From positions 1 through 64,000 of the forward strand of contig CAMSTW010000009.1 in NCBI GenBank assembly GCA_947063855.1: DNA of 64,000 bases, in the 5' to 3' direction. The position numbers and the translations under genes are program-made. Source of the DNA: an uncultured Dorea sp. (lineage in GTDB: Bacteria; Bacillota; Clostridia; Lachnospirales; Lachnospiraceae). Positions within the stretch are counted from its first letter, which is position 1, and each line of letters opens with the position of its first letter. The notes below the pieces were generated by a model. That model was given only the letters and a program-made list of their open reading frames with translations. It was not told where the DNA came from and searched no databases. Shown in pieces: positions 1-64,000 of this stretch.

Positions 1-13
1 GTCACAACTTACT

Positions 14-44
14 CTATTCTCCCCAGCATAGCTGGGGGATTAGC
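14..44. other. Isolated hairpin CCCCAGC-ATA-GCTGGGG; resembles a type I-E CRISPR repeat core, only one copy visible at window edge
   Basis: Perfect 7-bp stem at 21-37, flanked by TATTCT and GGATTAGC; no T-run on either strand. Confidence 0.3.
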
Positions 45-127
45 GATTTCATTTAGAATACATGTTTATGAGTTATTTCTAAATTGTATTTACAGGACAG
101 CCTCATTATAAATTTTAATCGCAGAAT

Positions 128-1366
128 CTAAGCAGTTCCATCAAGGCGGAGGGTAGCTTCCAATAACATATCTGACATTTTTACAGCTTTTGCAAGTTCC
201 CGGCGTCTGCCTTCTTTTACAGCTCTGACGAACTCACCTCTGACTTCTTCATTTGGGATAAATACTTCTTTATTATCAAAATCATAAGCAAGATATCCCA
301 GATGTACAAGTAAAGTCAAGATATCATCCTTGCCCGACAGGGATGTCATATCATTTTGAAAGGTCCCGGTATCAATCCTGTGGCTTTTTCCTCCAAGCAT
401 ATCTATAATCGCATCTTTCAGACCGTCCACATTCATATCGATATAATCCCTTAATGATTCATAAGTCTCAGTCGTTGTCCAATAACTGTCAAATACCTGC
501 ATAGACATAAGCTCTATAATTGAATTAGGGCAGTATATATGTCCAATGGCATCAAAACGATATCCGTCATACCATTTCCGGGTTTCATCAAAATCAAGGT
601 GATATTCCTGACACAATTCGTATACTTCTTTCTCGGTAAAACCTACGAATTCGGCAAGTGAACCGGGTTTTAGCATGGAGAATTCCCTGAAGTCGGTGAG
701 CGCTGATTGTGTCCCATACTTTTTGATCGGCAGGATACCTGTCATATATGCTCCGATGATAATCTGTGACGTCTGATTACTTTTAAACAAGCTGCGGAGC
801 AGATTGATATATTCTTTTTGAACAGAAATATTCTCCTTTGCCTCTCTGAAAATCATATCCCATTCATCTATAACAATAAAAAATTTCCGTCTGGTTTTTA
901 CATTGATTTGTAAAAGGGCTTTATATAAAGTCTTTGTACCCTTTTTGATACAATCCGGGAATTCATTCTCAAGTTCTTCTATTACATCTTGCTGTAAATC
1001 ACTGACAATATCATCAGTACTTTCTGCCAGAGTGACAAATGGTGTCATATCAAGAGAGATCACGTCATATTTGTTCAGATTTTCTTTAAAGCCGGAGTAG
1101 TTATTCTGGTCTTGATCCATATCCATTCTGGCAATCTTTAGTCCTGCAAAAAGAGCTTTTGCATCGGCGCCTCTTGAGTAATATGCAGTAATCATCTTTG
1201 CGGCAAATGATTTGCCGAAACGCCTGGGTTTACTGAAACAGATTAGTTTATCCGGAGTACCAAGTACGCTGTTCGTGTATGCGATGATTCCGGATTTATC
1301 TATATACTTTTTATAATTCAGAATCTCCGCAAAACCATCAGCCGGAGGATTTACATATACGCCCAA
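128..1366 (-). CDS. AAA-ATPase-like protein (PF09820-type) lacking the C-terminal PD-(D/E)XK domain; probably truncated
   Basis: KPRRFGKSFAAKM Walker-A-like, FIVIDEWD Walker B, GAYMTGILPIKKYGTQSAL; collinear with 7612..9210 but ends ~120 aa earlier. Confidence 0.8.
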   Translation of the reverse strand: MGVYVNPPADGFAEILNYKKYIDKSGIIAYTNSVLGTPDKLICFSKPRRFGKSFAAKMITAYYSRGADAKALFAGLKIARMDMDQDQNNYSGFKENLNKYDVISLDMTPFVTLAESTDDIVSDLQQDVIEELENEFPDCIKKGTKTLYKALLQINVKTRRKFFIVIDEWDMIFREAKENISVQKEYINLLRSLFKSNQTSQIIIGAYMTGILPIKKYGTQSALTDFREFSMLKPGSLAEFVGFTEKEVYELCQEYHLDFDETRKWYDGYRFDAIGHIYCPNSIIELMSMQVFDSYWTTTETYESLRDYIDMNVDGLKDAIIDMLGGKSHRIDTGTFQNDMTSLSGKDDILTLLVHLGYLAYDFDNKEVFIPNEEVRGEFVRAVKEGRRRELAKAVKMSDMLLEATLRLDGTA

Positions 1367-1593
1367 TTTTCACGCACTCCCTTCTTACACTTCTTTTTAT
1401 GTTTTTATTCTATCTTTTCTGCCTATCGGCATTGCTATATCATATATTCATGGCTTTCTTATTCATTATAGGCTAACCAGATATTTTTTACAAGAAGAAG
1501 CGCCGCTTTATGAAAGAGTATTTTTTTGGAAAAACAGGTATGGTATAATTGTGTAACATTTTATGATTTCGTTGGTTAATAGGGTGAAGGGAG

Positions 1594-2106
1594 GTGAGGG
1601 AAGTGGATTTTAGCGGCGTTTATCGGGCATATTTCAGAGATGTCTTTCTGTACTTGTGCAGTTTGTCTGCAAATGAGAGTATTGCCGAAGAGGTTGCCCA
1701 GGAAACCTTCGTAAAGGCGTTAGGAGCGATAGATCATTTTGACGGTTCGAAGGATATCCGGGCATGGCTTTTCACGATTGCGAGGAATACCTATTTTACA
1801 TACTGCAGACGGCAGAAAATCTATGCGGATGAGGAATTATCGGAACATGCGGCAGATACACAATCGGATTTTATAGAGCGGCTGTCAGACGAGGAAAGCG
1901 CCTTTCGCATCCATCAGTTCCTTCACGGTATGGATGAGCCGTATAAAGAAGTGTTCAGCCTGCGGGTGTTTGGAGAACTTCCCTTCGACCGGATAGGCAT
2001 GCTTTTTGGAAAGAGTTCCGGGTGGGCGAGGGTGACGTATTACCGGGCAAAAAAGAAAATATTTGAGTATATGGAGGCGATGGAAAATGAAAAAGATCAG
2101 TTGTGA
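1594..2106 (+). CDS. RNA polymerase sigma factor, sigma-70/ECF family
   Basis: EEVAQETFVKALGAIDHFDGSKDIRAWLFTIARNTYFTYCRR region 2 and a region 4 HTH. Confidence 0.9.
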   Translation: MREVDFSGVYRAYFRDVFLYLCSLSANESIAEEVAQETFVKALGAIDHFDGSKDIRAWLFTIARNTYFTYCRRQKIYADEELSEHAADTQSDFIERLSDEESAFRIHQFLHGMDEPYKEVFSLRVFGELPFDRIGMLFGKSSGWARVTYYRAKKKIFEYMEAMENEKDQL

Positions 2107-2773
2107 TATAATCAGGGATATTCTTCCGCTTTACCTGGATGATGTCGTCAGCGCAGATACGAAAGAACTGGTGGAAGAGCACCTGGAAGCCTGTGATTCC
2201 TGTAAGAAAGAAGCCGATATTCTGAAAAAGAAGATTACTTTACCAACAAATATAAATATCGGGCTTTCTGACGCCAAAGTAGTAAAAGGTCTGAAAAACA
2301 GACTGCTAAAGAAGAAGGTCGTCATCTCAATCATATCAATGGTGGCAGCTGTTGCAATTGTGACGGGCATATATATGTTCCTGACTTTGACAGAATCTTA
2401 TATTCCGTATGACAGCGCTTATATCCAGTTGGAAGAAGAGGAGGGATATCTCTATGCCCGTTACTCTGGAGATCATCTGGCCGGTATAGTAAGTCTTGGA
2501 GAAAATACAGTAACGATAGACGGAGAAGAGAAAAATGTGGCTATTTTGGGATGTACGGAAACTCTCTGGACGAAATATGTCAGACCGATATTTAAGCGGC
2601 CGCAAAAAGAAAGCGGAGTCTGTGGTTTGGGAAACAGCGCAGAGATTGACCAGGTATATTATGCAGAATTTAATCTCCACGCGTATCTGGATTCCTGCAA
2701 TTATTCTACGCCGCCTGAAGAGTGGGATTATGAGTATATAATCGAACATTCCAGAAAAGTCTGGGGAGAATGA
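2087..2773 (+). CDS. Anti-sigma factor with zinc-finger (zf-HC2-like) N-terminus and one TM segment
   Basis: MKKISCDIIRDILPLYLDDVVSADTKELVEEHLEACDSCKKE; overlaps the sigma gene 3' end; ORF track start 2063 refined to ATG 2087. Confidence 0.85.
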   Translation: MKKISCDIIRDILPLYLDDVVSADTKELVEEHLEACDSCKKEADILKKKITLPTNINIGLSDAKVVKGLKNRLLKKKVVISIISMVAAVAIVTGIYMFLTLTESYIPYDSAYIQLEEEEGYLYARYSGDHLAGIVSLGENTVTIDGEEKNVAILGCTETLWTKYVRPIFKRPQKESGVCGLGNSAEIDQVYYAEFNLHAYLDSCNYSTPPEEWDYEYIIEHSRKVWGE

Positions 2774-2929
2774 GGTGATTTGACTGAAGGAATTGATGAA
2801 GTTGAGGAAAATGGCGGTATATAAGTGCATAATAGATTCATTTGTGGTATGATAAGGAAAAGTTCATGTTAGAGTAAAGATATATTTGAGTGCAGATGGC
2901 AGAATAATGACCCAAATGAGTAATGGTTA

Positions 2930-4549
2930 ATGTATAAGAAGGTGCAGGATATGGCAAAAAAGTTCAATGTAACAGCAGTCTGTATGCCGGACAAGCATTA
3001 TATGGTGGATATTAAAGAACGTCTTCGGCAGATAAAAGGCCTGGTTGATGAAGGCTTGTATTTTACGATCAACAGAGCCAGACAATATGGAAAGACGACA
3101 ACGTTACTGGCGCTGGAACAATATTTAAAGCAGGATTATTATGTTGTCTCCCTTGATTTTCAGACCTTTGGTGCAGAAGAGTTTACGAATGAAAATATCT
3201 TTGCCCTTTCCTTTGCGGGAGCATTTATACGGCGGATAAAATCAGAAATGACAGTGCCATCAGATCAGCTTAAAAAGATAATCCTGCAGATAGAGACCAT
3301 CGTAGAAGATGAGCGGAAAAGTTTCAGGCTGCTGAAGCTTTTTGAGAAAATCAGTGATATATGTGCAGAAGCAGACAAACCGGTCGTTCTGATGATTGAT
3401 GAAGTAGACAGTGCGGCTAATAATCAAGTCTTTCTTGATTTTTTGTCCCAATTGCGGGCATATTATATCAGGCGTACAGCCTGGCCTACATTTCAATCGG
3501 TGATTCTGGCAGGGGTGTATGATATAAAAAACCTTGTGAGGAAGCTTCGGCCGGATGAAGAACATAAGGTAAACAGTCCCTGGAATATTGCCGCTGATTT
3601 TGGGGTGGAGATGAGCCTTACCAAAGAAGGTATTGCGGGAATGCTTCGGGAATATAAAACGGATTATCAGCTTGATATGAATGAAGATGAGATGGCGGAC
3701 TTACTTTATAATGAAACCTGCGGATATCCGTTTCTTGTATCAAAACTCTGTAAACTCATGGACGAGGAAATCAGTAAAGCAGAAGGTGGAAGGGCGCAGG
3801 CATGGACAGTCAGCGGATTTATGGATGCATTAAAGCTTCTGACTGCGGAAAAGAATACATTATATGAATCCATTATCGGTAAAGTAATCACTTATCCCGA
3901 GTTAAATGATATTTTGCAGGATAAGATTTTCAATGGACAGACTGTGGCATATACAGCGACAAATCCAGTGATTGACCTTGCGGCAATGTTTGGAATTATC
4001 AGGAATGTAGACGGTGCGGCTGTTCCGGCCAATAAGATATTTGCGAAAGTATTATCGGATTATTATCTGTCACTGGATGAGATGAAAAGTCTGGAAATTT
4101 ATAAGGCGTCTCAACAAAATAAAGAACAGTTTATCAGTAACGGCAGGCTCAATATGCGGCTGGTTATCGAAAGGTTTGCCGGGCATTTTACAGATATTTA
4201 TGGACATAAGGGAGAAAAGTTTGTTGAGAAGGAAGGACGTAAGTATTTCCTTCTTTATCTGAAACCGATTATCAATGGATGTGGTCACTATTCATTGGAA
4301 GCAGTAACGACCAGTGAAAACCGCACAGACCTGATCGTGTATTACCAGAGAGATTTTTTCATAATAGAAACGAAGATATGGAGAGGACCTAAGAAACATC
4401 AGGAAGGTGAGGAACAGTTGCTTGGTTATATGGAGGAATATCATCAGGAGACGGGATATTTGGTTACTTTTAATTTTAACAAGAAAAAGACTCCGGGAAT
4501 AAAAGAAGTAATGATAGGTCAGAAAACTTTAATTGAAGCTGTTATATAA
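2930..4549 (+). CDS. AAA-like ATPase with C-terminal PD-(D/E)XK-like nuclease domain
   Basis: NRARQYGKTTTLLALEQYL (Walker A-like), VVLMIDEVDSA (Walker B), C-terminal TDLIVYYQRDFFIIETKIWRG...EEQLLGYME. Confidence 0.8.
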   Translation: MYKKVQDMAKKFNVTAVCMPDKHYMVDIKERLRQIKGLVDEGLYFTINRARQYGKTTTLLALEQYLKQDYYVVSLDFQTFGAEEFTNENIFALSFAGAFIRRIKSEMTVPSDQLKKIILQIETIVEDERKSFRLLKLFEKISDICAEADKPVVLMIDEVDSAANNQVFLDFLSQLRAYYIRRTAWPTFQSVILAGVYDIKNLVRKLRPDEEHKVNSPWNIAADFGVEMSLTKEGIAGMLREYKTDYQLDMNEDEMADLLYNETCGYPFLVSKLCKLMDEEISKAEGGRAQAWTVSGFMDALKLLTAEKNTLYESIIGKVITYPELNDILQDKIFNGQTVAYTATNPVIDLAAMFGIIRNVDGAAVPANKIFAKVLSDYYLSLDEMKSLEIYKASQQNKEQFISNGRLNMRLVIERFAGHFTDIYGHKGEKFVEKEGRKYFLLYLKPIINGCGHYSLEAVTTSENRTDLIVYYQRDFFIIETKIWRGPKKHQEGEEQLLGYMEEYHQETGYLVTFNFNKKKTPGIKEVMIGQKTLIEAVI

Positions 4550-4579
4550 AAACTATAGTCATTATTTCTTGGAAGAAAG

Positions 4580-4768
4580 ATGGTGGATTTTCAAACTATG
4601 AAAATTGTGAGGGCAAATATATCACATGCAGATAGATATGCAAAGATACATTCTAAAGCATGGATTCAGGCATATAAAGACTTAATTCCGATAGAATATC
4701 TAAATCAGGAATCTTCCCGGAAAAGGAAAGATGAATTTATTAATAATCAACAAGAACCATTTCTGTGA
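4580..4768 (+). pseudogene. GNAT-type acetyltransferase N-terminal remnant (62 aa)
   Basis: MKIVRANISHADRYAKIHSKAWIQAYKDLIPIEYL looks like the start of a GNAT domain; ORF stops before the acetyl-CoA-binding part. Confidence 0.55.
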
Positions 4769-4854
4769 CACGGGAAAAAGAAGAACGATTGATCGTGGAC
4801 GTGAATATGTACAAGTCCAGTACAAATATTATAAATAGACCGGGGGTATTACGA

Positions 4855-5289
4855 ATGGAATCAATATGCGGCATGGATTGCTGCAGTGAATGCGGCAGGA
4901 GGGATGAATGTGGAGGCTGCAGAGAAACAGACGGCCAGCCATTTGGCGGCAGGTGCATCGCGGCAGAATATATGAAACAGGGCGGGATGGAGACATTTTT
5001 ACAGCAGAAGAAGAAATTGATTGAGGAATTTAACTCACTTGGCATCAGACATCTGCGGATTGACGACCTGAATCTTCTGAATGGTTTCTATGTCAATCTG
5101 GAGTACAGACTTCCGAATGGACAGTCAGTAAAGTTCCTTGAAGATCGTAATATATATTGGGGGAATCAGATAGAGATCCCCGGAAGCGACAGATGCTACG
5201 GAGTCGCAGCAGACGATCAGTACCTTCTTGTGTGTGAATACGGGTGTGAAGGGATAGATCCACAGATTATCATGTACAAGAAGCGATAA
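4855..5289 (+). CDS. Cys-rich DUF3795-like protein
   Basis: MESICGMDCCSECGRRDECGGCRETDGQPFGGRC Cys cluster; ATG 4855 preferred over ORF start 4765. Confidence 0.55.
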   Translation: MESICGMDCCSECGRRDECGGCRETDGQPFGGRCIAAEYMKQGGMETFLQQKKKLIEEFNSLGIRHLRIDDLNLLNGFYVNLEYRLPNGQSVKFLEDRNIYWGNQIEIPGSDRCYGVAADDQYLLVCEYGCEGIDPQIIMYKKR

Positions 5290-5312
5290 CGTAATCGGCT
5301 ATGGCAGAAAGA

Positions 5313-5363
5313 CTAGTACAGCCTCTTGCATTATTCACTGCTAATTACACAATGCTGTACTAG
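5313..5363. repeat. Palindromic dispersed repeat, copy 1 (51 bp, CTAGTACAGC...GCTGTACTAG)
   Basis: 10-bp perfect terminal inverted repeats; matches the reverse complement of 28996-29044 over nearly its whole length. Confidence 0.75.
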
Positions 5364-5365
5364 AT

Positions 5366-5405
5366 GCACAGCTGCGTGATTGAAAAGGTTCTGAAAGAAG
5401 TTAAA
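5366..5405 (+). pseudogene. 3'-end fossil of an AAA-ATPase/PD-(D/E)XK gene
   Basis: 35/40 identical to 9171-9210, the last 40 bp of the 7612 gene; encodes HSCVIEKVLKEV versus HSCVIEKVPKEV. Confidence 0.75.
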
Positions 5406-5430
5406 CTGATCTGTCAGTTGGAGGTGAATT

Positions 5431-5835
5431 ATGAGATTTAAAGGGAAAGTGTCATGGTGGTTTTATGCAATTATTATCGGAGTTGCTATATTGTTAATAC
5501 CGCTTATCATGATCAGTGCTTTGACTGACCCGAACACTGCCGCTTTAACCCTCACTCTGGCGGTATTTATTTCTATAGAATCCTTCAGCATTCCGATTGC
5601 GGTTCATAATTATGTAGAATTGCAGGATGAGGCGCTGCTTATCGTATTTGGACTCATAAAAAAGAAGATTCCATACAACGCGATTGCTGCCCTGTCGCCA
5701 ACGAATAATCCGTCTTCTTCCCTTGCGGCTTCTTTGGACAGAATTGAGATAAGATGCAGGAATAAGGAGACCGTCATGATAGCTGTGGTTGATAAAGAAC
5801 GCTTCATCCATGCATTCAGAGCAGTCGGGAAATGA
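5431..5835 (+). CDS. Small two-TM protein with possible bacterial PH-like domain
   Basis: Two N-terminal TM segments then a beta-rich tail (LQDEALLIVFGLIKKKIPYNAI...DRIEIRCRNKETVMIAV); RBS GGAGGTG upstream. Confidence 0.5.
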   Translation: MRFKGKVSWWFYAIIIGVAILLIPLIMISALTDPNTAALTLTLAVFISIESFSIPIAVHNYVELQDEALLIVFGLIKKKIPYNAIAALSPTNNPSSSLAASLDRIEIRCRNKETVMIAVVDKERFIHAFRAVGK

Positions 5836-5891
5836 CCGCATGTACAAACATATATGCCACGAATCGCAGGATTTTATAAAAATCCTGCCCA

Positions 5892-6416
5892 TCAGCGGTT
5901 TGTATTCTTAATGTCAATAAAATGCAAGTTTATCAGCGATATCAGATTGGCCTGCATATCTTCCACCTCATCAATCCGCACCCGTCCAATCGCATTTTGA
6001 AGCGCCGCATAATCTGTATCAGGAGACAATCTTTCCAACAAATGATTCATCCCGGGCGACGCACCCATCAGGGCAATTGCAAGCGAGCGGTCGTCAAACT
6101 GTTCCAGGATTTCTTTCAATTCAGGTTCCGGGATTGAAGCAATCTGCTCAAAATCGGTAATCCGCCGGGGCGATATCACCGGCTCTAATATATCGTTGAT
6201 TGTGATTCCATAGAGTTTGGAAAGTCTTAACAGGATCTCAATATCGGGAAGCGCTGTTCCGGTCTCCCATTTCGAGACAGCCTGCCGGGATATATCCAAT
6301 TTTGCCGCCAGGTCATCCTGGGTATAATGACTGGATTTTCGTAAAAACTGTAAATATTGTGCTACAATCTTTATATTCATGAAATTATTTCCCCCTTCTT
6401 TCACAGGTTTTGCCAA
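5892..6416 (-). CDS. XRE-family helix-turn-helix regulator
   Basis: IVAQYLQFLRKSSHYTQDDLAAKLDISRQAVSKWETGTALPDIEILLRLSKLYGITINDIL. Confidence 0.9.
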   Translation of the reverse strand: MAKPVKEGGNNFMNIKIVAQYLQFLRKSSHYTQDDLAAKLDISRQAVSKWETGTALPDIEILLRLSKLYGITINDILEPVISPRRITDFEQIASIPEPELKEILEQFDDRSLAIALMGASPGMNHLLERLSPDTDYAALQNAIGRVRIDEVEDMQANLISLINLHFIDIKNTNR

Positions 6417-6620
6417 GAAATTTCCTCACAGCAAGCTGCGGGGAAGTGAACCCTCTTTTTGATTAAAAAGAATAACCCTGACTGTTATTATAAGGCATAT
6501 CAACAAAAGAAGAAAGAATCTGTTGAGAGCAAAAAGGTAAACGTCGGTTGCTTTATTGAATTTTGGCGGCAAATGATGTATAATTCGAGAAACGAAAAAA
6601 GTCAGGAGGTTTCAGAGAAG

Positions 6621-7547
6621 ATGCAGCTTACGTATGAAGATGCAAGACATCAGGGGATTGATATGAGCATGATTGCCGTCTGCCGGAAGCTGCGCAGACT
6701 GGCGAAACTTGACCGCTTGAAACTGGATGAGACTGAGCACAGAAGCGGGTTGAATAAGCATCTCTTTGACTATATAGAATACTGCGGCAGGGATGTTCTT
6801 GACTTTGTAAAGCAATATTTATCCAATCTTCAGCCATATATGATTATGCGTAGAAAGGATCAGGAGCCGGCGCGTTCGTTTATCTGTGTGATTGACAAGA
6901 TTTATCGGGTATCCGTGTATATCAAAGCAGATAACTGCCAGTTTGAAGAGGTTCTTATATCCTTCCATGAAGATAATAAGCGGGGGATTGCACGGACAAA
7001 CAGTCTGATTCAAGCTGATAAGGCGCGATATGTTCCGATTTTTGCAGATTCTGTTATGAGCTGTATCGAAGAAGAGAACCGTTATGTGGTCAGGGCTTTC
7101 TTTCAGAGAGGACTCACTGTTATGGGTCTTGACCTGGCGGCTGCAAAGTGTGAAGATGTATTTATTGTAGAGAAGAACGCGATTCATATGCAGTTTCTTT
7201 CCTACTGTAATGATTACATCCGGGATCTCTATACAAGTGATCTTAACCTTGATTTTGACAGGATTGAAGTGTTTTCTGTATTGCAGCAGATTTCATTTAC
7301 ATCTTATGGGAGAGATACCTTTTCCAGTGTCTCGATTTTGATTGACAGCCTGTGTGTACAGAAAGATATGATCAGTAAATCCCTGGCTGATTTTGCGCTG
7401 GTTACGTTTGTGCAGAACCTGAGACTGACAGATGAACAGAGACAGGAATTATGGGGGCTTCTGGAAGAAAAATTCCGTGTGACCAGTATCCGGGGGATTG
7501 ATCTGATACTTATGCGGGTTCGTGAGAATTTATATTTGCAGGAATGA
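6621..7547 (+). CDS. Hypothetical protein, no recognised family
   Basis: Long ORF; ATG 6621 preceded by AGGAGG (6603-6608); ORF track start 6459. Confidence 0.6.
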   Translation: MQLTYEDARHQGIDMSMIAVCRKLRRLAKLDRLKLDETEHRSGLNKHLFDYIEYCGRDVLDFVKQYLSNLQPYMIMRRKDQEPARSFICVIDKIYRVSVYIKADNCQFEEVLISFHEDNKRGIARTNSLIQADKARYVPIFADSVMSCIEEENRYVVRAFFQRGLTVMGLDLAAAKCEDVFIVEKNAIHMQFLSYCNDYIRDLYTSDLNLDFDRIEVFSVLQQISFTSYGRDTFSSVSILIDSLCVQKDMISKSLADFALVTFVQNLRLTDEQRQELWGLLEEKFRVTSIRGIDLILMRVRENLYLQE

Positions 7548-7586
7548 TACTTATGCGGGTTCGTGAGAATCTATATCTGCAGTAAT
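7505..7586. repeat. 41-bp tandem duplication of gene 3' end (two copies)
   Basis: 7505-7545 and 7546-7586 identical at 38/41 positions; both carry a stop codon in register. Confidence 0.9.
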
Positions 7587-7611
7587 ATCTGTAATCAGGG
7601 AGGTAAGGAGT

Positions 7612-9210
7612 ATGGGCAGTTATCTGAATCCGGGGAATAAAGGATTCCGTGAAAGCCTGAATTCGGCGATTTATGTGGACAAGACCGGATTTATCGAGAA
7701 GATGAACGATGTTCTTGATACACAGCAGAAGTTTGTCTGCGTAAGCCGCCCAAGACGGTTTGGGAAATCTGTGGCGGCAAATATGCTGGCAGCGTATTAT
7801 AATCAGGATGAAAATTCGGCGAATCTATTTGAGAATTTGGCAATCAGCCAGTCTGAGTCGTATCAAAAACACCTGAATCAATATGATGTCATCAAGATTA
7901 ATATGCAGGATTTTTTGAGTATGACGAATGGTGTGGATGAGATGCTGTCTATGTTCTGCAAATATCTTATTTTTGATTTGACAGATTATTTCACGGAGAT
8001 TCGTTTCCGCGATGAAGGGAATCTGATTCAGGTGATGAAAGATATTTTTACCAGGACAAAACGTCCTTTTGTGATCTTGATCGACGAGTGGGACTGCCTT
8101 TTCCGCGAGTACCGGCAGGATGCGGATGCACAGAAGCAGTATCTGGATTTCTTACGTGCCTGGCTTAAGGATAAGGATTATGTGGCTTTGGCGTATATGA
8201 CAGGGATTCTTCCGATTAAGAAATATGGTTCCCACTCTGCGTTGAATATGTTCACCGAATATTCTATGACAGATCCGGGCGATCTGGCAGAGTATTTTGG
8301 ATTTACGGAGAATGAAGTGAAAGAGCTCTGTGGGAAGTACGGGATGAGCTTTGAGGAAACGAAGGCATGGTATGATGGTTACCGGCTTGTAACCCATACG
8401 AAAGACGGTGATTTCTGCCATTATATGTACAATCCCAAGTCTGTGGTAGAAGCCATGATGCGGCACAGATGCGGCACATACTGGAACCGGACGGAGACCT
8501 ATGAAGCGCTCAAGATCTATATTCAGATGGATATGGACGGGCTTAAAGATGCGGTGGTGCGGATGCTGGCAAGAGAAGAGATCCATATCAATACAGGGAC
8601 TTTTGAGAATGATATGACGACATTTGCGTCAAAGGATGATATCCTGACATTGTTGGTGCATCTGGGGTATCTGACCTATGACAGTACGAAAGAAACCGTT
8701 GCTATTCCAAATAAAGAGGTTTCGCAAGAGTACGTGAATGCAATCAGTACCATGGACTGGCAGGAAGTAATCCGTTCTGTGGAAGCGTCCCGTAAACTAC
8801 TGGAATCGCTGTGGGAGATGGATGCACAGGCTGTGGCGGAGGGTATTGACCGCGCTCACAGGGAGGTGTCGATTCTTGAGTATAATGATGAGAATTCCCT
8901 TAGCTGTACGATAAATCTGGCGTTCTACTTTGCAAGGGAATACTATACAATCGTCCGGGAGCTGCCGGGCGGAAAGGGATTTGCAGACATCTGCCTGATT
9001 CCGCGCAAGCTTCATATGGATAAGCCTGCTGTGATTATCGAGCTTAAGTGGGATATGGACGCTAAGGGGGCGATTGCGCAGATTAAGGACAGGAATTATG
9101 TGGATGCCTTGAAGGATTATGAGGGCAATCTGCTTTTGGCGGGAATCAGCTATGACAGAAAGACGAAGACGCACAGCTGCGTGATTGAGAAGGTGCCGAA
9201 AGAAGTGTAA
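7612..9210 (+). CDS. AAA-ATPase-like protein with C-terminal PD-(D/E)XK nuclease domain (PF09820 + PDDEXK_9-type)
   Basis: SRPRRFGKSVAANML, FVILIDEWD, C-terminal GFADICLIPRKLHMDKPAVIIELKWDMDAKGAIAQIKDRNY. Confidence 0.88.
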   Translation: MGSYLNPGNKGFRESLNSAIYVDKTGFIEKMNDVLDTQQKFVCVSRPRRFGKSVAANMLAAYYNQDENSANLFENLAISQSESYQKHLNQYDVIKINMQDFLSMTNGVDEMLSMFCKYLIFDLTDYFTEIRFRDEGNLIQVMKDIFTRTKRPFVILIDEWDCLFREYRQDADAQKQYLDFLRAWLKDKDYVALAYMTGILPIKKYGSHSALNMFTEYSMTDPGDLAEYFGFTENEVKELCGKYGMSFEETKAWYDGYRLVTHTKDGDFCHYMYNPKSVVEAMMRHRCGTYWNRTETYEALKIYIQMDMDGLKDAVVRMLAREEIHINTGTFENDMTTFASKDDILTLLVHLGYLTYDSTKETVAIPNKEVSQEYVNAISTMDWQEVIRSVEASRKLLESLWEMDAQAVAEGIDRAHREVSILEYNDENSLSCTINLAFYFAREYYTIVRELPGGKGFADICLIPRKLHMDKPAVIIELKWDMDAKGAIAQIKDRNYVDALKDYEGNLLLAGISYDRKTKTHSCVIEKVPKEV

Positions 9211-9227
9211 AAACAGGAGTATCAAAT

Positions 9228-10367
9228 ATGTTCACCAAAAACAATCTGTTAAAGAAGATAGCATTGATAATGTCAGTTGTATGCATTGGCACAGGTATAG
9301 TGCTTTATAAAAATAATATGTCTGTTAACGAAAATGATATAAGTAAAGACAATACAGATACGTTAAAGCAGGGACAGATATTCTTATATGGTGAACTTCA
9401 CGCCCAGGATAATATGTTGAAAAAGGAATTAGAAATATGGGGAGAATATTATGCGGATGGAATGAGAGATTTGTTTATAGAGTACCCGTGCTTTACGGCA
9501 GAATTTCTGAATATGTGGATGCAGTCTGAGGATAATGATATTTTTGAGAAGCTATATGCAGATTGGGAAGGAATTGTGGATCATTGTCCTGAAGTGAGGG
9601 CATTTTATATGAGCATCAAAGAGAATTATCCGGATACGGTTTTTCACGGGACAGATGTGGGGCATCATTTTGAAACCGGGGAGCGATATTTAGAACATCT
9701 GCGGGTGAACGGTGAAGAAGATTCGGAAAAATATAAGTTAGCTTCGGAATCCCTTGAACATGGAAAGATATTTCACGAATATTCTGACAGCATATATCGT
9801 GAAAACATGATGACTAAGAATTTCATACGCGAATTTGAGGCATTAAATGGTACAAGTATCATGGGAATCTACGGAGGAGCACATACACAGCTTGACGGTA
9901 AGGAGTATCAGACGAAGGCTGTTCCGTGTATGGCCAGCCAATTAAAGGAACGTTACGGAGAAGCCGTACATTCTGAAGATATGTCTTCGCTGACGGAACC
10001 ATTAAAGACAGAGAGCATTCAGATTGGTAATAAAGAATATGAGGCGGCATATTATGGACAGAGTTATATGGAGCCGGTTAATCCGGAATGTAAGTATATA
10101 AGATTCTGGCGGTTGGAAGATGCGTATGAAGATATGAAAGAGCGGCCGGTTACAGGGGATATCATTTCCTATGTAAGTTACCCCATGGAGATAGCGGAAA
10201 AGCAAGTATTTCTTGTTGAATTTATAAAGTCTGATGGGTCGGTTGTATATGAATACTACCGTTCTGATGAGAATATGCGGGATGATTTACGTGAAACATA
10301 TGGATTTATAGTGGAGGAAACGTCACCAGATGGAGGAAAATCAGATGAACAGTACACACAAGTTTAA
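9228..10367 (+). CDS. Membrane-anchored EreA/ChaN/TraB-superfamily-like protein
   Basis: N-terminal TM, FLYGELHAQ and MGIYGGAHTQLDG motifs. Confidence 0.5.
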   Translation: MFTKNNLLKKIALIMSVVCIGTGIVLYKNNMSVNENDISKDNTDTLKQGQIFLYGELHAQDNMLKKELEIWGEYYADGMRDLFIEYPCFTAEFLNMWMQSEDNDIFEKLYADWEGIVDHCPEVRAFYMSIKENYPDTVFHGTDVGHHFETGERYLEHLRVNGEEDSEKYKLASESLEHGKIFHEYSDSIYRENMMTKNFIREFEALNGTSIMGIYGGAHTQLDGKEYQTKAVPCMASQLKERYGEAVHSEDMSSLTEPLKTESIQIGNKEYEAAYYGQSYMEPVNPECKYIRFWRLEDAYEDMKERPVTGDIISYVSYPMEIAEKQVFLVEFIKSDGSVVYEYYRSDENMRDDLRETYGFIVEETSPDGGKSDEQYTQV

Positions 10368-11112
10368 CGGACTGGCAGAGGTCTATGCAGCCGGGCGTCC
10401 TGCATATCCGGACTCTTTCGTTGATGAACTGTACTCACAGCATGGTTTTTCCAGAGAATCCGTGATAGCGGATGTTGCTTCCGGAACAGGAAAGTTCGCC
10501 AGATTACTGTTAGAGCGGGGCAGCTTCGTCTACTGTGTGGAGCCTAATGACGATATGCGGGCCAGGGCGGCAGAAGAATTGTCCGGATACAGCGGTGCCA
10601 GAATCGTTAACGGAACAGACGCCCGGACCTCTCTTTACGATCACTCGGTTGATTTTGTAACAGCGGCACAGGCTTTTCACTGGTTTGATCCTGTTCTTTT
10701 CAGAAAAGAATGTGTGAGGATTCTAAAAAACAGCGGACAGGTGTTCCTGATCTGGAATCTTCGTGATATGCAAAGCGGACTAAACCAGCACAGTTTTCGC
10801 ATATTTACCAGATATTGTCCGGATTTTAAGGGCTTTGCCGGAGGAATTAAGCAGGATGACATAAGGATCCGGCGATTTTTTGAAGGTGAATATACGTATA
10901 AAGAGTATAATCATCCATTGGTTTACACTTCGAAAGAAGCTTTTATCATCCGCAGCCTGTCCGGTTCCTATTCCCTTCAGGAAGGGGATCCGGGATACAG
11001 CCAGTATTTAGAGGAATTATCAAATCTGTTTGACCAGTATGCGGTAGATGGAACCCTGACTGTTCCGAATAAAATGATAGTATACTTCGGTACGTTGAAT
11101 ATCCGAAAATGA
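10345..11112 (+). CDS. Class I SAM-dependent methyltransferase
   Basis: VIADVASGTGKFARLLLERG motif I; VDFVTAAQAFHWFDP; start refined from 10330. Confidence 0.9.
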   Translation: MNSTHKFNGLAEVYAAGRPAYPDSFVDELYSQHGFSRESVIADVASGTGKFARLLLERGSFVYCVEPNDDMRARAAEELSGYSGARIVNGTDARTSLYDHSVDFVTAAQAFHWFDPVLFRKECVRILKNSGQVFLIWNLRDMQSGLNQHSFRIFTRYCPDFKGFAGGIKQDDIRIRRFFEGEYTYKEYNHPLVYTSKEAFIIRSLSGSYSLQEGDPGYSQYLEELSNLFDQYAVDGTLTVPNKMIVYFGTLNIRK

Positions 11113-11151
11113 TAAAAAATATATAAGCTGAAAAGAAAAGAGGAATCTAAG

Positions 11152-11838
11152 ATGCAAAAGAGACGAATGAATTATATTATTACTGGAATATGGCTGCTTC
11201 TGTTCGTTATTTTCACGGCTCTGGTACAGCTGGTTGATGTGGCGCCGATCGGACCGGACGGTTCAAGCGTGGGCTTTGCTTCGGTAAATGCGCTTGTCCG
11301 CGATTCTCTTGGCGCCCATGAGATCTGGTATACCATCACAGAGTGGCTTGGCGTCCTCCCGCTGTTTACCGCGGCTATATTTGCTGCAGTGGGCCTGGTT
11401 CAGTGCATTCAGAGAAGAAGTCTGTTCAAAGTTGACACAAGCATTATCTTTCTTGGAATCTTCTATATGGTTACGATCATGGTATATGTCCTGTTTGAAG
11501 TCTACGTTGTGAATTACAGGCCGATGCTGATGGAAGGGGAACTGGAGGCTTCCTATCCGTCTTCCCACACGATGCTGGTATGCTGTTTTATGGCTGCCGC
11601 GATGCTGGAGTGCGGGGTTCTGGTAAGAAGCAGGGGAGCCAATCTGTTCATACGCCTGGTATCTGCGCTCATTATGATTGTAATGGTTGCAGGGCGGCTT
11701 GCCTCAGGCGCGCACTGGTTCACGGATATCATAGGCGGGCTGCTGATCAGCGGCGCCCTGATTATGGGCCTGTATTCCGCGTTGTCTGCGCTCCCGGAAA
11801 AACGGCAGAAGCGAAGCACAGGACGGTATCAGAGATAG
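11152..11838 (+). CDS. PAP2-family phosphatase, integral membrane
   Basis: SYPSSHTMLVCC and SGAHWFTDIIGGLLIS motifs with multiple TM segments. Confidence 0.88.
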   Translation: MQKRRMNYIITGIWLLLFVIFTALVQLVDVAPIGPDGSSVGFASVNALVRDSLGAHEIWYTITEWLGVLPLFTAAIFAAVGLVQCIQRRSLFKVDTSIIFLGIFYMVTIMVYVLFEVYVVNYRPMLMEGELEASYPSSHTMLVCCFMAAAMLECGVLVRSRGANLFIRLVSALIMIVMVAGRLASGAHWFTDIIGGLLISGALIMGLYSALSALPEKRQKRSTGRYQR

Positions 11839-11883
11839 CGGCGTTCCATCGGATTGTACCGGCCGGAAGAAGGAGATAAGATC

Positions 11884-12495
11884 ATGTATTGTATATTAGT
11901 GACAGGAATTCCCGCGGCAGGGAAGACGACGATGGCAGAATATCTGTCAGAAAGGATGCGTTTACCTGTCTTTTCCAAAGACACCGTCAAAGAACTGCTG
12001 TACGACCATGTAGGCTTTCACTCAAGACAGGAAAAGGTCAGTCTTGGGATTGCAGGCATGGAGATTATATATTATGCGGCGAAGCAGTTGATGAAAGCAG
12101 GGCAGCCTTTTATACTGGAGAATAATTTTGAACATATATCAAAAGACGGTATCGAATCTCTTCTCAAAGAATACCGGTATCCTGCACTGACGGTGACTCT
12201 GACCGGAGATTACAGGGTAATCTATCAGCGTTTTCTGGAACGGAATATCAGCCCTCAGAGACATAAGGGGCATGTGCTGAATGACTGTTACCCGCAGGAG
12301 AGGGAGCATAGCGCGGAGGAATTAAGGGCAGCATCCATTTCTTATGAAGATTATCTGTATGGAATCACTCACAGGGGGTTTGATACTTTTTCTGTAGACG
12401 GCGTGCAGATGATCGTCGATACCACAGACTTTTCCCAGGTAGATATGGACGATGTCCTTAGGCAGGTTCTGGCATGGAAAGAAACGGTCCTGTGA
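11884..12495 (+). CDS. P-loop NTPase / small-molecule kinase-like
   Basis: MYCILVTGIPAAGKTTMAEYLSE Walker A. Confidence 0.75.
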   Translation: MYCILVTGIPAAGKTTMAEYLSERMRLPVFSKDTVKELLYDHVGFHSRQEKVSLGIAGMEIIYYAAKQLMKAGQPFILENNFEHISKDGIESLLKEYRYPALTVTLTGDYRVIYQRFLERNISPQRHKGHVLNDCYPQEREHSAEELRAASISYEDYLYGITHRGFDTFSVDGVQMIVDTTDFSQVDMDDVLRQVLAWKETVL

Positions 12496-12544
12496 AGCGT
12501 GAAAGAGATGGTGAAGTGAAAGAGATTGCGAAGGAGAAGAGATT

Positions 12545-14209
12545 ATGATACGGATCAGTCAGTTGAAATTAGATGTCCATCACACGGAGGATGCGTTAAA
12601 GGCGAAGGTCGGCAAGCTCCTTCGAATCGGGGAAGACGAGCTTCTGTCATATACGAAAAAGAAGCAGTCCCTGGACGCCCGGAAGAAACCGCAGCTTTTC
12701 TATGTCTATACGGTGGACGTAAAAGTAAAGGACGAAGAAGCGGTAAGAAAGCGTATCCGGAAGCAGAAGAGTTCCAATATCCAATTTCAGCCAAAGGAGA
12801 AGAAATACTCGTTAAGAGCCAGCGGAATACGACCGCTGGCTCATCGTCCTGTAGTGATCGGAACCGGACCGGCAGGCTTATTCTGCGGATATGAGCTTGC
12901 CCGTCTTGGTTACCGGCCGGTTCTTCTGGAGCGCGGCGCGTCTGTGGAAGAGCGTATGGAGGATGTGGAAGCATTCTGGAGAACGGGGCTTCTGAACCCC
13001 GGGTCCAACGTGCAGTTCGGCGAGGGCGGAGCCGGGACATTTTCCGACGGGAAGCTGAATACGCTGGTCAACGATCCGCTTGGCCGCAACGCCCGGGTTC
13101 TTGAGATCTTCGTGGAAAATGGCGCTCCAAAGGAGATTCTGTACCAGAGCAAGCCGCATATCGGAACGGATATACTGGCGAAAGTGGTGCGAAATATGCG
13201 TGAATTTATCATTTCTCATGGCGGAGATGTGAGATTCCATTCCCAGGTAACAGATCTTGTGGTTACAGAAGATATTACAGAAGATGAGGGCGCCGGGAGA
13301 CTGACAGGAGTCATAATAAGAACAGGGCAGAACACACAGGAAGTTCTGGATACGGACCTCGCTGTCCTGGCTGTCGGACACAGTGCAAGGGATACCTTTT
13401 CCATGCTGAGAGACCGGAAAGTTCCCATGGAGGCCAAAGCCTTTGCCGTGGGCATCCGCATGGAGCACCCGCAGTCTATGATTGACCGCACGCAATATGG
13501 AACAGCGCATGATCCCTGCCTTCCGGCCGCCGCTTATAAGCTGACGGCGAATCTTCCGGATGGAAGGGGCGTCTATACCTTCTGCATGTGCCCGGGAGGT
13601 TACGTTGTCAACGCATCCTCGGAATCCGGCCGCCTGGCTGTAAATGGCATGAGCTATCATGCGAGAGACGGGATCAACGCCAACAGCGCTGTGGTGGTGA
13701 CTGTCACCCCCAAGGATTATCAAGAGGCAGATTCATCAGTCAGAGAATCAGACCCGTTATCCGGGGTGGAGTTCCAGCGCAGGCTCGAAGAGGCCGCCTA
13801 CAGGGAGGGGTGCGGGAAGATTCCGGTCCAGTTATTCGAAGATTTCTGTAAGAACCAGCCGTCTGCCGGCCCCGGCGGAATAGATCCGCAGATGAAGGGC
13901 AGTTATGTCTGGGGAAATGTACGTGCAGTCTTTCCGGAAAAACTGGCGGAAGCGTTGACAGAAGGCATTCATTCCTTCGGAAGTCGTCTGAAAGGCTACG
14001 ACCGCCCGGATGCAGTGGTATCGGGCGTCGAAAGCCGGACCTCATCTCCGGTGCGGATCTTGCGGGATGAAACTATGCAAAGCAGGATCAGGGGCTTATA
14101 TCCATGCGGCGAAGGCGCCGGATATGCGGGAGGGATCACTTCTGCCGCGATAGACGGCCTAAAGATAGCCGAAGCGATATCCCGCGAATATCACAGCTGT
14201 TTCCGATAA
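12545..14209 (+). CDS. NAD(P)/FAD-dependent oxidoreductase (uncharacterised FAD dehydrogenase family)
   Basis: PVVIGTGPAGLFCGYELARLGYRPVLLERG; C-terminal LYPCGEGAGYAGGITSAAIDGLKIAEAI. Confidence 0.9.
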   Translation: MIRISQLKLDVHHTEDALKAKVGKLLRIGEDELLSYTKKKQSLDARKKPQLFYVYTVDVKVKDEEAVRKRIRKQKSSNIQFQPKEKKYSLRASGIRPLAHRPVVIGTGPAGLFCGYELARLGYRPVLLERGASVEERMEDVEAFWRTGLLNPGSNVQFGEGGAGTFSDGKLNTLVNDPLGRNARVLEIFVENGAPKEILYQSKPHIGTDILAKVVRNMREFIISHGGDVRFHSQVTDLVVTEDITEDEGAGRLTGVIIRTGQNTQEVLDTDLAVLAVGHSARDTFSMLRDRKVPMEAKAFAVGIRMEHPQSMIDRTQYGTAHDPCLPAAAYKLTANLPDGRGVYTFCMCPGGYVVNASSESGRLAVNGMSYHARDGINANSAVVVTVTPKDYQEADSSVRESDPLSGVEFQRRLEEAAYREGCGKIPVQLFEDFCKNQPSAGPGGIDPQMKGSYVWGNVRAVFPEKLAEALTEGIHSFGSRLKGYDRPDAVVSGVESRTSSPVRILRDETMQSRIRGLYPCGEGAGYAGGITSAAIDGLKIAEAISREYHSCFR

Positions 14210-14372
14210 AAGATTACGGATCTTCCCACGGAATATCATTCAAAAAAGACATATTTTCGACATCTGTGCGTACAGATTAAGAAATTTTTAATGTGATAAC
14301 TCTATACACCGTTTCCGAAATGTGATAAAATGTACTGAGTTTTTTAGATAGAGAAAACGAGGAGGAGTACAT

Positions 14373-14633
14373 ATGAAAGGAACAGGGAGCAAAAACGCCT
14401 GGGCTTTATTCCTGTTGATGCTGACAGGGATCGTACTTGGAGGATTCATCGGGCAGCTGGCGCAGGGAGTACCTGCACTTGGCTGGCTTGGTTATGGACA
14501 GGCTTTCGGCATAGAGGAGCCTATCATCCTGAATCTTGGGATTCTGGTGATTACCTTTGGTCTGTCGATCAAGATTACTATTGCAAGTATTATCGGCGTG
14601 ATCCTTGCTATCATTATTTACCGTTTCTTATAG
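14373..14633 (+). CDS. DUF4321-like small membrane protein
   Basis: 86 aa, two TM segments, immediately upstream of radC. Confidence 0.6.
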   Translation: MKGTGSKNAWALFLLMLTGIVLGGFIGQLAQGVPALGWLGYGQAFGIEEPIILNLGILVITFGLSIKITIASIIGVILAIIIYRFL

Positions 14634-14644
14634 AGTCTTTTTGA

Positions 14645-15361
14645 GTGTCGTACGAATCCAAAGATAAGATGAACCAGCCTAATACTATGAAAGAGATACC
14701 AGAGACGGAGCGTCCCTATGAGAAATGTGAACACAGAGGGAGCGCAGGCTTAAGCGACGAAGAACTGCTGGCAGTTCTGTTACGTACCGGCACCCGGGGC
14801 GAGAACGCCCTTGCGCTGGCCCGGAGGATCTTATATCATGCAGGTGAGACCGGAATTCTGGGACTTCACCAGTTCAGCATGGAGCGTCTGATGGCTATCA
14901 AAGGGATCGGTAAGGTGAAGGCAATTCAGTTATCCTGCATATCCGAACTGGCCAAGAGGCTTTCCAAGGCCTCTTACCAGGAAGCTTTAAGCTTCACGGA
15001 GCCTGCGTCGATCGCGAGGTATTATATGGAGGATATGCGGCACGAGAAGCAGGAGATTACGAAGCTTCTGATGCTGAATACGAAAGCGAAGCTTGTGGGT
15101 GAGACCGATATATCAAAGGGTACGGTGAACGCTTCCCTGGTCACGCCAAGAGAGCTTTTTATAGAAGCATTACAAAAGAATGCTGTATCCATTGTAATTA
15201 TGCATAATCACCCAAGCGGTGATCCGACTCCCAGCCGTGAAGACATGCTGACGACCAAGAGAATCCTGGATGCCGGCGCATTAATCGGGATTGAGCTGTT
15301 AGATCACATCATCATTGGCAATAATCGCTATATGAGCTTCCGGGAAGAGGGCATGCTTTAG
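14645..15361 (+). CDS. radC: RadC-family (JAB/MPN) protein
   Basis: IMHNHPSGDPTPSREDMLTTKRILDAGALIGIELLDHIIIG. Confidence 0.93.
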   Translation: MSYESKDKMNQPNTMKEIPETERPYEKCEHRGSAGLSDEELLAVLLRTGTRGENALALARRILYHAGETGILGLHQFSMERLMAIKGIGKVKAIQLSCISELAKRLSKASYQEALSFTEPASIARYYMEDMRHEKQEITKLLMLNTKAKLVGETDISKGTVNASLVTPRELFIEALQKNAVSIVIMHNHPSGDPTPSREDMLTTKRILDAGALIGIELLDHIIIGNNRYMSFREEGML

Positions 15362-15376
15362 AAAGGATCTAGTCAG

Positions 15377-16399
15377 ATGGCGAGAAATGTATACGGTCTT
15401 GATCTTGGCTCGTACGAGATCAAGGTTTATGATAAGAAGAAAGACAGCATATGGAAAGAGAAGGATGTGATCGCGCTCCGGAATGAGCGTGAGATCTTCG
15501 CAGTAGGCGACGATGCTTTCCTGATGCATGAGAAGGCACCGTCGAATATAGATGTGGTATTCCCCATGAAGGAAGGCGTCATATCCAGGTTCCATGATAT
15601 GCAGTTCCTTCTGCAGAACCTGCTTAAGAAGGGGCATCAGTTCGCACGGGGATCCGAATATGTGGTGGCAGTACCCACGGATGTAACCGAGGTGGAGAAG
15701 AAGGCGTTCTTCGACCTTGTCATCCACTCTACGGCCAGAGCGAAGGAAGTCAATATCGTGGAGCGTTCCATCGCGGATGCGATCGGGCTGAATCTGGATG
15801 TACAGAACACCAAGGGGGTATTTATCGTGAACTTCGGCGGCCAGACGACGGAGCTTTCGGTAATCGCCGAAGGCGGTATGGTCATGAACCGTCTTCTGAA
15901 GGTTGGAGGCAATACCTTCGACCAGTCGGTTATCAATCTGGTGCGCCACAGCCATGATTTCCTGATTGGAAGCCATACCGCAGAGGTGCTGCGGAAGAAT
16001 TTCGGGATATTCACCAGTGAGATCGAGTCCATGCTCACTGTGGCCGGACGGGATCTGATTACGGGAGTCCCCATGCGTAAGGGAATCTCTATCACTCTGG
16101 TGAGACTTGCGATGAAGGATCCGCTGCTTCAGTGTGTAGGCGCGATCCAGTCGCTGCTTGACCGGACGCCTCCGGAGGTCCGCAAGGCCATCAATGAGAA
16201 CGGTATCTTTCTGACCGGCGGCGTTGCCCATACTGCGGGGCTTGAGATGTATATTGAAGAGATGGTCGGGATTAAGACCCGGACGTCTGTAGACCCGGAC
16301 ATCTGTGCGGTGTCAGGGCTTAAGAAGATTATTCAGTCAAAGGATCTGCGTAAGTTCGCATTTTCCATGATTGATGAGAATTATAGGTGGATGAGATAG
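15377..16399 (+). CDS. mreB: Rod shape-determining protein MreB-like
   Basis: YGLDLGSYEIKVYDK, VGGNTFDQSV, GIFLTGGVAHTAGLE actin-like motifs; upstream of mreC. Confidence 0.88.
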   Translation: MARNVYGLDLGSYEIKVYDKKKDSIWKEKDVIALRNEREIFAVGDDAFLMHEKAPSNIDVVFPMKEGVISRFHDMQFLLQNLLKKGHQFARGSEYVVAVPTDVTEVEKKAFFDLVIHSTARAKEVNIVERSIADAIGLNLDVQNTKGVFIVNFGGQTTELSVIAEGGMVMNRLLKVGGNTFDQSVINLVRHSHDFLIGSHTAEVLRKNFGIFTSEIESMLTVAGRDLITGVPMRKGISITLVRLAMKDPLLQCVGAIQSLLDRTPPEVRKAINENGIFLTGGVAHTAGLEMYIEEMVGIKTRTSVDPDICAVSGLKKIIQSKDLRKFAFSMIDENYRWMR

Positions 16400-16401
16400 C
16401 T

Positions 16402-17382
16402 ATGAAGACCAAGAATCAATCATCTTTTTCAAGTAAATACGTACTGCTTATAATCATTGTGGTTTCTATTATACTGCTTGGGATCGAGCGCTTTACAGAC
16501 GGAGGCGGACCGCTTCGTTTTATCGGAGGGTATACAGTGATTCCCATGCAGGAAGGAATCAGCTATGTCGGGCGGTTTATGAGCGACCTGTCAGATAATT
16601 TCGAGACGCTGGATGATATGAAAGAGCGCAACAGGCAGCTGCAGTCGAAGGTGGATGAACTGACGATGGATAACACACGTCTGCGCCAGGAGAAGTACGA
16701 ACTGGACCGTCTCAGGGAATTATTCAAGCTCAGCGAGAATTATTCTGATTATGAGAAGATCGGGGCCCATGTCATTGCGAACAGCGGCAACAACTGGTTT
16801 GCAGATTTTACCATTGATAAGGGAAGCAATGACGGCGTGAAGGTGAACTCGAATGTGCTGGCCGGCAGCGGACTGGTCGGGATCGTGATTGAAGTCGGCC
16901 CGAATTACGCCCGTGTACGTTCCATTGTAGACGACGCCAGTAACGTGAGCGCCATGATGCTTTCCACCTCCGATACCTGTGTGGTCAGGGGCGATCTCGA
17001 GCTTCTTTCAGACGGAAGGCTCCGGTTCGAGAAGCTTCCGAACAATGATAATGATATCAAGGAAGGGGAGCAGGTGGTAACCTCTCATATCAGCGACCGC
17101 TTTTTACAGGGATTATTCATCGGCTATGTCAGTGATATTGAAGTCGATTCCAACAATCTGACGCGCTCGGGCTATATCACGCCTGCAGTTGATTTCAGTA
17201 AGCTGCAGGAGGTTCTGGTTATCACCACGACGAAGCAGGATATGCTTGACGCCAAAGATTCCTCAGATACTGAGAATGCAGACAATGCAGACGCCGCGGA
17301 TACAGCGAATGCGGACGATGCAGACGCCGCGGATACAGCGAATGCGGATAATGCAGGCGCCAATGAAGGAGAAGGTGAATAA
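16402..17382 (+). CDS. mreC: Rod shape-determining protein MreC with low-complexity acidic C-terminus
   Basis: N-terminal TM, coiled coil, beta domain; located between mreB and mreD. Confidence 0.9.
   Translation: MKTKNQSSFSSKYVLLIIIVVSIILLGIERFTDGGGPLRFIGGYTVIPMQEGISYVGRFMSDLSDNFETLDDMKERNRQLQSKVDELTMDNTRLRQEKYELDRLRELFKLSENYSDYEKIGAHVIANSGNNWFADFTIDKGSNDGVKVNSNVLAGSGLVGIVIEVGPNYARVRSIVDDASNVSAMMLSTSDTCVVRGDLELLSDGRLRFEKLPNNDNDIKEGEQVVTSHISDRFLQGLFIGYVSDIEVDSNNLTRSGYITPAVDFSKLQEVLVITTTKQDMLDAKDSSDTENADNADAADTANADDADAADTANADNAGANEGEGE
17287..17361 (+). repeat. 33-bp in-frame tandem repeat within mreC tail
   Basis: GCAGACGCCGCGGATACAGCGAATGCGGAYRAT at 17287-17319 and 17320-17352 plus a partial third. 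Confidence 0.85.
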
Positions 17383-17385
17383 TCC

Positions 17386-17904
17386 ATGAAGAGAAAGCTC
17401 ATAACATTTATGATTATCCTTGTCTGTTTTCTGCTGCAGAGTACAGTATTCCATTATCTTACCTTTGCTTCCATCCGGCCGAACCTTCTGATTGTGGTCA
17501 CTTCATCATTCGGATTCATGCGGGGCAAGAAGGAAGGGATGTTTGTAGGAGTGATCTGCGGGCTTTTGTCAGATCTGTTCTGGGGGAATGTTCTGGGATT
17601 TTATATGATACTTTATTCGGTAACAGGATATGTGAACGGCTCTTTTAAGCGGATGTTCTATGATGATGATATTAAGCTTCCGATCGTACTGATCGGAGCC
17701 AGCGAGCTCATATATGGTCTGATGGTATATGCATGTATCTACATGCTCCGCGGGGATTTTGCCTTCCTCAGTCATCTGACAAGTATCATTCTGCCGGAAC
17801 TGGTATACACCATTCTGGTAACGCTGGTCTTATATCAGATCATATTATACGTGAATAAGAAGCTGGAAGAAGAAGAACAAAGGAGTGCAAGCAAATTTGT
17901 ATAG
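17386..17904 (+). CDS. mreD: Rod shape-determining protein MreD
   Basis: Multi-TM, downstream of mreC, upstream of PBP2. Confidence 0.88.
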   Translation: MKRKLITFMIILVCFLLQSTVFHYLTFASIRPNLLIVVTSSFGFMRGKKEGMFVGVICGLLSDLFWGNVLGFYMILYSVTGYVNGSFKRMFYDDDIKLPIVLIGASELIYGLMVYACIYMLRGDFAFLSHLTSIILPELVYTILVTLVLYQIILYVNKKLEEEEQRSASKFV

Positions 17905-20839
17905 TTTATGGGAACGGATCAAATCCGGTATATCTTCAATCGCACAATCGAGAATATTTGTAATCATTGTCGTGTTCTGTATCCTATCTGCGATCCTTGT
18001 CCAGAGGGTGTTCCATCTTCAGATTGTGAAGGGACAGGAATATCTTGATGATTATAAGCTGCAGATCCAGAAGACGAAGGAGGTCCAGGGCACCCGCGGC
18101 CATATCTATGACCGTAACGGGTATCTTCTGGCCTATAATGAGCTGGCTTATGCGGTTACCATCGAGGATAACGGAGAGTACGATGACAGAGAACACAAGA
18201 ATAAGGAATTGAACAAGACCATCACCGATGTGATTCGGATGGTTGAATCCAACGGCGATACGGTGATCAATAATTTTGGTATCATTCTGGACAATAACGG
18301 CAATTATATGTTTATGCAGGAGAGCGAGACGCAGCGCCTGCGGTTCATAGCCGACGTATACGGTAAGAAGACGATTGACGATCTGTCAGAGAAGCAAAAG
18401 AGCATATCTGCGGAAGGTCTGATGGATTATCTCTGTACGGACGAGGTATATGGCTTTGGTATCAATCAGTCAAAGATGGAGAAGCCGGATATACTTAAGC
18501 TTGTCAACATCCGTTACGCCATCTCTCTGAACAGTTACCAGAAGTTTATCGCAACGACGATTGCGGAGGATGTCAGCGACGAGACGGTTGCCGTTATCAT
18601 GGAGCATCTGGATGATCTGCAGGGGATCAGCATAGCGGAAGAGTCTATGCGCAGATATGCCGACAGCTATTGCTTTGCCAATCTGATCGGTTATATCGGG
18701 CAGATTTCCCAGGAGGAGTACGACGCCCTTAGCAAGGAACAGCAGAAAGAATATTCCAAGACTGACACCGTGGGCAAGTCAGGCCTTGAACAGACTATGG
18801 ATACCCTTCTTCAGGGGAAGAAGGGAGAGATTAAGCTGTATGTGAACAGTGTCGGTAAGATTATAGAAACCGTCAACGAGAAGGAACCCAAGGCAGGCAA
18901 TGATGTATACCTGACCATTGACGCCAATCTGCAAAAGGTAGCATACCATGTGATTGAGCAGGAGCTTGCGGGTATCCTGCTTCTGAAGATTCAGAACGCC
19001 CTGGATTATGACCGTACCCAGGTGGAGGACGGCAACGATGTGATCATTCCCATCGGGGATGTGTATAATTCATTCATTAGTAACGACATTCTGAATCTGG
19101 GGCATTTTGAACAGCCGGACGCCGGAGCCACAGAGCAGGAGGTTCTGGCCGCATTCTCCGGCAGAAAGGCACAGGTGCTTGAAGAACTGACCGGGATCCT
19201 CAATGATCCAAACGCCGCGGCGTACAGAGACTGTCCAAAGGAGCGTCAGGCATACCTGACCTACATTGTCACGGATCTGCTTACGACGAATACCGGTATT
19301 CTCAAGTCAGATGCGATTGACCGGAACGATGAGACATATAAGGCGTGGAAGGATGATGAGAGTATCAATCTGTATACCTATCTGACCTACGCCATCTCAA
19401 AGAACTGGGTGGATACCTCTCTTCTAAAAGAATATGTATCGGCAGAGGGTGAATATTCCGATTCGGGCGAACTTTATCAGGGATTAACAGCCTATATCAT
19501 TGATTACCTGAACACCCACCGCAGTTTTGACAAGCTGATCTACCGCTATATGATCAAATCCGGTGCGGTCACAGGAAGGCAGATCTGCATGATGCTTTAT
19601 GAACAGGGGATTCTGCCTATGGACGAGGCACAATATAACGGCTTGAATTCCGGCGGCGTCACGGCCTATGATTTCATACGGGGGAAGATCGAGACCCTGG
19701 AGATTACCCCGGGACAGCTTGCCCTGGAGCCTTGTACGGGTTCGCTGGTCATGACGGATACCAGAACGGGAGAAGTGCTTGCCTGTGTATCCTATCCCGG
19801 ATATGACAATAACCGGCTTGCCAACGCCATGGATTCGAATTACTATAATAAGCTGGTGACAGACCAGGCAAGGCCCTTCTATAATAACGCCACGCAGGAG
19901 AAGACTGCCCCCGGGTCCACGTATAAGCCGCTGATGGCGGTCGCGGCGCTGACGGAGGGCGTGGTAGATGTGAATACGTATCTTCCCTGCAGCGGTACGT
20001 ATAAGAAGGTAGAACCCAATCCCAAATGCTGGATCTTTCCGGGCGCCCATGGAGGCCTGAATACATCCGGGGCGATCCAGAACTCCTGCAACTGCTATTT
20101 CTATGAGGTGGGATACCGTATGAGCCTTAAGGACGAGGGTATCACGCAGATTGGTTCTGATAATACGGAAGGGAAAGCGACAGAGAAGTACTATTCCAGC
20201 AATCTTGGCCTGGAGGTAATAAGAAAATACGCGGAGCAGTTCGGGCTTGGAGAGACGTCTGGGGTTGAGATCCCGGAATCCGAGCCGCAGATCTCGGATG
20301 ATTCTTCCGTTCCTTCTGCAATCGGGCAGGGAACGAACAACTATACGACCAGCCAGCTTGCCCGCTATATTACCGCCATCGCCAACAAGGGCACCGTGTT
20401 TAAGTTAAGTCTTCTTGATAAAGTAACCGACATGAACGGCGAGACGGTGAAGGAATATGAGCCGGAGATCCTAAATACAGTGACCGGCGTTTCGGATACT
20501 ACCTGGAATGCGGTTCATACAGGGATGCGTAATGTGATTACGGTCTCCCAGGGACATATATTTTCCAAACTGAATGCAAGCAATGTAAAACTGTCCGGCA
20601 AGACAGGTACGGCACAGCAGAGCAAGACGCATTCAGACCACGGAGTGTTCGTTGGATTTGCTCCAAGCGATAATCCGGAGATTGCATTTGCAACTCGTAT
20701 CGCCAATGGTTATGGTTCCACTTATCCTACGGAGGTCGCGAATGATGTACTGGAATACTATTATGAGATAACTCCGGAGGAAGAGATTGTGACCGGAAAA
20801 GCCAAACAGATTAAGAATATCAAGTCAGGAGGAGATTAA
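17885..20839 (+). CDS. Penicillin-binding protein 2-type transpeptidase with large internal insertion
   Basis: GSTYKPLMAVAAL (SxxK), SCNCYFYEVG (SxN), LSGKTGTAQ (KTG); 984 aa. Confidence 0.93.
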   Translation: MQANLYSLWERIKSGISSIAQSRIFVIIVVFCILSAILVQRVFHLQIVKGQEYLDDYKLQIQKTKEVQGTRGHIYDRNGYLLAYNELAYAVTIEDNGEYDDREHKNKELNKTITDVIRMVESNGDTVINNFGIILDNNGNYMFMQESETQRLRFIADVYGKKTIDDLSEKQKSISAEGLMDYLCTDEVYGFGINQSKMEKPDILKLVNIRYAISLNSYQKFIATTIAEDVSDETVAVIMEHLDDLQGISIAEESMRRYADSYCFANLIGYIGQISQEEYDALSKEQQKEYSKTDTVGKSGLEQTMDTLLQGKKGEIKLYVNSVGKIIETVNEKEPKAGNDVYLTIDANLQKVAYHVIEQELAGILLLKIQNALDYDRTQVEDGNDVIIPIGDVYNSFISNDILNLGHFEQPDAGATEQEVLAAFSGRKAQVLEELTGILNDPNAAAYRDCPKERQAYLTYIVTDLLTTNTGILKSDAIDRNDETYKAWKDDESINLYTYLTYAISKNWVDTSLLKEYVSAEGEYSDSGELYQGLTAYIIDYLNTHRSFDKLIYRYMIKSGAVTGRQICMMLYEQGILPMDEAQYNGLNSGGVTAYDFIRGKIETLEITPGQLALEPCTGSLVMTDTRTGEVLACVSYPGYDNNRLANAMDSNYYNKLVTDQARPFYNNATQEKTAPGSTYKPLMAVAALTEGVVDVNTYLPCSGTYKKVEPNPKCWIFPGAHGGLNTSGAIQNSCNCYFYEVGYRMSLKDEGITQIGSDNTEGKATEKYYSSNLGLEVIRKYAEQFGLGETSGVEIPESEPQISDDSSVPSAIGQGTNNYTTSQLARYITAIANKGTVFKLSLLDKVTDMNGETVKEYEPEILNTVTGVSDTTWNAVHTGMRNVITVSQGHIFSKLNASNVKLSGKTGTAQQSKTHSDHGVFVGFAPSDNPEIAFATRIANGYGSTYPTEVANDVLEYYYEITPEEEIVTGKAKQIKNIKSGGD

Positions 20840-20851
20840 GGGAAAGGATGA

Positions 20852-21448
20852 GTGTATGTGAAAGAACCGGTGCTTATTAAGAGTAACAGGTATGGGATTA
20901 CGATTTATTTTGACCCGGATATGCCCTACGAAGAATTACTGGAGGAAGTCAGGAGGAAGTTTCAGTCCTGTGCACACTTTTTTGACCATGCGGATATGGC
21001 GGTAGAATTCGAGGGACGTACTTTCACAAAGGAAGAAGAGCAGCGGATGGCCGGGACCATCCAGGACGCTGCCGGTATACAGATATTATGTATTGTAGAA
21101 CAGGATACGGATACAGAAGAGATCCACAAGAGAATGCTGGATGAAAGTCTGGAAACAATCCATGAAAGAGACGGCCGGTTCTATAGAGGTACACTGAGAG
21201 GAAGACAGATTCTGGAATCTGAGACAAGCATAGTGATTGTCGGCGACATAGAGGAGGGTGCGGTTGTGGCCTCCAAGCAGAATGTCGTGGTGACCGGCGC
21301 CATATACGGCACCGTGATCGCCGGGGCTGCCGGCAACTATGATGCGGTTATTGCAGCATCTGACATGGAGCCTGAGAGGCTCCGTATAGGAGATATCGAA
21401 GTGAAACCAGTTATAGGAGGGAGTTATTCATGGGCGAAGTTATTGTAA
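20852..21448 (+). CDS. minC: Septum site-determining protein MinC
   Basis: C-terminal VIVGDIEEGAVVASKQNVVVTGAIYGTVIAGA; adjacent to minD. Confidence 0.9.
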   Translation: MYVKEPVLIKSNRYGITIYFDPDMPYEELLEEVRRKFQSCAHFFDHADMAVEFEGRTFTKEEEQRMAGTIQDAAGIQILCIVEQDTDTEEIHKRMLDESLETIHERDGRFYRGTLRGRQILESETSIVIVGDIEEGAVVASKQNVVVTGAIYGTVIAGAAGNYDAVIAASDMEPERLRIGDIEVKPVIGGSYSWAKLL

Positions 21449-22221
21449 TTACATCGGGAAAAGGCGGTGTTGGCAAGACGACAACAACGGCAAATCTGGG
21501 CGCGGGATTATCGAAGCTTGATCAGAAGGTGGTTGTGATTGATACAGATCTGGGCCTTCGTAATCTTGACGTGGTTATGGGACTTGAGAATCTGATCGTC
21601 TACAATCTGGTGGACGTCATCGAAGGCACCTGCCGGCTTAAGCAGGCGCTGATACGGGACAAGCGCTATGAGAACCTGTATCTGCTTCCATCGGCCCAGA
21701 CCAAGGACAAGACGGCGATATCGCCGGGACAGATGAAGAAGCTCACATCAGAGTTAAGGGATGAATTCGATTACATACTTCTGGATTGTCCGGCCGGGAT
21801 TGAACAGGGGTTCATGAACGCTATCGCCGGCGCAGACCGCGCGATCATCGTGACGACGCCGGAGGTATCCGCAATCCGGGACGCAGACCGTATCATCGGT
21901 CTTTTGGAGAACAACAAACTAAAACAGATGGATCTGATCATCAACAGGATCCGTATAGATATGGTGAAGCGGGGGGATATGATGACCGTGGATGATGTGA
22001 CGGAGATACTGTCTGTCCCGCTGATCGGCGCGCTGCCTGACGACGAGCAGGTTGTGATCGGCACGAATCAGGGAGAGCCTGTGATCGGCCTGGATTCCAG
22101 GGCAGGTACAGCGTACATGAATATCTGTAAGCGTATTATGGGGAATGAGGTTCCCTTCATGGAGCTTACGAATAACACAGGATTCTTATCCAGGATCACC
22201 GGTCTTTTCAAGAAGGATTAG
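21430..22221 (+). CDS. minD: Septum site-determining protein MinD
   Basis: GEVIVITSGKGGVGKTTTTANLGAGL deviant Walker A. Confidence 0.96.
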   Translation: MGEVIVITSGKGGVGKTTTTANLGAGLSKLDQKVVVIDTDLGLRNLDVVMGLENLIVYNLVDVIEGTCRLKQALIRDKRYENLYLLPSAQTKDKTAISPGQMKKLTSELRDEFDYILLDCPAGIEQGFMNAIAGADRAIIVTTPEVSAIRDADRIIGLLENNKLKQMDLIINRIRIDMVKRGDMMTVDDVTEILSVPLIGALPDDEQVVIGTNQGEPVIGLDSRAGTAYMNICKRIMGNEVPFMELTNNTGFLSRITGLFKKD

Positions 22222-22232
22222 GAGGAGTAGGC

Positions 22233-22445
22233 ATGCTGAGAAAATCGTCTGTTTCTATTGCGAAGGACCGTGTGAAAGCGCTCGTTGTATCGGACAGGGT
22301 CCATTGTACGCCGGATGTCTATGACAATATATGCAGGGAACTCTATAGTTCTCTCTCCAAATATATAGAACTTACAGAAGATGATTTTCAGGTTAATATT
22401 AAAAGGACGCAGGTCGTCATTACATTTGCAGGAGAAGAAGTGTGA
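22233..22445 (+). CDS. minE: MinE-like topological specificity factor (short, 70 aa)
   Basis: SIAKDRVKALVVSDRVHCTPDVYDNICRELYSSLSKYIELTEDDFQVNIKR; follows minD. Confidence 0.85.
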   Translation: MLRKSSVSIAKDRVKALVVSDRVHCTPDVYDNICRELYSSLSKYIELTEDDFQVNIKRTQVVITFAGEEV

Positions 22446-23575
22446 GATTACCAAGATTACCAAGATTTATAAAGACTTACCATATAAAAGATTATAAATT
22501 CAGCCTCGTGTTTCTGGTGCTGGTGCTGTCTGTCATAGGCGTACTTGCAGTCGGGAGCGCCAAGGCAATCTACCAGCCAAGACAGGTGTTCGGCGTCGCC
22601 GTAGGCATCGTGGTCATGGTGGTCATATCTTTGATTGACTATGTGTGGATTGCGGATTTTTACTGGCTGATCTATATCTTTTCCGTTGTTATCCTTGGGG
22701 CCGTACTGGTGTTTGGAACCAAGGTAAACGGGGCAAGGCGCTGGATCGATCTGGGAATTACGACCTTTCAGCCCTCCGAGCTTGCCAAGATTCTGCTGAT
22801 TCTTTTCTTCGCCAAGTTCATCGTAGAGCATGCGGAGGAGATCAGCGATAAGCTGACGCTGGTGAAGTTTGCCGCGTTATGCGCAGTCCCGCTGGCGTTG
22901 ATTCTTATGGAGCCCAATCTTTCGACCACGATCTGTACGGCTTCCGTGTTCTGCCTTCTGATCTTCGTGGGAGGTCTCAGTTACCGTGTGATCGGCGCGA
23001 TCCTGGTGATACTGATTCCAACGACCGCGATCTTCTTAAGTCTCGTGGTACAGCCGGACCAGAAGATTCTGAAGGATTACCAGCAGGAGCGTATCCTCGC
23101 TTTTATTGAGCCGGAGAAGTATGCGGACGACGGCGCATACCAGCAGAAGAACGCCGTCATGGCCATCGGCTCAGGGCAGCTTACGGGGAAGGGGCTGAAT
23201 AATAATACGACCACATCTGTCAAAAACGGTAATTTTATCGCGGAACCACAGACGGATTTCATCTTTGCCATCATAGGTGAGGAACTTGGTTTCACAGGAA
23301 GTTGTATAGTTATTGCTTTATTGTTGTTAATTGTGATACAATGTATTTTAACAGGAATGCGATCGCAGAATCTGACGGGAAGACTTATCTGCTGTGGTGT
23401 AGGAGGATTGATTGGCATACAAAGCTTTATTAATATCGGTGTTGCCACTCAGATATTGCCGAATACAGGAGTTCCGCTGCCATTTGTAAGCTATGGACTG
23501 ACTTCGCTTGTGAGCCTGTACCTGGGGATCGGAATTGTTCTGAACGTTGGATTACAGCCGAAAAAATACCAATAA
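22442..23575 (+). CDS. rodA: RodA/FtsW/SpoVE family protein
   Basis: Multi-TM; GARRWIDLGITTFQPSELAKI; LPFVSYGLTSLVSLYLGIGIVLNV. Confidence 0.93.
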   Translation: MRLPRLPRFIKTYHIKDYKFSLVFLVLVLSVIGVLAVGSAKAIYQPRQVFGVAVGIVVMVVISLIDYVWIADFYWLIYIFSVVILGAVLVFGTKVNGARRWIDLGITTFQPSELAKILLILFFAKFIVEHAEEISDKLTLVKFAALCAVPLALILMEPNLSTTICTASVFCLLIFVGGLSYRVIGAILVILIPTTAIFLSLVVQPDQKILKDYQQERILAFIEPEKYADDGAYQQKNAVMAIGSGQLTGKGLNNNTTTSVKNGNFIAEPQTDFIFAIIGEELGFTGSCIVIALLLLIVIQCILTGMRSQNLTGRLICCGVGGLIGIQSFINIGVATQILPNTGVPLPFVSYGLTSLVSLYLGIGIVLNVGLQPKKYQ

Positions 23576-23578
23576 GGA

Positions 23579-23983
23579 GTGAATAAGATGAATATAGGAC
23601 TGATCGCCCATGATTCGAAGAAGACTTTGATGCAGAATTTCTGTATTGCGTATAGGGGGATCTTAAGTAAGCATAATCTATATGCAACCGGGACGACAGG
23701 ACGTCTGATCGAGGAAGTCACGAATCTGAACGTGCACAAGTATCTGGCTGGTCCGCTTGGGGGGAAGCAGCAGCTTGGCGCACAGATTGCGCAGAATGAT
23801 ATAGACGCGCTGATCTTTTTAAGGGAACCAACGAATCCCAAACCCCATGAACCGGATGTCAACGATGTCATCCAGCTTTGTGATATGTATAATATTCCGA
23901 TGGCTACGAATCTGGCTACTGCGGAATTGATTGTATTAGCATTAGACAGAGGAGATTTGGACTGGCGTGAGATGTACAGGTAG
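23579..23983 (+). CDS. mgsA: Methylglyoxal synthase
   Basis: IGLIAHDSKK...LYATGTTGRLIEE...GPLGGKQQLGAQI. Confidence 0.95.
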   Translation: MNKMNIGLIAHDSKKTLMQNFCIAYRGILSKHNLYATGTTGRLIEEVTNLNVHKYLAGPLGGKQQLGAQIAQNDIDALIFLREPTNPKPHEPDVNDVIQLCDMYNIPMATNLATAELIVLALDRGDLDWREMYR

Positions 23984-24941
23984 AATTTTTCGATTGATGG
24001 CAGTGATTTTTCTTTCTGTCATCCTTGCATCCGGATGCAGGGAAGCGGAAGAAGTAACCGTTGTATATGAAACAGAGAATTATAACAGAGATATTTACAG
24101 AGGAGAGCTGTGGGCGCAGAACCTGTGTGTGGCTTCGCAGAACATTGTGCCCGAGGGTATTCTGGATCCGTCGACCCTGCATGCGTCAGGGCTCTTTGAT
24201 GTGAATAACAGTAAGGTGGATTTTGCCTGCAATATCCACGAGCGTCTGTACCCTGCAAGCACTACGAAGATCATGACGGCGCTGCTTGCAATCAAGCATA
24301 CGGATCTGGATGCAGTGACGACCGTATCCGTGAATGCAAGTTCAACCAGCTTTGCTCCCGACGAATCCAAATGTGGAATCGTGACGGGAGACCAGCTGAC
24401 GGTCAGGGATCTTCTTCACGGGCTTATGTTACGATCAGGGAACGACGCGGCGGTGGCTATCGCCGAGCATGTAGCCGGAAGCGTGGAAGCCTTTGCCCAG
24501 ATGATGAATGAGGAAGCCAGGAGCCTGATGGCGACGAATACGCATTTTGTGAATCCCCACGGGCTTCATGATACAGATCATTATACCACAGCATATGATC
24601 TGTATCTGATTTTTAACGAATGTATCCGCCACCAGGAATTTATAGATATAATAGGAACGCCGCAGTATACGGTTCAAATAACAGGTGCGGACGGAAGCGT
24701 CCGTCAGATGAGCTGGGCTCAGACCAATTATTATGCATCCGGAAAGGCAGAATTGCCGGTTGGTGCAGCCGTTGTCGGCGGAAAGACAGGTACGACAAAT
24801 GAAGCGGGGAACTGTCTGATTTTATTGAATAAGGGAGCCGGAGATGAGAATTATATCTCAATCGTTATGGGCGCAGTCAGTAAGGAACTGCTGTATCAGG
24901 ATATGACTGCCATGATCAATAACATCCCGGCGTACCAATAG
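23967..24941 (+). CDS. D-alanyl-D-alanine carboxypeptidase (S11 family)
   Basis: PASTTKIMTALLA (SxxK), SGNDAAVAIAEHVAGS (SxN), VGGKTGTTNEAG (KTG). Confidence 0.93.
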   Translation: MRCTGRIFRLMAVIFLSVILASGCREAEEVTVVYETENYNRDIYRGELWAQNLCVASQNIVPEGILDPSTLHASGLFDVNNSKVDFACNIHERLYPASTTKIMTALLAIKHTDLDAVTTVSVNASSTSFAPDESKCGIVTGDQLTVRDLLHGLMLRSGNDAAVAIAEHVAGSVEAFAQMMNEEARSLMATNTHFVNPHGLHDTDHYTTAYDLYLIFNECIRHQEFIDIIGTPQYTVQITGADGSVRQMSWAQTNYYASGKAELPVGAAVVGGKTGTTNEAGNCLILLNKGAGDENYISIVMGAVSKELLYQDMTAMINNIPAYQ

Positions 24942-24946
24942 CGATC

Positions 24947-24987
24947 AGAGGGGTATCCCGCCGACATGCTGCCGGGGATACCCCTCT
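24947..24987. terminator. Strong hairpin between convergent genes; likely terminator
   Basis: AGAGGGGTATCCC...GGGATACCCCTCT, 13-bp perfect stem. Confidence 0.7.
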
Positions 24988-25051
24988 CTTATCATACGGC
25001 CCAAATGCGTTAAAAAAGCATCTGGCACGTGAATAGGTCATGTGACATCTT

Positions 25052-25276
25052 TCATTTTTCGTGAGAGACCCGTCCATACAGACTGATAAGGTAGAGTCCG
25101 CACAAGCCTACAATTGTATAGATAATCCGAGAGAGCCATGAAAGATTGCCGAAAAGAAAGGCAACCAGGTCGAATCGGAATATTCCGACCAGAAGCCAGT
25201 TGATGGCGCCTATGATTACGATTGTTAAAGTAGTATTGTCAGACCATTTCATAAGATATTCCTCCTTCTTTCTCAT
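25052..25276 (-). CDS. DUF378-type two-TM protein
   Basis: TLTIVIIGAINWLLVGIFRFDLVAFLFGNLSWLSRIIYTIVGLCGLYLI. Confidence 0.85.
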   Translation of the reverse strand: MRKKEEYLMKWSDNTTLTIVIIGAINWLLVGIFRFDLVAFLFGNLSWLSRIIYTIVGLCGLYLISLYGRVSHEK

Positions 25277-25331
25277 GCTGATTCTGCTACATCATGATGT
25301 ACTAGTATGCCTTGTTGAAAGGATTTTATTC

Positions 25332-26291
25332 ATGGACAGAGAATTACCTTATTATTCTTATTCGGATTATCTGAAAAGCAAATACGGTGAGAAGGTGTAC
25401 AAGCTTCCGGTCAATCTGCCGGTTGGATGTCCCAACCGGATAACCGGAAGGGGCTGCGTGTTCTGTTCGGAGGCAGGGACCGGATTCGAAGCATTAAGCG
25501 CCCGTGTTCCTGTTTGGGAACAGCTTGCGCGGACCAGGGAGCATATTGAAAAAAGATACCATGCCCATAAGTTTATTGCTTATTTTCAGAATTATACGAA
25601 TACCTTTCTGCCGCCTGACAAGTTCAGGTCTTATATAGATGAAGCGGCAGAGTTTCCGGATCTTGTGGAGATCGCAGTATCGACGCGTCCGGACTGTATT
25701 TCCAGAGAATATCTTGACATACTGAAGGAGGTCCGGGAGAAGAGAGGGCTTCAGATGACGATAGAGCTTGGACTTCAGACCTGCAATTACCGCACGCTTG
25801 AGAGGATGAACCGGGGGCATACGCTGGCGGAATTCATCGACGCGGTTCTTGCGGTACGGGATTACGGGTTCGAGGTGTGTTCCCATGTGATACTGAACCT
25901 CCCGGGAGATGAGCTGTCTGATGTGGTTGAGACGGCGAAGATTCTTTCTTCTCTTAGAGTTCACACGGTAAAGGTACACTCTCTGTATCTTGCGAAGAAC
26001 ACGCCGCTGTGTGAGGACTATGAAGCCGGGAAGCTGTCTCTTTGCTCTAAGGAAGCGTATTTTCAGAGAGCGGCGGTATTTCTGGATTATCTGTACCCCG
26101 GGATTGCCGTTGAGCGGCTTTTCTCCCGTATTCCCAAAGAAGCTTCCGTCTTCTGCAACTGGGGGTGCAGCTGGTGGAAGCTTCTGGACGAACTGGTGGA
26201 TTATATGAAAAAGAACGGAGATTATCAGGGCAAAAAAGCCGGTTATCTGAATGGCGCAGCTCTTAGGAACAGCGGATTTACGGGACGCTGA
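25332..26291 (+). CDS. TIGR01212-like radical SAM protein
   Basis: YGEKVYKLPVNLPVGCPNRITGRGCVFCSEAG Cys motif; start refined from 25146. Confidence 0.88.
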   Translation: MDRELPYYSYSDYLKSKYGEKVYKLPVNLPVGCPNRITGRGCVFCSEAGTGFEALSARVPVWEQLARTREHIEKRYHAHKFIAYFQNYTNTFLPPDKFRSYIDEAAEFPDLVEIAVSTRPDCISREYLDILKEVREKRGLQMTIELGLQTCNYRTLERMNRGHTLAEFIDAVLAVRDYGFEVCSHVILNLPGDELSDVVETAKILSSLRVHTVKVHSLYLAKNTPLCEDYEAGKLSLCSKEAYFQRAAVFLDYLYPGIAVERLFSRIPKEASVFCNWGCSWWKLLDELVDYMKKNGDYQGKKAGYLNGAALRNSGFTGR

Positions 26292-26320
26292 GTCCGTTTC
26301 CGGATTACAGGAGGCTTTAT

Positions 26321-27694
26321 TTGGCTGGGAATAATTTGATGACCATACAGGTTTATCGTAAGAAATGGCATATGAATATCGGAGTCGTGATCTTTGGGAT
26401 TATATTTCTCTATCTGGTGGTTACGGTCCTGCTCTATCTGACTGAGAACCGCGTATCGGCTTATGAAGTGCGGGAAGGCTCTATTCTAAGGGATAATGCA
26501 TATACGGGCCTGATTCTGAGGAATGAAGTCGTGGTACAGGCAGATGCGGACGGATATGTGAATTATTTCGTGCCGGAGAGCAGTAAGGTTGGCGTAAAGT
26601 CAAAGGTCTATACGCTGTCAGACCAGGAACTGGATCTTTCAGATACAGGGGATGAGGAGCGCAGACTGTCATCTGAAGAGCAGAGCGCCGTGTTGATGCG
26701 GATACAGTCCTTTAGCGAAAGCTTTTGCAAGGAGCAGTTTGGCGATGTCTATGATCTGAAGGATAATGTATCGGCGGTGCTTGAAAGCCAGTCAAGCCAG
26801 AACCGGCAGGCCAGGCTTGAGGCCATGACAGGGCAGGAGGGCGGCGGGGTCCGGGTGTTTCCGGCTGTCTCGGACGGAATCATCATCTATTCTACCGACG
26901 GATATGAAGCTGTCACGGCTGACCAGGTCACAGAGGATATGCTGGCAAAGAATGGTTACGAGCAGAAGAGTATTAAGAATAATACGAAGATCAAAGCCGG
27001 CAGTCCGGTATATAAGCTGATCAGAGATGATAACTGGTCTGTTGTGATTGCCCTTAAGAAGGAGACGGCCGATGAACTGCGGGAGATGGACCGGATCCGG
27101 GTGCGTCTCACCAAGAACCAGGAGATCGTTACCGCAGGTTTCTCCATACGTGATACGAATGACGCCTGTCTGGGGATTCTCACATTTGGCGGTTCCATGA
27201 TCCATTACGCGAAAGACCGTTTTCTGGAGCTTGAACTGATCCTTGAGGATGAATCGGGACTTAAGATTCCCAAGTCCGCCGTTGTGGACAAGAAGTTCTA
27301 TATGATATCAGAGAATTATATCACGCAGGGGGGCAACAGTAAGGAAGACGGCGTGCTGGTTCAGAAGGAGAGCGGCAAGCCTGAGTTTCAGAGTGTGGAT
27401 ATCTATGACCGGGATGAGGATTCCGGCATGGTCTATCTGAATACGGACGCCTTCGATGAGGATACCGTCCTCATCCGGCCGGATTCATCCGACACCTGTA
27501 TTCTGAACAAGACCAGCAGCAGGAAGGGCGTATACAATATCAACAAAGGCTACGCCGTATTCAAGCAGGTGAACATCCTGTGTGAGAGTGACGAGTATTA
27601 TATTGTTGAATCGGGAAGCGTATATGGCCTGTCCACTTACGACCATATTGCTCTGGACGGCAGTGTGATCAAAGAAAATGATGTGGTATTCTAG
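26321..27694 (+). CDS. HlyD-like / membrane-fusion-type protein upstream of yggS-sepF
   Basis: Single N-terminal TM, biotinyl-lipoyl-like DADGYVNYFVPESSKV segment. Confidence 0.65.
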   Translation: MAGNNLMTIQVYRKKWHMNIGVVIFGIIFLYLVVTVLLYLTENRVSAYEVREGSILRDNAYTGLILRNEVVVQADADGYVNYFVPESSKVGVKSKVYTLSDQELDLSDTGDEERRLSSEEQSAVLMRIQSFSESFCKEQFGDVYDLKDNVSAVLESQSSQNRQARLEAMTGQEGGGVRVFPAVSDGIIIYSTDGYEAVTADQVTEDMLAKNGYEQKSIKNNTKIKAGSPVYKLIRDDNWSVVIALKKETADELREMDRIRVRLTKNQEIVTAGFSIRDTNDACLGILTFGGSMIHYAKDRFLELELILEDESGLKIPKSAVVDKKFYMISENYITQGGNSKEDGVLVQKESGKPEFQSVDIYDRDEDSGMVYLNTDAFDEDTVLIRPDSSDTCILNKTSSRKGVYNINKGYAVFKQVNILCESDEYYIVESGSVYGLSTYDHIALDGSVIKENDVVF

Positions 27695-27705
27695 GAGTGA
27701 GGAAG

Positions 27706-28413
27706 ATGATTAAGGAAAATCTTGCATATGTAGAAAATGAGATTCAGGAAGCCTGCAGACGTGCGGGACGTGCCAGGGAAGAGGTGACGCTGATCGCAGT
27801 CAGTAAGACGAAACCGGTCAGTGATCTGAAAGAGGCCTATGATCTTGGTATCCGTGTATTTGGAGAGAACAAGGTGCAGGAGCTGGTGGACAAGTACGAG
27901 GTTCTGCCTAAGGATATCCGGTGGCATATGATTGGCCACCTGCAGAGGAACAAGGTGAAATATATCATTGATAAGGTCGATCTGATCCATTCTGTCGATT
28001 CTGTCAGACTTGCCGAAACGATCGAGAAAGAGGCTGCCAAGCATGAGATTGTTGTAAATATCCTGATTGAAGTGAACGTGGCGAGAGAAGAGAGTAAGTT
28101 TGGATTGATGCCGGAGGATCTGGATGACTTTATCCGTCAGACGGCCGGATTTACCCATATCCGGATAAAGGGCCTTATGACAATTGCTCCTTTTGTTGAA
28201 AATGCTGAAGAAAACCGCCCAATTTTTGAACGCTTGCGCAAATTATCTGTTGACATGAGAGGGGAAAACGTTGATAATAATACTGTATGTATTTTATCTA
28301 TGGGTATGACAAATGACTACTGCGTTGCGATAGAAGAGGGTGCGACGATGATACGGGTCGGGACAGGAATATTTGGTGCACGAGACTATAGCCTGCCGGG
28401 CGAAGTACGTTAG
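27706..28413 (+). CDS. yggS: YggS-family PLP homeostasis protein
   Basis: LIAVSKTKPVSDLKEAYDLGIRVFGENKVQEL; SMGMTNDYCVAIEEGATMIRVGTGIFG. Confidence 0.95.
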   Translation: MIKENLAYVENEIQEACRRAGRAREEVTLIAVSKTKPVSDLKEAYDLGIRVFGENKVQELVDKYEVLPKDIRWHMIGHLQRNKVKYIIDKVDLIHSVDSVRLAETIEKEAAKHEIVVNILIEVNVAREESKFGLMPEDLDDFIRQTAGFTHIRIKGLMTIAPFVENAEENRPIFERLRKLSVDMRGENVDNNTVCILSMGMTNDYCVAIEEGATMIRVGTGIFGARDYSLPGEVR

Positions 28414-28438
28414 GACGTAAGATAGGAGTATTATTAAT

Positions 28439-28999
28439 ATGGGTGTATTGGACAGGATTTTAGATATTATGAGACTGAGCGATGATGATGAATATGAAGA
28501 TGATGATTTCTTCGAAGAAGATTATGAAGACGACTACGAAGAGAAGCCCAGGAAGGGATTGTTCCGCAGCAAGAAGCGCAGCGATCCTTATGAGGATGAG
28601 GACGATTATGACGATGATTATGAGCTTCCGGCACGGTCCAGATCTTCGCATTCGGGCAATAATAAGGTTACTCCCATGCGTCAGCCGGCCAGACGGAATA
28701 ACAACGTCAGCATGGAGGTCTGTGTAATCAAGCCGAATTCTGTTGAAGACGCACGGGAGATTACAGAGACTCTGTTAAGCGGGCGTACGGTTATCCTGAA
28801 TCTGGAAGGGATCGATCTTGAGGTTGCACAGCGGATCATAGACTTTACCTCCGGAGCGACCTATGCGATCAGCGGAAATCTGCAGAAGATATCCAACTAT
28901 ATTTTCCTGGTCACGCCTACGAATGTAGATATCTCCGGGGATCTGCAGGATCTTCTGAACACTTCGTTTGACGCGTCTTCGATGAGGTCAAGGTTCTAG
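28439..28999 (+). CDS. sepF: Cell division protein SepF
   Basis: Acidic linker then VCVIKPNSVEDAREITETLLSGRTVILNLEGIDLEVAQRIIDFTSGATYAISG. Confidence 0.95.
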   Translation: MGVLDRILDIMRLSDDDEYEDDDFFEEDYEDDYEEKPRKGLFRSKKRSDPYEDEDDYDDDYELPARSRSSHSGNNKVTPMRQPARRNNNVSMEVCVIKPNSVEDAREITETLLSGRTVILNLEGIDLEVAQRIIDFTSGATYAISGNLQKISNYIFLVTPTNVDISGDLQDLLNTSFDASSMRSRF

Positions 29000-29044
29000 T
29001 ACAGCATTGCATAATTAACAGTGAATAATGCAACGCTGTACTAG
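28996..29044. repeat. Palindromic dispersed repeat, copy 2 (49 bp); supplies sepF stop codon
   Basis: CTAGTACAGC...GCTGTACTAG; reverse complement matches 5313-5363; TAG of CTAG is the sepF stop. Confidence 0.75.
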
Positions 29045-29085
29045 TGTTCCATCCGGTCAGAAAGATCAACATATAAAGAGGAATT

Positions 29086-29877
29086 ATGGATAAGGAAGAG
29101 ACATTACTGCAAAAAAGACTGATAGAATTGTCGCGGATCGCTTACACGAGAGGGATTGTTACGTTTAGTGATCTGCTTAATCTGAATGAATTGAATATTT
29201 TACATACCACCCCAAAGAATCTGTTCTATTCCAGATATGAGACCTTTGGCGGGTATGATCTAGCGGAGCGTCAGATGGTTGCTTTTCTACCTGATGCTCT
29301 TTATTATAATGGGACGGGCAATCTGGCGGATTCGGATGAGTCCGGCTTAGGGTATCCCCTGGAGGTTCTGAAGATCCGTCCGTTAAACCAGCGGTTTTCC
29401 GAAGAACTGGGGCATCGGGATTATCTGGGCGCGGTTATGAACCTTGGGATCGAACGGTGCAAGCTGGGAGATATTATGATTGACGGGACGGACGCCTTTC
29501 TGTTCGTCCGTAAGGAGATGGCGGAATATATCAGGGAGAATCTCACACGTATCAGACATACGTCGGTTCAGGCAGAGACTGCCCTTGATTTCCCTGTTTC
29601 CTATGAACCAAAGTATGAGGAAGTTCGGGGGACAGTTGCTTCTGTCAGGCTGGATACGGTGCTGGCGCTTGTATATCCGCTGTCCCGCAGCAAGATTACA
29701 GCTTATATTGAAGGCGCCCGTGTGTTTGTGAACGGGAAGCTGATTACCAGCAACGGATACCGTCTGAAGGAGAGGGATATCATATCTGTCCGCAAGATGG
29801 GAAGGATTGTCTATGACGGCGTCCTGTCAGAGACGAAGAAGGGCCGGTATATGGTTCAGGTGCGGAAGTATCTCTGA
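29086..29877 (+). CDS. ylmH: YlmH-family S4-domain RNA-binding protein
   Basis: S4-like RLDTVLALVYPLSRSKITAYIEGARVFVNGKLITSNGYRLKERDIISVR; next to sepF. Confidence 0.9.
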   Translation: MDKEETLLQKRLIELSRIAYTRGIVTFSDLLNLNELNILHTTPKNLFYSRYETFGGYDLAERQMVAFLPDALYYNGTGNLADSDESGLGYPLEVLKIRPLNQRFSEELGHRDYLGAVMNLGIERCKLGDIMIDGTDAFLFVRKEMAEYIRENLTRIRHTSVQAETALDFPVSYEPKYEEVRGTVASVRLDTVLALVYPLSRSKITAYIEGARVFVNGKLITSNGYRLKERDIISVRKMGRIVYDGVLSETKKGRYMVQVRKYL

Positions 29878-29991
29878 TTTTCGGCAGAGATCCGGCGCTT
29901 CTATCCGGATCTTGCGGCTGAAGTTCGGTCAGGTTTTCATATAAAGTGATAATACTCAGATTCATCAACAGGAAAGTAAGGAAAATAGAAC

Positions 29992-30501
29992 ATGGAGAAA
30001 TCATATTCACGTATCAGCCGCTGTCTGGCGGCTGTACTGGGAAGTGCGGTGCTTGTGGCTCTGGATCAGCTTACGAAGCATCTTGTGCTGGAGAACCTGA
30101 AGGGGAATCCGCCGGTTGTCATTATAAAAGATATCTTTCAATTGGAATACCTGGAGAATCGCGGGGCGGCCTTTGGCCTCTTTCAGAATCAGCGGTTTTT
30201 CTTTTTCGTAAGTGTATTTATAATCAGCGTTATTGCGGTCTTATTCTATCTTCGAGTACCTATGACACGCCGGTTCCTTCCGCTTCGTCTGTGTGCCGTA
30301 TTTATCATGGCCGGGGCATGGGGGAATTGTCTGGACCGTATCATGCTGAATTATGTGGTAGATTTTCTGTATTTTAAACTGATTGATTTCCCGATCTTTA
30401 ATGTAGCAGATATCTATGTGACGGTGTCTACATTTACACTGGCAATATTGATTTGTTTCTATTATAAGGAGGAAGAATTTGAAGGAATGTTTCGTCGTTG
30501 A
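29992..30501 (+). CDS. lspA: Lipoprotein signal peptidase (signal peptidase II)
   Basis: LEYLENRGAAFGLFQ; FIMAGAWGNCLDRI; VVDFLYF...FNVADIYV. Confidence 0.96.
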   Translation: MEKSYSRISRCLAAVLGSAVLVALDQLTKHLVLENLKGNPPVVIIKDIFQLEYLENRGAAFGLFQNQRFFFFVSVFIISVIAVLFYLRVPMTRRFLPLRLCAVFIMAGAWGNCLDRIMLNYVVDFLYFKLIDFPIFNVADIYVTVSTFTLAILICFYYKEEEFEGMFRR

Positions 30502-31396
30502 GAACCAGGAGGGGGAGCGGATTGACCGCTATCTCTCGGATGTTTTGGAGGACAGATCAAGATCCTATATCCAGAAGCTGATAAAAGACCATCTTGTTAT
30601 CGTGAACCAGAAGCCTGTAAAAGCCAGTTACAGGCTTTTGTCAGGCGATCAGGTAGAGATGACTCTCCCGGAGATCAAAGAGCCCGATATCCTGCCTGAA
30701 AACATCCCGCTTGATATCCTTTACGAGGATGCAGATGTGATCATCGTCAACAAGCCCAAGCAGATGGTTGTCCATCCGTCTTTTGGGCATTACAGCGGGA
30801 CGCTGGTGAATGCGCTGATGTACCATTGCGGTCAGAGTTTATCCGGAATCAACGGGATGATGCGCCCTGGTATCGTCCATCGTATCGATATGGATACGAC
30901 AGGATCGCTGGTGGTATGCAAGAATGATCTGGCACATCAGAGTCTGGCAGCGCAGTTGAAGAAGCATACGATCCGGCGTGTCTATGTGGCGATTGTCCAT
31001 GGAGATGTAAAGGAGGACGACGGTACTGTGGATATTCCGATCGGAAGGCATCCTGTTGAGCGTAAGAAGATGAGTACCCATACCAGAAATGGAAAGAGGG
31101 CGGTTACGCACTACAAGGTTCTGGAGCGTTTTGGAGGATATACGTATATCCAGTGTATACTGGAGACAGGGCGCACGCACCAGATCCGCGTTCATATGTC
31201 AGAAATCGGGCATCCGCTTCTGGGCGATGAGGTCTATGGCCCCCGCAAGTGTCCGTTTCCAAAGCTTCAGGGACAGACGCTCCATGCGAAGACGCTTGGT
31301 TTCGTACATCCGGGAACCGGAGAGTATCTGGAAGTGGAAGCGCCTCTGCCGGATTACTTCCGGGAATTATTGGAACGACTTGTACAGATAAAGTGA
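30479..31396 (+). CDS. RluD-type pseudouridine synthase
   Basis: S4 domain, GIVHRIDMDTTGSLVVCKND, ETGRTHQIRVHMSEIGHPLLGD. Confidence 0.96.
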   Translation: MKECFVVENQEGERIDRYLSDVLEDRSRSYIQKLIKDHLVIVNQKPVKASYRLLSGDQVEMTLPEIKEPDILPENIPLDILYEDADVIIVNKPKQMVVHPSFGHYSGTLVNALMYHCGQSLSGINGMMRPGIVHRIDMDTTGSLVVCKNDLAHQSLAAQLKKHTIRRVYVAIVHGDVKEDDGTVDIPIGRHPVERKKMSTHTRNGKRAVTHYKVLERFGGYTYIQCILETGRTHQIRVHMSEIGHPLLGDEVYGPRKCPFPKLQGQTLHAKTLGFVHPGTGEYLEVEAPLPDYFRELLERLVQIK

Positions 31397-31495
31397 ATAA
31401 AAATATAGAAAAGTAAAATATTGTGAAAATTATATACAATTATGTTAAATTGTTATATAATAGATATATAATCAATTTAGAGGAGTGTGATTTGC

Positions 31496-32140
31496 ATGGC
31501 AAAGACGAATACGATTATTACGATAGGCAGGCAGTATGGAAGCGCCGGCAGGGAGATTGGCTATAAGGTAGCGGAAGCTCTGGACATCAAGCTGTACGAC
31601 AAAGAGATGCTTGACCGTGCGGCGAAAGAGAGCGGGATCTGCCAGGAGTTGTTCGAGACACATGATGAGAAGCCAACGAACAGTTTCTTATATTCGCTTG
31701 TAATGGATACTTATTCACTGGGGTATACGTCCGGGAGCTATACGGACATGCCGATTAATCACAAGGTATTTCTGGCTCAGTTTGACGCCATCAAGAAGAT
31801 TGCAGACGAAGGTCCCTGTATTCTGGTGGGACGCTGTGCCGACTACGCGCTGGAAGAATATGATAATATGATCAGCCTGTTCATCCATGCAGATCTGGAT
31901 GTCCGTATCAGGCGTATCGCCCGTATCTATGATCTCTCAGACGCGAAGGCCAAGGATCTTATCGTTAAGACCGATAAGAAGCGCGCCAGCTGTTATAATT
32001 ATTACAGCAATAAGAAATGGGGCGCCTCGGACAGCTATGATTTCAGCCTGAACAGCGGCAAGCTTGGAATCGAAGGAACGGCAGAGGCAATTCGGCGTCT
32101 GGTTGAATTAAAAGAACGTGAAGGCGATAAGAGACTGTAG
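31496..32140 (+). CDS. Cytidylate kinase-like family protein
   Basis: ITIGRQYGSAGREIGYKVAEALDIKLYDKEML; start refined from 31487. Confidence 0.9.
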   Translation: MAKTNTIITIGRQYGSAGREIGYKVAEALDIKLYDKEMLDRAAKESGICQELFETHDEKPTNSFLYSLVMDTYSLGYTSGSYTDMPINHKVFLAQFDAIKKIADEGPCILVGRCADYALEEYDNMISLFIHADLDVRIRRIARIYDLSDAKAKDLIVKTDKKRASCYNYYSNKKWGASDSYDFSLNSGKLGIEGTAEAIRRLVELKEREGDKRL

Positions 32141-32145
32141 AGATG

Positions 32146-32210
32146 TTTGGGCTTTCACTTTCGCTAAAGGCAGTCTGCAGCTGTCCCTTAGAGAAGGTGA
32201 AAGCCCAAAA
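32146..32210. terminator. Bidirectional terminator-like hairpin between convergent genes
   Basis: TTGGGCTTTCAC...GTGAAAGCCCAA 12-bp stem flanked by T/A runs. Confidence 0.7.
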
Positions 32211-32213
32211 CCA

Positions 32214-32948
32214 TTAGAGCTGACGAAAGATGCGGTCCGGCCATCCCTTGATATTGCCGTTCAGTATGGCTGTAAACATCCGCTGCCTGGCTCCGGGATG
32301 CTCCCGGTTCAATTGCTTTACAAGCTCCTTGGCATACTGTCTCTTCGTGTATCCGTCAATCGGGCAGCGGCTTGTGACAACCGGAAGATCGTACTTGTTG
32401 CGAAAGCCGTTCACATCAGCCTCATCCACAAACATCATGGGACGTATCACGGTCAGCTCCATACGGTCCAGATAACTGCGCGGAGAAAAGGAATAGAAGC
32501 GGCCCTCGAACAGCAGAGAGAGCAGCATGGTCTCAATAATATCATCCTTATGGTGTGCGTATGCGACCTTGTTACACCCCATGCCTTTGACAGCCTGGTT
32601 CAGCGCGCCCTTACGCATCTTGGCACACAGAGAGCAGGGATTGCTCTCCTTACGTTCTTCAAACAGGATATGCGCAATATCCGTCTTTACAATCTGATAA
32701 GGAACCTCAAGCCTTTGGCACAGTTCTTTCACCTGTGAGAAATCACATCCGGAATATCCCAGATCAACCGTAACGGCAGATAATTCAAACTGCTTCGGAT
32801 AGAATCTCTTAAGTCCGTGCATTGCGTACAGCAGAGTCAGACTGTCCTTCCCGCCGGAGATGCCTACCGCGATATGGTCGCCGTCCTCAATCATGGCATA
32901 CTCATCGACGGCCTTTCTTGTATAGCTTAGAAGCTGTTGTAATCTCAT
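32214..32948 (-). CDS. TtcA/TtuA-type tRNA 2-thiolation ATPase
   Basis: IAVGISGGKDSLTLLYAMHGL (SGGKDS PP-loop), CSLCAKMRKGAL. Confidence 0.9.
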   Translation of the reverse strand: MRLQQLLSYTRKAVDEYAMIEDGDHIAVGISGGKDSLTLLYAMHGLKRFYPKQFELSAVTVDLGYSGCDFSQVKELCQRLEVPYQIVKTDIAHILFEERKESNPCSLCAKMRKGALNQAVKGMGCNKVAYAHHKDDIIETMLLSLLFEGRFYSFSPRSYLDRMELTVIRPMMFVDEADVNGFRNKYDLPVVTSRCPIDGYTKRQYAKELVKQLNREHPGARQRMFTAILNGNIKGWPDRIFRQL

Positions 32949-32967
32949 GTAATATTCCTCTCTGTAA

Positions 32968-34026
32968 TCATGATTCCCGAAGCTTTACGGCAGAAGCCGC
33001 CTTCCTTCGGCGGTCCTCGTCAATCGCGGCGTAATGCTTCTTCGTGGTATTCACGTCCTTATGTCCCAGAACATCCGCTACAAGGTAGATATCTCCCGTC
33101 TCTTTATATAAGGAAGTACCGTAGGTGCTTCGAAGCTTATGAGGCGTTATCTTCTTGTTCGGCGTTACCTGGCGGGCATACTTCTTCACCATATTCTCTA
33201 CGGCCTGCACGCCCATACGGCGTCTCTGGGTTGATAAGAACAAAGCGTTCTCATGGCCGGGGAGGGGAGAAGTGTTCTTACGGATGCCTTCTACATAACC
33301 GGCAAGTGCGCCGGCAACCTCATCACCGAAATAAACTACCATCTGATTGCCTCCCTTGCGGGTCACCGTGATTCCATTATTCTTAAAATCCACATCATTA
33401 AGATCTAATCCCACGCACTCCGAGACACGAATCCCCGTACCCAGCAACAGTGTCAGGATTGCCAGATCCCGTTCTTTGGTCTTATTATAATAGGTAAGGG
33501 ATTGTCCGGATAACTGGCTGCCGCAATTCTCTACAAAATCAAGAAGTAATGCAACTTCATCCGTATCAAGCCTGATGATCGCCTTGTCATGAAGCTTGGG
33601 CATATCCACCAGTAAGGTAGGATTCTTGACGATAATCTGATGCTTATAGTAGTAATTATAGAAACTGCGAAGCGCCGACATCTTTCTGGCCAGTCCCTTT
33701 TCGCTGTTGGTGATCAATTCATCGTCCCGCTCATAGACCTTGAGATATTCCATATATTCCTCAATATCCACAGGCTCAAGCCGCTCAAGATCCTCAACTC
33801 TGAACTGCTCGATCGAATAGTTCTTATATACAGGGTTGTTCTCCATCAGGAAATGGAAAAAGATGCGTATGTCATATGCATAATTGATCCTTGTCCTGGC
33901 CGAGGACTTCGGTTCGATCGCCCGGAAATAATCCTTTGCGAATGGAGGTAAGGTCTTAAGTACCTCCCTAAGACGCATCGTCTGGTCAATGCGTGTCTGC
34001 TCATGATAGGTTCTTGCCTCGCTCAT
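32968..34026 (-). CDS. Site-specific tyrosine recombinase (XerS/XerC-like)
   Basis: LLGTGIRVSECVGLDLNDV, HKLRSTYGTSLY, LGHKDVNTTKKHYAAI catalytic motifs. Confidence 0.9.
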   Translation of the reverse strand: MSEARTYHEQTRIDQTMRLREVLKTLPPFAKDYFRAIEPKSSARTRINYAYDIRIFFHFLMENNPVYKNYSIEQFRVEDLERLEPVDIEEYMEYLKVYERDDELITNSEKGLARKMSALRSFYNYYYKHQIIVKNPTLLVDMPKLHDKAIIRLDTDEVALLLDFVENCGSQLSGQSLTYYNKTKERDLAILTLLLGTGIRVSECVGLDLNDVDFKNNGITVTRKGGNQMVVYFGDEVAGALAGYVEGIRKNTSPLPGHENALFLSTQRRRMGVQAVENMVKKYARQVTPNKKITPHKLRSTYGTSLYKETGDIYLVADVLGHKDVNTTKKHYAAIDEDRRRKAASAVKLRES

Positions 34027-34188
34027 GGTAATGAAAACCTCCTTATTGACTGATAAGGTCCTTTGATATAATATCTATGTAAGTATACCATACAGGGAGG
34101 ATTTTGTCTATATCTTTTGGAAAAATCAGTATTTGTCGTATAGATTGATATCTGTCTGTATACTTCTATTTTAGATGTCAAAGAGCCA

Positions 34189-34539
34189 TTATAGATCGTC
34201 GCATAACTCATAATAGGATATCGTCAGATATTGACCGGCCTGAATCCTGTTGGAATCCAAATCGTTGATCTCCCTCAGTTCATCTATGTAGTCATGGATG
34301 GACTCATAGTTATCATCCATATACCGGGCCGCAATGCTCCATAAGGAATCACCCGGCGCGACGGTGATACTGGTATAATACTTATGTGCGGCAGATTCCC
34401 CGTCATTATGGGCGTCAACAGAATCATCCGTTAATAAGACGCTGCATCCCAGTACTAAAATGCAGACAATCAATGTGAATATCACCCGGCAAACGGATAA
34501 TTGCTTCTTTCTTCTCCTGGCAGTATGCGGTCTGTTCAT
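34189..34539 (-). CDS. LysM-domain membrane protein, YneA-like (putative SOS cell-division inhibitor)
   Basis: N-terminal TM plus LysM (ITVAPGDSLWSIAARYMDDNYESIHDYIDELREIND); divergent from lexA; RBS AGGAGGGGGAGCC before ATG 34539; ORF track start 34668. Confidence 0.75.
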   Translation of the reverse strand: MNRPHTARRRKKQLSVCRVIFTLIVCILVLGCSVLLTDDSVDAHNDGESAAHKYYTSITVAPGDSLWSIAARYMDDNYESIHDYIDELREINDLDSNRIQAGQYLTISYYELCDDL

Positions 34540-34584
34540 GGCTCCCCCTCCTGTGCTTAAAAACTTGATCTGGTCTATACAGGC

Positions 34585-34700
34585 GAATATTCGTTCCGAA
34601 CATTCATTCCGAACAACTGTTTTTACATTATATAACTCGAACGATTGTTTGTCAATCATTTTTGCCATAAATTTCGAACATATTTTCTAAACATCTGTTT
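34585..34700. promoter_or_regulatory. Cluster of six LexA-box-like GAACNNNNGTTC sites
   Basis: GAATATTCGTTC 34585, GAACATTCATTC 34598, GAACAACTGTTT 34611, GAACGATTGTTT 34639, GAACATATTTTC 34676, AAACATCTGTTT 34689. Confidence 0.8.
34627..34655 (-). promoter_or_regulatory. Consensus sigma-A promoter for the LysM gene
   Basis: On minus strand TTGACA (34655-34650), 17-nt spacer, TATAAT (34632-34627). Confidence 0.85.
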
Positions 34701-34727
34701 GCTATTTTGTGATTCTTGTGGTAGAAT
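34699..34727 (+). promoter_or_regulatory. Sigma-A-like promoter for lexA
   Basis: TTGCTA, 17-nt spacer, TAGAAT; -35 overlapped by a LexA-like box. Confidence 0.75.
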
Positions 34728-34788
34728 AGAACTATGAAAAAATAATGGAACTTTTCATAAGAAACAAAAAAGGAGGTTCACACGATAT

Positions 34789-35406
34789 ATGGGAAAAGGT
34801 AAGATAAGTGCAAAGCAGCTGGAGATATTAGAATATATAAAGTCACAGATATTAGAGAGAGGGTTCCCGCCTGCAGTTCGGGATATCTGCGAGGCAGTCC
34901 ATCTGAAGTCCACTTCCTCCGTCCACTCTCATCTTGAGACGCTTGAGAAGAATGGTTACATACGCCGCGACCCTACCAAGCCAAGGGCGATTGAGATTCT
35001 GGATGATTCTTTTAATTTTATGCGCCGTGAGATGGTGAATGTTCCGATTATCGGGCAGGTTGCCGCCGGAGAGCCGATACTGGCCGAACAGAATATAGAG
35101 AACTACTTCCCTGTTCCGATGGAATACATGCCCAATAACCAGACCTTTATACTCAGGGTGAGGGGGGAAAGTATGATCAATGCGGGAATTCTGGACGGTG
35201 ACATGGTTATCGTGGAGCAGCGCTCTACTGCCCGCAACGGTGAGATGGTTGTGGCTTTGATTGAAGACGGGGCTACGGTCAAGACCTTTTATAAGGAGGA
35301 TGGCGTGATACGGCTGCAGCCGGAGAACGATACGATGGATCCGATCATAGTGACGGATGTGCAGATTCTGGGTAAAGTAATCGGCGTCCTTCGATTTTTT
35401 TACTAG
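34789..35406 (+). CDS. lexA: LexA repressor
   Basis: N-terminal wHTH; VAAGEPILAEQN cleavage region; FILRVRGESMINAGILDGD. Confidence 0.97.
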   Translation: MGKGKISAKQLEILEYIKSQILERGFPPAVRDICEAVHLKSTSSVHSHLETLEKNGYIRRDPTKPRAIEILDDSFNFMRREMVNVPIIGQVAAGEPILAEQNIENYFPVPMEYMPNNQTFILRVRGESMINAGILDGDMVIVEQRSTARNGEMVVALIEDGATVKTFYKEDGVIRLQPENDTMDPIIVTDVQILGKVIGVLRFFY

Positions 35407-35447
35407 TTCTGGGTAAAGTAATCGGCGTCCTTCGATTTTTTAACTAG
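35366..35447. repeat. 41-bp tandem duplication of lexA 3' end (two copies)
   Basis: 35366-35406 and 35407-35447 identical at 40/41 positions. Confidence 0.92.
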
Positions 35448-35458
35448 TACACTAGCTA

Positions 35459-35686
35459 ATTATGGGCAGAATTACATCCCCCACAGTCACGGTAATAAAC
35501 TACACACATATCTGCATTGACTATATGCGTAGAAGAGAACTTGCAACCTTAACACGGGAAACAGATTCGCCGTGCACCAGAACGCAGACGTGAGGGTATT
35601 TTTGTAAATGCCTTTGTCCCGGATTCCGGGTCACCCGCCTCCAATGCCAAGGGAACATCTGTGAGGAATGTAATCCTGCCCATAAT
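35459..35686 (-). ncRNA. Candidate structured non-coding RNA of unassigned class (strand tentative)
   Basis: 28-bp closing stem (35459-35486 with 35659-35686) plus internal hairpins; most stem mismatches are G-U on minus but A-C on plus. Confidence 0.6.
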
Positions 35687-35771
35687 ATACTTTTTTCATG
35701 TATCCGGACTCTTATTCTATATACCTTCTGTATACCGTAAGCTATTCCTATATGCGGTCACTACGGATATT

Positions 35772-36125
35772 CTATAAGTCGTCCGGACTCTCGATCTTCT
35801 TACCGTCACTCCAGATACGTTCCAGATGATAGAACTCCCGGTTCTCCTGATCGAAGACATGAACAACCACGTCGCCATAATCAAGAAGCACCCAGTTTCC
35901 CGACTGCATGCCTTCCCGCTGGATCTGCGAGTGCCCGGCTCTTAGCATCTTCTCTTCTACATTGTCTACCAATGCCGTTACCTGGCTGTCACTGGTTCCA
36001 TTCGTGATGATGAAGTAATCTGCCAGCGGAGATATGCCCGAGATATCGATGATACAGATATTCTCGCCCTTCTTATCCTCCAGCGCGTGATACGCGATCT
36101 TCGCCATCTCCTTTACCTGATCCAT
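35772..36125 (-). CDS. rsfS: Ribosome silencing factor RsfS
   Basis: DISGISPLADYFIITNGTSDSQVTALVDNVEEKM; MQSGNWVLLDYGDVVVHVF. Confidence 0.95.
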   Translation of the reverse strand: MDQVKEMAKIAYHALEDKKGENICIIDISGISPLADYFIITNGTSDSQVTALVDNVEEKMLRAGHSQIQREGMQSGNWVLLDYGDVVVHVFDQENREFYHLERIWSDGKKIESPDDL

Positions 36126-36126
36126 A

Positions 36127-36714
36127 CTATTCCTCTCCTTCCTTACGCTTCTCTTTATAATATAGATATGTCTTTTCTGTCATAGGGTCAACCGGTACAC
36201 TCTTTGAGTTCAGATACTCCAGTGAATCCTCCAGTATACGATACAGACAATCGTCAATATCCATGAATGCAAGTCTGCGGACTTCCGCCATGTTGGGCAG
36301 TTCCTTCCTTCCGGGTTCGATATAATCGGCAATATAGATGATCTTATCCAGAAGAGACATATGGGGACATCCCGTTGTGTGGCTTGCTATGGCATTAATA
36401 ATGTCCTTATCCTTCACATGATACTTCCTGGCCGCCAGGAATGCACCAAGCTTCGCATGGAGAAGGCTGGGATTGCTCTTCTCGACTTCGGACACGCTCA
36501 GATGATACTTCTTACACAGCTTGATCTTGGTGTCTCCCGGCAGGCACTTGGCACAGTCATGGAGAAGTCCGGCAAGCAGCGCCTTATCAATATCTTCGCC
36601 ATGGCACATGGCAAGAGACGCCGCTGTGTACATAACGCCCAGCGTATGCTCATACCGCTCTTTATCGAGCTCCGTCATTAATTTACGCCGGATCTTCGTT
36701 ATCTTATGATTCAT
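36127..36714 (-). CDS. yqeK: YqeK-type HD-domain hydrolase
   Basis: RYEHTLGVMYTAASLA...LLAGLLHDCAKCLP HD motif; between nadD and rsfS. Confidence 0.92.
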   Translation of the reverse strand: MNHKITKIRRKLMTELDKERYEHTLGVMYTAASLAMCHGEDIDKALLAGLLHDCAKCLPGDTKIKLCKKYHLSVSEVEKSNPSLLHAKLGAFLAARKYHVKDKDIINAIASHTTGCPHMSLLDKIIYIADYIEPGRKELPNMAEVRRLAFMDIDDCLYRILEDSLEYLNSKSVPVDPMTEKTYLYYKEKRKEGEE

Positions 36715-36767
36715 AGATTACACCCTCTTGTCATTCTCTTATTCCTGCAGAGCGCGGATGGCGCATG

Positions 36768-37379
36768 TCAGGCGTCTTTATACAGCTGTCTGTCAACAAT
36801 ATACTGATTGACAGATTCCGGAACCCATCCGGCGATACTCCGGCCTTCCCTGACGTCCCTTCGCAGCTCATGAGAAGATATGCGGATCAATGGCGTCACC
36901 AACAGCCGGATCCGTGCATGATACTTCTCCTTCAGCTCATGAATCTTCTCTTCCATCTCCGTCCTTGTATTAATCTCATCACGATACGCAGCCAGTATGG
37001 TGCAGGTTGGGAATATCCGTTCCGGATGAACCCACTGGTCGATCATGAACAGAGAGTCGGCGCCGATGATAAAATAGAAGTCATCTTCCGGGTATATACC
37101 TCTGAAATACTCCATCGTACTATAAGAATAGGATACATCATTTCGAGCCGCTTCGTATGTTTCAAGTCGGAACTTCTTATAAGAAGAAATGGCAAGACGT
37201 ACCATCTCTGTTCTGTCATGCACATCCGTTCCGGTCAAAGCCGTATCTTTGTGCGGCGGATTCCCGTTGGGCATATACCAGACCCTGTCCAGGTCAAAAG
37301 CCTCAAGCGCGGCCTCTCCCAGCATGAGATGTCCGTTGTGTATCGGATCAAAGGTTCCCCCCATAATTCCTATCTTCAT
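36768..37379 (-). CDS. nadD: Nicotinate-nucleotide adenylyltransferase
   Basis: KIGIMGGTFDPIHNGHLMLGE; ISSHELRRDVREGRSIAGWVPESVNQYI. Confidence 0.96.
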   Translation of the reverse strand: MKIGIMGGTFDPIHNGHLMLGEAALEAFDLDRVWYMPNGNPPHKDTALTGTDVHDRTEMVRLAISSYKKFRLETYEAARNDVSYSYSTMEYFRGIYPEDDFYFIIGADSLFMIDQWVHPERIFPTCTILAAYRDEINTRTEMEEKIHELKEKYHARIRLLVTPLIRISSHELRRDVREGRSIAGWVPESVNQYIVDRQLYKDA

Positions 37380-37672
37380 ACTCTGTCCAGCCCGATCTTC
37401 TTATTCTTGTCCTTGCCTTCTTTGTATAAGACAATCTTCTTGCCAATCACCTGTACCACGGCAGAATGGGTCCGCTCAGCCAGCATCTCGGCCAGCATAC
37501 GCGGATCATCCATACAATTCTTAAGAACACTGACCTTGATCAGTTCTCTGGCATCCAGAGCCTCTTCCACGGCGCGGGTAAGCTCTGGCGTCATACTGTT
37601 CTTACCGATCTGAAAAATCGGATCCATGGTCATGGCAAGACTCTTTAAATACGCTCTCTGCTTTGTCGTCAT
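37376..37672 (-). CDS. yhbY: YhbY-family CRM-domain RNA-binding protein
   Basis: KQRAYLKSLAMTMDPIFQIGKNSMTPELTRAVEEALDARELIKV. Confidence 0.92.
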   Translation of the reverse strand: MTTKQRAYLKSLAMTMDPIFQIGKNSMTPELTRAVEEALDARELIKVSVLKNCMDDPRMLAEMLAERTHSAVVQVIGKKIVLYKEGKDKNKKIGLDRV

Positions 37673-37776
37673 CTTGTCTCTCCTCTAATTCACCCGAATC
37701 GCAACACGAATGATCCTCTGTACTTTATTATACAATATAAATCATCATATTGCATCCCCTAATATATTCTTCCGTC

Positions 37777-39102
<1,326 letters not shown>

Positions 39103-39219
39103 CTATTCGAAAAAAGAGCATTGCATTCTAACTGATATCAGTTATCCCGCAACACTCTCCTGGTCTAAGAATCGCAATAAGACTGCATATCTCTGCACGG
39201 CTTCTTATAATAATCTAAG

Positions 39220-39492
39220 CTACCGGATAGAAACCTGCTTCTTGTCTCTGCCTTTTCTCTCGAATCTTACAACGCCGTCAACAAGCGCATATAACGTATC
39301 GTCTCCGCCGCGTCCTACATTCACGCCCGGGTGGATCTTGGTCCCGCGCTGTCTGTAGAGGATATTGCCCGCTTTCACAAACTGTCCGTCCGCTCTCTTG
39401 GCGCCAAGTCTCTTAGACTCGGAATCTCTTCCGTTCTTTGTAGAACCAACTCCCTTTTTATGAGCGAAAAACTGAAGGTTTAATTTCATCAT
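39220..39492 (-). CDS. rpmA: 50S ribosomal protein L27
   Basis: [39 protein letters not shown]; retains N-terminal extension cleaved by Prp. Confidence 0.98.
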
Positions 39493-39497
39493 GGTTG

Positions 39498-39833
39498 TTA
39501 CACCTCCTCGAATGTTAAATCAATATATTCTGCATAGTTCTCATCATCAGCCATCTCTTCCAGTCCAAGAATCATCGTCCGAAGCAGCAGATTCGCATCC
39601 TCAGAAGGGTGTCCGCTTACTATATGATAAGCAATCATCCCTGTCTCCTCATTCGTAACGAGAGAACAGGTGTCATGCGCATATAATTCGATGGCGTTCA
39701 TCGTGTTAATGATCAATACAGACGCCGCCGCGCATACAACATCAGTACCTTCTTCACTGTATCCGGCATGTCCGTCTGTCAGAAATCCGACACACTCGTT
39801 CTTGTCATTCTGGTAAATGGTTACATGAATCAT
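39498..39833 (-). CDS. prp: Ribosomal-processing cysteine protease Prp
   Basis: [29 protein letters not shown]; between rpmA and rplU. Confidence 0.95.
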
Positions 39834-39847
39834 GGATATTCTCCAAA

Positions 39848-40156
39848 TTAAGCGTTAATCTTGTCAATCTTTACCGCAGTATACTGCTGTCTGTGACCGT
39901 TCTTCTTGTGGTATCCGGTCTTTCTCTTATACTTGTAAACAATGACTTTCTTAGCTTTTCCATTCTCTACTACAGAAGCTTCTACAGTGGCGCCTGCTAC
40001 GGTTGGATTACCGACCTTCAATTCGCTGTCACTTACTGCAAGCACCTGGTCGAATGTATAAGACTCTCCGGCTTCTACACCAAGCTTCTCCACTTTAATG
40101 ATATCGCCTTCGGCTACTTTGTACTGTTTACCACCTGTTGCTATAATCGCGTACAT
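39848..40156 (-). CDS. rplU: 50S ribosomal protein L21
   Basis: [25 protein letters not shown]...[24 protein letters not shown]. Confidence 0.97.
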
Positions 40157-40165
40157 ATGGCACAC

Positions 40166-40300
40166 CTCCTATTATCATTACTCGCCAACTGCGGTGTCCC
40201 GGCATACATCCATATCTTACGGATCCCCGGATCCGTATGTGTCATACCTGAGAACTTGAAAACCTCGTTGTGCGGCATACTGGAATATCATACCACAGGA
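40166..40300 (-). ncRNA. Probable L21 leader (5' UTR of rplU operon)
   Basis: Long 5' UTR with ACGGATC-CGGG-GATCCGT hairpin and a downstream CCGCAGTTGGCGAG segment before the RBS. Confidence 0.5.
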
Positions 40301-40339
40301 TCCGCCAAAATTCAAGCTATAATTTCAAAAAGATAAAAA

Positions 40340-41128
40340 TCAAAAAGATAACAGCCGGCATGCATTTCCGGAAAAGATCTGCTCCTTCTCTTCCGAAGTG
40401 AGCGGCATGTCCGTCAGAAGCCTTACGAACTCCTTCTGTCCGCCCCAGGGAGAATCCGTTGCGAATAGGATCTTGTCCGTCCCGTGACTGCGTACCATCC
40501 GTACAAACTGCTCTTCTTTCATCCGCCCCAGCACAACGCCGGTATCAAAATATACATTCTGCCCCACAAGAAGCCGCTCTACCTCATCCCAGAGTTCATT
40601 TCCACCCATATGGGCCAGAACCAGCTTCTCAGGCCGCACGTCCTCTATCATCTCAAGCGCCATCTGCGGCGTACAGTGGACGTCCAGCGGACACTTGGGA
40701 TCCCTTCCCGCATGTACGCTGACGATCAGGCCCAGTTCAGCGGCATAAGAAACCAGCCTCTTATAGCGGATATCGTCAAAATACATATCCTGGTAATCCG
40801 GATGAAGCTTGATCCCTTTAAGTCCCATATCACGAATCTGCCGGAGTATCTCCTTATAGTTTCCGCACGCCGGGTGAACGCCTCCGAATGAAATCACCGG
40901 CCCCGTCTGATACTGCGCGGCAAACCGATTGATGGAGTCCACCTGCGAAACCTTCGTGACGGCAGGGAGTGCGACGGATCTGTCAATCCCCGCCTGCTTC
41001 GCCGATTCGCAAAGACCGGCGTATGTACCGTCTGTAAAAGGCTCTATCCTGCAGACGCCGGCCAGAAAATCAATCGTCCCTTTCGCAATCTTCTCCGGAA
41101 ACATATGTGTGTGGAAATCTATGATCAT
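40340..41128 (-). CDS. Amidohydrolase-family metal-dependent hydrolase
   Basis: MIIDFHTHMFPEKIA; GIKLHPDYQDMYFDD; ILFATDSPWGG. Confidence 0.9.
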   Translation of the reverse strand: MIIDFHTHMFPEKIAKGTIDFLAGVCRIEPFTDGTYAGLCESAKQAGIDRSVALPAVTKVSQVDSINRFAAQYQTGPVISFGGVHPACGNYKEILRQIRDMGLKGIKLHPDYQDMYFDDIRYKRLVSYAAELGLIVSVHAGRDPKCPLDVHCTPQMALEMIEDVRPEKLVLAHMGGNELWDEVERLLVGQNVYFDTGVVLGRMKEEQFVRMVRSHGTDKILFATDSPWGGQKEFVRLLTDMPLTSEEKEQIFSGNACRLLSF

Positions 41129-41131
41129 GAA

Positions 41132-41542
41132 TTATTCGCATCCTTTCATCTTGTTGTAGCAATATTCGATAATGTCCCTCCTGGTGATGATTCCGATAAA
41201 AAACCCATGGTCGTCCACAACCGGGACAAAATTCTGTTCCATTGCACGTCCGATCAGGTCCTCCATGTTGGATTTGGCTGTCACACACTGATAATCCAGT
41301 CTCCGGTCGATCTTCATGACACTGATGTCCTCCGCATCCTTCAGGTTCAGCAGATTCCAGCGCTTCAGAGCCCACAGAAGGTCGCCCTCCGTAATGGAAC
41401 CAACGTATTTTCCTTCCTTATTCAGGATCGGTACAGAGGAATACTTGTGGTATTCCATAATCTCCAAAGCCTGCCGGAGCGTGTGATAATCATGGATGTA
41501 TGCCAGCTCGCTTTTTGGCTTCAGGAAAAATAAAATATTCAT
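41132..41542 (-). CDS. CBS-domain pair protein
   Basis: YHKYSSVPILNKEGKYVGSITEGDLL; NFVPVVDDHGFFIGIITRRDIIEY. Confidence 0.92.
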   Translation of the reverse strand: MNILFFLKPKSELAYIHDYHTLRQALEIMEYHKYSSVPILNKEGKYVGSITEGDLLWALKRWNLLNLKDAEDISVMKIDRRLDYQCVTAKSNMEDLIGRAMEQNFVPVVDDHGFFIGIITRRDIIEYCYNKMKGCE

Positions 41543-41633
41543 TCGTCCCTCCTAAATTGATCTTGTCATACAAGCACCTGTTGTATGAGAATACAGAATT
41601 TTACAATTATGATATCCTTCTGTCTGACGTGTA

Positions 41634-42965
41634 CTATATCATGGTGTTGACAAATATATCATAGATGGAATTGATCGCGGCGTCAAAATCATGATTGCGG
41701 ACGCCTATGATGATATTCAATTCACTGGATCCCTGGTCGATCATCTTCACATTCACATTGGCATGGGCCAGCGCCGAGAAAATCCTCCCGGAGGTTCCGC
41801 GTGTCGCACGCATCCCCCGTCCTACGACGGCAATCAGGGCAAGGTCGGATTCCAGCTCAAGGAAATCTGGTTCCACCCGTCTGTGGATACCGGCAATCAC
41901 CTTCTGCTCCTTCTCTTCAAACTCATCCTGATGCACAAAAATCGTCATGGTGTCAATCCCTGACGGCATATGCTCAATGGAGATATGATTCTCATCAAAT
42001 ACCTCAAGAACCTTCTTGCAGAAACCAACCTCCGAATTCATCATGGCCTTCTCCACAGTGATAGAGGCAAAATCCTTCTTTCCGGCGATACCGGTGATCA
42101 CGAATCTCGGCTTCCGGCAGGTTCCTTCTACAATCAGCGTTCCCTTGTCCTCCGGCGAGTTGGTATTGCGGATGTTGATAGGGATACCTTCCTTTCTTAC
42201 GGGGAAAATAGCATCTTCGTGGAGAACGGTGGCGCCCATATAAGACAGCTCCCGCAGCTCCCGGTAGGTGATCACGTCGATTGCCTTGGGATTCTTGACC
42301 ACACGCGGATCGGCAATCAGGAAGCCGGACACGTCCGTCCAGTTCTCATACATATCCGCCTGGACGGCCTTTGCCACGATGGAGCCGGTAATGTCTGACC
42401 CGCCTCTGGAAAATGTCTTGATCTTCCCGTCCGGCATGGCTCCGTAGAAGCCTGGGATTACAGCCTTCGCAGTCTCGGCAAGCCTTGGCGCAAGGATCTG
42501 GTTCGTCTTCTCACCGTCGAAGTTTCCATTCTCATCGAAGCAGATTACTCCGGCGGCGTCAATAAATTCACACTCAAGATATGACGCCAGAAGAATCCCG
42601 TTCAGATATTCGCCTCTTGAAGCCGCATAGTCACGGCCCGCTTTCCGGGTAAAATCCGTACGGATCGTCTTGAACTCATCATCCAGGCAGACGTTTAGTC
42701 CAAGTCCCGCTATGATCGCGTCGTAACGCGCGCGGATCGCGGCAAGCTGCTCCTCGAATTCATCTTCATACTCATCGCCCATCGCGGCAAGATTATAACA
42801 ACTGTACAGCATATCCGTTACTTTCGTATCATCCGGCGTGCGTTTCCCGGGTGCGGAAGGAATCACATATCTACGGGATTCATCCTTACGGATGATCCTT
42901 CCGACTTTCTTGAATTGTTCTGCACTTGCAAGTGAACTTCCACCAAATTTTACGACCTTCTTCAT
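41634..42965 (-). CDS. Aspartate kinase
   Basis: KVVKFGGSSLASAEQFKKV; FSRGGSDITGSIVAKAV; C-terminal ACT repeats. Confidence 0.95.
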   Translation of the reverse strand: MKKVVKFGGSSLASAEQFKKVGRIIRKDESRRYVIPSAPGKRTPDDTKVTDMLYSCYNLAAMGDEYEDEFEEQLAAIRARYDAIIAGLGLNVCLDDEFKTIRTDFTRKAGRDYAASRGEYLNGILLASYLECEFIDAAGVICFDENGNFDGEKTNQILAPRLAETAKAVIPGFYGAMPDGKIKTFSRGGSDITGSIVAKAVQADMYENWTDVSGFLIADPRVVKNPKAIDVITYRELRELSYMGATVLHEDAIFPVRKEGIPINIRNTNSPEDKGTLIVEGTCRKPRFVITGIAGKKDFASITVEKAMMNSEVGFCKKVLEVFDENHISIEHMPSGIDTMTIFVHQDEFEEKEQKVIAGIHRRVEPDFLELESDLALIAVVGRGMRATRGTSGRIFSALAHANVNVKMIDQGSSELNIIIGVRNHDFDAAINSIYDIFVNTMI

Positions 42966-43017
42966 CTTCTCTTCGTATCCTCCAAACTGCTTTTTCTAAC
43001 GCTTTTTCTATCTTACA

Positions 43018-43599
43018 TCATTTTCCCATCATCTGCAATGGAATATCTTTATGAAATACCACGCCTTTTATGCCAAGTTGTATTGCGGTTTCGACATTTT
43101 CCGGCCTGTCATCATAGAAAACAGACTCATGGGGATCGATCTGATAACGCTTTAGCAGGGTACGGTAAATCTCCTCCTGCGGCTTGACGCACTTTACTTC
43201 ATAAGAGAAGATTCCGCCGTCGAAGGAATTGATAAAGCTTAATTTGTCCCTGGTCTTCTGGTGCAGTTCGCGGGAATAATTGGACAGATAATATAATCTG
43301 TATCCAAGGCTGCGAAAATACGCAAGCCACTCCTCCGTATAGGAAAGTGGTACGATGGTTCCTTCAAAACCGGCGAATACCTCGCGGATCTGCGGTTCCA
43401 GGTCGGGCGCATTTTCAATAAAAAGCCCTAACCATTCCCCGGTTGAGATGCGTCCGATATCACCTTCCAGCCAGTCCTCATTGCGAAACACAGCATCCGC
43501 AATCCTCTCGTATATCTCTTCTGTATAGCCGAATGTACGCAGATAACCTGCCCAGTCGTAACCGACCAGTACATTTCCGAGGTCAAATATTACATTCAT
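43018..43599 (-). CDS. HAD-family hydrolase
   Basis: NVIFDLGNVLVGYDW; YYLSNYSRELH; SVFYDDRPENVETA. Confidence 0.9.
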   Translation of the reverse strand: MNVIFDLGNVLVGYDWAGYLRTFGYTEEIYERIADAVFRNEDWLEGDIGRISTGEWLGLFIENAPDLEPQIREVFAGFEGTIVPLSYTEEWLAYFRSLGYRLYYLSNYSRELHQKTRDKLSFINSFDGGIFSYEVKCVKPQEEIYRTLLKRYQIDPHESVFYDDRPENVETAIQLGIKGVVFHKDIPLQMMGK

Positions 43600-44096
43600 T
43601 GGTCTTCCCTTTCTGATTCATGGATTACATCCGCAAAATCGGCGTTCGCCGCTTTCCTGAGATCCTCCGGCGCAAGTTTCAGCTGCATCCCAAGCCTCCC
43701 GCCGCTGACATGCATATACTTAAGCTCTTTTGCCGCCTTATGGATGACCGTTGGATACTGCTTCTTCATGCCGATGGCCGTACAGCCGCCCCGCACATAG
43801 CCGGTAACTTTGGTCAACTCCTTAAGGTGCAGCATCTCCAGGGACTTCTCGCCCACTACCTTCGCCGCCTTTTTAAAATCAATCTCTTCCTCGATTGGAA
43901 TCACGAATACATAGTGCTGGCCTGATCTCCCGGTTGTCACCAGGGTCTTGTAGACCAGCGCGTGGTCGTAGCCCAACTGGTCGGCGGTCTGTAAGCCGTC
44001 GACGAAATCACTGCATTCGTATTCTTCATATTCATACGGAATCTTCTGCCGGTCCAGGATCCGCATGGCATTGGTTTTTACTTCTTTCTTACTCAT
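43596..44096 (-). CDS. ybaK: Cys-tRNA(Pro) deacylase YbaK-type
   Basis: NAMRILDRQKIPYEYEEYE...VTGYVRGGCTAIGMKKQYPTVIHK. Confidence 0.93.
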   Translation of the reverse strand: MSKKEVKTNAMRILDRQKIPYEYEEYECSDFVDGLQTADQLGYDHALVYKTLVTTGRSGQHYVFVIPIEEEIDFKKAAKVVGEKSLEMLHLKELTKVTGYVRGGCTAIGMKKQYPTVIHKAAKELKYMHVSGGRLGMQLKLAPEDLRKAANADFADVIHESEREDQ

Positions 44097-44144
44097 GATA
44101 AAACTCCCATTCTGAATAGAAAACGCATTCCTGCTTCTTTCTGA

Positions 44145-44894
44145 TTATAATTTCCCAAGAGAAATGAATCTGCCGGAAGCTTCGGTCCCTTTCGGCGTCC
44201 TTGCATACATATCGATACGGTGGTAATGAAAAGGAACACGCCCAGGATCCTCTTTGATAAACTCTGTGAAAGCCCTCATTACAAGGTCTGGTTTGAGATT
44301 CTGTTCACTTCCGGCGGCAAGGAACAGATAGATTCCCTCATCTTCCATGCGCATCTGGTAGATCATTGGTTTGATGTCGACCTCAGCTTCGCTTCGCTTA
44401 GTCTTTTTTAGGACCACTATGCTCTTCTGATTCAAGAACTCTTCGATCTTTGCCTCCCAGGAGTCTGGAAACGTCCTGGTTACATTGGCGGATCTGGCGG
44501 ATACAAGAAGTGTGACACGGTAACTTGCGGCGGCGACGATGGTCATGCCGCTGCTCTTCTTGTCATCTGGTATCCGGTTAAACCCGACGACCTCCATCCC
44601 CTCTGCCATCACGTCGTTCAATTGCCTGACCGCCCGGGCGGGATCAATGTCTTCCTTAAGTTCGATATCCAGATATTCTCCGTCGCTGGTAACGCCCACG
44701 CCAAGCGGCTGGGCAAAGGACATGATCATATGCGGGCTGTAGCCACCTGTAAAGGCAATGGGAATCCCTGCCCGGCGCATGGCTTTCTGGAAGTAACGCA
44801 TCACATCCAGATGCCCGATGAACCGCATCACGCCGTATTTGCGGAATTTAATTCGTGCCTTCACCTTGGCGCACCTCCTCTCTGTCTTCAACAC
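44145..44894 (-). CDS. TIGR03936/DUF2344 radical SAM-associated protein
   Basis: KFRKYGVMRFIGHLDVMRYFQKAMRRAGIPIAFTGGYSPHMIMSFAQPLGVG; 3' neighbour of TIGR03960-like gene. Confidence 0.9.
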   Translation of the reverse strand: MLKTERRCAKVKARIKFRKYGVMRFIGHLDVMRYFQKAMRRAGIPIAFTGGYSPHMIMSFAQPLGVGVTSDGEYLDIELKEDIDPARAVRQLNDVMAEGMEVVGFNRIPDDKKSSGMTIVAAASYRVTLLVSARSANVTRTFPDSWEAKIEEFLNQKSIVVLKKTKRSEAEVDIKPMIYQMRMEDEGIYLFLAAGSEQNLKPDLVMRAFTEFIKEDPGRVPFHYHRIDMYARTPKGTEASGRFISLGKL

Positions 44895-46740
44895 AGACGC
44901 CTCCTTTGTATCTCATGGCGCCGCAGCCGGAGCATTTCTCGCGGCAGTTGGGCGTCACTTCTCCCCGAAGCGCCCTCTGCCACTCCTGATACAGGAATTC
45001 CTTCGTCACTCCGATATCAATGAAATCCCACGGGAAGATCTCGCCCACGTCTCTTTCTCTGAGATTGTAGAAACCGATATCCGTGCCGGTATCTGCAAAT
45101 GCTTTCATCCATTTCTCATTATCAAAATTCTCTGTCCAGGAATCATAGAGACATCCCAGGCGGTACGCCGCGAGAATCACTTCTGCGAGCCGGCGGTCGC
45201 CTCTGGCAAATACTCCTTCTAACACAGTCACTTCTGCATCGTGCCAGTGGTACTTAAGGCTCTTACGGTTGAGCTGTTCCTGGAACTCGTGCTTTACGAC
45301 CGCCGCCCTTGCAATATATTCCTCGTTGCTGTACATCTTCGCCCACTGGAACGGCGTGAAGGGCTTGGGGATGAAGAAAGAGGTACTGGTCGTAATCTGA
45401 CATTTCCCGTTGCGCTCTTCCTTGGGAATCTCGTAGTACCTTCTGGCAATCCTGTCCGCCAGCCGCGGAATCTCCCGCATATCTTCTTCCGTCTCTGTTG
45501 GAAGACCCAGCATAAAGTACAGCTTCACTTTATTCCAACCGCCCGCAAAGGCCTGTCCGGCCCCGTCAAGAATCATCTCTTCCGTAAGGCCCTTGTTGAT
45601 CACATCCCGCATCCTCTGAGACCCGGCCTCCGGTGCGAAGGTCAGGCTGCTCTTGCGGATATCCTGCACCTTCCCCATGACGTCCAGTGAGAATGCATCG
45701 ATCCGAAGAGACGGAAGGCAGATGTTGATCCCGCTGCCTTTGAATTCTTCTATCAGAAATGTCACCAGCTCCTTTAGCTGGCTGTAATCGCTGGAGCTTA
45801 AAGAGCTTAAGGAAATCTCTTCATGCCCGGTATTCTTGAGCATCTGGTAAGCATACTGTTTCAACGTCTCCACATCCCGCTCCCTGGTTGGACGATAGAG
45901 CATCCCCGCCTGACAGAACCGGCATCCCCGGATGCACCCCCGCTGGATCTCCAGAACCACGCGGTCCTGTGTCACCTTGATAAACGGGACAACCGGCGCC
46001 TTGGGATAATAAGTGTGGGTAAGATCCTTTACCATCTGCTTCTTAATTACCTGCTTCGCGTGAGGATTCACGGGCGTGAAGGAGGCGATGGTTCCGTCGT
46101 CCTTGTAGGTTACTTCATAGAAGCCCGGCACGTAGATGCCCTCAATCTGAGCCGCCTTCTCGAGGAAATCCTTCCGCGAGCCTCCTGCTATGCGGTTCTC
46201 CTTATAGGCGTTAAGCAGCTGGTCATAAACAGTCTCTCCGTCCCCGATGTAGAACAGGTCGAAGAATTCTGCCAGCGGTTCCGGATTGGAGGCGCAGGGT
46301 CCTCCGCCGATCACGATGGGGACAGAATCGTCCCGGTCCCGGGCAGAAAGCGGAATCCCGCTTAAGTCCAGAATCTGCAGGATGTTGGTATAGCACATCT
46401 CATATTGGATGGTAATACCCAGGAAATCAAAATCCCGGATCGGATCCTGGGATTCTAAGGCGAACAGCGGGATCTGTTCCTCCCTCATGATCTGATCCAG
46501 ATCTACCCAGGGAGAATAGACCCGCTCGCACCATACGTCCTCACGCCGGTTGAACATATCGTAGAGGATCTGTATGCCAAGGTGGGACATGCCGATCTCG
46601 TATACGTCGGGAAAACACATGGCGAAGCGGATGTCCACCTTTTCCGGGTCTTTCATGACGCTGTTGACCTCGTTCCCGATGTAGCGGGCAGGCTTCTCGA
46701 TTTTTAGTAATATTTCATCATTTAATGCTAGTTTTCTCAT
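44848..46740 (-). CDS. TIGR03960-like B12-binding-domain radical SAM protein
   Basis: RGCIRGCRFCQAGMLYRPTRERD; HLGIQILYDMFN. Confidence 0.93.
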   Translation of the reverse strand: MRKLALNDEILLKIEKPARYIGNEVNSVMKDPEKVDIRFAMCFPDVYEIGMSHLGIQILYDMFNRREDVWCERVYSPWVDLDQIMREEQIPLFALESQDPIRDFDFLGITIQYEMCYTNILQILDLSGIPLSARDRDDSVPIVIGGGPCASNPEPLAEFFDLFYIGDGETVYDQLLNAYKENRIAGGSRKDFLEKAAQIEGIYVPGFYEVTYKDDGTIASFTPVNPHAKQVIKKQMVKDLTHTYYPKAPVVPFIKVTQDRVVLEIQRGCIRGCRFCQAGMLYRPTRERDVETLKQYAYQMLKNTGHEEISLSSLSSSDYSQLKELVTFLIEEFKGSGINICLPSLRIDAFSLDVMGKVQDIRKSSLTFAPEAGSQRMRDVINKGLTEEMILDGAGQAFAGGWNKVKLYFMLGLPTETEEDMREIPRLADRIARRYYEIPKEERNGKCQITTSTSFFIPKPFTPFQWAKMYSNEEYIARAAVVKHEFQEQLNRKSLKYHWHDAEVTVLEGVFARGDRRLAEVILAAYRLGCLYDSWTENFDNEKWMKAFADTGTDIGFYNLRERDVGEIFPWDFIDIGVTKEFLYQEWQRALRGEVTPNCREKCSGCGAMRYKGGVCVEDREEVRQGEGTN

Positions 46741-46943
46741 AGGTTTCCTTTCGGTTTTTATATATTTTTATCATCTGGCTTTTATTTATTTTCTGCCAGC
46801 ATGACCCTCAGCCTTCTCCCGCTGAGTCAGATACAATTCTACACCACCGCCTCAATAATAGTCTTTCCTTCTGCACTGATTCGATTATACCTGATTCTCA
46901 TTCAAGAAACAATCCCGATCAGAATTTTTTCCGCCATCGGCCC

Positions 46944-46972
46944 ATAAAAACAGGAGCAGAATATCTGCTCCC
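46944..46972 (-). terminator. Rho-independent terminator of the molybdoenzyme gene
   Basis: Minus strand GGAGCAGATATTCTGCTCC followed by TGTTTTTA. Confidence 0.85.
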
Positions 46973-46985
46973 ATACTGTGAATGA

Positions 46986-49073
46986 TTATTCTGCCTTTTG
47001 AACCCTGCACGGAACAGACTTCATTGCAGTGAACCCGGTCACCGGATCATTGTAGTCAAGGCTCGTGAGTTCGTTCACATTCCCGATCCTCCAGGCTTCC
47101 GGCATATATGCGCTGCCCCCGCCATGTGGAATATGGATACAATACCGCGCCATACCGCATATGCGTGTCTTGAACTTCCCTGTGCCAAAAGGCGTCGTAA
47201 CCTGCGCCCAGTCTCCGTCGGCGATGCCAAGGTCTTGGGCATCCTCCGCCGCCAGGTCCATGTACGGATAAGGCTCTGCCTTCGCAACTCCCGGAAGATT
47301 CGCTCCAAACACGCCCATTCTGTGCTGGCTTCGGGCTCCTGTAGTCATGGTAAACGGGAATTCGGGCCTGTTAAGCTCCGGAATAGAACGGATATCCCGG
47401 TATTCCGGGTATGGCGTGAATCCATTCTCCTTAAGAAGGACGGAACAGATCTCGAACTTGCCGGAAGGCGTCGGGAAACCAGGCTGTCCGTCGGCCCGAA
47501 GTTCTCCGGTCTTATACTTCTGATAGACTCTTATCGGCTGCTTTCCTCCCGTTCTGAAATCTCCCGCATAGGGCGGCAGCATCTCGCAAAGCCAGTCCTT
47601 CAGTTCCTCCACTGTTCCCGGATAATCGTCTCCCACGCCCAGCTTCTTTGCGATGCCGGACAGAATCAGTACGTCATCCCGGCTCTCTCCCACCGGTTCG
47701 ATCACCGGTTCGATCAATGTAACCTTTCCGTCTGCTCCCATGACCGGCTTGTAGGTCTCGAACTGCGTGCATGCAGGGAATATGACATCCGCGTACCGGG
47801 AGTCCTCCGTAGGATAACGATCCAGGACGATGAAGCATTCCAGCTTCTCATACACCTTACGCCACTTCCGGCTGTCCGGGAATGTCAGTACCGGCGAGCC
47901 GCCTGCAAGGATCAGGCCCCGCACAGGATAGGGATCGTCTTCAAGGACCGCCTTTGGAAAACGGCAGAACTGCCCGCCGCCCATAAACTGGTAGAACACA
48001 GGAAATTCGCCGGCGCCGATGGGTTTATTCTCGGTCGGCAGTTCCTTTGGCCGGAAGGTGGGTACATGCCTGCAGTTCAGATAGATCCCGCCCTCCACGT
48101 CGAGTTTCCCGGTGATTGCCCAGAGTGTAAAGATCGCCCGGTTATTCTGGATCGCACTGAGCTGATACTCAAGGCCTGTATAGGCGACCAAGGAAATCTT
48201 CTCCGTGGAACAGAAGATATCTGTCAGCTCCCGGATGGTCTCCTTGGATACCCCGCACCAGGCAGAGAGTTGCTCCATGGTCAGGGTGTCAAGATATGTC
48301 CGCAGCTCTTCAAATCCCCATGTATAATCACGGACAAATTCTTCGTCATACCGTCCGCTGCCTATGATGAGTTTGAGCATGGCAAGAGCCAGCGCTCCGT
48401 CGGATCCGGGAATCACAGGCACCCACACATCCGCCAGTTCTCCGATCCCGCTCCGGCGCGGGTCAATCACAACCAGTCTGGCTCCTCTTTCCTTCGCCGC
48501 TTTGATGCTCTTGATCATCATCTGCGGGCCGTCGTCTGTCACAGGATTCTTCCCCCATGCGAAGATATAGTCGCTGTTGGGGATATCCTGAACCATCATA
48601 CGGGTATTCAGCCCCGATGTGGTAACCGGAGTCACCGTACTGGACGCCATATTACAGATAGACGACGCGTTAAAGTCATTGGGTGAACCCAGACGCTTCA
48701 TAAGGCAGGGCTTCTGTCCGTTTGACAAGATCCTGCCAACGGGCATGCCCAGAACGCCTCTCCCCAGATAAGAGGCCATGGATCGGGCGCCGTATCGATC
48801 CATAGTCTTACGGATCAATTCCGCCGCATACGCAACTGCCTCGTCAAAGGAGGCACGACGGAACTTCCCCTCTCCTTTCCTGCCGTCGCGGATCAGCGGA
48901 TATGTCAGACGGTCTTCACTGTACAAAAGCTCCGGTGTAAGCGCCCCTCTCAGGCACAGCCTTCCCTTTGGCGAAGTCTGATCCGGCTGTACCCTGATAA
49001 TCTTCCCTTCTTCTACCGTGACATTCACCTGACATCCGCCCTGGCACATACCACAGACTCTGTTCACTGTCAT
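46986..49073 (-). CDS. Molybdopterin-dependent oxidoreductase with N-terminal Fe4S4 motif
   Basis: CGMCQGGCQVNV...GRLCLRG; NSDYIFAWGKNPVTD; start refined from 49199. Confidence 0.92.
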   Translation of the reverse strand: MTVNRVCGMCQGGCQVNVTVEEGKIIRVQPDQTSPKGRLCLRGALTPELLYSEDRLTYPLIRDGRKGEGKFRRASFDEAVAYAAELIRKTMDRYGARSMASYLGRGVLGMPVGRILSNGQKPCLMKRLGSPNDFNASSICNMASSTVTPVTTSGLNTRMMVQDIPNSDYIFAWGKNPVTDDGPQMMIKSIKAAKERGARLVVIDPRRSGIGELADVWVPVIPGSDGALALAMLKLIIGSGRYDEEFVRDYTWGFEELRTYLDTLTMEQLSAWCGVSKETIRELTDIFCSTEKISLVAYTGLEYQLSAIQNNRAIFTLWAITGKLDVEGGIYLNCRHVPTFRPKELPTENKPIGAGEFPVFYQFMGGGQFCRFPKAVLEDDPYPVRGLILAGGSPVLTFPDSRKWRKVYEKLECFIVLDRYPTEDSRYADVIFPACTQFETYKPVMGADGKVTLIEPVIEPVGESRDDVLILSGIAKKLGVGDDYPGTVEELKDWLCEMLPPYAGDFRTGGKQPIRVYQKYKTGELRADGQPGFPTPSGKFEICSVLLKENGFTPYPEYRDIRSIPELNRPEFPFTMTTGARSQHRMGVFGANLPGVAKAEPYPYMDLAAEDAQDLGIADGDWAQVTTPFGTGKFKTRICGMARYCIHIPHGGGSAYMPEAWRIGNVNELTSLDYNDPVTGFTAMKSVPCRVQKAE

Positions 49074-49243
49074 ATACTTTCTCCTTTTCTTATCCCGATG
49101 TACTCTTTTTATTCCTCTCAGACCACAATACCGTCTCCCGGAACATATTTCCATCTGTATTATATACTCAGTGTAGCCCCTGTGTTTTGCCAAGTCCAAT
49201 TGAAAATTTTTATAAAACTTATTAATGAATTCAATAAGAAACG

Positions 49244-50593
49244 TTATCTGTTCTGTTCAAAAAAGGCGTCTATCTTCTGCTTGATCTCCGCAGGCTTCAG
49301 ATACTTGGCCAGATATCCGTCCGGTCTTAAGGACACCAGCGTTCTGACCGTGTCCGGATCCGTCCTTCCGGTCAGGAAGATTACCGGAATCCCTTCAAAA
49401 GTCTTCTCGGAACGTATCATCTCCAGTACCTGCTTGCCGTCGCAGACCGGCATCTCATAATCCAGAAGAACCAGATCCGGCATGTCCAGAATGAGACAGC
49501 GGATTGCCGCCGTTCCCGAAGATGCAAGTGTCACGTCATAATCCTCGGCCAGAAGAAGCTTGATGCCCTCCCGCACGGTTAAAGAATCGTCCACCACAAG
49601 CACCTTAGGTTTTGGCTCTTCCTCTCTCTTCTTGAGATAATTCTCGACCTCCGCCATGGCGTTATCCACATTGATCGGGGTCGCAGAACCCTTCTTAAGC
49701 AGATGCGGCGCAATCGTACAATATGCAAAATATCCCTCGCCAGTATCCAGAAGCAGACTGACCTGCAGCTTCTCTTTCTCGAATACATTATGGAACTGCT
49801 CATATGTAAGAAGGTTCTCTTCCTTCAGTTCGTACCCATCCATCTCGGGCAGGTGCTCCATGATGCGCCCAACGAACTGGCGCGCCGTATATCTTGCAGT
49901 GTTCATCAGCATGGCGTCAAGCTTATTCGTCTTGATCCCCATGGCCTTACCGACCGTGTTGATCAGAAGCCTCTCTTCAAAAACCAGGAACACCTCGCAC
50001 TTCTCTTCCCCCTGATTCGTGCCATAGACCAGACGGTAGTAGATTCCTCTTCCGAACTTCTCGCCGCCGTATGTCTCGCTGATGATGTGTGACTCCAGCC
50101 GGAACAGATCGTACACTAACTGGACGATGACCTGCTTGACAGACTCAAGCTCCTTACCGGGCAGAAGATCCTGCCATCTGCACGCGCTTGCTCCTGTAAT
50201 CGCCCGGTCCTCCGTCATCGTATGTCCCATCAGCCATCCCGCACAGACGCCGAGAAAATGCTCTACCGAATTCTCGCAGTAACCGGTCTGCTCAAGCTCT
50301 CTCTCAAGTGATGGAAGTGTCTTTTCACGGAATTCCCGGTGGAGACGCTTATGTGTATCCAGACCCTCGTAACGGATAGACGCCATGTATTCTTCTTCCT
50401 CGGAAAAATGCTTCATGGCATGGTCTTTGAAGAACTTAATCCCCTCCTGACACGCCCACTGACGCTTATCCTTCTCGCCGCCGAACCGGAACAGCTTGTT
50501 AATAATCTTAAACAGCCGCTGATGCTCCTTATCAATGATATCAACCCCCACATTGTATTCATCTTTCCACATTAATTGAAATTGGTGCTCCAC
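49244..50593 (-). CDS. Bacteriohemerythrin - CheX-like - response-regulator receiver fusion
   Basis: N-term WKDEYNVGVDIIDKEHQRLFKIINKL...HAMKHFSEEEEYM; C-term VLVVDDSLTVREGIKLLL...LVLLDYEMPVCDG...VIFLTGR. Confidence 0.85.
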   Translation of the reverse strand: MEHQFQLMWKDEYNVGVDIIDKEHQRLFKIINKLFRFGGEKDKRQWACQEGIKFFKDHAMKHFSEEEEYMASIRYEGLDTHKRLHREFREKTLPSLERELEQTGYCENSVEHFLGVCAGWLMGHTMTEDRAITGASACRWQDLLPGKELESVKQVIVQLVYDLFRLESHIISETYGGEKFGRGIYYRLVYGTNQGEEKCEVFLVFEERLLINTVGKAMGIKTNKLDAMLMNTARYTARQFVGRIMEHLPEMDGYELKEENLLTYEQFHNVFEKEKLQVSLLLDTGEGYFAYCTIAPHLLKKGSATPINVDNAMAEVENYLKKREEEPKPKVLVVDDSLTVREGIKLLLAEDYDVTLASSGTAAIRCLILDMPDLVLLDYEMPVCDGKQVLEMIRSEKTFEGIPVIFLTGRTDPDTVRTLVSLRPDGYLAKYLKPAEIKQKIDAFFEQNR

Positions 50594-50682
50594 TTGTCAT
50601 CCTCCTCGTTCAAAATCTGATTCCATATGAATCCGTCTTAATTTTGAAATAACAGTCTCAACAAATAAACATTTGTTTGCTA

Positions 50683-50994
50683 TTATAGTTCCTTCCATAC
50701 CTCGGCAATATCCACATCATATGTAATCTCATCCACGATACGCCTGCTGTCTACCTGCCCCACTTCACTGCCCTGTTTATCCATGGACACAAATGCCGCG
50801 AACAGAAGCAGACACAGAAACAGACGGATGCCAAAGGTCCCCGCCGCCGGAAGCTGCTCCTCTCCGCTAATCTGCCGGTACGCCGCGCCGTATCTGGGAT
50901 GGACTGCCGGAACCGTGCGCTTCTCGCCATACATTTCCCGGGTCTGCTCTAACAGCTTACGCCGCCTCTCCTCTGAATTATTCACGTTCATCAC
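50683..50994 (-). CDS. Small single-TM hypothetical protein
   Basis: 103 aa, TM FGIRLFLCLLLFAAFVSM. Confidence 0.55.
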   Translation of the reverse strand: MMNVNNSEERRRKLLEQTREMYGEKRTVPAVHPRYGAAYRQISGEEQLPAAGTFGIRLFLCLLLFAAFVSMDKQGSEVGQVDSRRIVDEITYDVDIAEVWKEL

Positions 50995-51040
50995 CTCTGG
51001 AAAATATATGCGGCAGGTATCCCGGATATACCTATATCCG

Positions 51041-52324
51041 CTACCGGTCTGCCAGTTCCTTGGTGATATCGTCCCACGTAATCCCTTTGAATACCATCAG
51101 TACCATCACATGATACAGGAAATCCGACAGTTCATACTTCACTTCCTCCGGATTCGTGTTCTTTGCGGCAATCACAATCTCCGTGGCCTCTTCGCCTACC
51201 TTCTTTAAGATCTTGTCGATGCCCTTCTCAAACAGATAGTTGGTATAAGAGCCTTCCTTTGGATTCTTCTTCCGGTCAACGATCGTCTCATATACCGTCT
51301 CAAATACCTGCAGGGGATTCGTCTCATCAAAATCATTTCCGGCCAGATGCTGAAAGAAACAGGTCGGATTGCCGGTATGGCATGCCGCTCCCACCTGATC
51401 CACCTTCGCAAGCAGGGTGTCATTGTCACAGTCCATGGTCAGTGATTTGACATACTGAAAGTGCCCGCTGGTCTCGCCTTTTACCCATAGTTCCTGCCTG
51501 CTGCGGCTATAATAGGTCATCTTACCGGTCTTGATGGTATGATAGAAGGCTTCTCTGTTCATATAGGCCAGCATCAGCACCTCCTGGGTCTTGTAATGCT
51601 GCACGATCACAGGGATCAGCCCCTGGTCGTTGGTCTTGAATTCCGAGAATTCAACCTTACTCTCAAAGGACGTCATATGGATCTCCTTCTGCTCACATTC
51701 TTCCTTAAAAGAGACAAAATCCATGTCCGGCTGGCTTACGAACCTGCCGGATAATCCCCTAACGCCGGAAGATTTCAAGATCTTGAAAAGCTCCGGCCGC
51801 TCCATGGTATCCGTGATCACGACACAGGGAATGGACGTGATATTCGCAACCGAATTCAAATCCAGCCTGTGCATGAAAATAATCTCGCTGCAGCATTCGC
51901 GTATCACGTGCTGATGCTTGAACAGGGCGTCAAAATCATTCAAGGAAACAGCCAGCTTCTCTTTTCCAAACCGTTTGGCGGCGTCTTCGATCAGCTTCAC
52001 ACTGTCCTGCTTGGAGAAATTCAGTATGGCGCGCTTCGAGCCTGCATAGAGTATCTTCTTAATGTCTTCCTGACGCTTTACATTACCGCCGGCAACCATT
52101 GGTATGCGTATCACACGGTTCATCCGTTTCATCAGGTCGATCGCTTCTTCGTGTTCATCGGCATAATCTGACAGGTCAAACACAATCAGCTCATCCGCGC
52201 CGTTGTCGCTGTAACGCTTCGCCAGTTCCACCGCGTCCACGTCAATCACCGTACGGTCGTCAAACCAGCTTACCGCTTTTCCCCCTGCGATAAAGATACA
52301 GGGAATCAACCTCTTATAACTCAT
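51041..52324 (-). CDS. hisIE: HisIE (phosphoribosyl-AMP cyclohydrolase / phosphoribosyl-ATP diphosphatase) with N-terminal degenerate HisF/HisA-like domain
   Basis: HisI motif [20 protein letters not shown]...[15 protein letters not shown]; His[15 protein letters not shown]-term [15 protein letters not shown]. Confidence 0.92.
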
Positions 52325-52341
52325 GATTCATCACATCTCCT

Positions 52342-52929
52342 TTATAAGCTTCCCTTTGTCGTCCAGGCTTCCTTGATCCTGGGTTCCTCCTGTGTTGCCA
52401 TATCCAGTGCTTTTCCAAAACTCTTAAATAATGCTTCTGCCATATGGTGATTGTTCCCGCCGTCCAGAATCTTCAGATGAAGATTCATCATCGCCCCATA
52501 GGATACGGCGTAGAAGAATTCACGTATCATCTCCGTATCCAGCTCTCCGATGCGGCCGGCTGTAAATGAAGCGTCATACCGCAGATAAGGGCGTCCCGAA
52601 AGATCTATGGCACACAGTGCAAGGGTCTCGTCCATGGGAAGGATAACATGTCCATACCGCCGGATTCCGGCTTTATCTCCTGCGGCCCGGCAGATTGCCT
52701 GTCCAAGGACGATCCCGGTATCTTCGATCGTGTGATGGCAGTCCACCGCAAGGTCGCCCTTAACCGTCACATTCAGATCGAACAGCCCGTGCCACGCGAA
52801 CCCATCCAGCATATGGTCGAAGAATCCGATCCCCGTGTTAATCTGTGCCTTGCCGGTTCCGTAAAGATTGAGTGAAACCGATATGTCTGTCTCTTTTGTT
52901 TTCCTGGTAAGCGTGGCTGTTCTCTCCAT
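52342..52929 (-). CDS. hisB: Imidazoleglycerol-phosphate dehydratase
   Basis: GIGFFDHMLDGFAWHGLFDL; DCHHTIEDTGIVLG; NNHHMAEALFKSFG. Confidence 0.97.
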   Translation of the reverse strand: MERTATLTRKTKETDISVSLNLYGTGKAQINTGIGFFDHMLDGFAWHGLFDLNVTVKGDLAVDCHHTIEDTGIVLGQAICRAAGDKAGIRRYGHVILPMDETLALCAIDLSGRPYLRYDASFTAGRIGELDTEMIREFFYAVSYGAMMNLHLKILDGGNNHHMAEALFKSFGKALDMATQEEPRIKEAWTTKGSL

Positions 52930-52956
52930 GCTGTGCGTCTCCTCCTCTGTCGTGAT

Positions 52957-54246
52957 CTATTCAAACCGGACCTTTATCGAATTGGCGTGAGCCGTCAGCC
53001 GCTCTGCCCGGGCAAACTGCTCGATATCCTCATGCACCGCCTCCAGCGCCTCCCTGGAATATGCAATGATGCTGGACTTCTTAACGAAATCATCCACCGA
53101 CAGAGGTGAGAAGAATCTTGCCGTCCCGTTAGTGGGAAGTACATGGTTGGGTCCTGCAAAATAATCTCCCAGCGGTTCGCTGGAATATTCCCCGATAAAG
53201 ATCGCGCCTGCATTGCGGATCTTCATCATCACCTCGTAGGGATTCTTCGTCTGAATCTCCAGATGCTCGGACGCAATCTCATTGGCAATCTCAACCGCCT
53301 CGTCCATGGTATCCGTGATCAGTATATATCCATAGTTATCAAGGGACTTCCGGATAATCTCACTTCTTGATAATTCCTTTATAAAAGCATCCACTTCCCC
53401 GGCTACCTGTCCTGCAAGGGTCTCGCTTGTCGTGACCAGAATCGCGCTTGCCAGCTCGTCATGCTCCGCCTGCGACAGAAGATCTGCCGCCACGAATCTT
53501 GGGTTGGCCGTCTCGTCTGCGATTACGAGAATCTCGCTTGGGCCTGCGACCGCGTCGATGCCGACATGGCCATAGACCGCCTTCTTTGCAAGCGCCACGA
53601 AGATATTTCCCGGCCCCACGATCTTATCTACCCTGGGGATGCTCTTCGTGCCGTACGCCAGAGCCCCTATGGCCTGCGCGCCGCCCGCTTTATAGATGGC
53701 CGATACGCCCGCCTCATTTGCGGCGACCAGAGTATTTGGCGTGATGCATCCGTCTTGTCCCGGCGGCGTGACCATGAGGATCTCCTCGACCCCTGCCACC
53801 TTCGCAGGCACGATATTCATCAATACAGAGGACGGATAGACCGCCTTCCCGCCCGGAACATATACGCCCGCCCTCTTAAGAGGCGTCACCTTCTGGCCAA
53901 GCATGGTCCCGTCCGGCTTACTGTCGAACCAGCTGTACTTAAGCTGCTTCTCATGATAAGTCCTGATGTTGTCAAGGGCCTTCCTGATAATCGTAAGCAG
54001 TCCGGGATCCACGAGCGTATATGCTTCCTCGATCTCTTCCTTCGTAACCCTTACGTTCTCCTCACAGATATCCGCATGGTCGAATTCCTTCGTATATGCG
54101 AAAACAGCCCGATCCCCGTCCTTCTTCACATTCTCAAGAATCTTTGCGACCACGGTCTCGTACTCTTCATACTGCCCGGGGCTTCGCTTCAGCAGATTCT
54201 CAAGAAGATTCTCTCTTGCATTCTGATCCAAATGCTGTATTCTCAT
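52957..54246 (-). CDS. hisD: Histidinol dehydrogenase
   Basis: RAGVYVPGGKAVYPSSVLMNIVPAKVAGV; DAVAGPSEILVIAD; LPTNGTARFFSPLSV. Confidence 0.97.
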   Translation of the reverse strand: MRIQHLDQNARENLLENLLKRSPGQYEEYETVVAKILENVKKDGDRAVFAYTKEFDHADICEENVRVTKEEIEEAYTLVDPGLLTIIRKALDNIRTYHEKQLKYSWFDSKPDGTMLGQKVTPLKRAGVYVPGGKAVYPSSVLMNIVPAKVAGVEEILMVTPPGQDGCITPNTLVAANEAGVSAIYKAGGAQAIGALAYGTKSIPRVDKIVGPGNIFVALAKKAVYGHVGIDAVAGPSEILVIADETANPRFVAADLLSQAEHDELASAILVTTSETLAGQVAGEVDAFIKELSRSEIIRKSLDNYGYILITDTMDEAVEIANEIASEHLEIQTKNPYEVMMKIRNAGAIFIGEYSSEPLGDYFAGPNHVLPTNGTARFFSPLSVDDFVKKSSIIAYSREALEAVHEDIEQFARAERLTAHANSIKVRFE

Positions 54247-54290
54247 CTATATCATCCTTTCTATATTGTAACCGCAATTGCAGGTATCTC

Positions 54291-54926
54291 CTACAGCTGA
54301 CCCTTAAGCTGCGTCACCAGACTCTTGATGCGGCTGCTCTCCATGCGCATGCTGACCGGGTTCACAATCATCCTTGCGGACAGCGGACATACCTCTTCCA
54401 GAATCTCAAGTCCGTTCTCCATAAGGGTCGTTCCGGTCTCGACGATATCCACGATCACTTCCGACAATCCTACGATCGGCGCCAGCTCGATGGAACCATT
54501 AAGCTTGATGATCTCCACCGTCTGATGCTTCGTATTATAGAAATAATCTTTGGTAATATTCGGATACTTGGTAGCGACCCGGATCAGCTCATGATGCCGA
54601 AGCAGCGGCCTGGCTTCGTCATTTCCGCAGACACACATCCTGCACCTGCCATAGCCCAGATCCAGTACCTCGTGGACCTTGCGCCCTTCCTCCAGTATCG
54701 TGTCCCGTCCGACCACGCCGATATCCGCCGCGCCGTACTCTACATAGGTGGGAACGTCCGGCCCTTTCGCCAGGAAGAACCGAAGCTTCATCGGTTCATT
54801 GACAAAGATCAGCTTCCGGGAATCCTTATCCTTCATCTCATTACAGGTAATTCCAATCTTCTCTAATAATTCCAGTGTCTGTTCTGCCAGACGTCCTTTT
54901 CCAAGGGCAAATGTCAGGTATCTCAT
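54291..54926 (-). CDS. hisG: ATP phosphoribosyltransferase, short form
   Basis: LTFALGKGRLAEQTLELLEKIG; AADIGVVGRDTILE; 211 aa, paired with hisZ. Confidence 0.96.
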   Translation of the reverse strand: MRYLTFALGKGRLAEQTLELLEKIGITCNEMKDKDSRKLIFVNEPMKLRFFLAKGPDVPTYVEYGAADIGVVGRDTILEEGRKVHEVLDLGYGRCRMCVCGNDEARPLLRHHELIRVATKYPNITKDYFYNTKHQTVEIIKLNGSIELAPIVGLSEVIVDIVETGTTLMENGLEILEEVCPLSARMIVNPVSMRMESSRIKSLVTQLKGQL

Positions 54927-54937
54927 ATCATGAACTC

Positions 54938-56197
54938 CTATTCTGTGCTTTTACTGCTGGTATTCAGAAACTTCCTCTCACCGGTCAGCAGATTCACCAT
55001 AATGATCTCTCCGCTATTCTGTATATAGATCAGATTGCCTGCATAATATTCTTCTCCATATTTGATGTAGGCATCCAGATCCATCTCCAGATCCTTATGG
55101 ATCAGCTCTGTATTCTTCGCCTTCCTCCGGAAATCTCTTGCCAGAGAGATGGCGTCTCTGCGCCGCTCGTCCTCATATACGATGATGGTATTCTTCCTTG
55201 GATATACGATCCGGACCTTCTGGCGTATCAGCGCGTTCATCAGTTCGTCGACTACGATGGCAAATCCGATGGCCGGAGACTTCTTGCCGAACTTCTCGGT
55301 CAGATGGTCGTATCTTCCGCCCTTTACGATGGCGTCTCCTGTGCCGAAGGTGTAACACCGGAAGATAAGTCCGGAGTAGTACCCATAAGTACCACTCATG
55401 CTGAAGTCAAAAGTAAGAAACTTCTCTACTCCGTAGAGCTTCAAAGTTTCGTAGATTCTCTCAAGTCTCCGGATGGCTCTGACCCCTTTTGAATTGGGCG
55501 CAATGTTCTTGGCCTGCGCAAGGGTCGAAACACCGCCCACAAGATCGTTAAGAGCCGCAAACGCCTCCTTGGAACTTCTCTTTACCTGAATGCTCTCTAA
55601 GAATTCCTCCACACCATAAAAGTTACGGTTGTTGATCAGTTCACGCACCCGCTCCTCTGCCTCTTCATCCAGACAGGCGTCTTCTACAAGGCTCTGGAGG
55701 AAATCTACATTGCCGATACTGAGCTGGAATTCCTTAAGTCCGATGGTCAGCAAAGACTCTATCACAAGGGCAAGCATCTCCGCGTCGGCTTCCACGGAGC
55801 CGTCGCCTATGAACTCCGCCCCCATCTGCGTCGTCTCCCTGAGACGGCCCTGATAATTCGAATGATTGATGAATGTGTTGCCGGTATAGCAAAGTCTTAC
55901 AGGAAGCTTCTCGTCCTTAAGCAGCGTGGCCGATACCCTGGCAATCGACGGCGTGATATCAGGACGCAGCGCAAGAGTATTCCCGTCCTTGTCAAAGAAC
56001 CTGTACAGATCCCTGGACGGGATCGTTCCGATCTCCTTGCGGAATACATCAAAATACTCGAAGGTCGGCGGCTGGATGTCATGGTATCCGTACAGGTGGA
56101 ACACCTTCCTAAGACTCTCCTCCAATGCCAGCTTCTTCCCGCATTCTACATTATATATATCTCTGACTCCTTCCGGCGTATGTAATACTCGTTTCAT
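54938..56197 (-). CDS. hisZ: ATP phosphoribosyltransferase regulatory subunit
   Basis: HisRS-like: HTPEGVRDIYNVECGKKLALEESLRKVF; LALRPDITPSIARV; immediately upstream of hisG. Confidence 0.93.
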   Translation of the reverse strand: MKRVLHTPEGVRDIYNVECGKKLALEESLRKVFHLYGYHDIQPPTFEYFDVFRKEIGTIPSRDLYRFFDKDGNTLALRPDITPSIARVSATLLKDEKLPVRLCYTGNTFINHSNYQGRLRETTQMGAEFIGDGSVEADAEMLALVIESLLTIGLKEFQLSIGNVDFLQSLVEDACLDEEAEERVRELINNRNFYGVEEFLESIQVKRSSKEAFAALNDLVGGVSTLAQAKNIAPNSKGVRAIRRLERIYETLKLYGVEKFLTFDFSMSGTYGYYSGLIFRCYTFGTGDAIVKGGRYDHLTEKFGKKSPAIGFAIVVDELMNALIRQKVRIVYPRKNTIIVYEDERRRDAISLARDFRRKAKNTELIHKDLEMDLDAYIKYGEEYYAGNLIYIQNSGEIIMVNLLTGERKFLNTSSKSTE

Positions 56198-56315
56198 AGT
56201 ACCTCCCTGTAATGTTGTTACTTTAGTATACTACTATGTTAAAACCGTTTCATTATAAGCATTTTCCTATATTTTGTCAAGCTTCTCCGCAATCGGATTC
56301 CCGGACAATTCGGTA

Positions 56316-56909
56316 TCAGGCTTCCTGATGGCTGGATTCTGGTTTATCCCGGATCTCAAGATCGAGATTCATGGCGTCCAGATAGGGGACATAGCATCCC
56401 CGGAAGAATTCCATGAAGAACCGCCCGTCCAGCTCCTCGAAACGGAAACTCTTGCGTCCGCCCTCCTTCGCGCGGTTCCAGAAGCCACGCAGCTCCTCAA
56501 ACCGCATATAATAAAGGATGTTCTTTGCCGTGTAGTAGATCAGCACGAAGGCAATCCCGCCCTGCTTCTCGAAATCGGCCATGAACTGTACCTGATGTTC
56601 GTGGATATTCTGGAGCGGAAATGTCGCCGCCACGCATTCCTTGGCGTCGAAGCAGATGGGAATCCCCTGAACGGCGCCGATATAATCAATGGTGCTGCGC
56701 TGATCGAAATAGGCAAGCGTAATGTGCCGGTGTTCCTTGTCCATCCTGACCGGCGTGATGGGGGTTGGTATCTTCTGGATCAGCGCAAGCCCTTTCTCCA
56801 GATACCACTCATTGGTCCGGTTGACCATCTCTTCTAACGTGGACCCCCTGAGTCCTCTTGAATTCCATGTAGCCACGCCGCCTCCTCCTGTCTCGTCTTG
56901 TCCGTCCAT
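56316..56909 (-). CDS. recU: Holliday junction resolvase RecU-like
   Basis: ATWNSRGLRGSTLEEMVNRTNEWYLEKGLALIQKIPTPITP; RSTIDYIGAVQGIPICFDAKE; start probably nearer 56873. Confidence 0.93.
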   Translation of the reverse strand: MDGQDETGGGGVATWNSRGLRGSTLEEMVNRTNEWYLEKGLALIQKIPTPITPVRMDKEHRHITLAYFDQRSTIDYIGAVQGIPICFDAKECVAATFPLQNIHEHQVQFMADFEKQGGIAFVLIYYTAKNILYYMRFEELRGFWNRAKEGGRKSFRFEELDGRFFMEFFRGCYVPYLDAMNLDLEIRDKPESSHQEA

Positions 56910-57871
56910 CCCATCTCCCGCGCCAGATTATGGAATCCGGCCGGCACATCCGCGGTAAAGGTCTTCCCGGACAGTTCTTCAAAGGGCGCGTCCATCTGCG
57001 GAAATGTAATCTGCCATGCATGAAGCAGCTGTGCCGTGATCTGAAACCGCTTCTTATACACATCATTCAGACTGCGGACACCGTACTTGTAATCGCCTAA
57101 CAGAGGGTGTCCCACAGATGCAAGATGCGCCCGGATCTGATGTGTCTTTCCGGTGATCAGATGTACCTTGAGAAGGGTCAGGCCATCCTTATACGCCAGT
57201 GGAAAATACTCGGTCTCAATGGGAGTATCCCCCTTCTGTGTGACCCTGACCCTGTTGGTCTTTGCATCCTTCGTAAGGAATCCCCTGATATGTGCAGGCC
57301 CGGTAATCTCTCCTGTCACAACACACAGATAGTACTTGCGCAGGGTCCGCTCCCTGAGAAGCCGCGCCATCGTCTGCAGGCCGTCAAGCGTTACTCCCGC
57401 TATGATCAGCCCGCTGGTGTTACGGTCCAGCCGGTTGCAGATGGACGGCCGGAAGGTCTGAAGGTCCGCCTGGGACAGCTTCCCCGATTCCAGAAGATAC
57501 ATGATCACATACTCTGCTACAGACACATCCTCTTTCTGAGCCTTCTGGGAGAGCATCCCCGCCGGTTTATTCAGCAGGAGGATCTGCGGGTCTTCGTAGA
57601 CAATCTCAATCGTCTCCGGCAGATCCGGTATCTTTTGTATCACCGGTTTCCCGGATGCGAACTTCCGTATCGTATCCTCTGCCAGATACAGCCGTACGAC
57701 GTCGCCCTGTACAAGCTTCTCATTTCCGAAGGCCTTCTTGCCGTTCAGTACAATATTCTTCTTACGCAGCATCTTATAGATAAAGCTTTTCGGCGCCTCA
57801 CAAAGATATTTTCCCAGAAGCTTATCGAAACGCTGCCCTGCTTCATTCCTGTTAATTATAATCTCTTTCAT
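56834..57871 (-). CDS. RluA-family pseudouridine synthase
   Basis: ICNRLDRNTSGLIIAGV; ITGKTHQIRAHLASVGHPLLGDYKYG. Confidence 0.95.
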   Translation of the reverse strand: MKEIIINRNEAGQRFDKLLGKYLCEAPKSFIYKMLRKKNIVLNGKKAFGNEKLVQGDVVRLYLAEDTIRKFASGKPVIQKIPDLPETIEIVYEDPQILLLNKPAGMLSQKAQKEDVSVAEYVIMYLLESGKLSQADLQTFRPSICNRLDRNTSGLIIAGVTLDGLQTMARLLRERTLRKYYLCVVTGEITGPAHIRGFLTKDAKTNRVRVTQKGDTPIETEYFPLAYKDGLTLLKVHLITGKTHQIRAHLASVGHPLLGDYKYGVRSLNDVYKKRFQITAQLLHAWQITFPQMDAPFEELSGKTFTADVPAGFHNLAREMGWTDKTRQEEAAWLHGIQEDSGGPR

Positions 57872-57945
57872 AGACTGCCTGGTTCTACTTTTGATTCGGT
57901 TGCATTCCTTCTCTGACTGTAAATGCTTCTATATCTATAGCGTCT

Positions 57946-58521
57946 TCACATGGACAGATGGAATATAATGTTACGGATATTCTGTTCTCTTTTTAAATCC
58001 TCCGGCTGTTCTACCGACGCGATGCTGTTCATTCCCTCAACCCGCGAGAGGAACTTGGCATAATTGTGGAAGATCTTCACGGTCATCTTCTCGTACCGGT
58101 TATCCTCAAGCGCCTTCTTGATGCTTTGGGCCGCAATGGTCTCATCCGTCTTCGGGCTGCTGGTGTAGCCGCAGACAACATTGCCGGATATCACGATGGC
58201 GTCCACCGGCATGATCTTCTGCGCGCCGGAGAGCGCCAGATCGTAGACCCGCAAGATCAGAGGCGCCCGCGCCTCTATCTCCAGATACTTCTCATCGTCT
58301 ATCCCTCTGTGGGGATACAGTACGATGAATTCCACCAGCATCTTTGCCGCCGGAAGACAGCCCACGGCCGCAATGACCGTAAACAGATTGTTCTTTGATT
58401 TCGTCTGTACATAGCCCAGGATAAATACGGCCGTCACAACTGCAAATTCTGCAATCGCCCATATCAGGTATCTCCGCTTCTGTCCCTTTATATAGCCGGG
58501 CTGTCCCTTCTCAATCTTCAT
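57946..58521 (-). CDS. Conserved hypothetical two-TM protein
   Basis: MKIEKGQPGYIKGQKRRYLIWAIAEFAVVTAVFILGYV; start refined from 58623. Confidence 0.65.
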   Translation of the reverse strand: MKIEKGQPGYIKGQKRRYLIWAIAEFAVVTAVFILGYVQTKSKNNLFTVIAAVGCLPAAKMLVEFIVLYPHRGIDDEKYLEIEARAPLILRVYDLALSGAQKIMPVDAIVISGNVVCGYTSSPKTDETIAAQSIKKALEDNRYEKMTVKIFHNYAKFLSRVEGMNSIASVEQPEDLKREQNIRNIIFHLSM

Positions 58522-58550
58522 GATATGATACTCCCTTGTGATTTCATAGA

Positions 58551-59324
58551 TTATTCGATATGATTCGTCTTCTTCAAAATCCGTGTCGTCAGTGAATAAG
58601 GGATGAGCTTTGACGCCGCCCATAATCCCTTCATCATCGGGCCATAGACGGATACGCCTTTCCCGGCCGCCGAATCCTTAAGTGCCTTACGCACCACCCT
58701 GCTTACATCTGCCTTTGCCGCCTTCTTGAAGGAACCAGGAAGCGTACCGGAACGCTGGAAGAACTCGGTATCCACGGGTCCCGGACACACGGCGGTCACG
58801 ATAATCCCCTGCGTCATGAGTTCCCGGCGCAGCGCCTGGGACAGACTGTAGACGTAGGATTTGGAGGCCGCGTACACGGCAAAACCGGGCTGGGGGGCAA
58901 ATGCGGCCGCCGAAGCCACATTGACCAGACGGCTTCCTCTGGACATATAGGGCAGGCAGATCTGGGTAAGCTTTGTCAATGCCTGGCAGTTCAGACTGAC
59001 CATGCCAAGCTGTTCCTTCGCATCAATCGTCCCAAAGCGACCTGCTTTGCCGTATCCCGCGCTGTTGACCAGCATGCGGATATCGGCCCGTCGCCGGTAC
59101 AGCTCCTTCTCGATGCGCTCAAAGATATAATCCCTGTTAAGGTCGCCGTCAAAGATCCGGACCGGAAGCCCAAGACGATCTTCCAGCTCCCTTAAGCGTT
59201 CCGTCCGTCTTGCCACTACCCACAACTCATCTAAATTCTTGTAAAGCTTCGGTATCTGGAAGGCAAATTCCCTTCCAATACCGGAGGATGCACCTGTTAC
59301 TACTGCTATTCTCATTGGAATCAT
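58551..59324 (-). CDS. Short-chain dehydrogenase/reductase
   Basis: IAVVTGASSGIGREFAFQ; FAVYAASKSYVYSLSQAL; YxxxK. Confidence 0.94.
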   Translation of the reverse strand: MIPMRIAVVTGASSGIGREFAFQIPKLYKNLDELWVVARRTERLRELEDRLGLPVRIFDGDLNRDYIFERIEKELYRRRADIRMLVNSAGYGKAGRFGTIDAKEQLGMVSLNCQALTKLTQICLPYMSRGSRLVNVASAAAFAPQPGFAVYAASKSYVYSLSQALRRELMTQGIIVTAVCPGPVDTEFFQRSGTLPGSFKKAAKADVSRVVRKALKDSAAGKGVSVYGPMMKGLWAASKLIPYSLTTRILKKTNHIE

Positions 59325-59333
59325 CTCCTGACT

Positions 59334-61271
59334 TTATAATCTTGCTTTCTTCTTATGAATATTCCGGATTGTCCTTTTCTTCCCGGGATGCTGGCCGCGT
59401 CTGTCCTTCCCGGCTCCTTCCTGCTTCTTCGTATCAGAATGCAGGACTGCACGGGTGTCTCTGCCAGATTCTTCACGCCGCGGACGGATCAGGCACTGCT
59501 TCCCATACCCGATCAGATCTGTGCGTCCGGCCTTCTTAAGCGCCTCGGCAACCAGCTCATAATTCTTCGGGTTCCGATATTGGATCAATGCGCGCTGCAT
59601 GGCCTTCTCATGAGGATTCTTCGGCACATACACCGGCTTCATGTCCCGCGGATCCACCCCTGTATAATACATACAGGTAGATATCGTCGACGGCGTCGGA
59701 TAGAAATCCTGCACCTGCTCAGGCATATAGCCAAGGTCCCGCAGATACTCTGCCAAACGAACTGCCTCCTTCATCGTCGAACCGGGATGGGAGGACATCA
59801 GATACGGGACCAGATACTGCTCCTTGTGTATCTGCCGGCTGATGGCGTAATATTTGTCGGCAAAGGCCTGATACACCTGGTTCCCGGGCTTCCCCATCTT
59901 CTCAAGAACCGTATCCGACACATGCTCCGGCGCGACTTTCAGCTGCCCGCTCACATGATGCTCACATAATTCCCTGAAAAAGGTATCGTCCGGATCCGCC
60001 ATTACATAGTCAAACCTGATACCGGAGCGGATGAATACCTTCTTGACGCCGGGGAGTTCCCGCAGTCGCCTGAGCAAGGTGACATAGTCCCGGTGATCGA
60101 CTCTTAAGTTCCGGCAGGGTCCGGGGTAGAGACACTGCCTGTCCTTACAGACTCCGCATCTTAGCTGCTTCTCGCAGGAGGGCTGCCGGAAATTCGCCGT
60201 AGGGCCTCCCACATCGTGGATATATCCTTTGAATTCCTCATCCCAGATAAACTGTCCTGCCTCCGCAAGCAGGGATTCATGGCTTCGGGTCTGAAGGATG
60301 CGCCCCTGGTGGAAAGTCAGTGCACAGAAATTACATCCGCCAAAGCACCCCCGGCTGCTGATCAGGCTGAACTTCACCTCCGCGATGGCCGGTACGCCGC
60401 CCGCCGCCTCGTAGGACGGATGATACGTCCGCATGTAAGGATAACTGTAGACCCGGTCCATCTCCGCCTGACTAAGGGGCAGAGACGGCGGATTCTGTAC
60501 CACGTACAAATGCTCCCCATACGGCTCCACAAGCCTCTTTCCTGCGTATGGGTCGGTATTGCAGTATTGTGTATAGAAGCTTCTGGCGTATAGAAGCTTA
60601 TCCGCAGCCATCTCCTCATATCCCGGGAGGACCACCCCGTCGTAGACGCTTCCGGCATCCTTCGTCTTATAGACGGTTCCCGGAATATAAGTAATGTCCC
60701 GGATATCAAGCCCGGCATCCAGCGCTTCTGCAATCTCCACGATGGAACGCTCACCCATCCCGTAGGAGATCAGGTCGGCGCCCGCATCCAGAAGAACGGA
60801 ACGCTTCAACCGGTCCGACCAGTAATCATAGTGGGCAAGCCGTCTGAGACTGGCCTCGATACCGCCCAGGATCACAGGCGTGCGCTTATACGTCCGGCGG
60901 ATCAGATTGCCGTAGACTACCGCCGCATAATCCGGCCGCCGCCCCATCTGGCCGCCCGGGGTAAATGCATCCGTCTTTCGCGGCTTCTTCGACACGGAAT
61001 AGTGGTTCACCATAGAATCCATATTGCCGGCGGAAACAAGGAATCCAAGCCTTGGCTCGCCAAACACCGTGATGCTTTCCGGATCTTTCCAGTCCGGCTG
61101 GGCGATGATTCCCACCCGGTATCCATAAGCCTCCAGGACCCGGGTAATGATGGCGTGTCCAAAGGAGGGATGATCTACATAAGCGTCTCCCGACACATAG
61201 ACAAAATCCACCTGATTCCATCCCCGTTCTTCCATATCCTGCCTGCAGACAGGCAAAAATCCTGTTCCCAT
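59334..61271 (-). CDS. YgiQ-type radical SAM protein
   Basis: SSRGCFGGCNFCALTFHQGRILQTRSHESL; YVSGDAYVDHPSFGHAIITRVLEAYGYRVGIIAQPDW. Confidence 0.96.
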   Translation of the reverse strand: MGTGFLPVCRQDMEERGWNQVDFVYVSGDAYVDHPSFGHAIITRVLEAYGYRVGIIAQPDWKDPESITVFGEPRLGFLVSAGNMDSMVNHYSVSKKPRKTDAFTPGGQMGRRPDYAAVVYGNLIRRTYKRTPVILGGIEASLRRLAHYDYWSDRLKRSVLLDAGADLISYGMGERSIVEIAEALDAGLDIRDITYIPGTVYKTKDAGSVYDGVVLPGYEEMAADKLLYARSFYTQYCNTDPYAGKRLVEPYGEHLYVVQNPPSLPLSQAEMDRVYSYPYMRTYHPSYEAAGGVPAIAEVKFSLISSRGCFGGCNFCALTFHQGRILQTRSHESLLAEAGQFIWDEEFKGYIHDVGGPTANFRQPSCEKQLRCGVCKDRQCLYPGPCRNLRVDHRDYVTLLRRLRELPGVKKVFIRSGIRFDYVMADPDDTFFRELCEHHVSGQLKVAPEHVSDTVLEKMGKPGNQVYQAFADKYYAISRQIHKEQYLVPYLMSSHPGSTMKEAVRLAEYLRDLGYMPEQVQDFYPTPSTISTCMYYTGVDPRDMKPVYVPKNPHEKAMQRALIQYRNPKNYELVAEALKKAGRTDLIGYGKQCLIRPRREESGRDTRAVLHSDTKKQEGAGKDRRGQHPGKKRTIRNIHKKKARL

Positions 61272-61320
61272 CTATCATCCCCCGTACATTTCCTTCTTAA
61301 CTTCCATGTCCTGTTCCTGT

Positions 61321-62004
61321 CTATAGTATCTCGTATGTTTCCTTCCTGATATCATCATACCCGCAGATATAGTAATCCGCAAGGCTTCTCTTCTTCTCTT
61401 CCTGATTCTTTGAGGCTTCATCGTACACGGCGCATACCTTCATCCCCGCATTCTTTCCTGCCAGGATACCCATCGGTACATCCTCGAACACAAGGCAGTG
61501 TTCCGGCCTGACGCCCAGCTCTTTCGCAACCATAAGATACACATCCGGAGCCGGCTTGCCTTTCGCCGCCTCACAGGCCGTCCGCACCACGTCGAAGCAC
61601 TCCGACACGCCCAGGGACTTAAGGGTATCGTCCACCAGGCCCCTGCCGTTGCTGGTCGCAATCCCGATCTTCTTCCCCTGAGAACGCAGCTCCTTTATGA
61701 ATTCATAGACGCCCGTTTTCAGAGGCGCCTCGTGCATATACCGCTCATAAGCCATCTCGGTCCATTCCTCCATGATCTGCTCCGGTGTGCGTTCAAGGGC
61801 GGGGAACATCTCAAGAAACAGCCTGGCAACCTCCGAGAAGCTCATCCCCTCCATCTCATCCGGAAAACGTTCCGGCGCAGTCAGATGATGCCTCTTATAG
61901 AAATCCACATCCACAGAGGGCCAGATCCACATAGAGTCGATCAGAGTCCCGTCCATATCAAAGATTACAGCCTCAATATCCTCAAGCATCTTCGTTTTTA
62001 ACAT
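61321..62004 (-). CDS. HAD-family phosphatase (beta-PGM-like)
   Basis: AVIFDMDGTLIDSMWIW; IGIATSNGRGLVDD; VFEDVPMGILAGKNAGM. Confidence 0.94.
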   Translation of the reverse strand: MLKTKMLEDIEAVIFDMDGTLIDSMWIWPSVDVDFYKRHHLTAPERFPDEMEGMSFSEVARLFLEMFPALERTPEQIMEEWTEMAYERYMHEAPLKTGVYEFIKELRSQGKKIGIATSNGRGLVDDTLKSLGVSECFDVVRTACEAAKGKPAPDVYLMVAKELGVRPEHCLVFEDVPMGILAGKNAGMKVCAVYDEASKNQEEKKRSLADYYICGYDDIRKETYEIL

Positions 62005-62722
62005 TCTCTAACTCCTTCTCTGTAAGAGGCCGGTATTCGCCCGGCTTCAGTTCCTTATCGAGCACCAGGCTGCCCATACGCTCCCGCCGCAGATAGACGA
62101 CCTCCTTGCCTATGGCCTGAAACATACGCTTCACCTGATGATACTTTCCTTCCTGTATGGTAAGCAGGATCTCCGATTCACTGCCGCTTCGGAGAATCTC
62201 AAGACGGGCGGGCATCGTCAGCTCCCCGGCGCCGGGGGCGCCGATATCCACGCCCGCGGCAAATCCTGCGGCGTCTTCTTCGGTCACACATCCCCGAATC
62301 CTTGCATAATAAGTCTTGTCCACATGATGCCTGGGAGACAGCAGGCGGTGCGCCAGCTGTCCGTCATTGGTGATCAGAAGAAGACCTTCGGTATCCTTAT
62401 CAAGCCTTCCTGCCGGGAACAGATCCTTACGCTTCCTGTCCCGGATCAGGTCTATGACCGTTGTCTCCCGCAGATCCTCCGTTGCAGAGACCACTCCGGC
62501 CGGCTTGTTCAGCATATAATATTCATAAGAAACATAGTCGATCCTCCTGCCGTCCACGAACACCTGGTCATCCTCTTCCTTAAGCTTATGCTCCGGAGCT
62601 TTCACAATCTTCTGGTTCACCATAACCTGTCCCTTGCGGATATATCTTTTAACCTCCTGGCGGGTTCCAATCCCCATGTCCGCCAGATACTTATCCAGAC
62701 GTATCATCAGCGCAGCCTCCAT
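61982..62722 (-). CDS. RsuA/RluB-family rRNA pseudouridine synthase
   Basis: S4 domain; PAGRLDKDTEGLLLITNDGQLAHRLLSPRHHVDKTYYARI. Confidence 0.95.
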   Translation of the reverse strand: MEAALMIRLDKYLADMGIGTRQEVKRYIRKGQVMVNQKIVKAPEHKLKEEDDQVFVDGRRIDYVSYEYYMLNKPAGVVSATEDLRETTVIDLIRDRKRKDLFPAGRLDKDTEGLLLITNDGQLAHRLLSPRHHVDKTYYARIRGCVTEEDAAGFAAGVDIGAPGAGELTMPARLEILRSGSESEILLTIQEGKYHQVKRMFQAIGKEVVYLRRERMGSLVLDKELKPGEYRPLTEKELENVKNEDA

Positions 62723-64000
62723 CCCGGCAGATACTTATTCTTAAGGACGCCGCCTCCAAGCTTGCCCCACCCAAGCGGAAATCCATCCACACAGACGAGC
62801 CTCCATCCCTTCTCCTTCGCAGAAACCAGCTCCTCCACATCCAGCGTCTCTCCCTTCAGATAACGCAGCACCCGCGCATCCTCCGCCGGAAAATCCAGAC
62901 AGCGGGCATATTCTGTCTTCCTGAGACACATGGCCAGCGCCTGGCTTGGCTCAAAACGGTTCTTCTTAAGCTCGCCTAACAGAAGTCCCGTTCTAAGGAA
63001 ACGGATTCCCCTGACATCCGGAAGATCCAAGGGCATGTAATAGATGCGCTCTTTGCGAATGTCCAGCCGCCTGCCGTCAATCTCCCAGGAAACATCCCTG
63101 AGGAACTCTGCCAGAGGTTCCGGTATCTTCGCCCCGCCTCCGGTCTTTACAGAACCCGCTTTTATCATTTCCCGGGATTCCTGACCCAAGTCCTCTGTCT
63201 CCTTCTTAAGCAGCGCCACATAATGCCCTTCGCCCTTCATCCTATGGGGGAAGATCCGCACAGTCTTCTTAAGCTCCTCATCGGGATGCCGGGCCAGCCC
63301 CGGCATCCCCGGGGTAAATCCCTCATAAGGCGCGATCTTCAGAATCTGAAACTTCGGATTCTGCTCTCTCAGCAGGGAGATGATCTGCTCGTTCTCCCTT
63401 CCGTCAAAGGTACAGGTGGAATACAGCAAAAGCCCTCCCGGCTTTAGCATCTGCGCCGCCCCAAGGATGATGCTCCTCTGGATATTGCAGAAATATTCCG
63501 GCCCGTGTTCCTCCCAGGCCTTCACCATCTTGTGCTCCTTGCGGAACATGCCTTCCCCGGAGCAGGGTGCGTCGATTAATATCTTGTCAAAGTATTCCGG
63601 AAAATACTGTATAAGTCTTCCCGGTTCCTCACTCAAGACCAGCACATTGCCAATCCCAAATACTTCTATATTCTTAAGCAGTCCTTTCGCCCTTGAACTG
63701 CTGATATCATTGGCAACAAGCAGTCCATCCCCCAAAAGTCTTGCGCCAAGCTCTGTCGCCTTCCCTCCCGGCGCCGCGCAGACATCCAGAACCTTGTCCC
63801 CCGGCTCTATGGGCAGCCGGTTTGCCGGCGTCATGGCGCTTGGCTCCTGCAGATAATACAATCCGGCAAAATAATATGGGTGCCTGGCGGGCGATACCGT
63901 CTCCCCGTCATAATAGAACCCGTTCTCAATCCACGGAACCGGGGTAATCTCAAAGGGGCAGATCTTCTGAAACTCCTCCACAGAGATCTTACTTGTATTC
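62707..64000 (-). CDS. RsmB/RsmF-family rRNA (cytosine-C5) methyltransferase, 5' end beyond window
   Basis: VLDVCAAPGGKATELGARL; KILIDAPCSGEGMFRKE; reading frame stays open to position 64000 (NTSKISVEEFQ). Confidence 0.93.
   Translation of the reverse strand, partial: NTSKISVEEFQKICPFEITPVPWIENGFYYDGETVSPARHPYYFAGLYYLQEPSAMTPANRLPIEPGDKVLDVCAAPGGKATELGARLLGDGLLVANDISSSRAKGLLKNIEVFGIGNVLVLSEEPGRLIQYFPEYFDKILIDAPCSGEGMFRKEHKMVKAWEEHGPEYFCNIQRSIILGAAQMLKPGGLLLYSTCTFDGRENEQIISLLREQNPKFQILKIAPYEGFTPGMPGLARHPDEELKKTVRIFPHRMKGEGHYVALLKKETEDLGQESREMIKAGSVKTGGGAKIPEPLAEFLRDVSWEIDGRRLDIRKERIYYMPLDLPDVRGIRFLRTGLLLGELKKNRFEPSQALAMCLRKTEYARCLDFPAEDARVLRYLKGETLDVEELVSAKEKGWRLVCVDGFPLGWGKLGGGVLKNKYLPGWRLR

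Follow-up and report, generated by a model that had tools for sequence, protein, structure and literature searches.

Among the dispersed palindromic sequences of bacteria, the ERIC/IRU sequences of enterobacteria are about 127 bp long and conserved in sequence throughout. The CGTC repeats have stems of 8-9 bp and loops of 4-5 nt and are recorded from five phyla, Bacillota not being among them (PMC3733652). A word search of open-licence papers on palindromic or miniature elements and on structured RNAs in Lachnospiraceae, which a family described under another name could escape, returned no family like the one reported here. We have analysed a stretch of 64,000 nucleotides from an uncultured Dorea sp. 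(hereafter the window) and conclude, with a probability of roughly three in four, that a large hairpin between its lexA and rsfS genes represents an old copy, since diverged, of a palindromic DNA element dispersed in the Lachnospiraceae, non-autonomous and of the MITE or ERIC kind.

The convergent genes lexA (34789..35406, plus strand) and rsfS (35772..36125, minus strand) enclose a 228 nt imperfect palindrome (35459..35686), the minus strand of which lies downstream of rsfS and which its fold, its arms and its matches to the models R1 and R2 (see below) mark as a probable diverged relative of a dispersed family; the orientation of the family model corresponds to the minus strand of the window. 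Its closing stem consists of two 28 nt arms, the 5′ arm at 35659..35686 (minus strand), equivalent to family stem P1, and the 3′ arm at 35459..35486 (minus strand), which pair at 25 of 28 positions (89% complementarity) with 172 nt between them, as stated in the original prediction of a large structured RNA candidate between lexA and rsfS. The small internal hairpins named beforehand and the asymmetry of mismatches, which read as G-U on the minus and A-C on the plus strand, are likewise all present within 35459-35686, as is the T-run past 35690, and the expectation that no plausible reading frame covers the region was borne out, none of more than 45 aa being found. No Rfam covariance model matched the window at the gathering threshold or the element region at E≤10, so that the curated models of raiA and 6S, the classes that had been put forward for elimination by this route, are excluded. 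The minus strand of the 228 nt element folds at −103.1 kcal/mol (z −8.5; 0 of 200 shuffles as good) and, when flanks are included in the shuffle comparison, gives z −9.1 against −5.0 for the plus strand. When the closing stem is removed, the interior folds modestly (minus strand z −2.7, 1 of 200 shuffles; plus strand z −0.6), so that the stem supplies most of the folding signal.

A commonplace inverted repeat of the terminator type, lying between convergent genes and without relation to the dispersed family, would account for the convergent position, for the hairpin that relatives have at this place and for the T-run just past the element (35691..35696, plus strand), which could be a terminator tail for lexA. 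We consider this explanation very unlikely, however, given the 228 nt length with its 172 nt interior, the identity of the arms to those of a family member elsewhere and the colinearity of the core (both described below), and the absence of any detectable canonical intrinsic terminator (GC-rich stem, loop of 3-8 nt, T-run directly after) in 35200-36000.

The lexA-rsfS locus does not carry the element as a conserved feature, since same-genus intergenic regions have no counterpart of it and blastn found no further copy in the window genome or its relatives. The rsfS gene is present in 11 of 12 same-genus genomes (window genome included), and 80 lexA loci were collected; among loci containing both genes, the convergent intergenic region was either about 40-160 bp, mostly with a short hairpin, or longer with a reading frame, and wherever both genes stood in one locus nothing like the element was found. 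Blastn-type matches in relatives and in 397 Lachnospiraceae genomes were scattered and short, the best being to clpX coding sequence, and were taken as chance, as was one group of short matches (query 81-109) that apparently lay mostly in coding regions.

Several other features of the locus were observed. The 3′ end of lexA carries a tandem 41 bp duplication (35366..35447, plus strand; 98% identity, spacing 41) that stops 11 bp short of the element; lexA still ends in the first of the two copies, and the duplication is possibly insertion-related, possibly the product of slippage. A LysM-like gene (34189-34668) points away from lexA and is separated from it by a gap with several GAAC-type sites, an arrangement that by eye resembles the yneA-lexA SOS pair, and two genes before lexA lies what appears by eye to be a tyrosine recombinase-like gene (32968-34026, minus strand). 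Cumulative G-C skew peaks at about 32200, and close by the predominant gene orientation changes from plus to minus, a pattern like that around a replication terminus; a consensus search around this position gave no convincing dif site. In Dorea sp. 5-2 the lexA-rsfS intergenic region (L038, 3113-3268) holds a different long hairpin (CATCTGCCGTGTTGGATTTTC...), perhaps belonging to another repeat family. A retron msr-msd was rejected as an identity for the window element, as the neighbouring genes are lexA and rsfS and no reverse transcriptase is adjacent.

Relatives of the element were found with three covariance models. R1, built from the window element alone, matched one other place among 98 relatives (51 bits, E 2e-11). 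This place, L126, belongs to a different species of the genus and is flanked by genes for a histidine kinase and an ABC transporter. Matches of R1 to the opposite strand reached 36-38 bits out of the stem alone, so that the score of L126 overstates the homology of its core; direct sequence comparison showed arms identical at 23 of 28 positions and a common centre, AAGGCATTTA...CCCTCA.G.CTG.GTT. The two-sequence model R2, which like R1 was built from the window copy, gave matches at E≤0.05 in 16 of 397 Lachnospiraceae genomes, mostly strong and in several genomes more than one, and in the window genome returned 18 rows corresponding to 17 distinct places, the window element (on both strands) and one weak partial match included. 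R3, a model of 33 copies from which the window copy and L126 were left out, matched in 35 of the 397 genomes (about one in eleven), representing 32 genera, and in many of these all 8 scored candidates matched. Across 250 genomes of the phylum R3 had matches in the window genome and in a second Lachnospiraceae genome; the sole match outside the Lachnospiraceae (L209) was weak, lies inside a long reading frame and was taken as chance. The 250 phylum genomes thus gave no credible match beyond the Lachnospiraceae. Searches of phage and plasmid records with the window copy and with a typical copy gave no match, nor did Rfam models match typical copies.

Each copy is laid out as one long hairpin, in which outer arms are followed by a GGGACG / CTGTGYACTGG internal loop, a pair of arms of 25-30 bp and free sequence, and a core of short helices split by the conserved asymmetric loops AACAYTCC / CGYTAARR, CTAA / TGGAT and AACTNC / NCGTA. 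A typical copy measures about 175 nt between main-arm ends, or about 290 nt including the outer arms as seen in the window genome, and copies range from about 170 to 228 nt. A subtype of 222/216 nt (L170, L171, L172 and L175) has an extra hairpin in the same internal loop, and three of its four copies are nearly identical and perhaps recent. The window copy has an extra stretch (35487..35546, minus strand) that holds a small hairpin (35500-35532) and is missing from typical copies; the insertion in the four subtype copies is a different one at about the same place.

Copies occupy intergenic sites in mostly unrelated contexts and show no orientation bias, the upstream gene being in the same or opposite orientation in 23 and 21 cases and the downstream gene in 24 and 20, on gene calls made by a simple ORF heuristic that flagged two copies inside a frame. 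The original prediction is supported as to a large, structured and non-coding feature; a reading as an RNA class tied to lexA-rsfS is not, the family being dispersed over unrelated sites in both orientations. With up to 3 mismatches, the outer-arm pattern occurs at 82 sites in the window genome, and those inspected include deletion derivatives; core-deleted partial copies and single ends are common among them. Some matches were set aside: three arm-pattern matches with 3 mismatches (L127, L128 and L131) have no partner arm, and the outer-arm pattern matches at 56085 and 63405 in the window, with neither partner arm nor core, were taken as chance. A well-preserved copy (L160) lies just past the window end at contig position 65120-65292, followed by outer-arm matches at 65317, 65393, 65545 and 65621. 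Close inverted neighbour copies occur in several genomes. At L208 two copies (172-392 and 1446-1666), 97% identical, inverted and 1053 nt apart, stand upstream of a release factor 2-like gene; they were rejected as the ends of an autonomous element, there being only short frames between them. The family has the inverted ends, the lack of a gene and the multiple copies expected of a MITE; inspection by eye and of recurrent neighbours found no transposase, autonomous parent or consistent target-site duplication.

The window copy is linked to this family by the arms it shares with L126 and by a weak colinearity of the cores. Its diverged core (35547..35639, minus strand), reading GGTGA ... AAGGCATTTA ... 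CCCTCA ... AATCT ... TTAAGG, is colinear with those of L126 and of L151, a copy in the same genome (local score 32 against a shuffled best of 22.7), and in a comparison with the whole family the score of 32 obtained for the interior against L151 was reached by 3 of 300 shuffles. The similarity of its interior to L126 exceeded 300 of 300 shuffles in local and 298 of 300 in global alignment. L126 is an undoubted member, scoring 121.5 bits with R3 despite being outside its training set; the window element, in contrast, went undetected by R3 even unfiltered, the best score elsewhere in the stretch being 6.2 bits, and for this reason we term it a diverged relative and not a typical member. In its flanks GGGACG is absent, and on the 3′ side TAGTGTACTAG stands at the position expected for CTGTGCACTGG, which it resembles. 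From these sequence comparisons, homology of the window copy to the family appears very likely.

The arms are wholly different between genera, yet almost perfectly paired: over 43 copies they comprise 1186 Watson-Crick, 16 G-T, 22 A-C and 41 other pairs. In the core, 30 of 33 pairs have two-sided changes and 96.4% of cells are paired (0 of 500 shuffles); cells with two-sided changes number 171 against a shuffle mean of 37, with slid controls far below, although the alignment that was scored had also supplied the structure, which is somewhat favoured by this. These conserved asymmetric loops amid freely varying, covarying helices are what would be expected were the whole family a mobile structured RNA or folded single-stranded DNA, the loops being recognised by a protein and the pairing kept by selection. 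This explanation agrees with our preferred one on dispersal and differs from it on the cause of the kept pairing. In a transcript under selection, G-U pairs are expected to be much commoner than A-C mismatches. The counts of G-T and A-C were 15 and 20 in core pairs and 16 and 22 in arms (combined p 0.24); G-T is no commoner than A-C, which speaks against selection acting on a transcript and makes the pairing look maintained in DNA, although a folded DNA strand would still be compatible. Covariation, named in the original prediction as a criterion, was found in the dispersed family, but neither strand showed the preference for G-U that a selected transcript should have. No dedicated protein gene was found near family copies, and we regard selection on a family-wide RNA or folded single strand as unlikely.

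Two sets of copies give direct hints of correction of the arms at the DNA level. In L168 one arm is of a TTTTCAG type and the other of a TTGGGAG type, whereas each sister copy has the same type on its two arms. The second set consists of copies that lie upstream of gpsA in two species and are apparently orthologous; the blocks in which they differ are altered on both arms. The mixed arms of L168 could alternatively have arisen by gene conversion between copies. Template switching is a documented route to changes that rewrite both arms, and is argued to be able to create and maintain perfect stems (PMC8794818).

The window copy differs from the rest of the family in one respect. Its minus-strand helices contain 16 G-U pairs and no one-by-one A-C mismatches, a count taken on the minimum-energy structure and hence biased towards the folded strand, and its G + T content in the family's orientation is above the family average. 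The excess of G-U is real but peculiar to this copy, the others being balanced; it suggests either that a minus-strand RNA is under constraint or that mutation is strand-biased, in addition to the bias of reading a minimum-energy fold, and it counts against the DNA explanation, which needs neither such constraint nor such mutation. It is, along with the much better folding of the minus strand, the evidence for a functional structured minus-strand RNA within the 3′ part of the yqeK-rsfS operon, which might be a family copy that the host has put to work. We find such an RNA distinctly unlikely, as it has no counterpart at the locus in readable same-genus genomes, shows no promoter or terminator signature beyond chance and draws on a G-U count biased towards its own strand.

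Our preferred explanation for the window feature is the diverged DNA element. It was directly observed that the copies of the family are dispersed and multiple, lie between genes in both orientations, occur sporadically, include deletion derivatives and inverted pairs, and have arms that covary without favouring G-U. In the proposed sequence of events, a copy would have entered the intergenic space between the convergent lexA and rsfS genes. Copies would spread at the DNA level by means of a protein provided in trans. The arms would stay complementary because one is copied onto the other, either by hairpin conversion or by template switching during replication, whether or not a folded single strand is also selected for. 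The effect at lexA-rsfS would probably be passive, a longer spacer between convergent genes, with a 3′-end hairpin possible on either transcript. A bolder version, which we hold to be quite improbable, is that the family moves throughout the Lachnospiraceae in the form of a folded single strand of DNA, recognition depending on the conserved loops and the arms being rewritten at each hairpin copying, and that the lexA copy has since been recruited as a minus-strand RNA.

Knowledge of this family of gut-bacterial repeats, found neither in Rfam nor in the searched literature, would help in reading the intergenic regions of these genomes. By the standard covariation count the family resembles a structured RNA, yet its G-T/A-C balance suggests that the pairing is maintained at the DNA level. 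Should this be so, the family would be a clear natural case for template switching making and maintaining perfect stems (PMC8794818), and a warning against calling RNAs in dispersed repeats by covariation alone.

The family shares features with several known systems. Like raiA and 6S RNAs it came to attention as a large structured non-coding candidate in Clostridia; unlike them, it is unmatched in Rfam, for the window element at E≤10 and for typical copies altogether. Bacterial MITEs are similarly short, non-autonomous and multicopy, with inverted ends and deletion derivatives; the Lachnospiraceae family differs in that neither a parent insertion sequence nor a consistent target-site duplication was found and in conserving a long structured core, not its ends alone. 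The REP-type CGTC- and GTAG-tagged palindromes (PMC3733652) and REPINs (PMC3116915) likewise consist of palindromes scattered over the genome, carry an asymmetric motif at one foot and include inverted pairs. Identity with REP sequences, palindromes of 20-40 bp with a tetranucleotide tag, was rejected on the size of the copies and their arms, and in contrast to CGTC repeats the family has stems of 25-30 bp and a core of more than 100 nt. With ERIC/IRU it has in common an imperfect palindrome, intergenic and dispersed sites, either orientation and no gene of its own, and it is set apart from them by its host group and by arms that are hypervariable but complementary.
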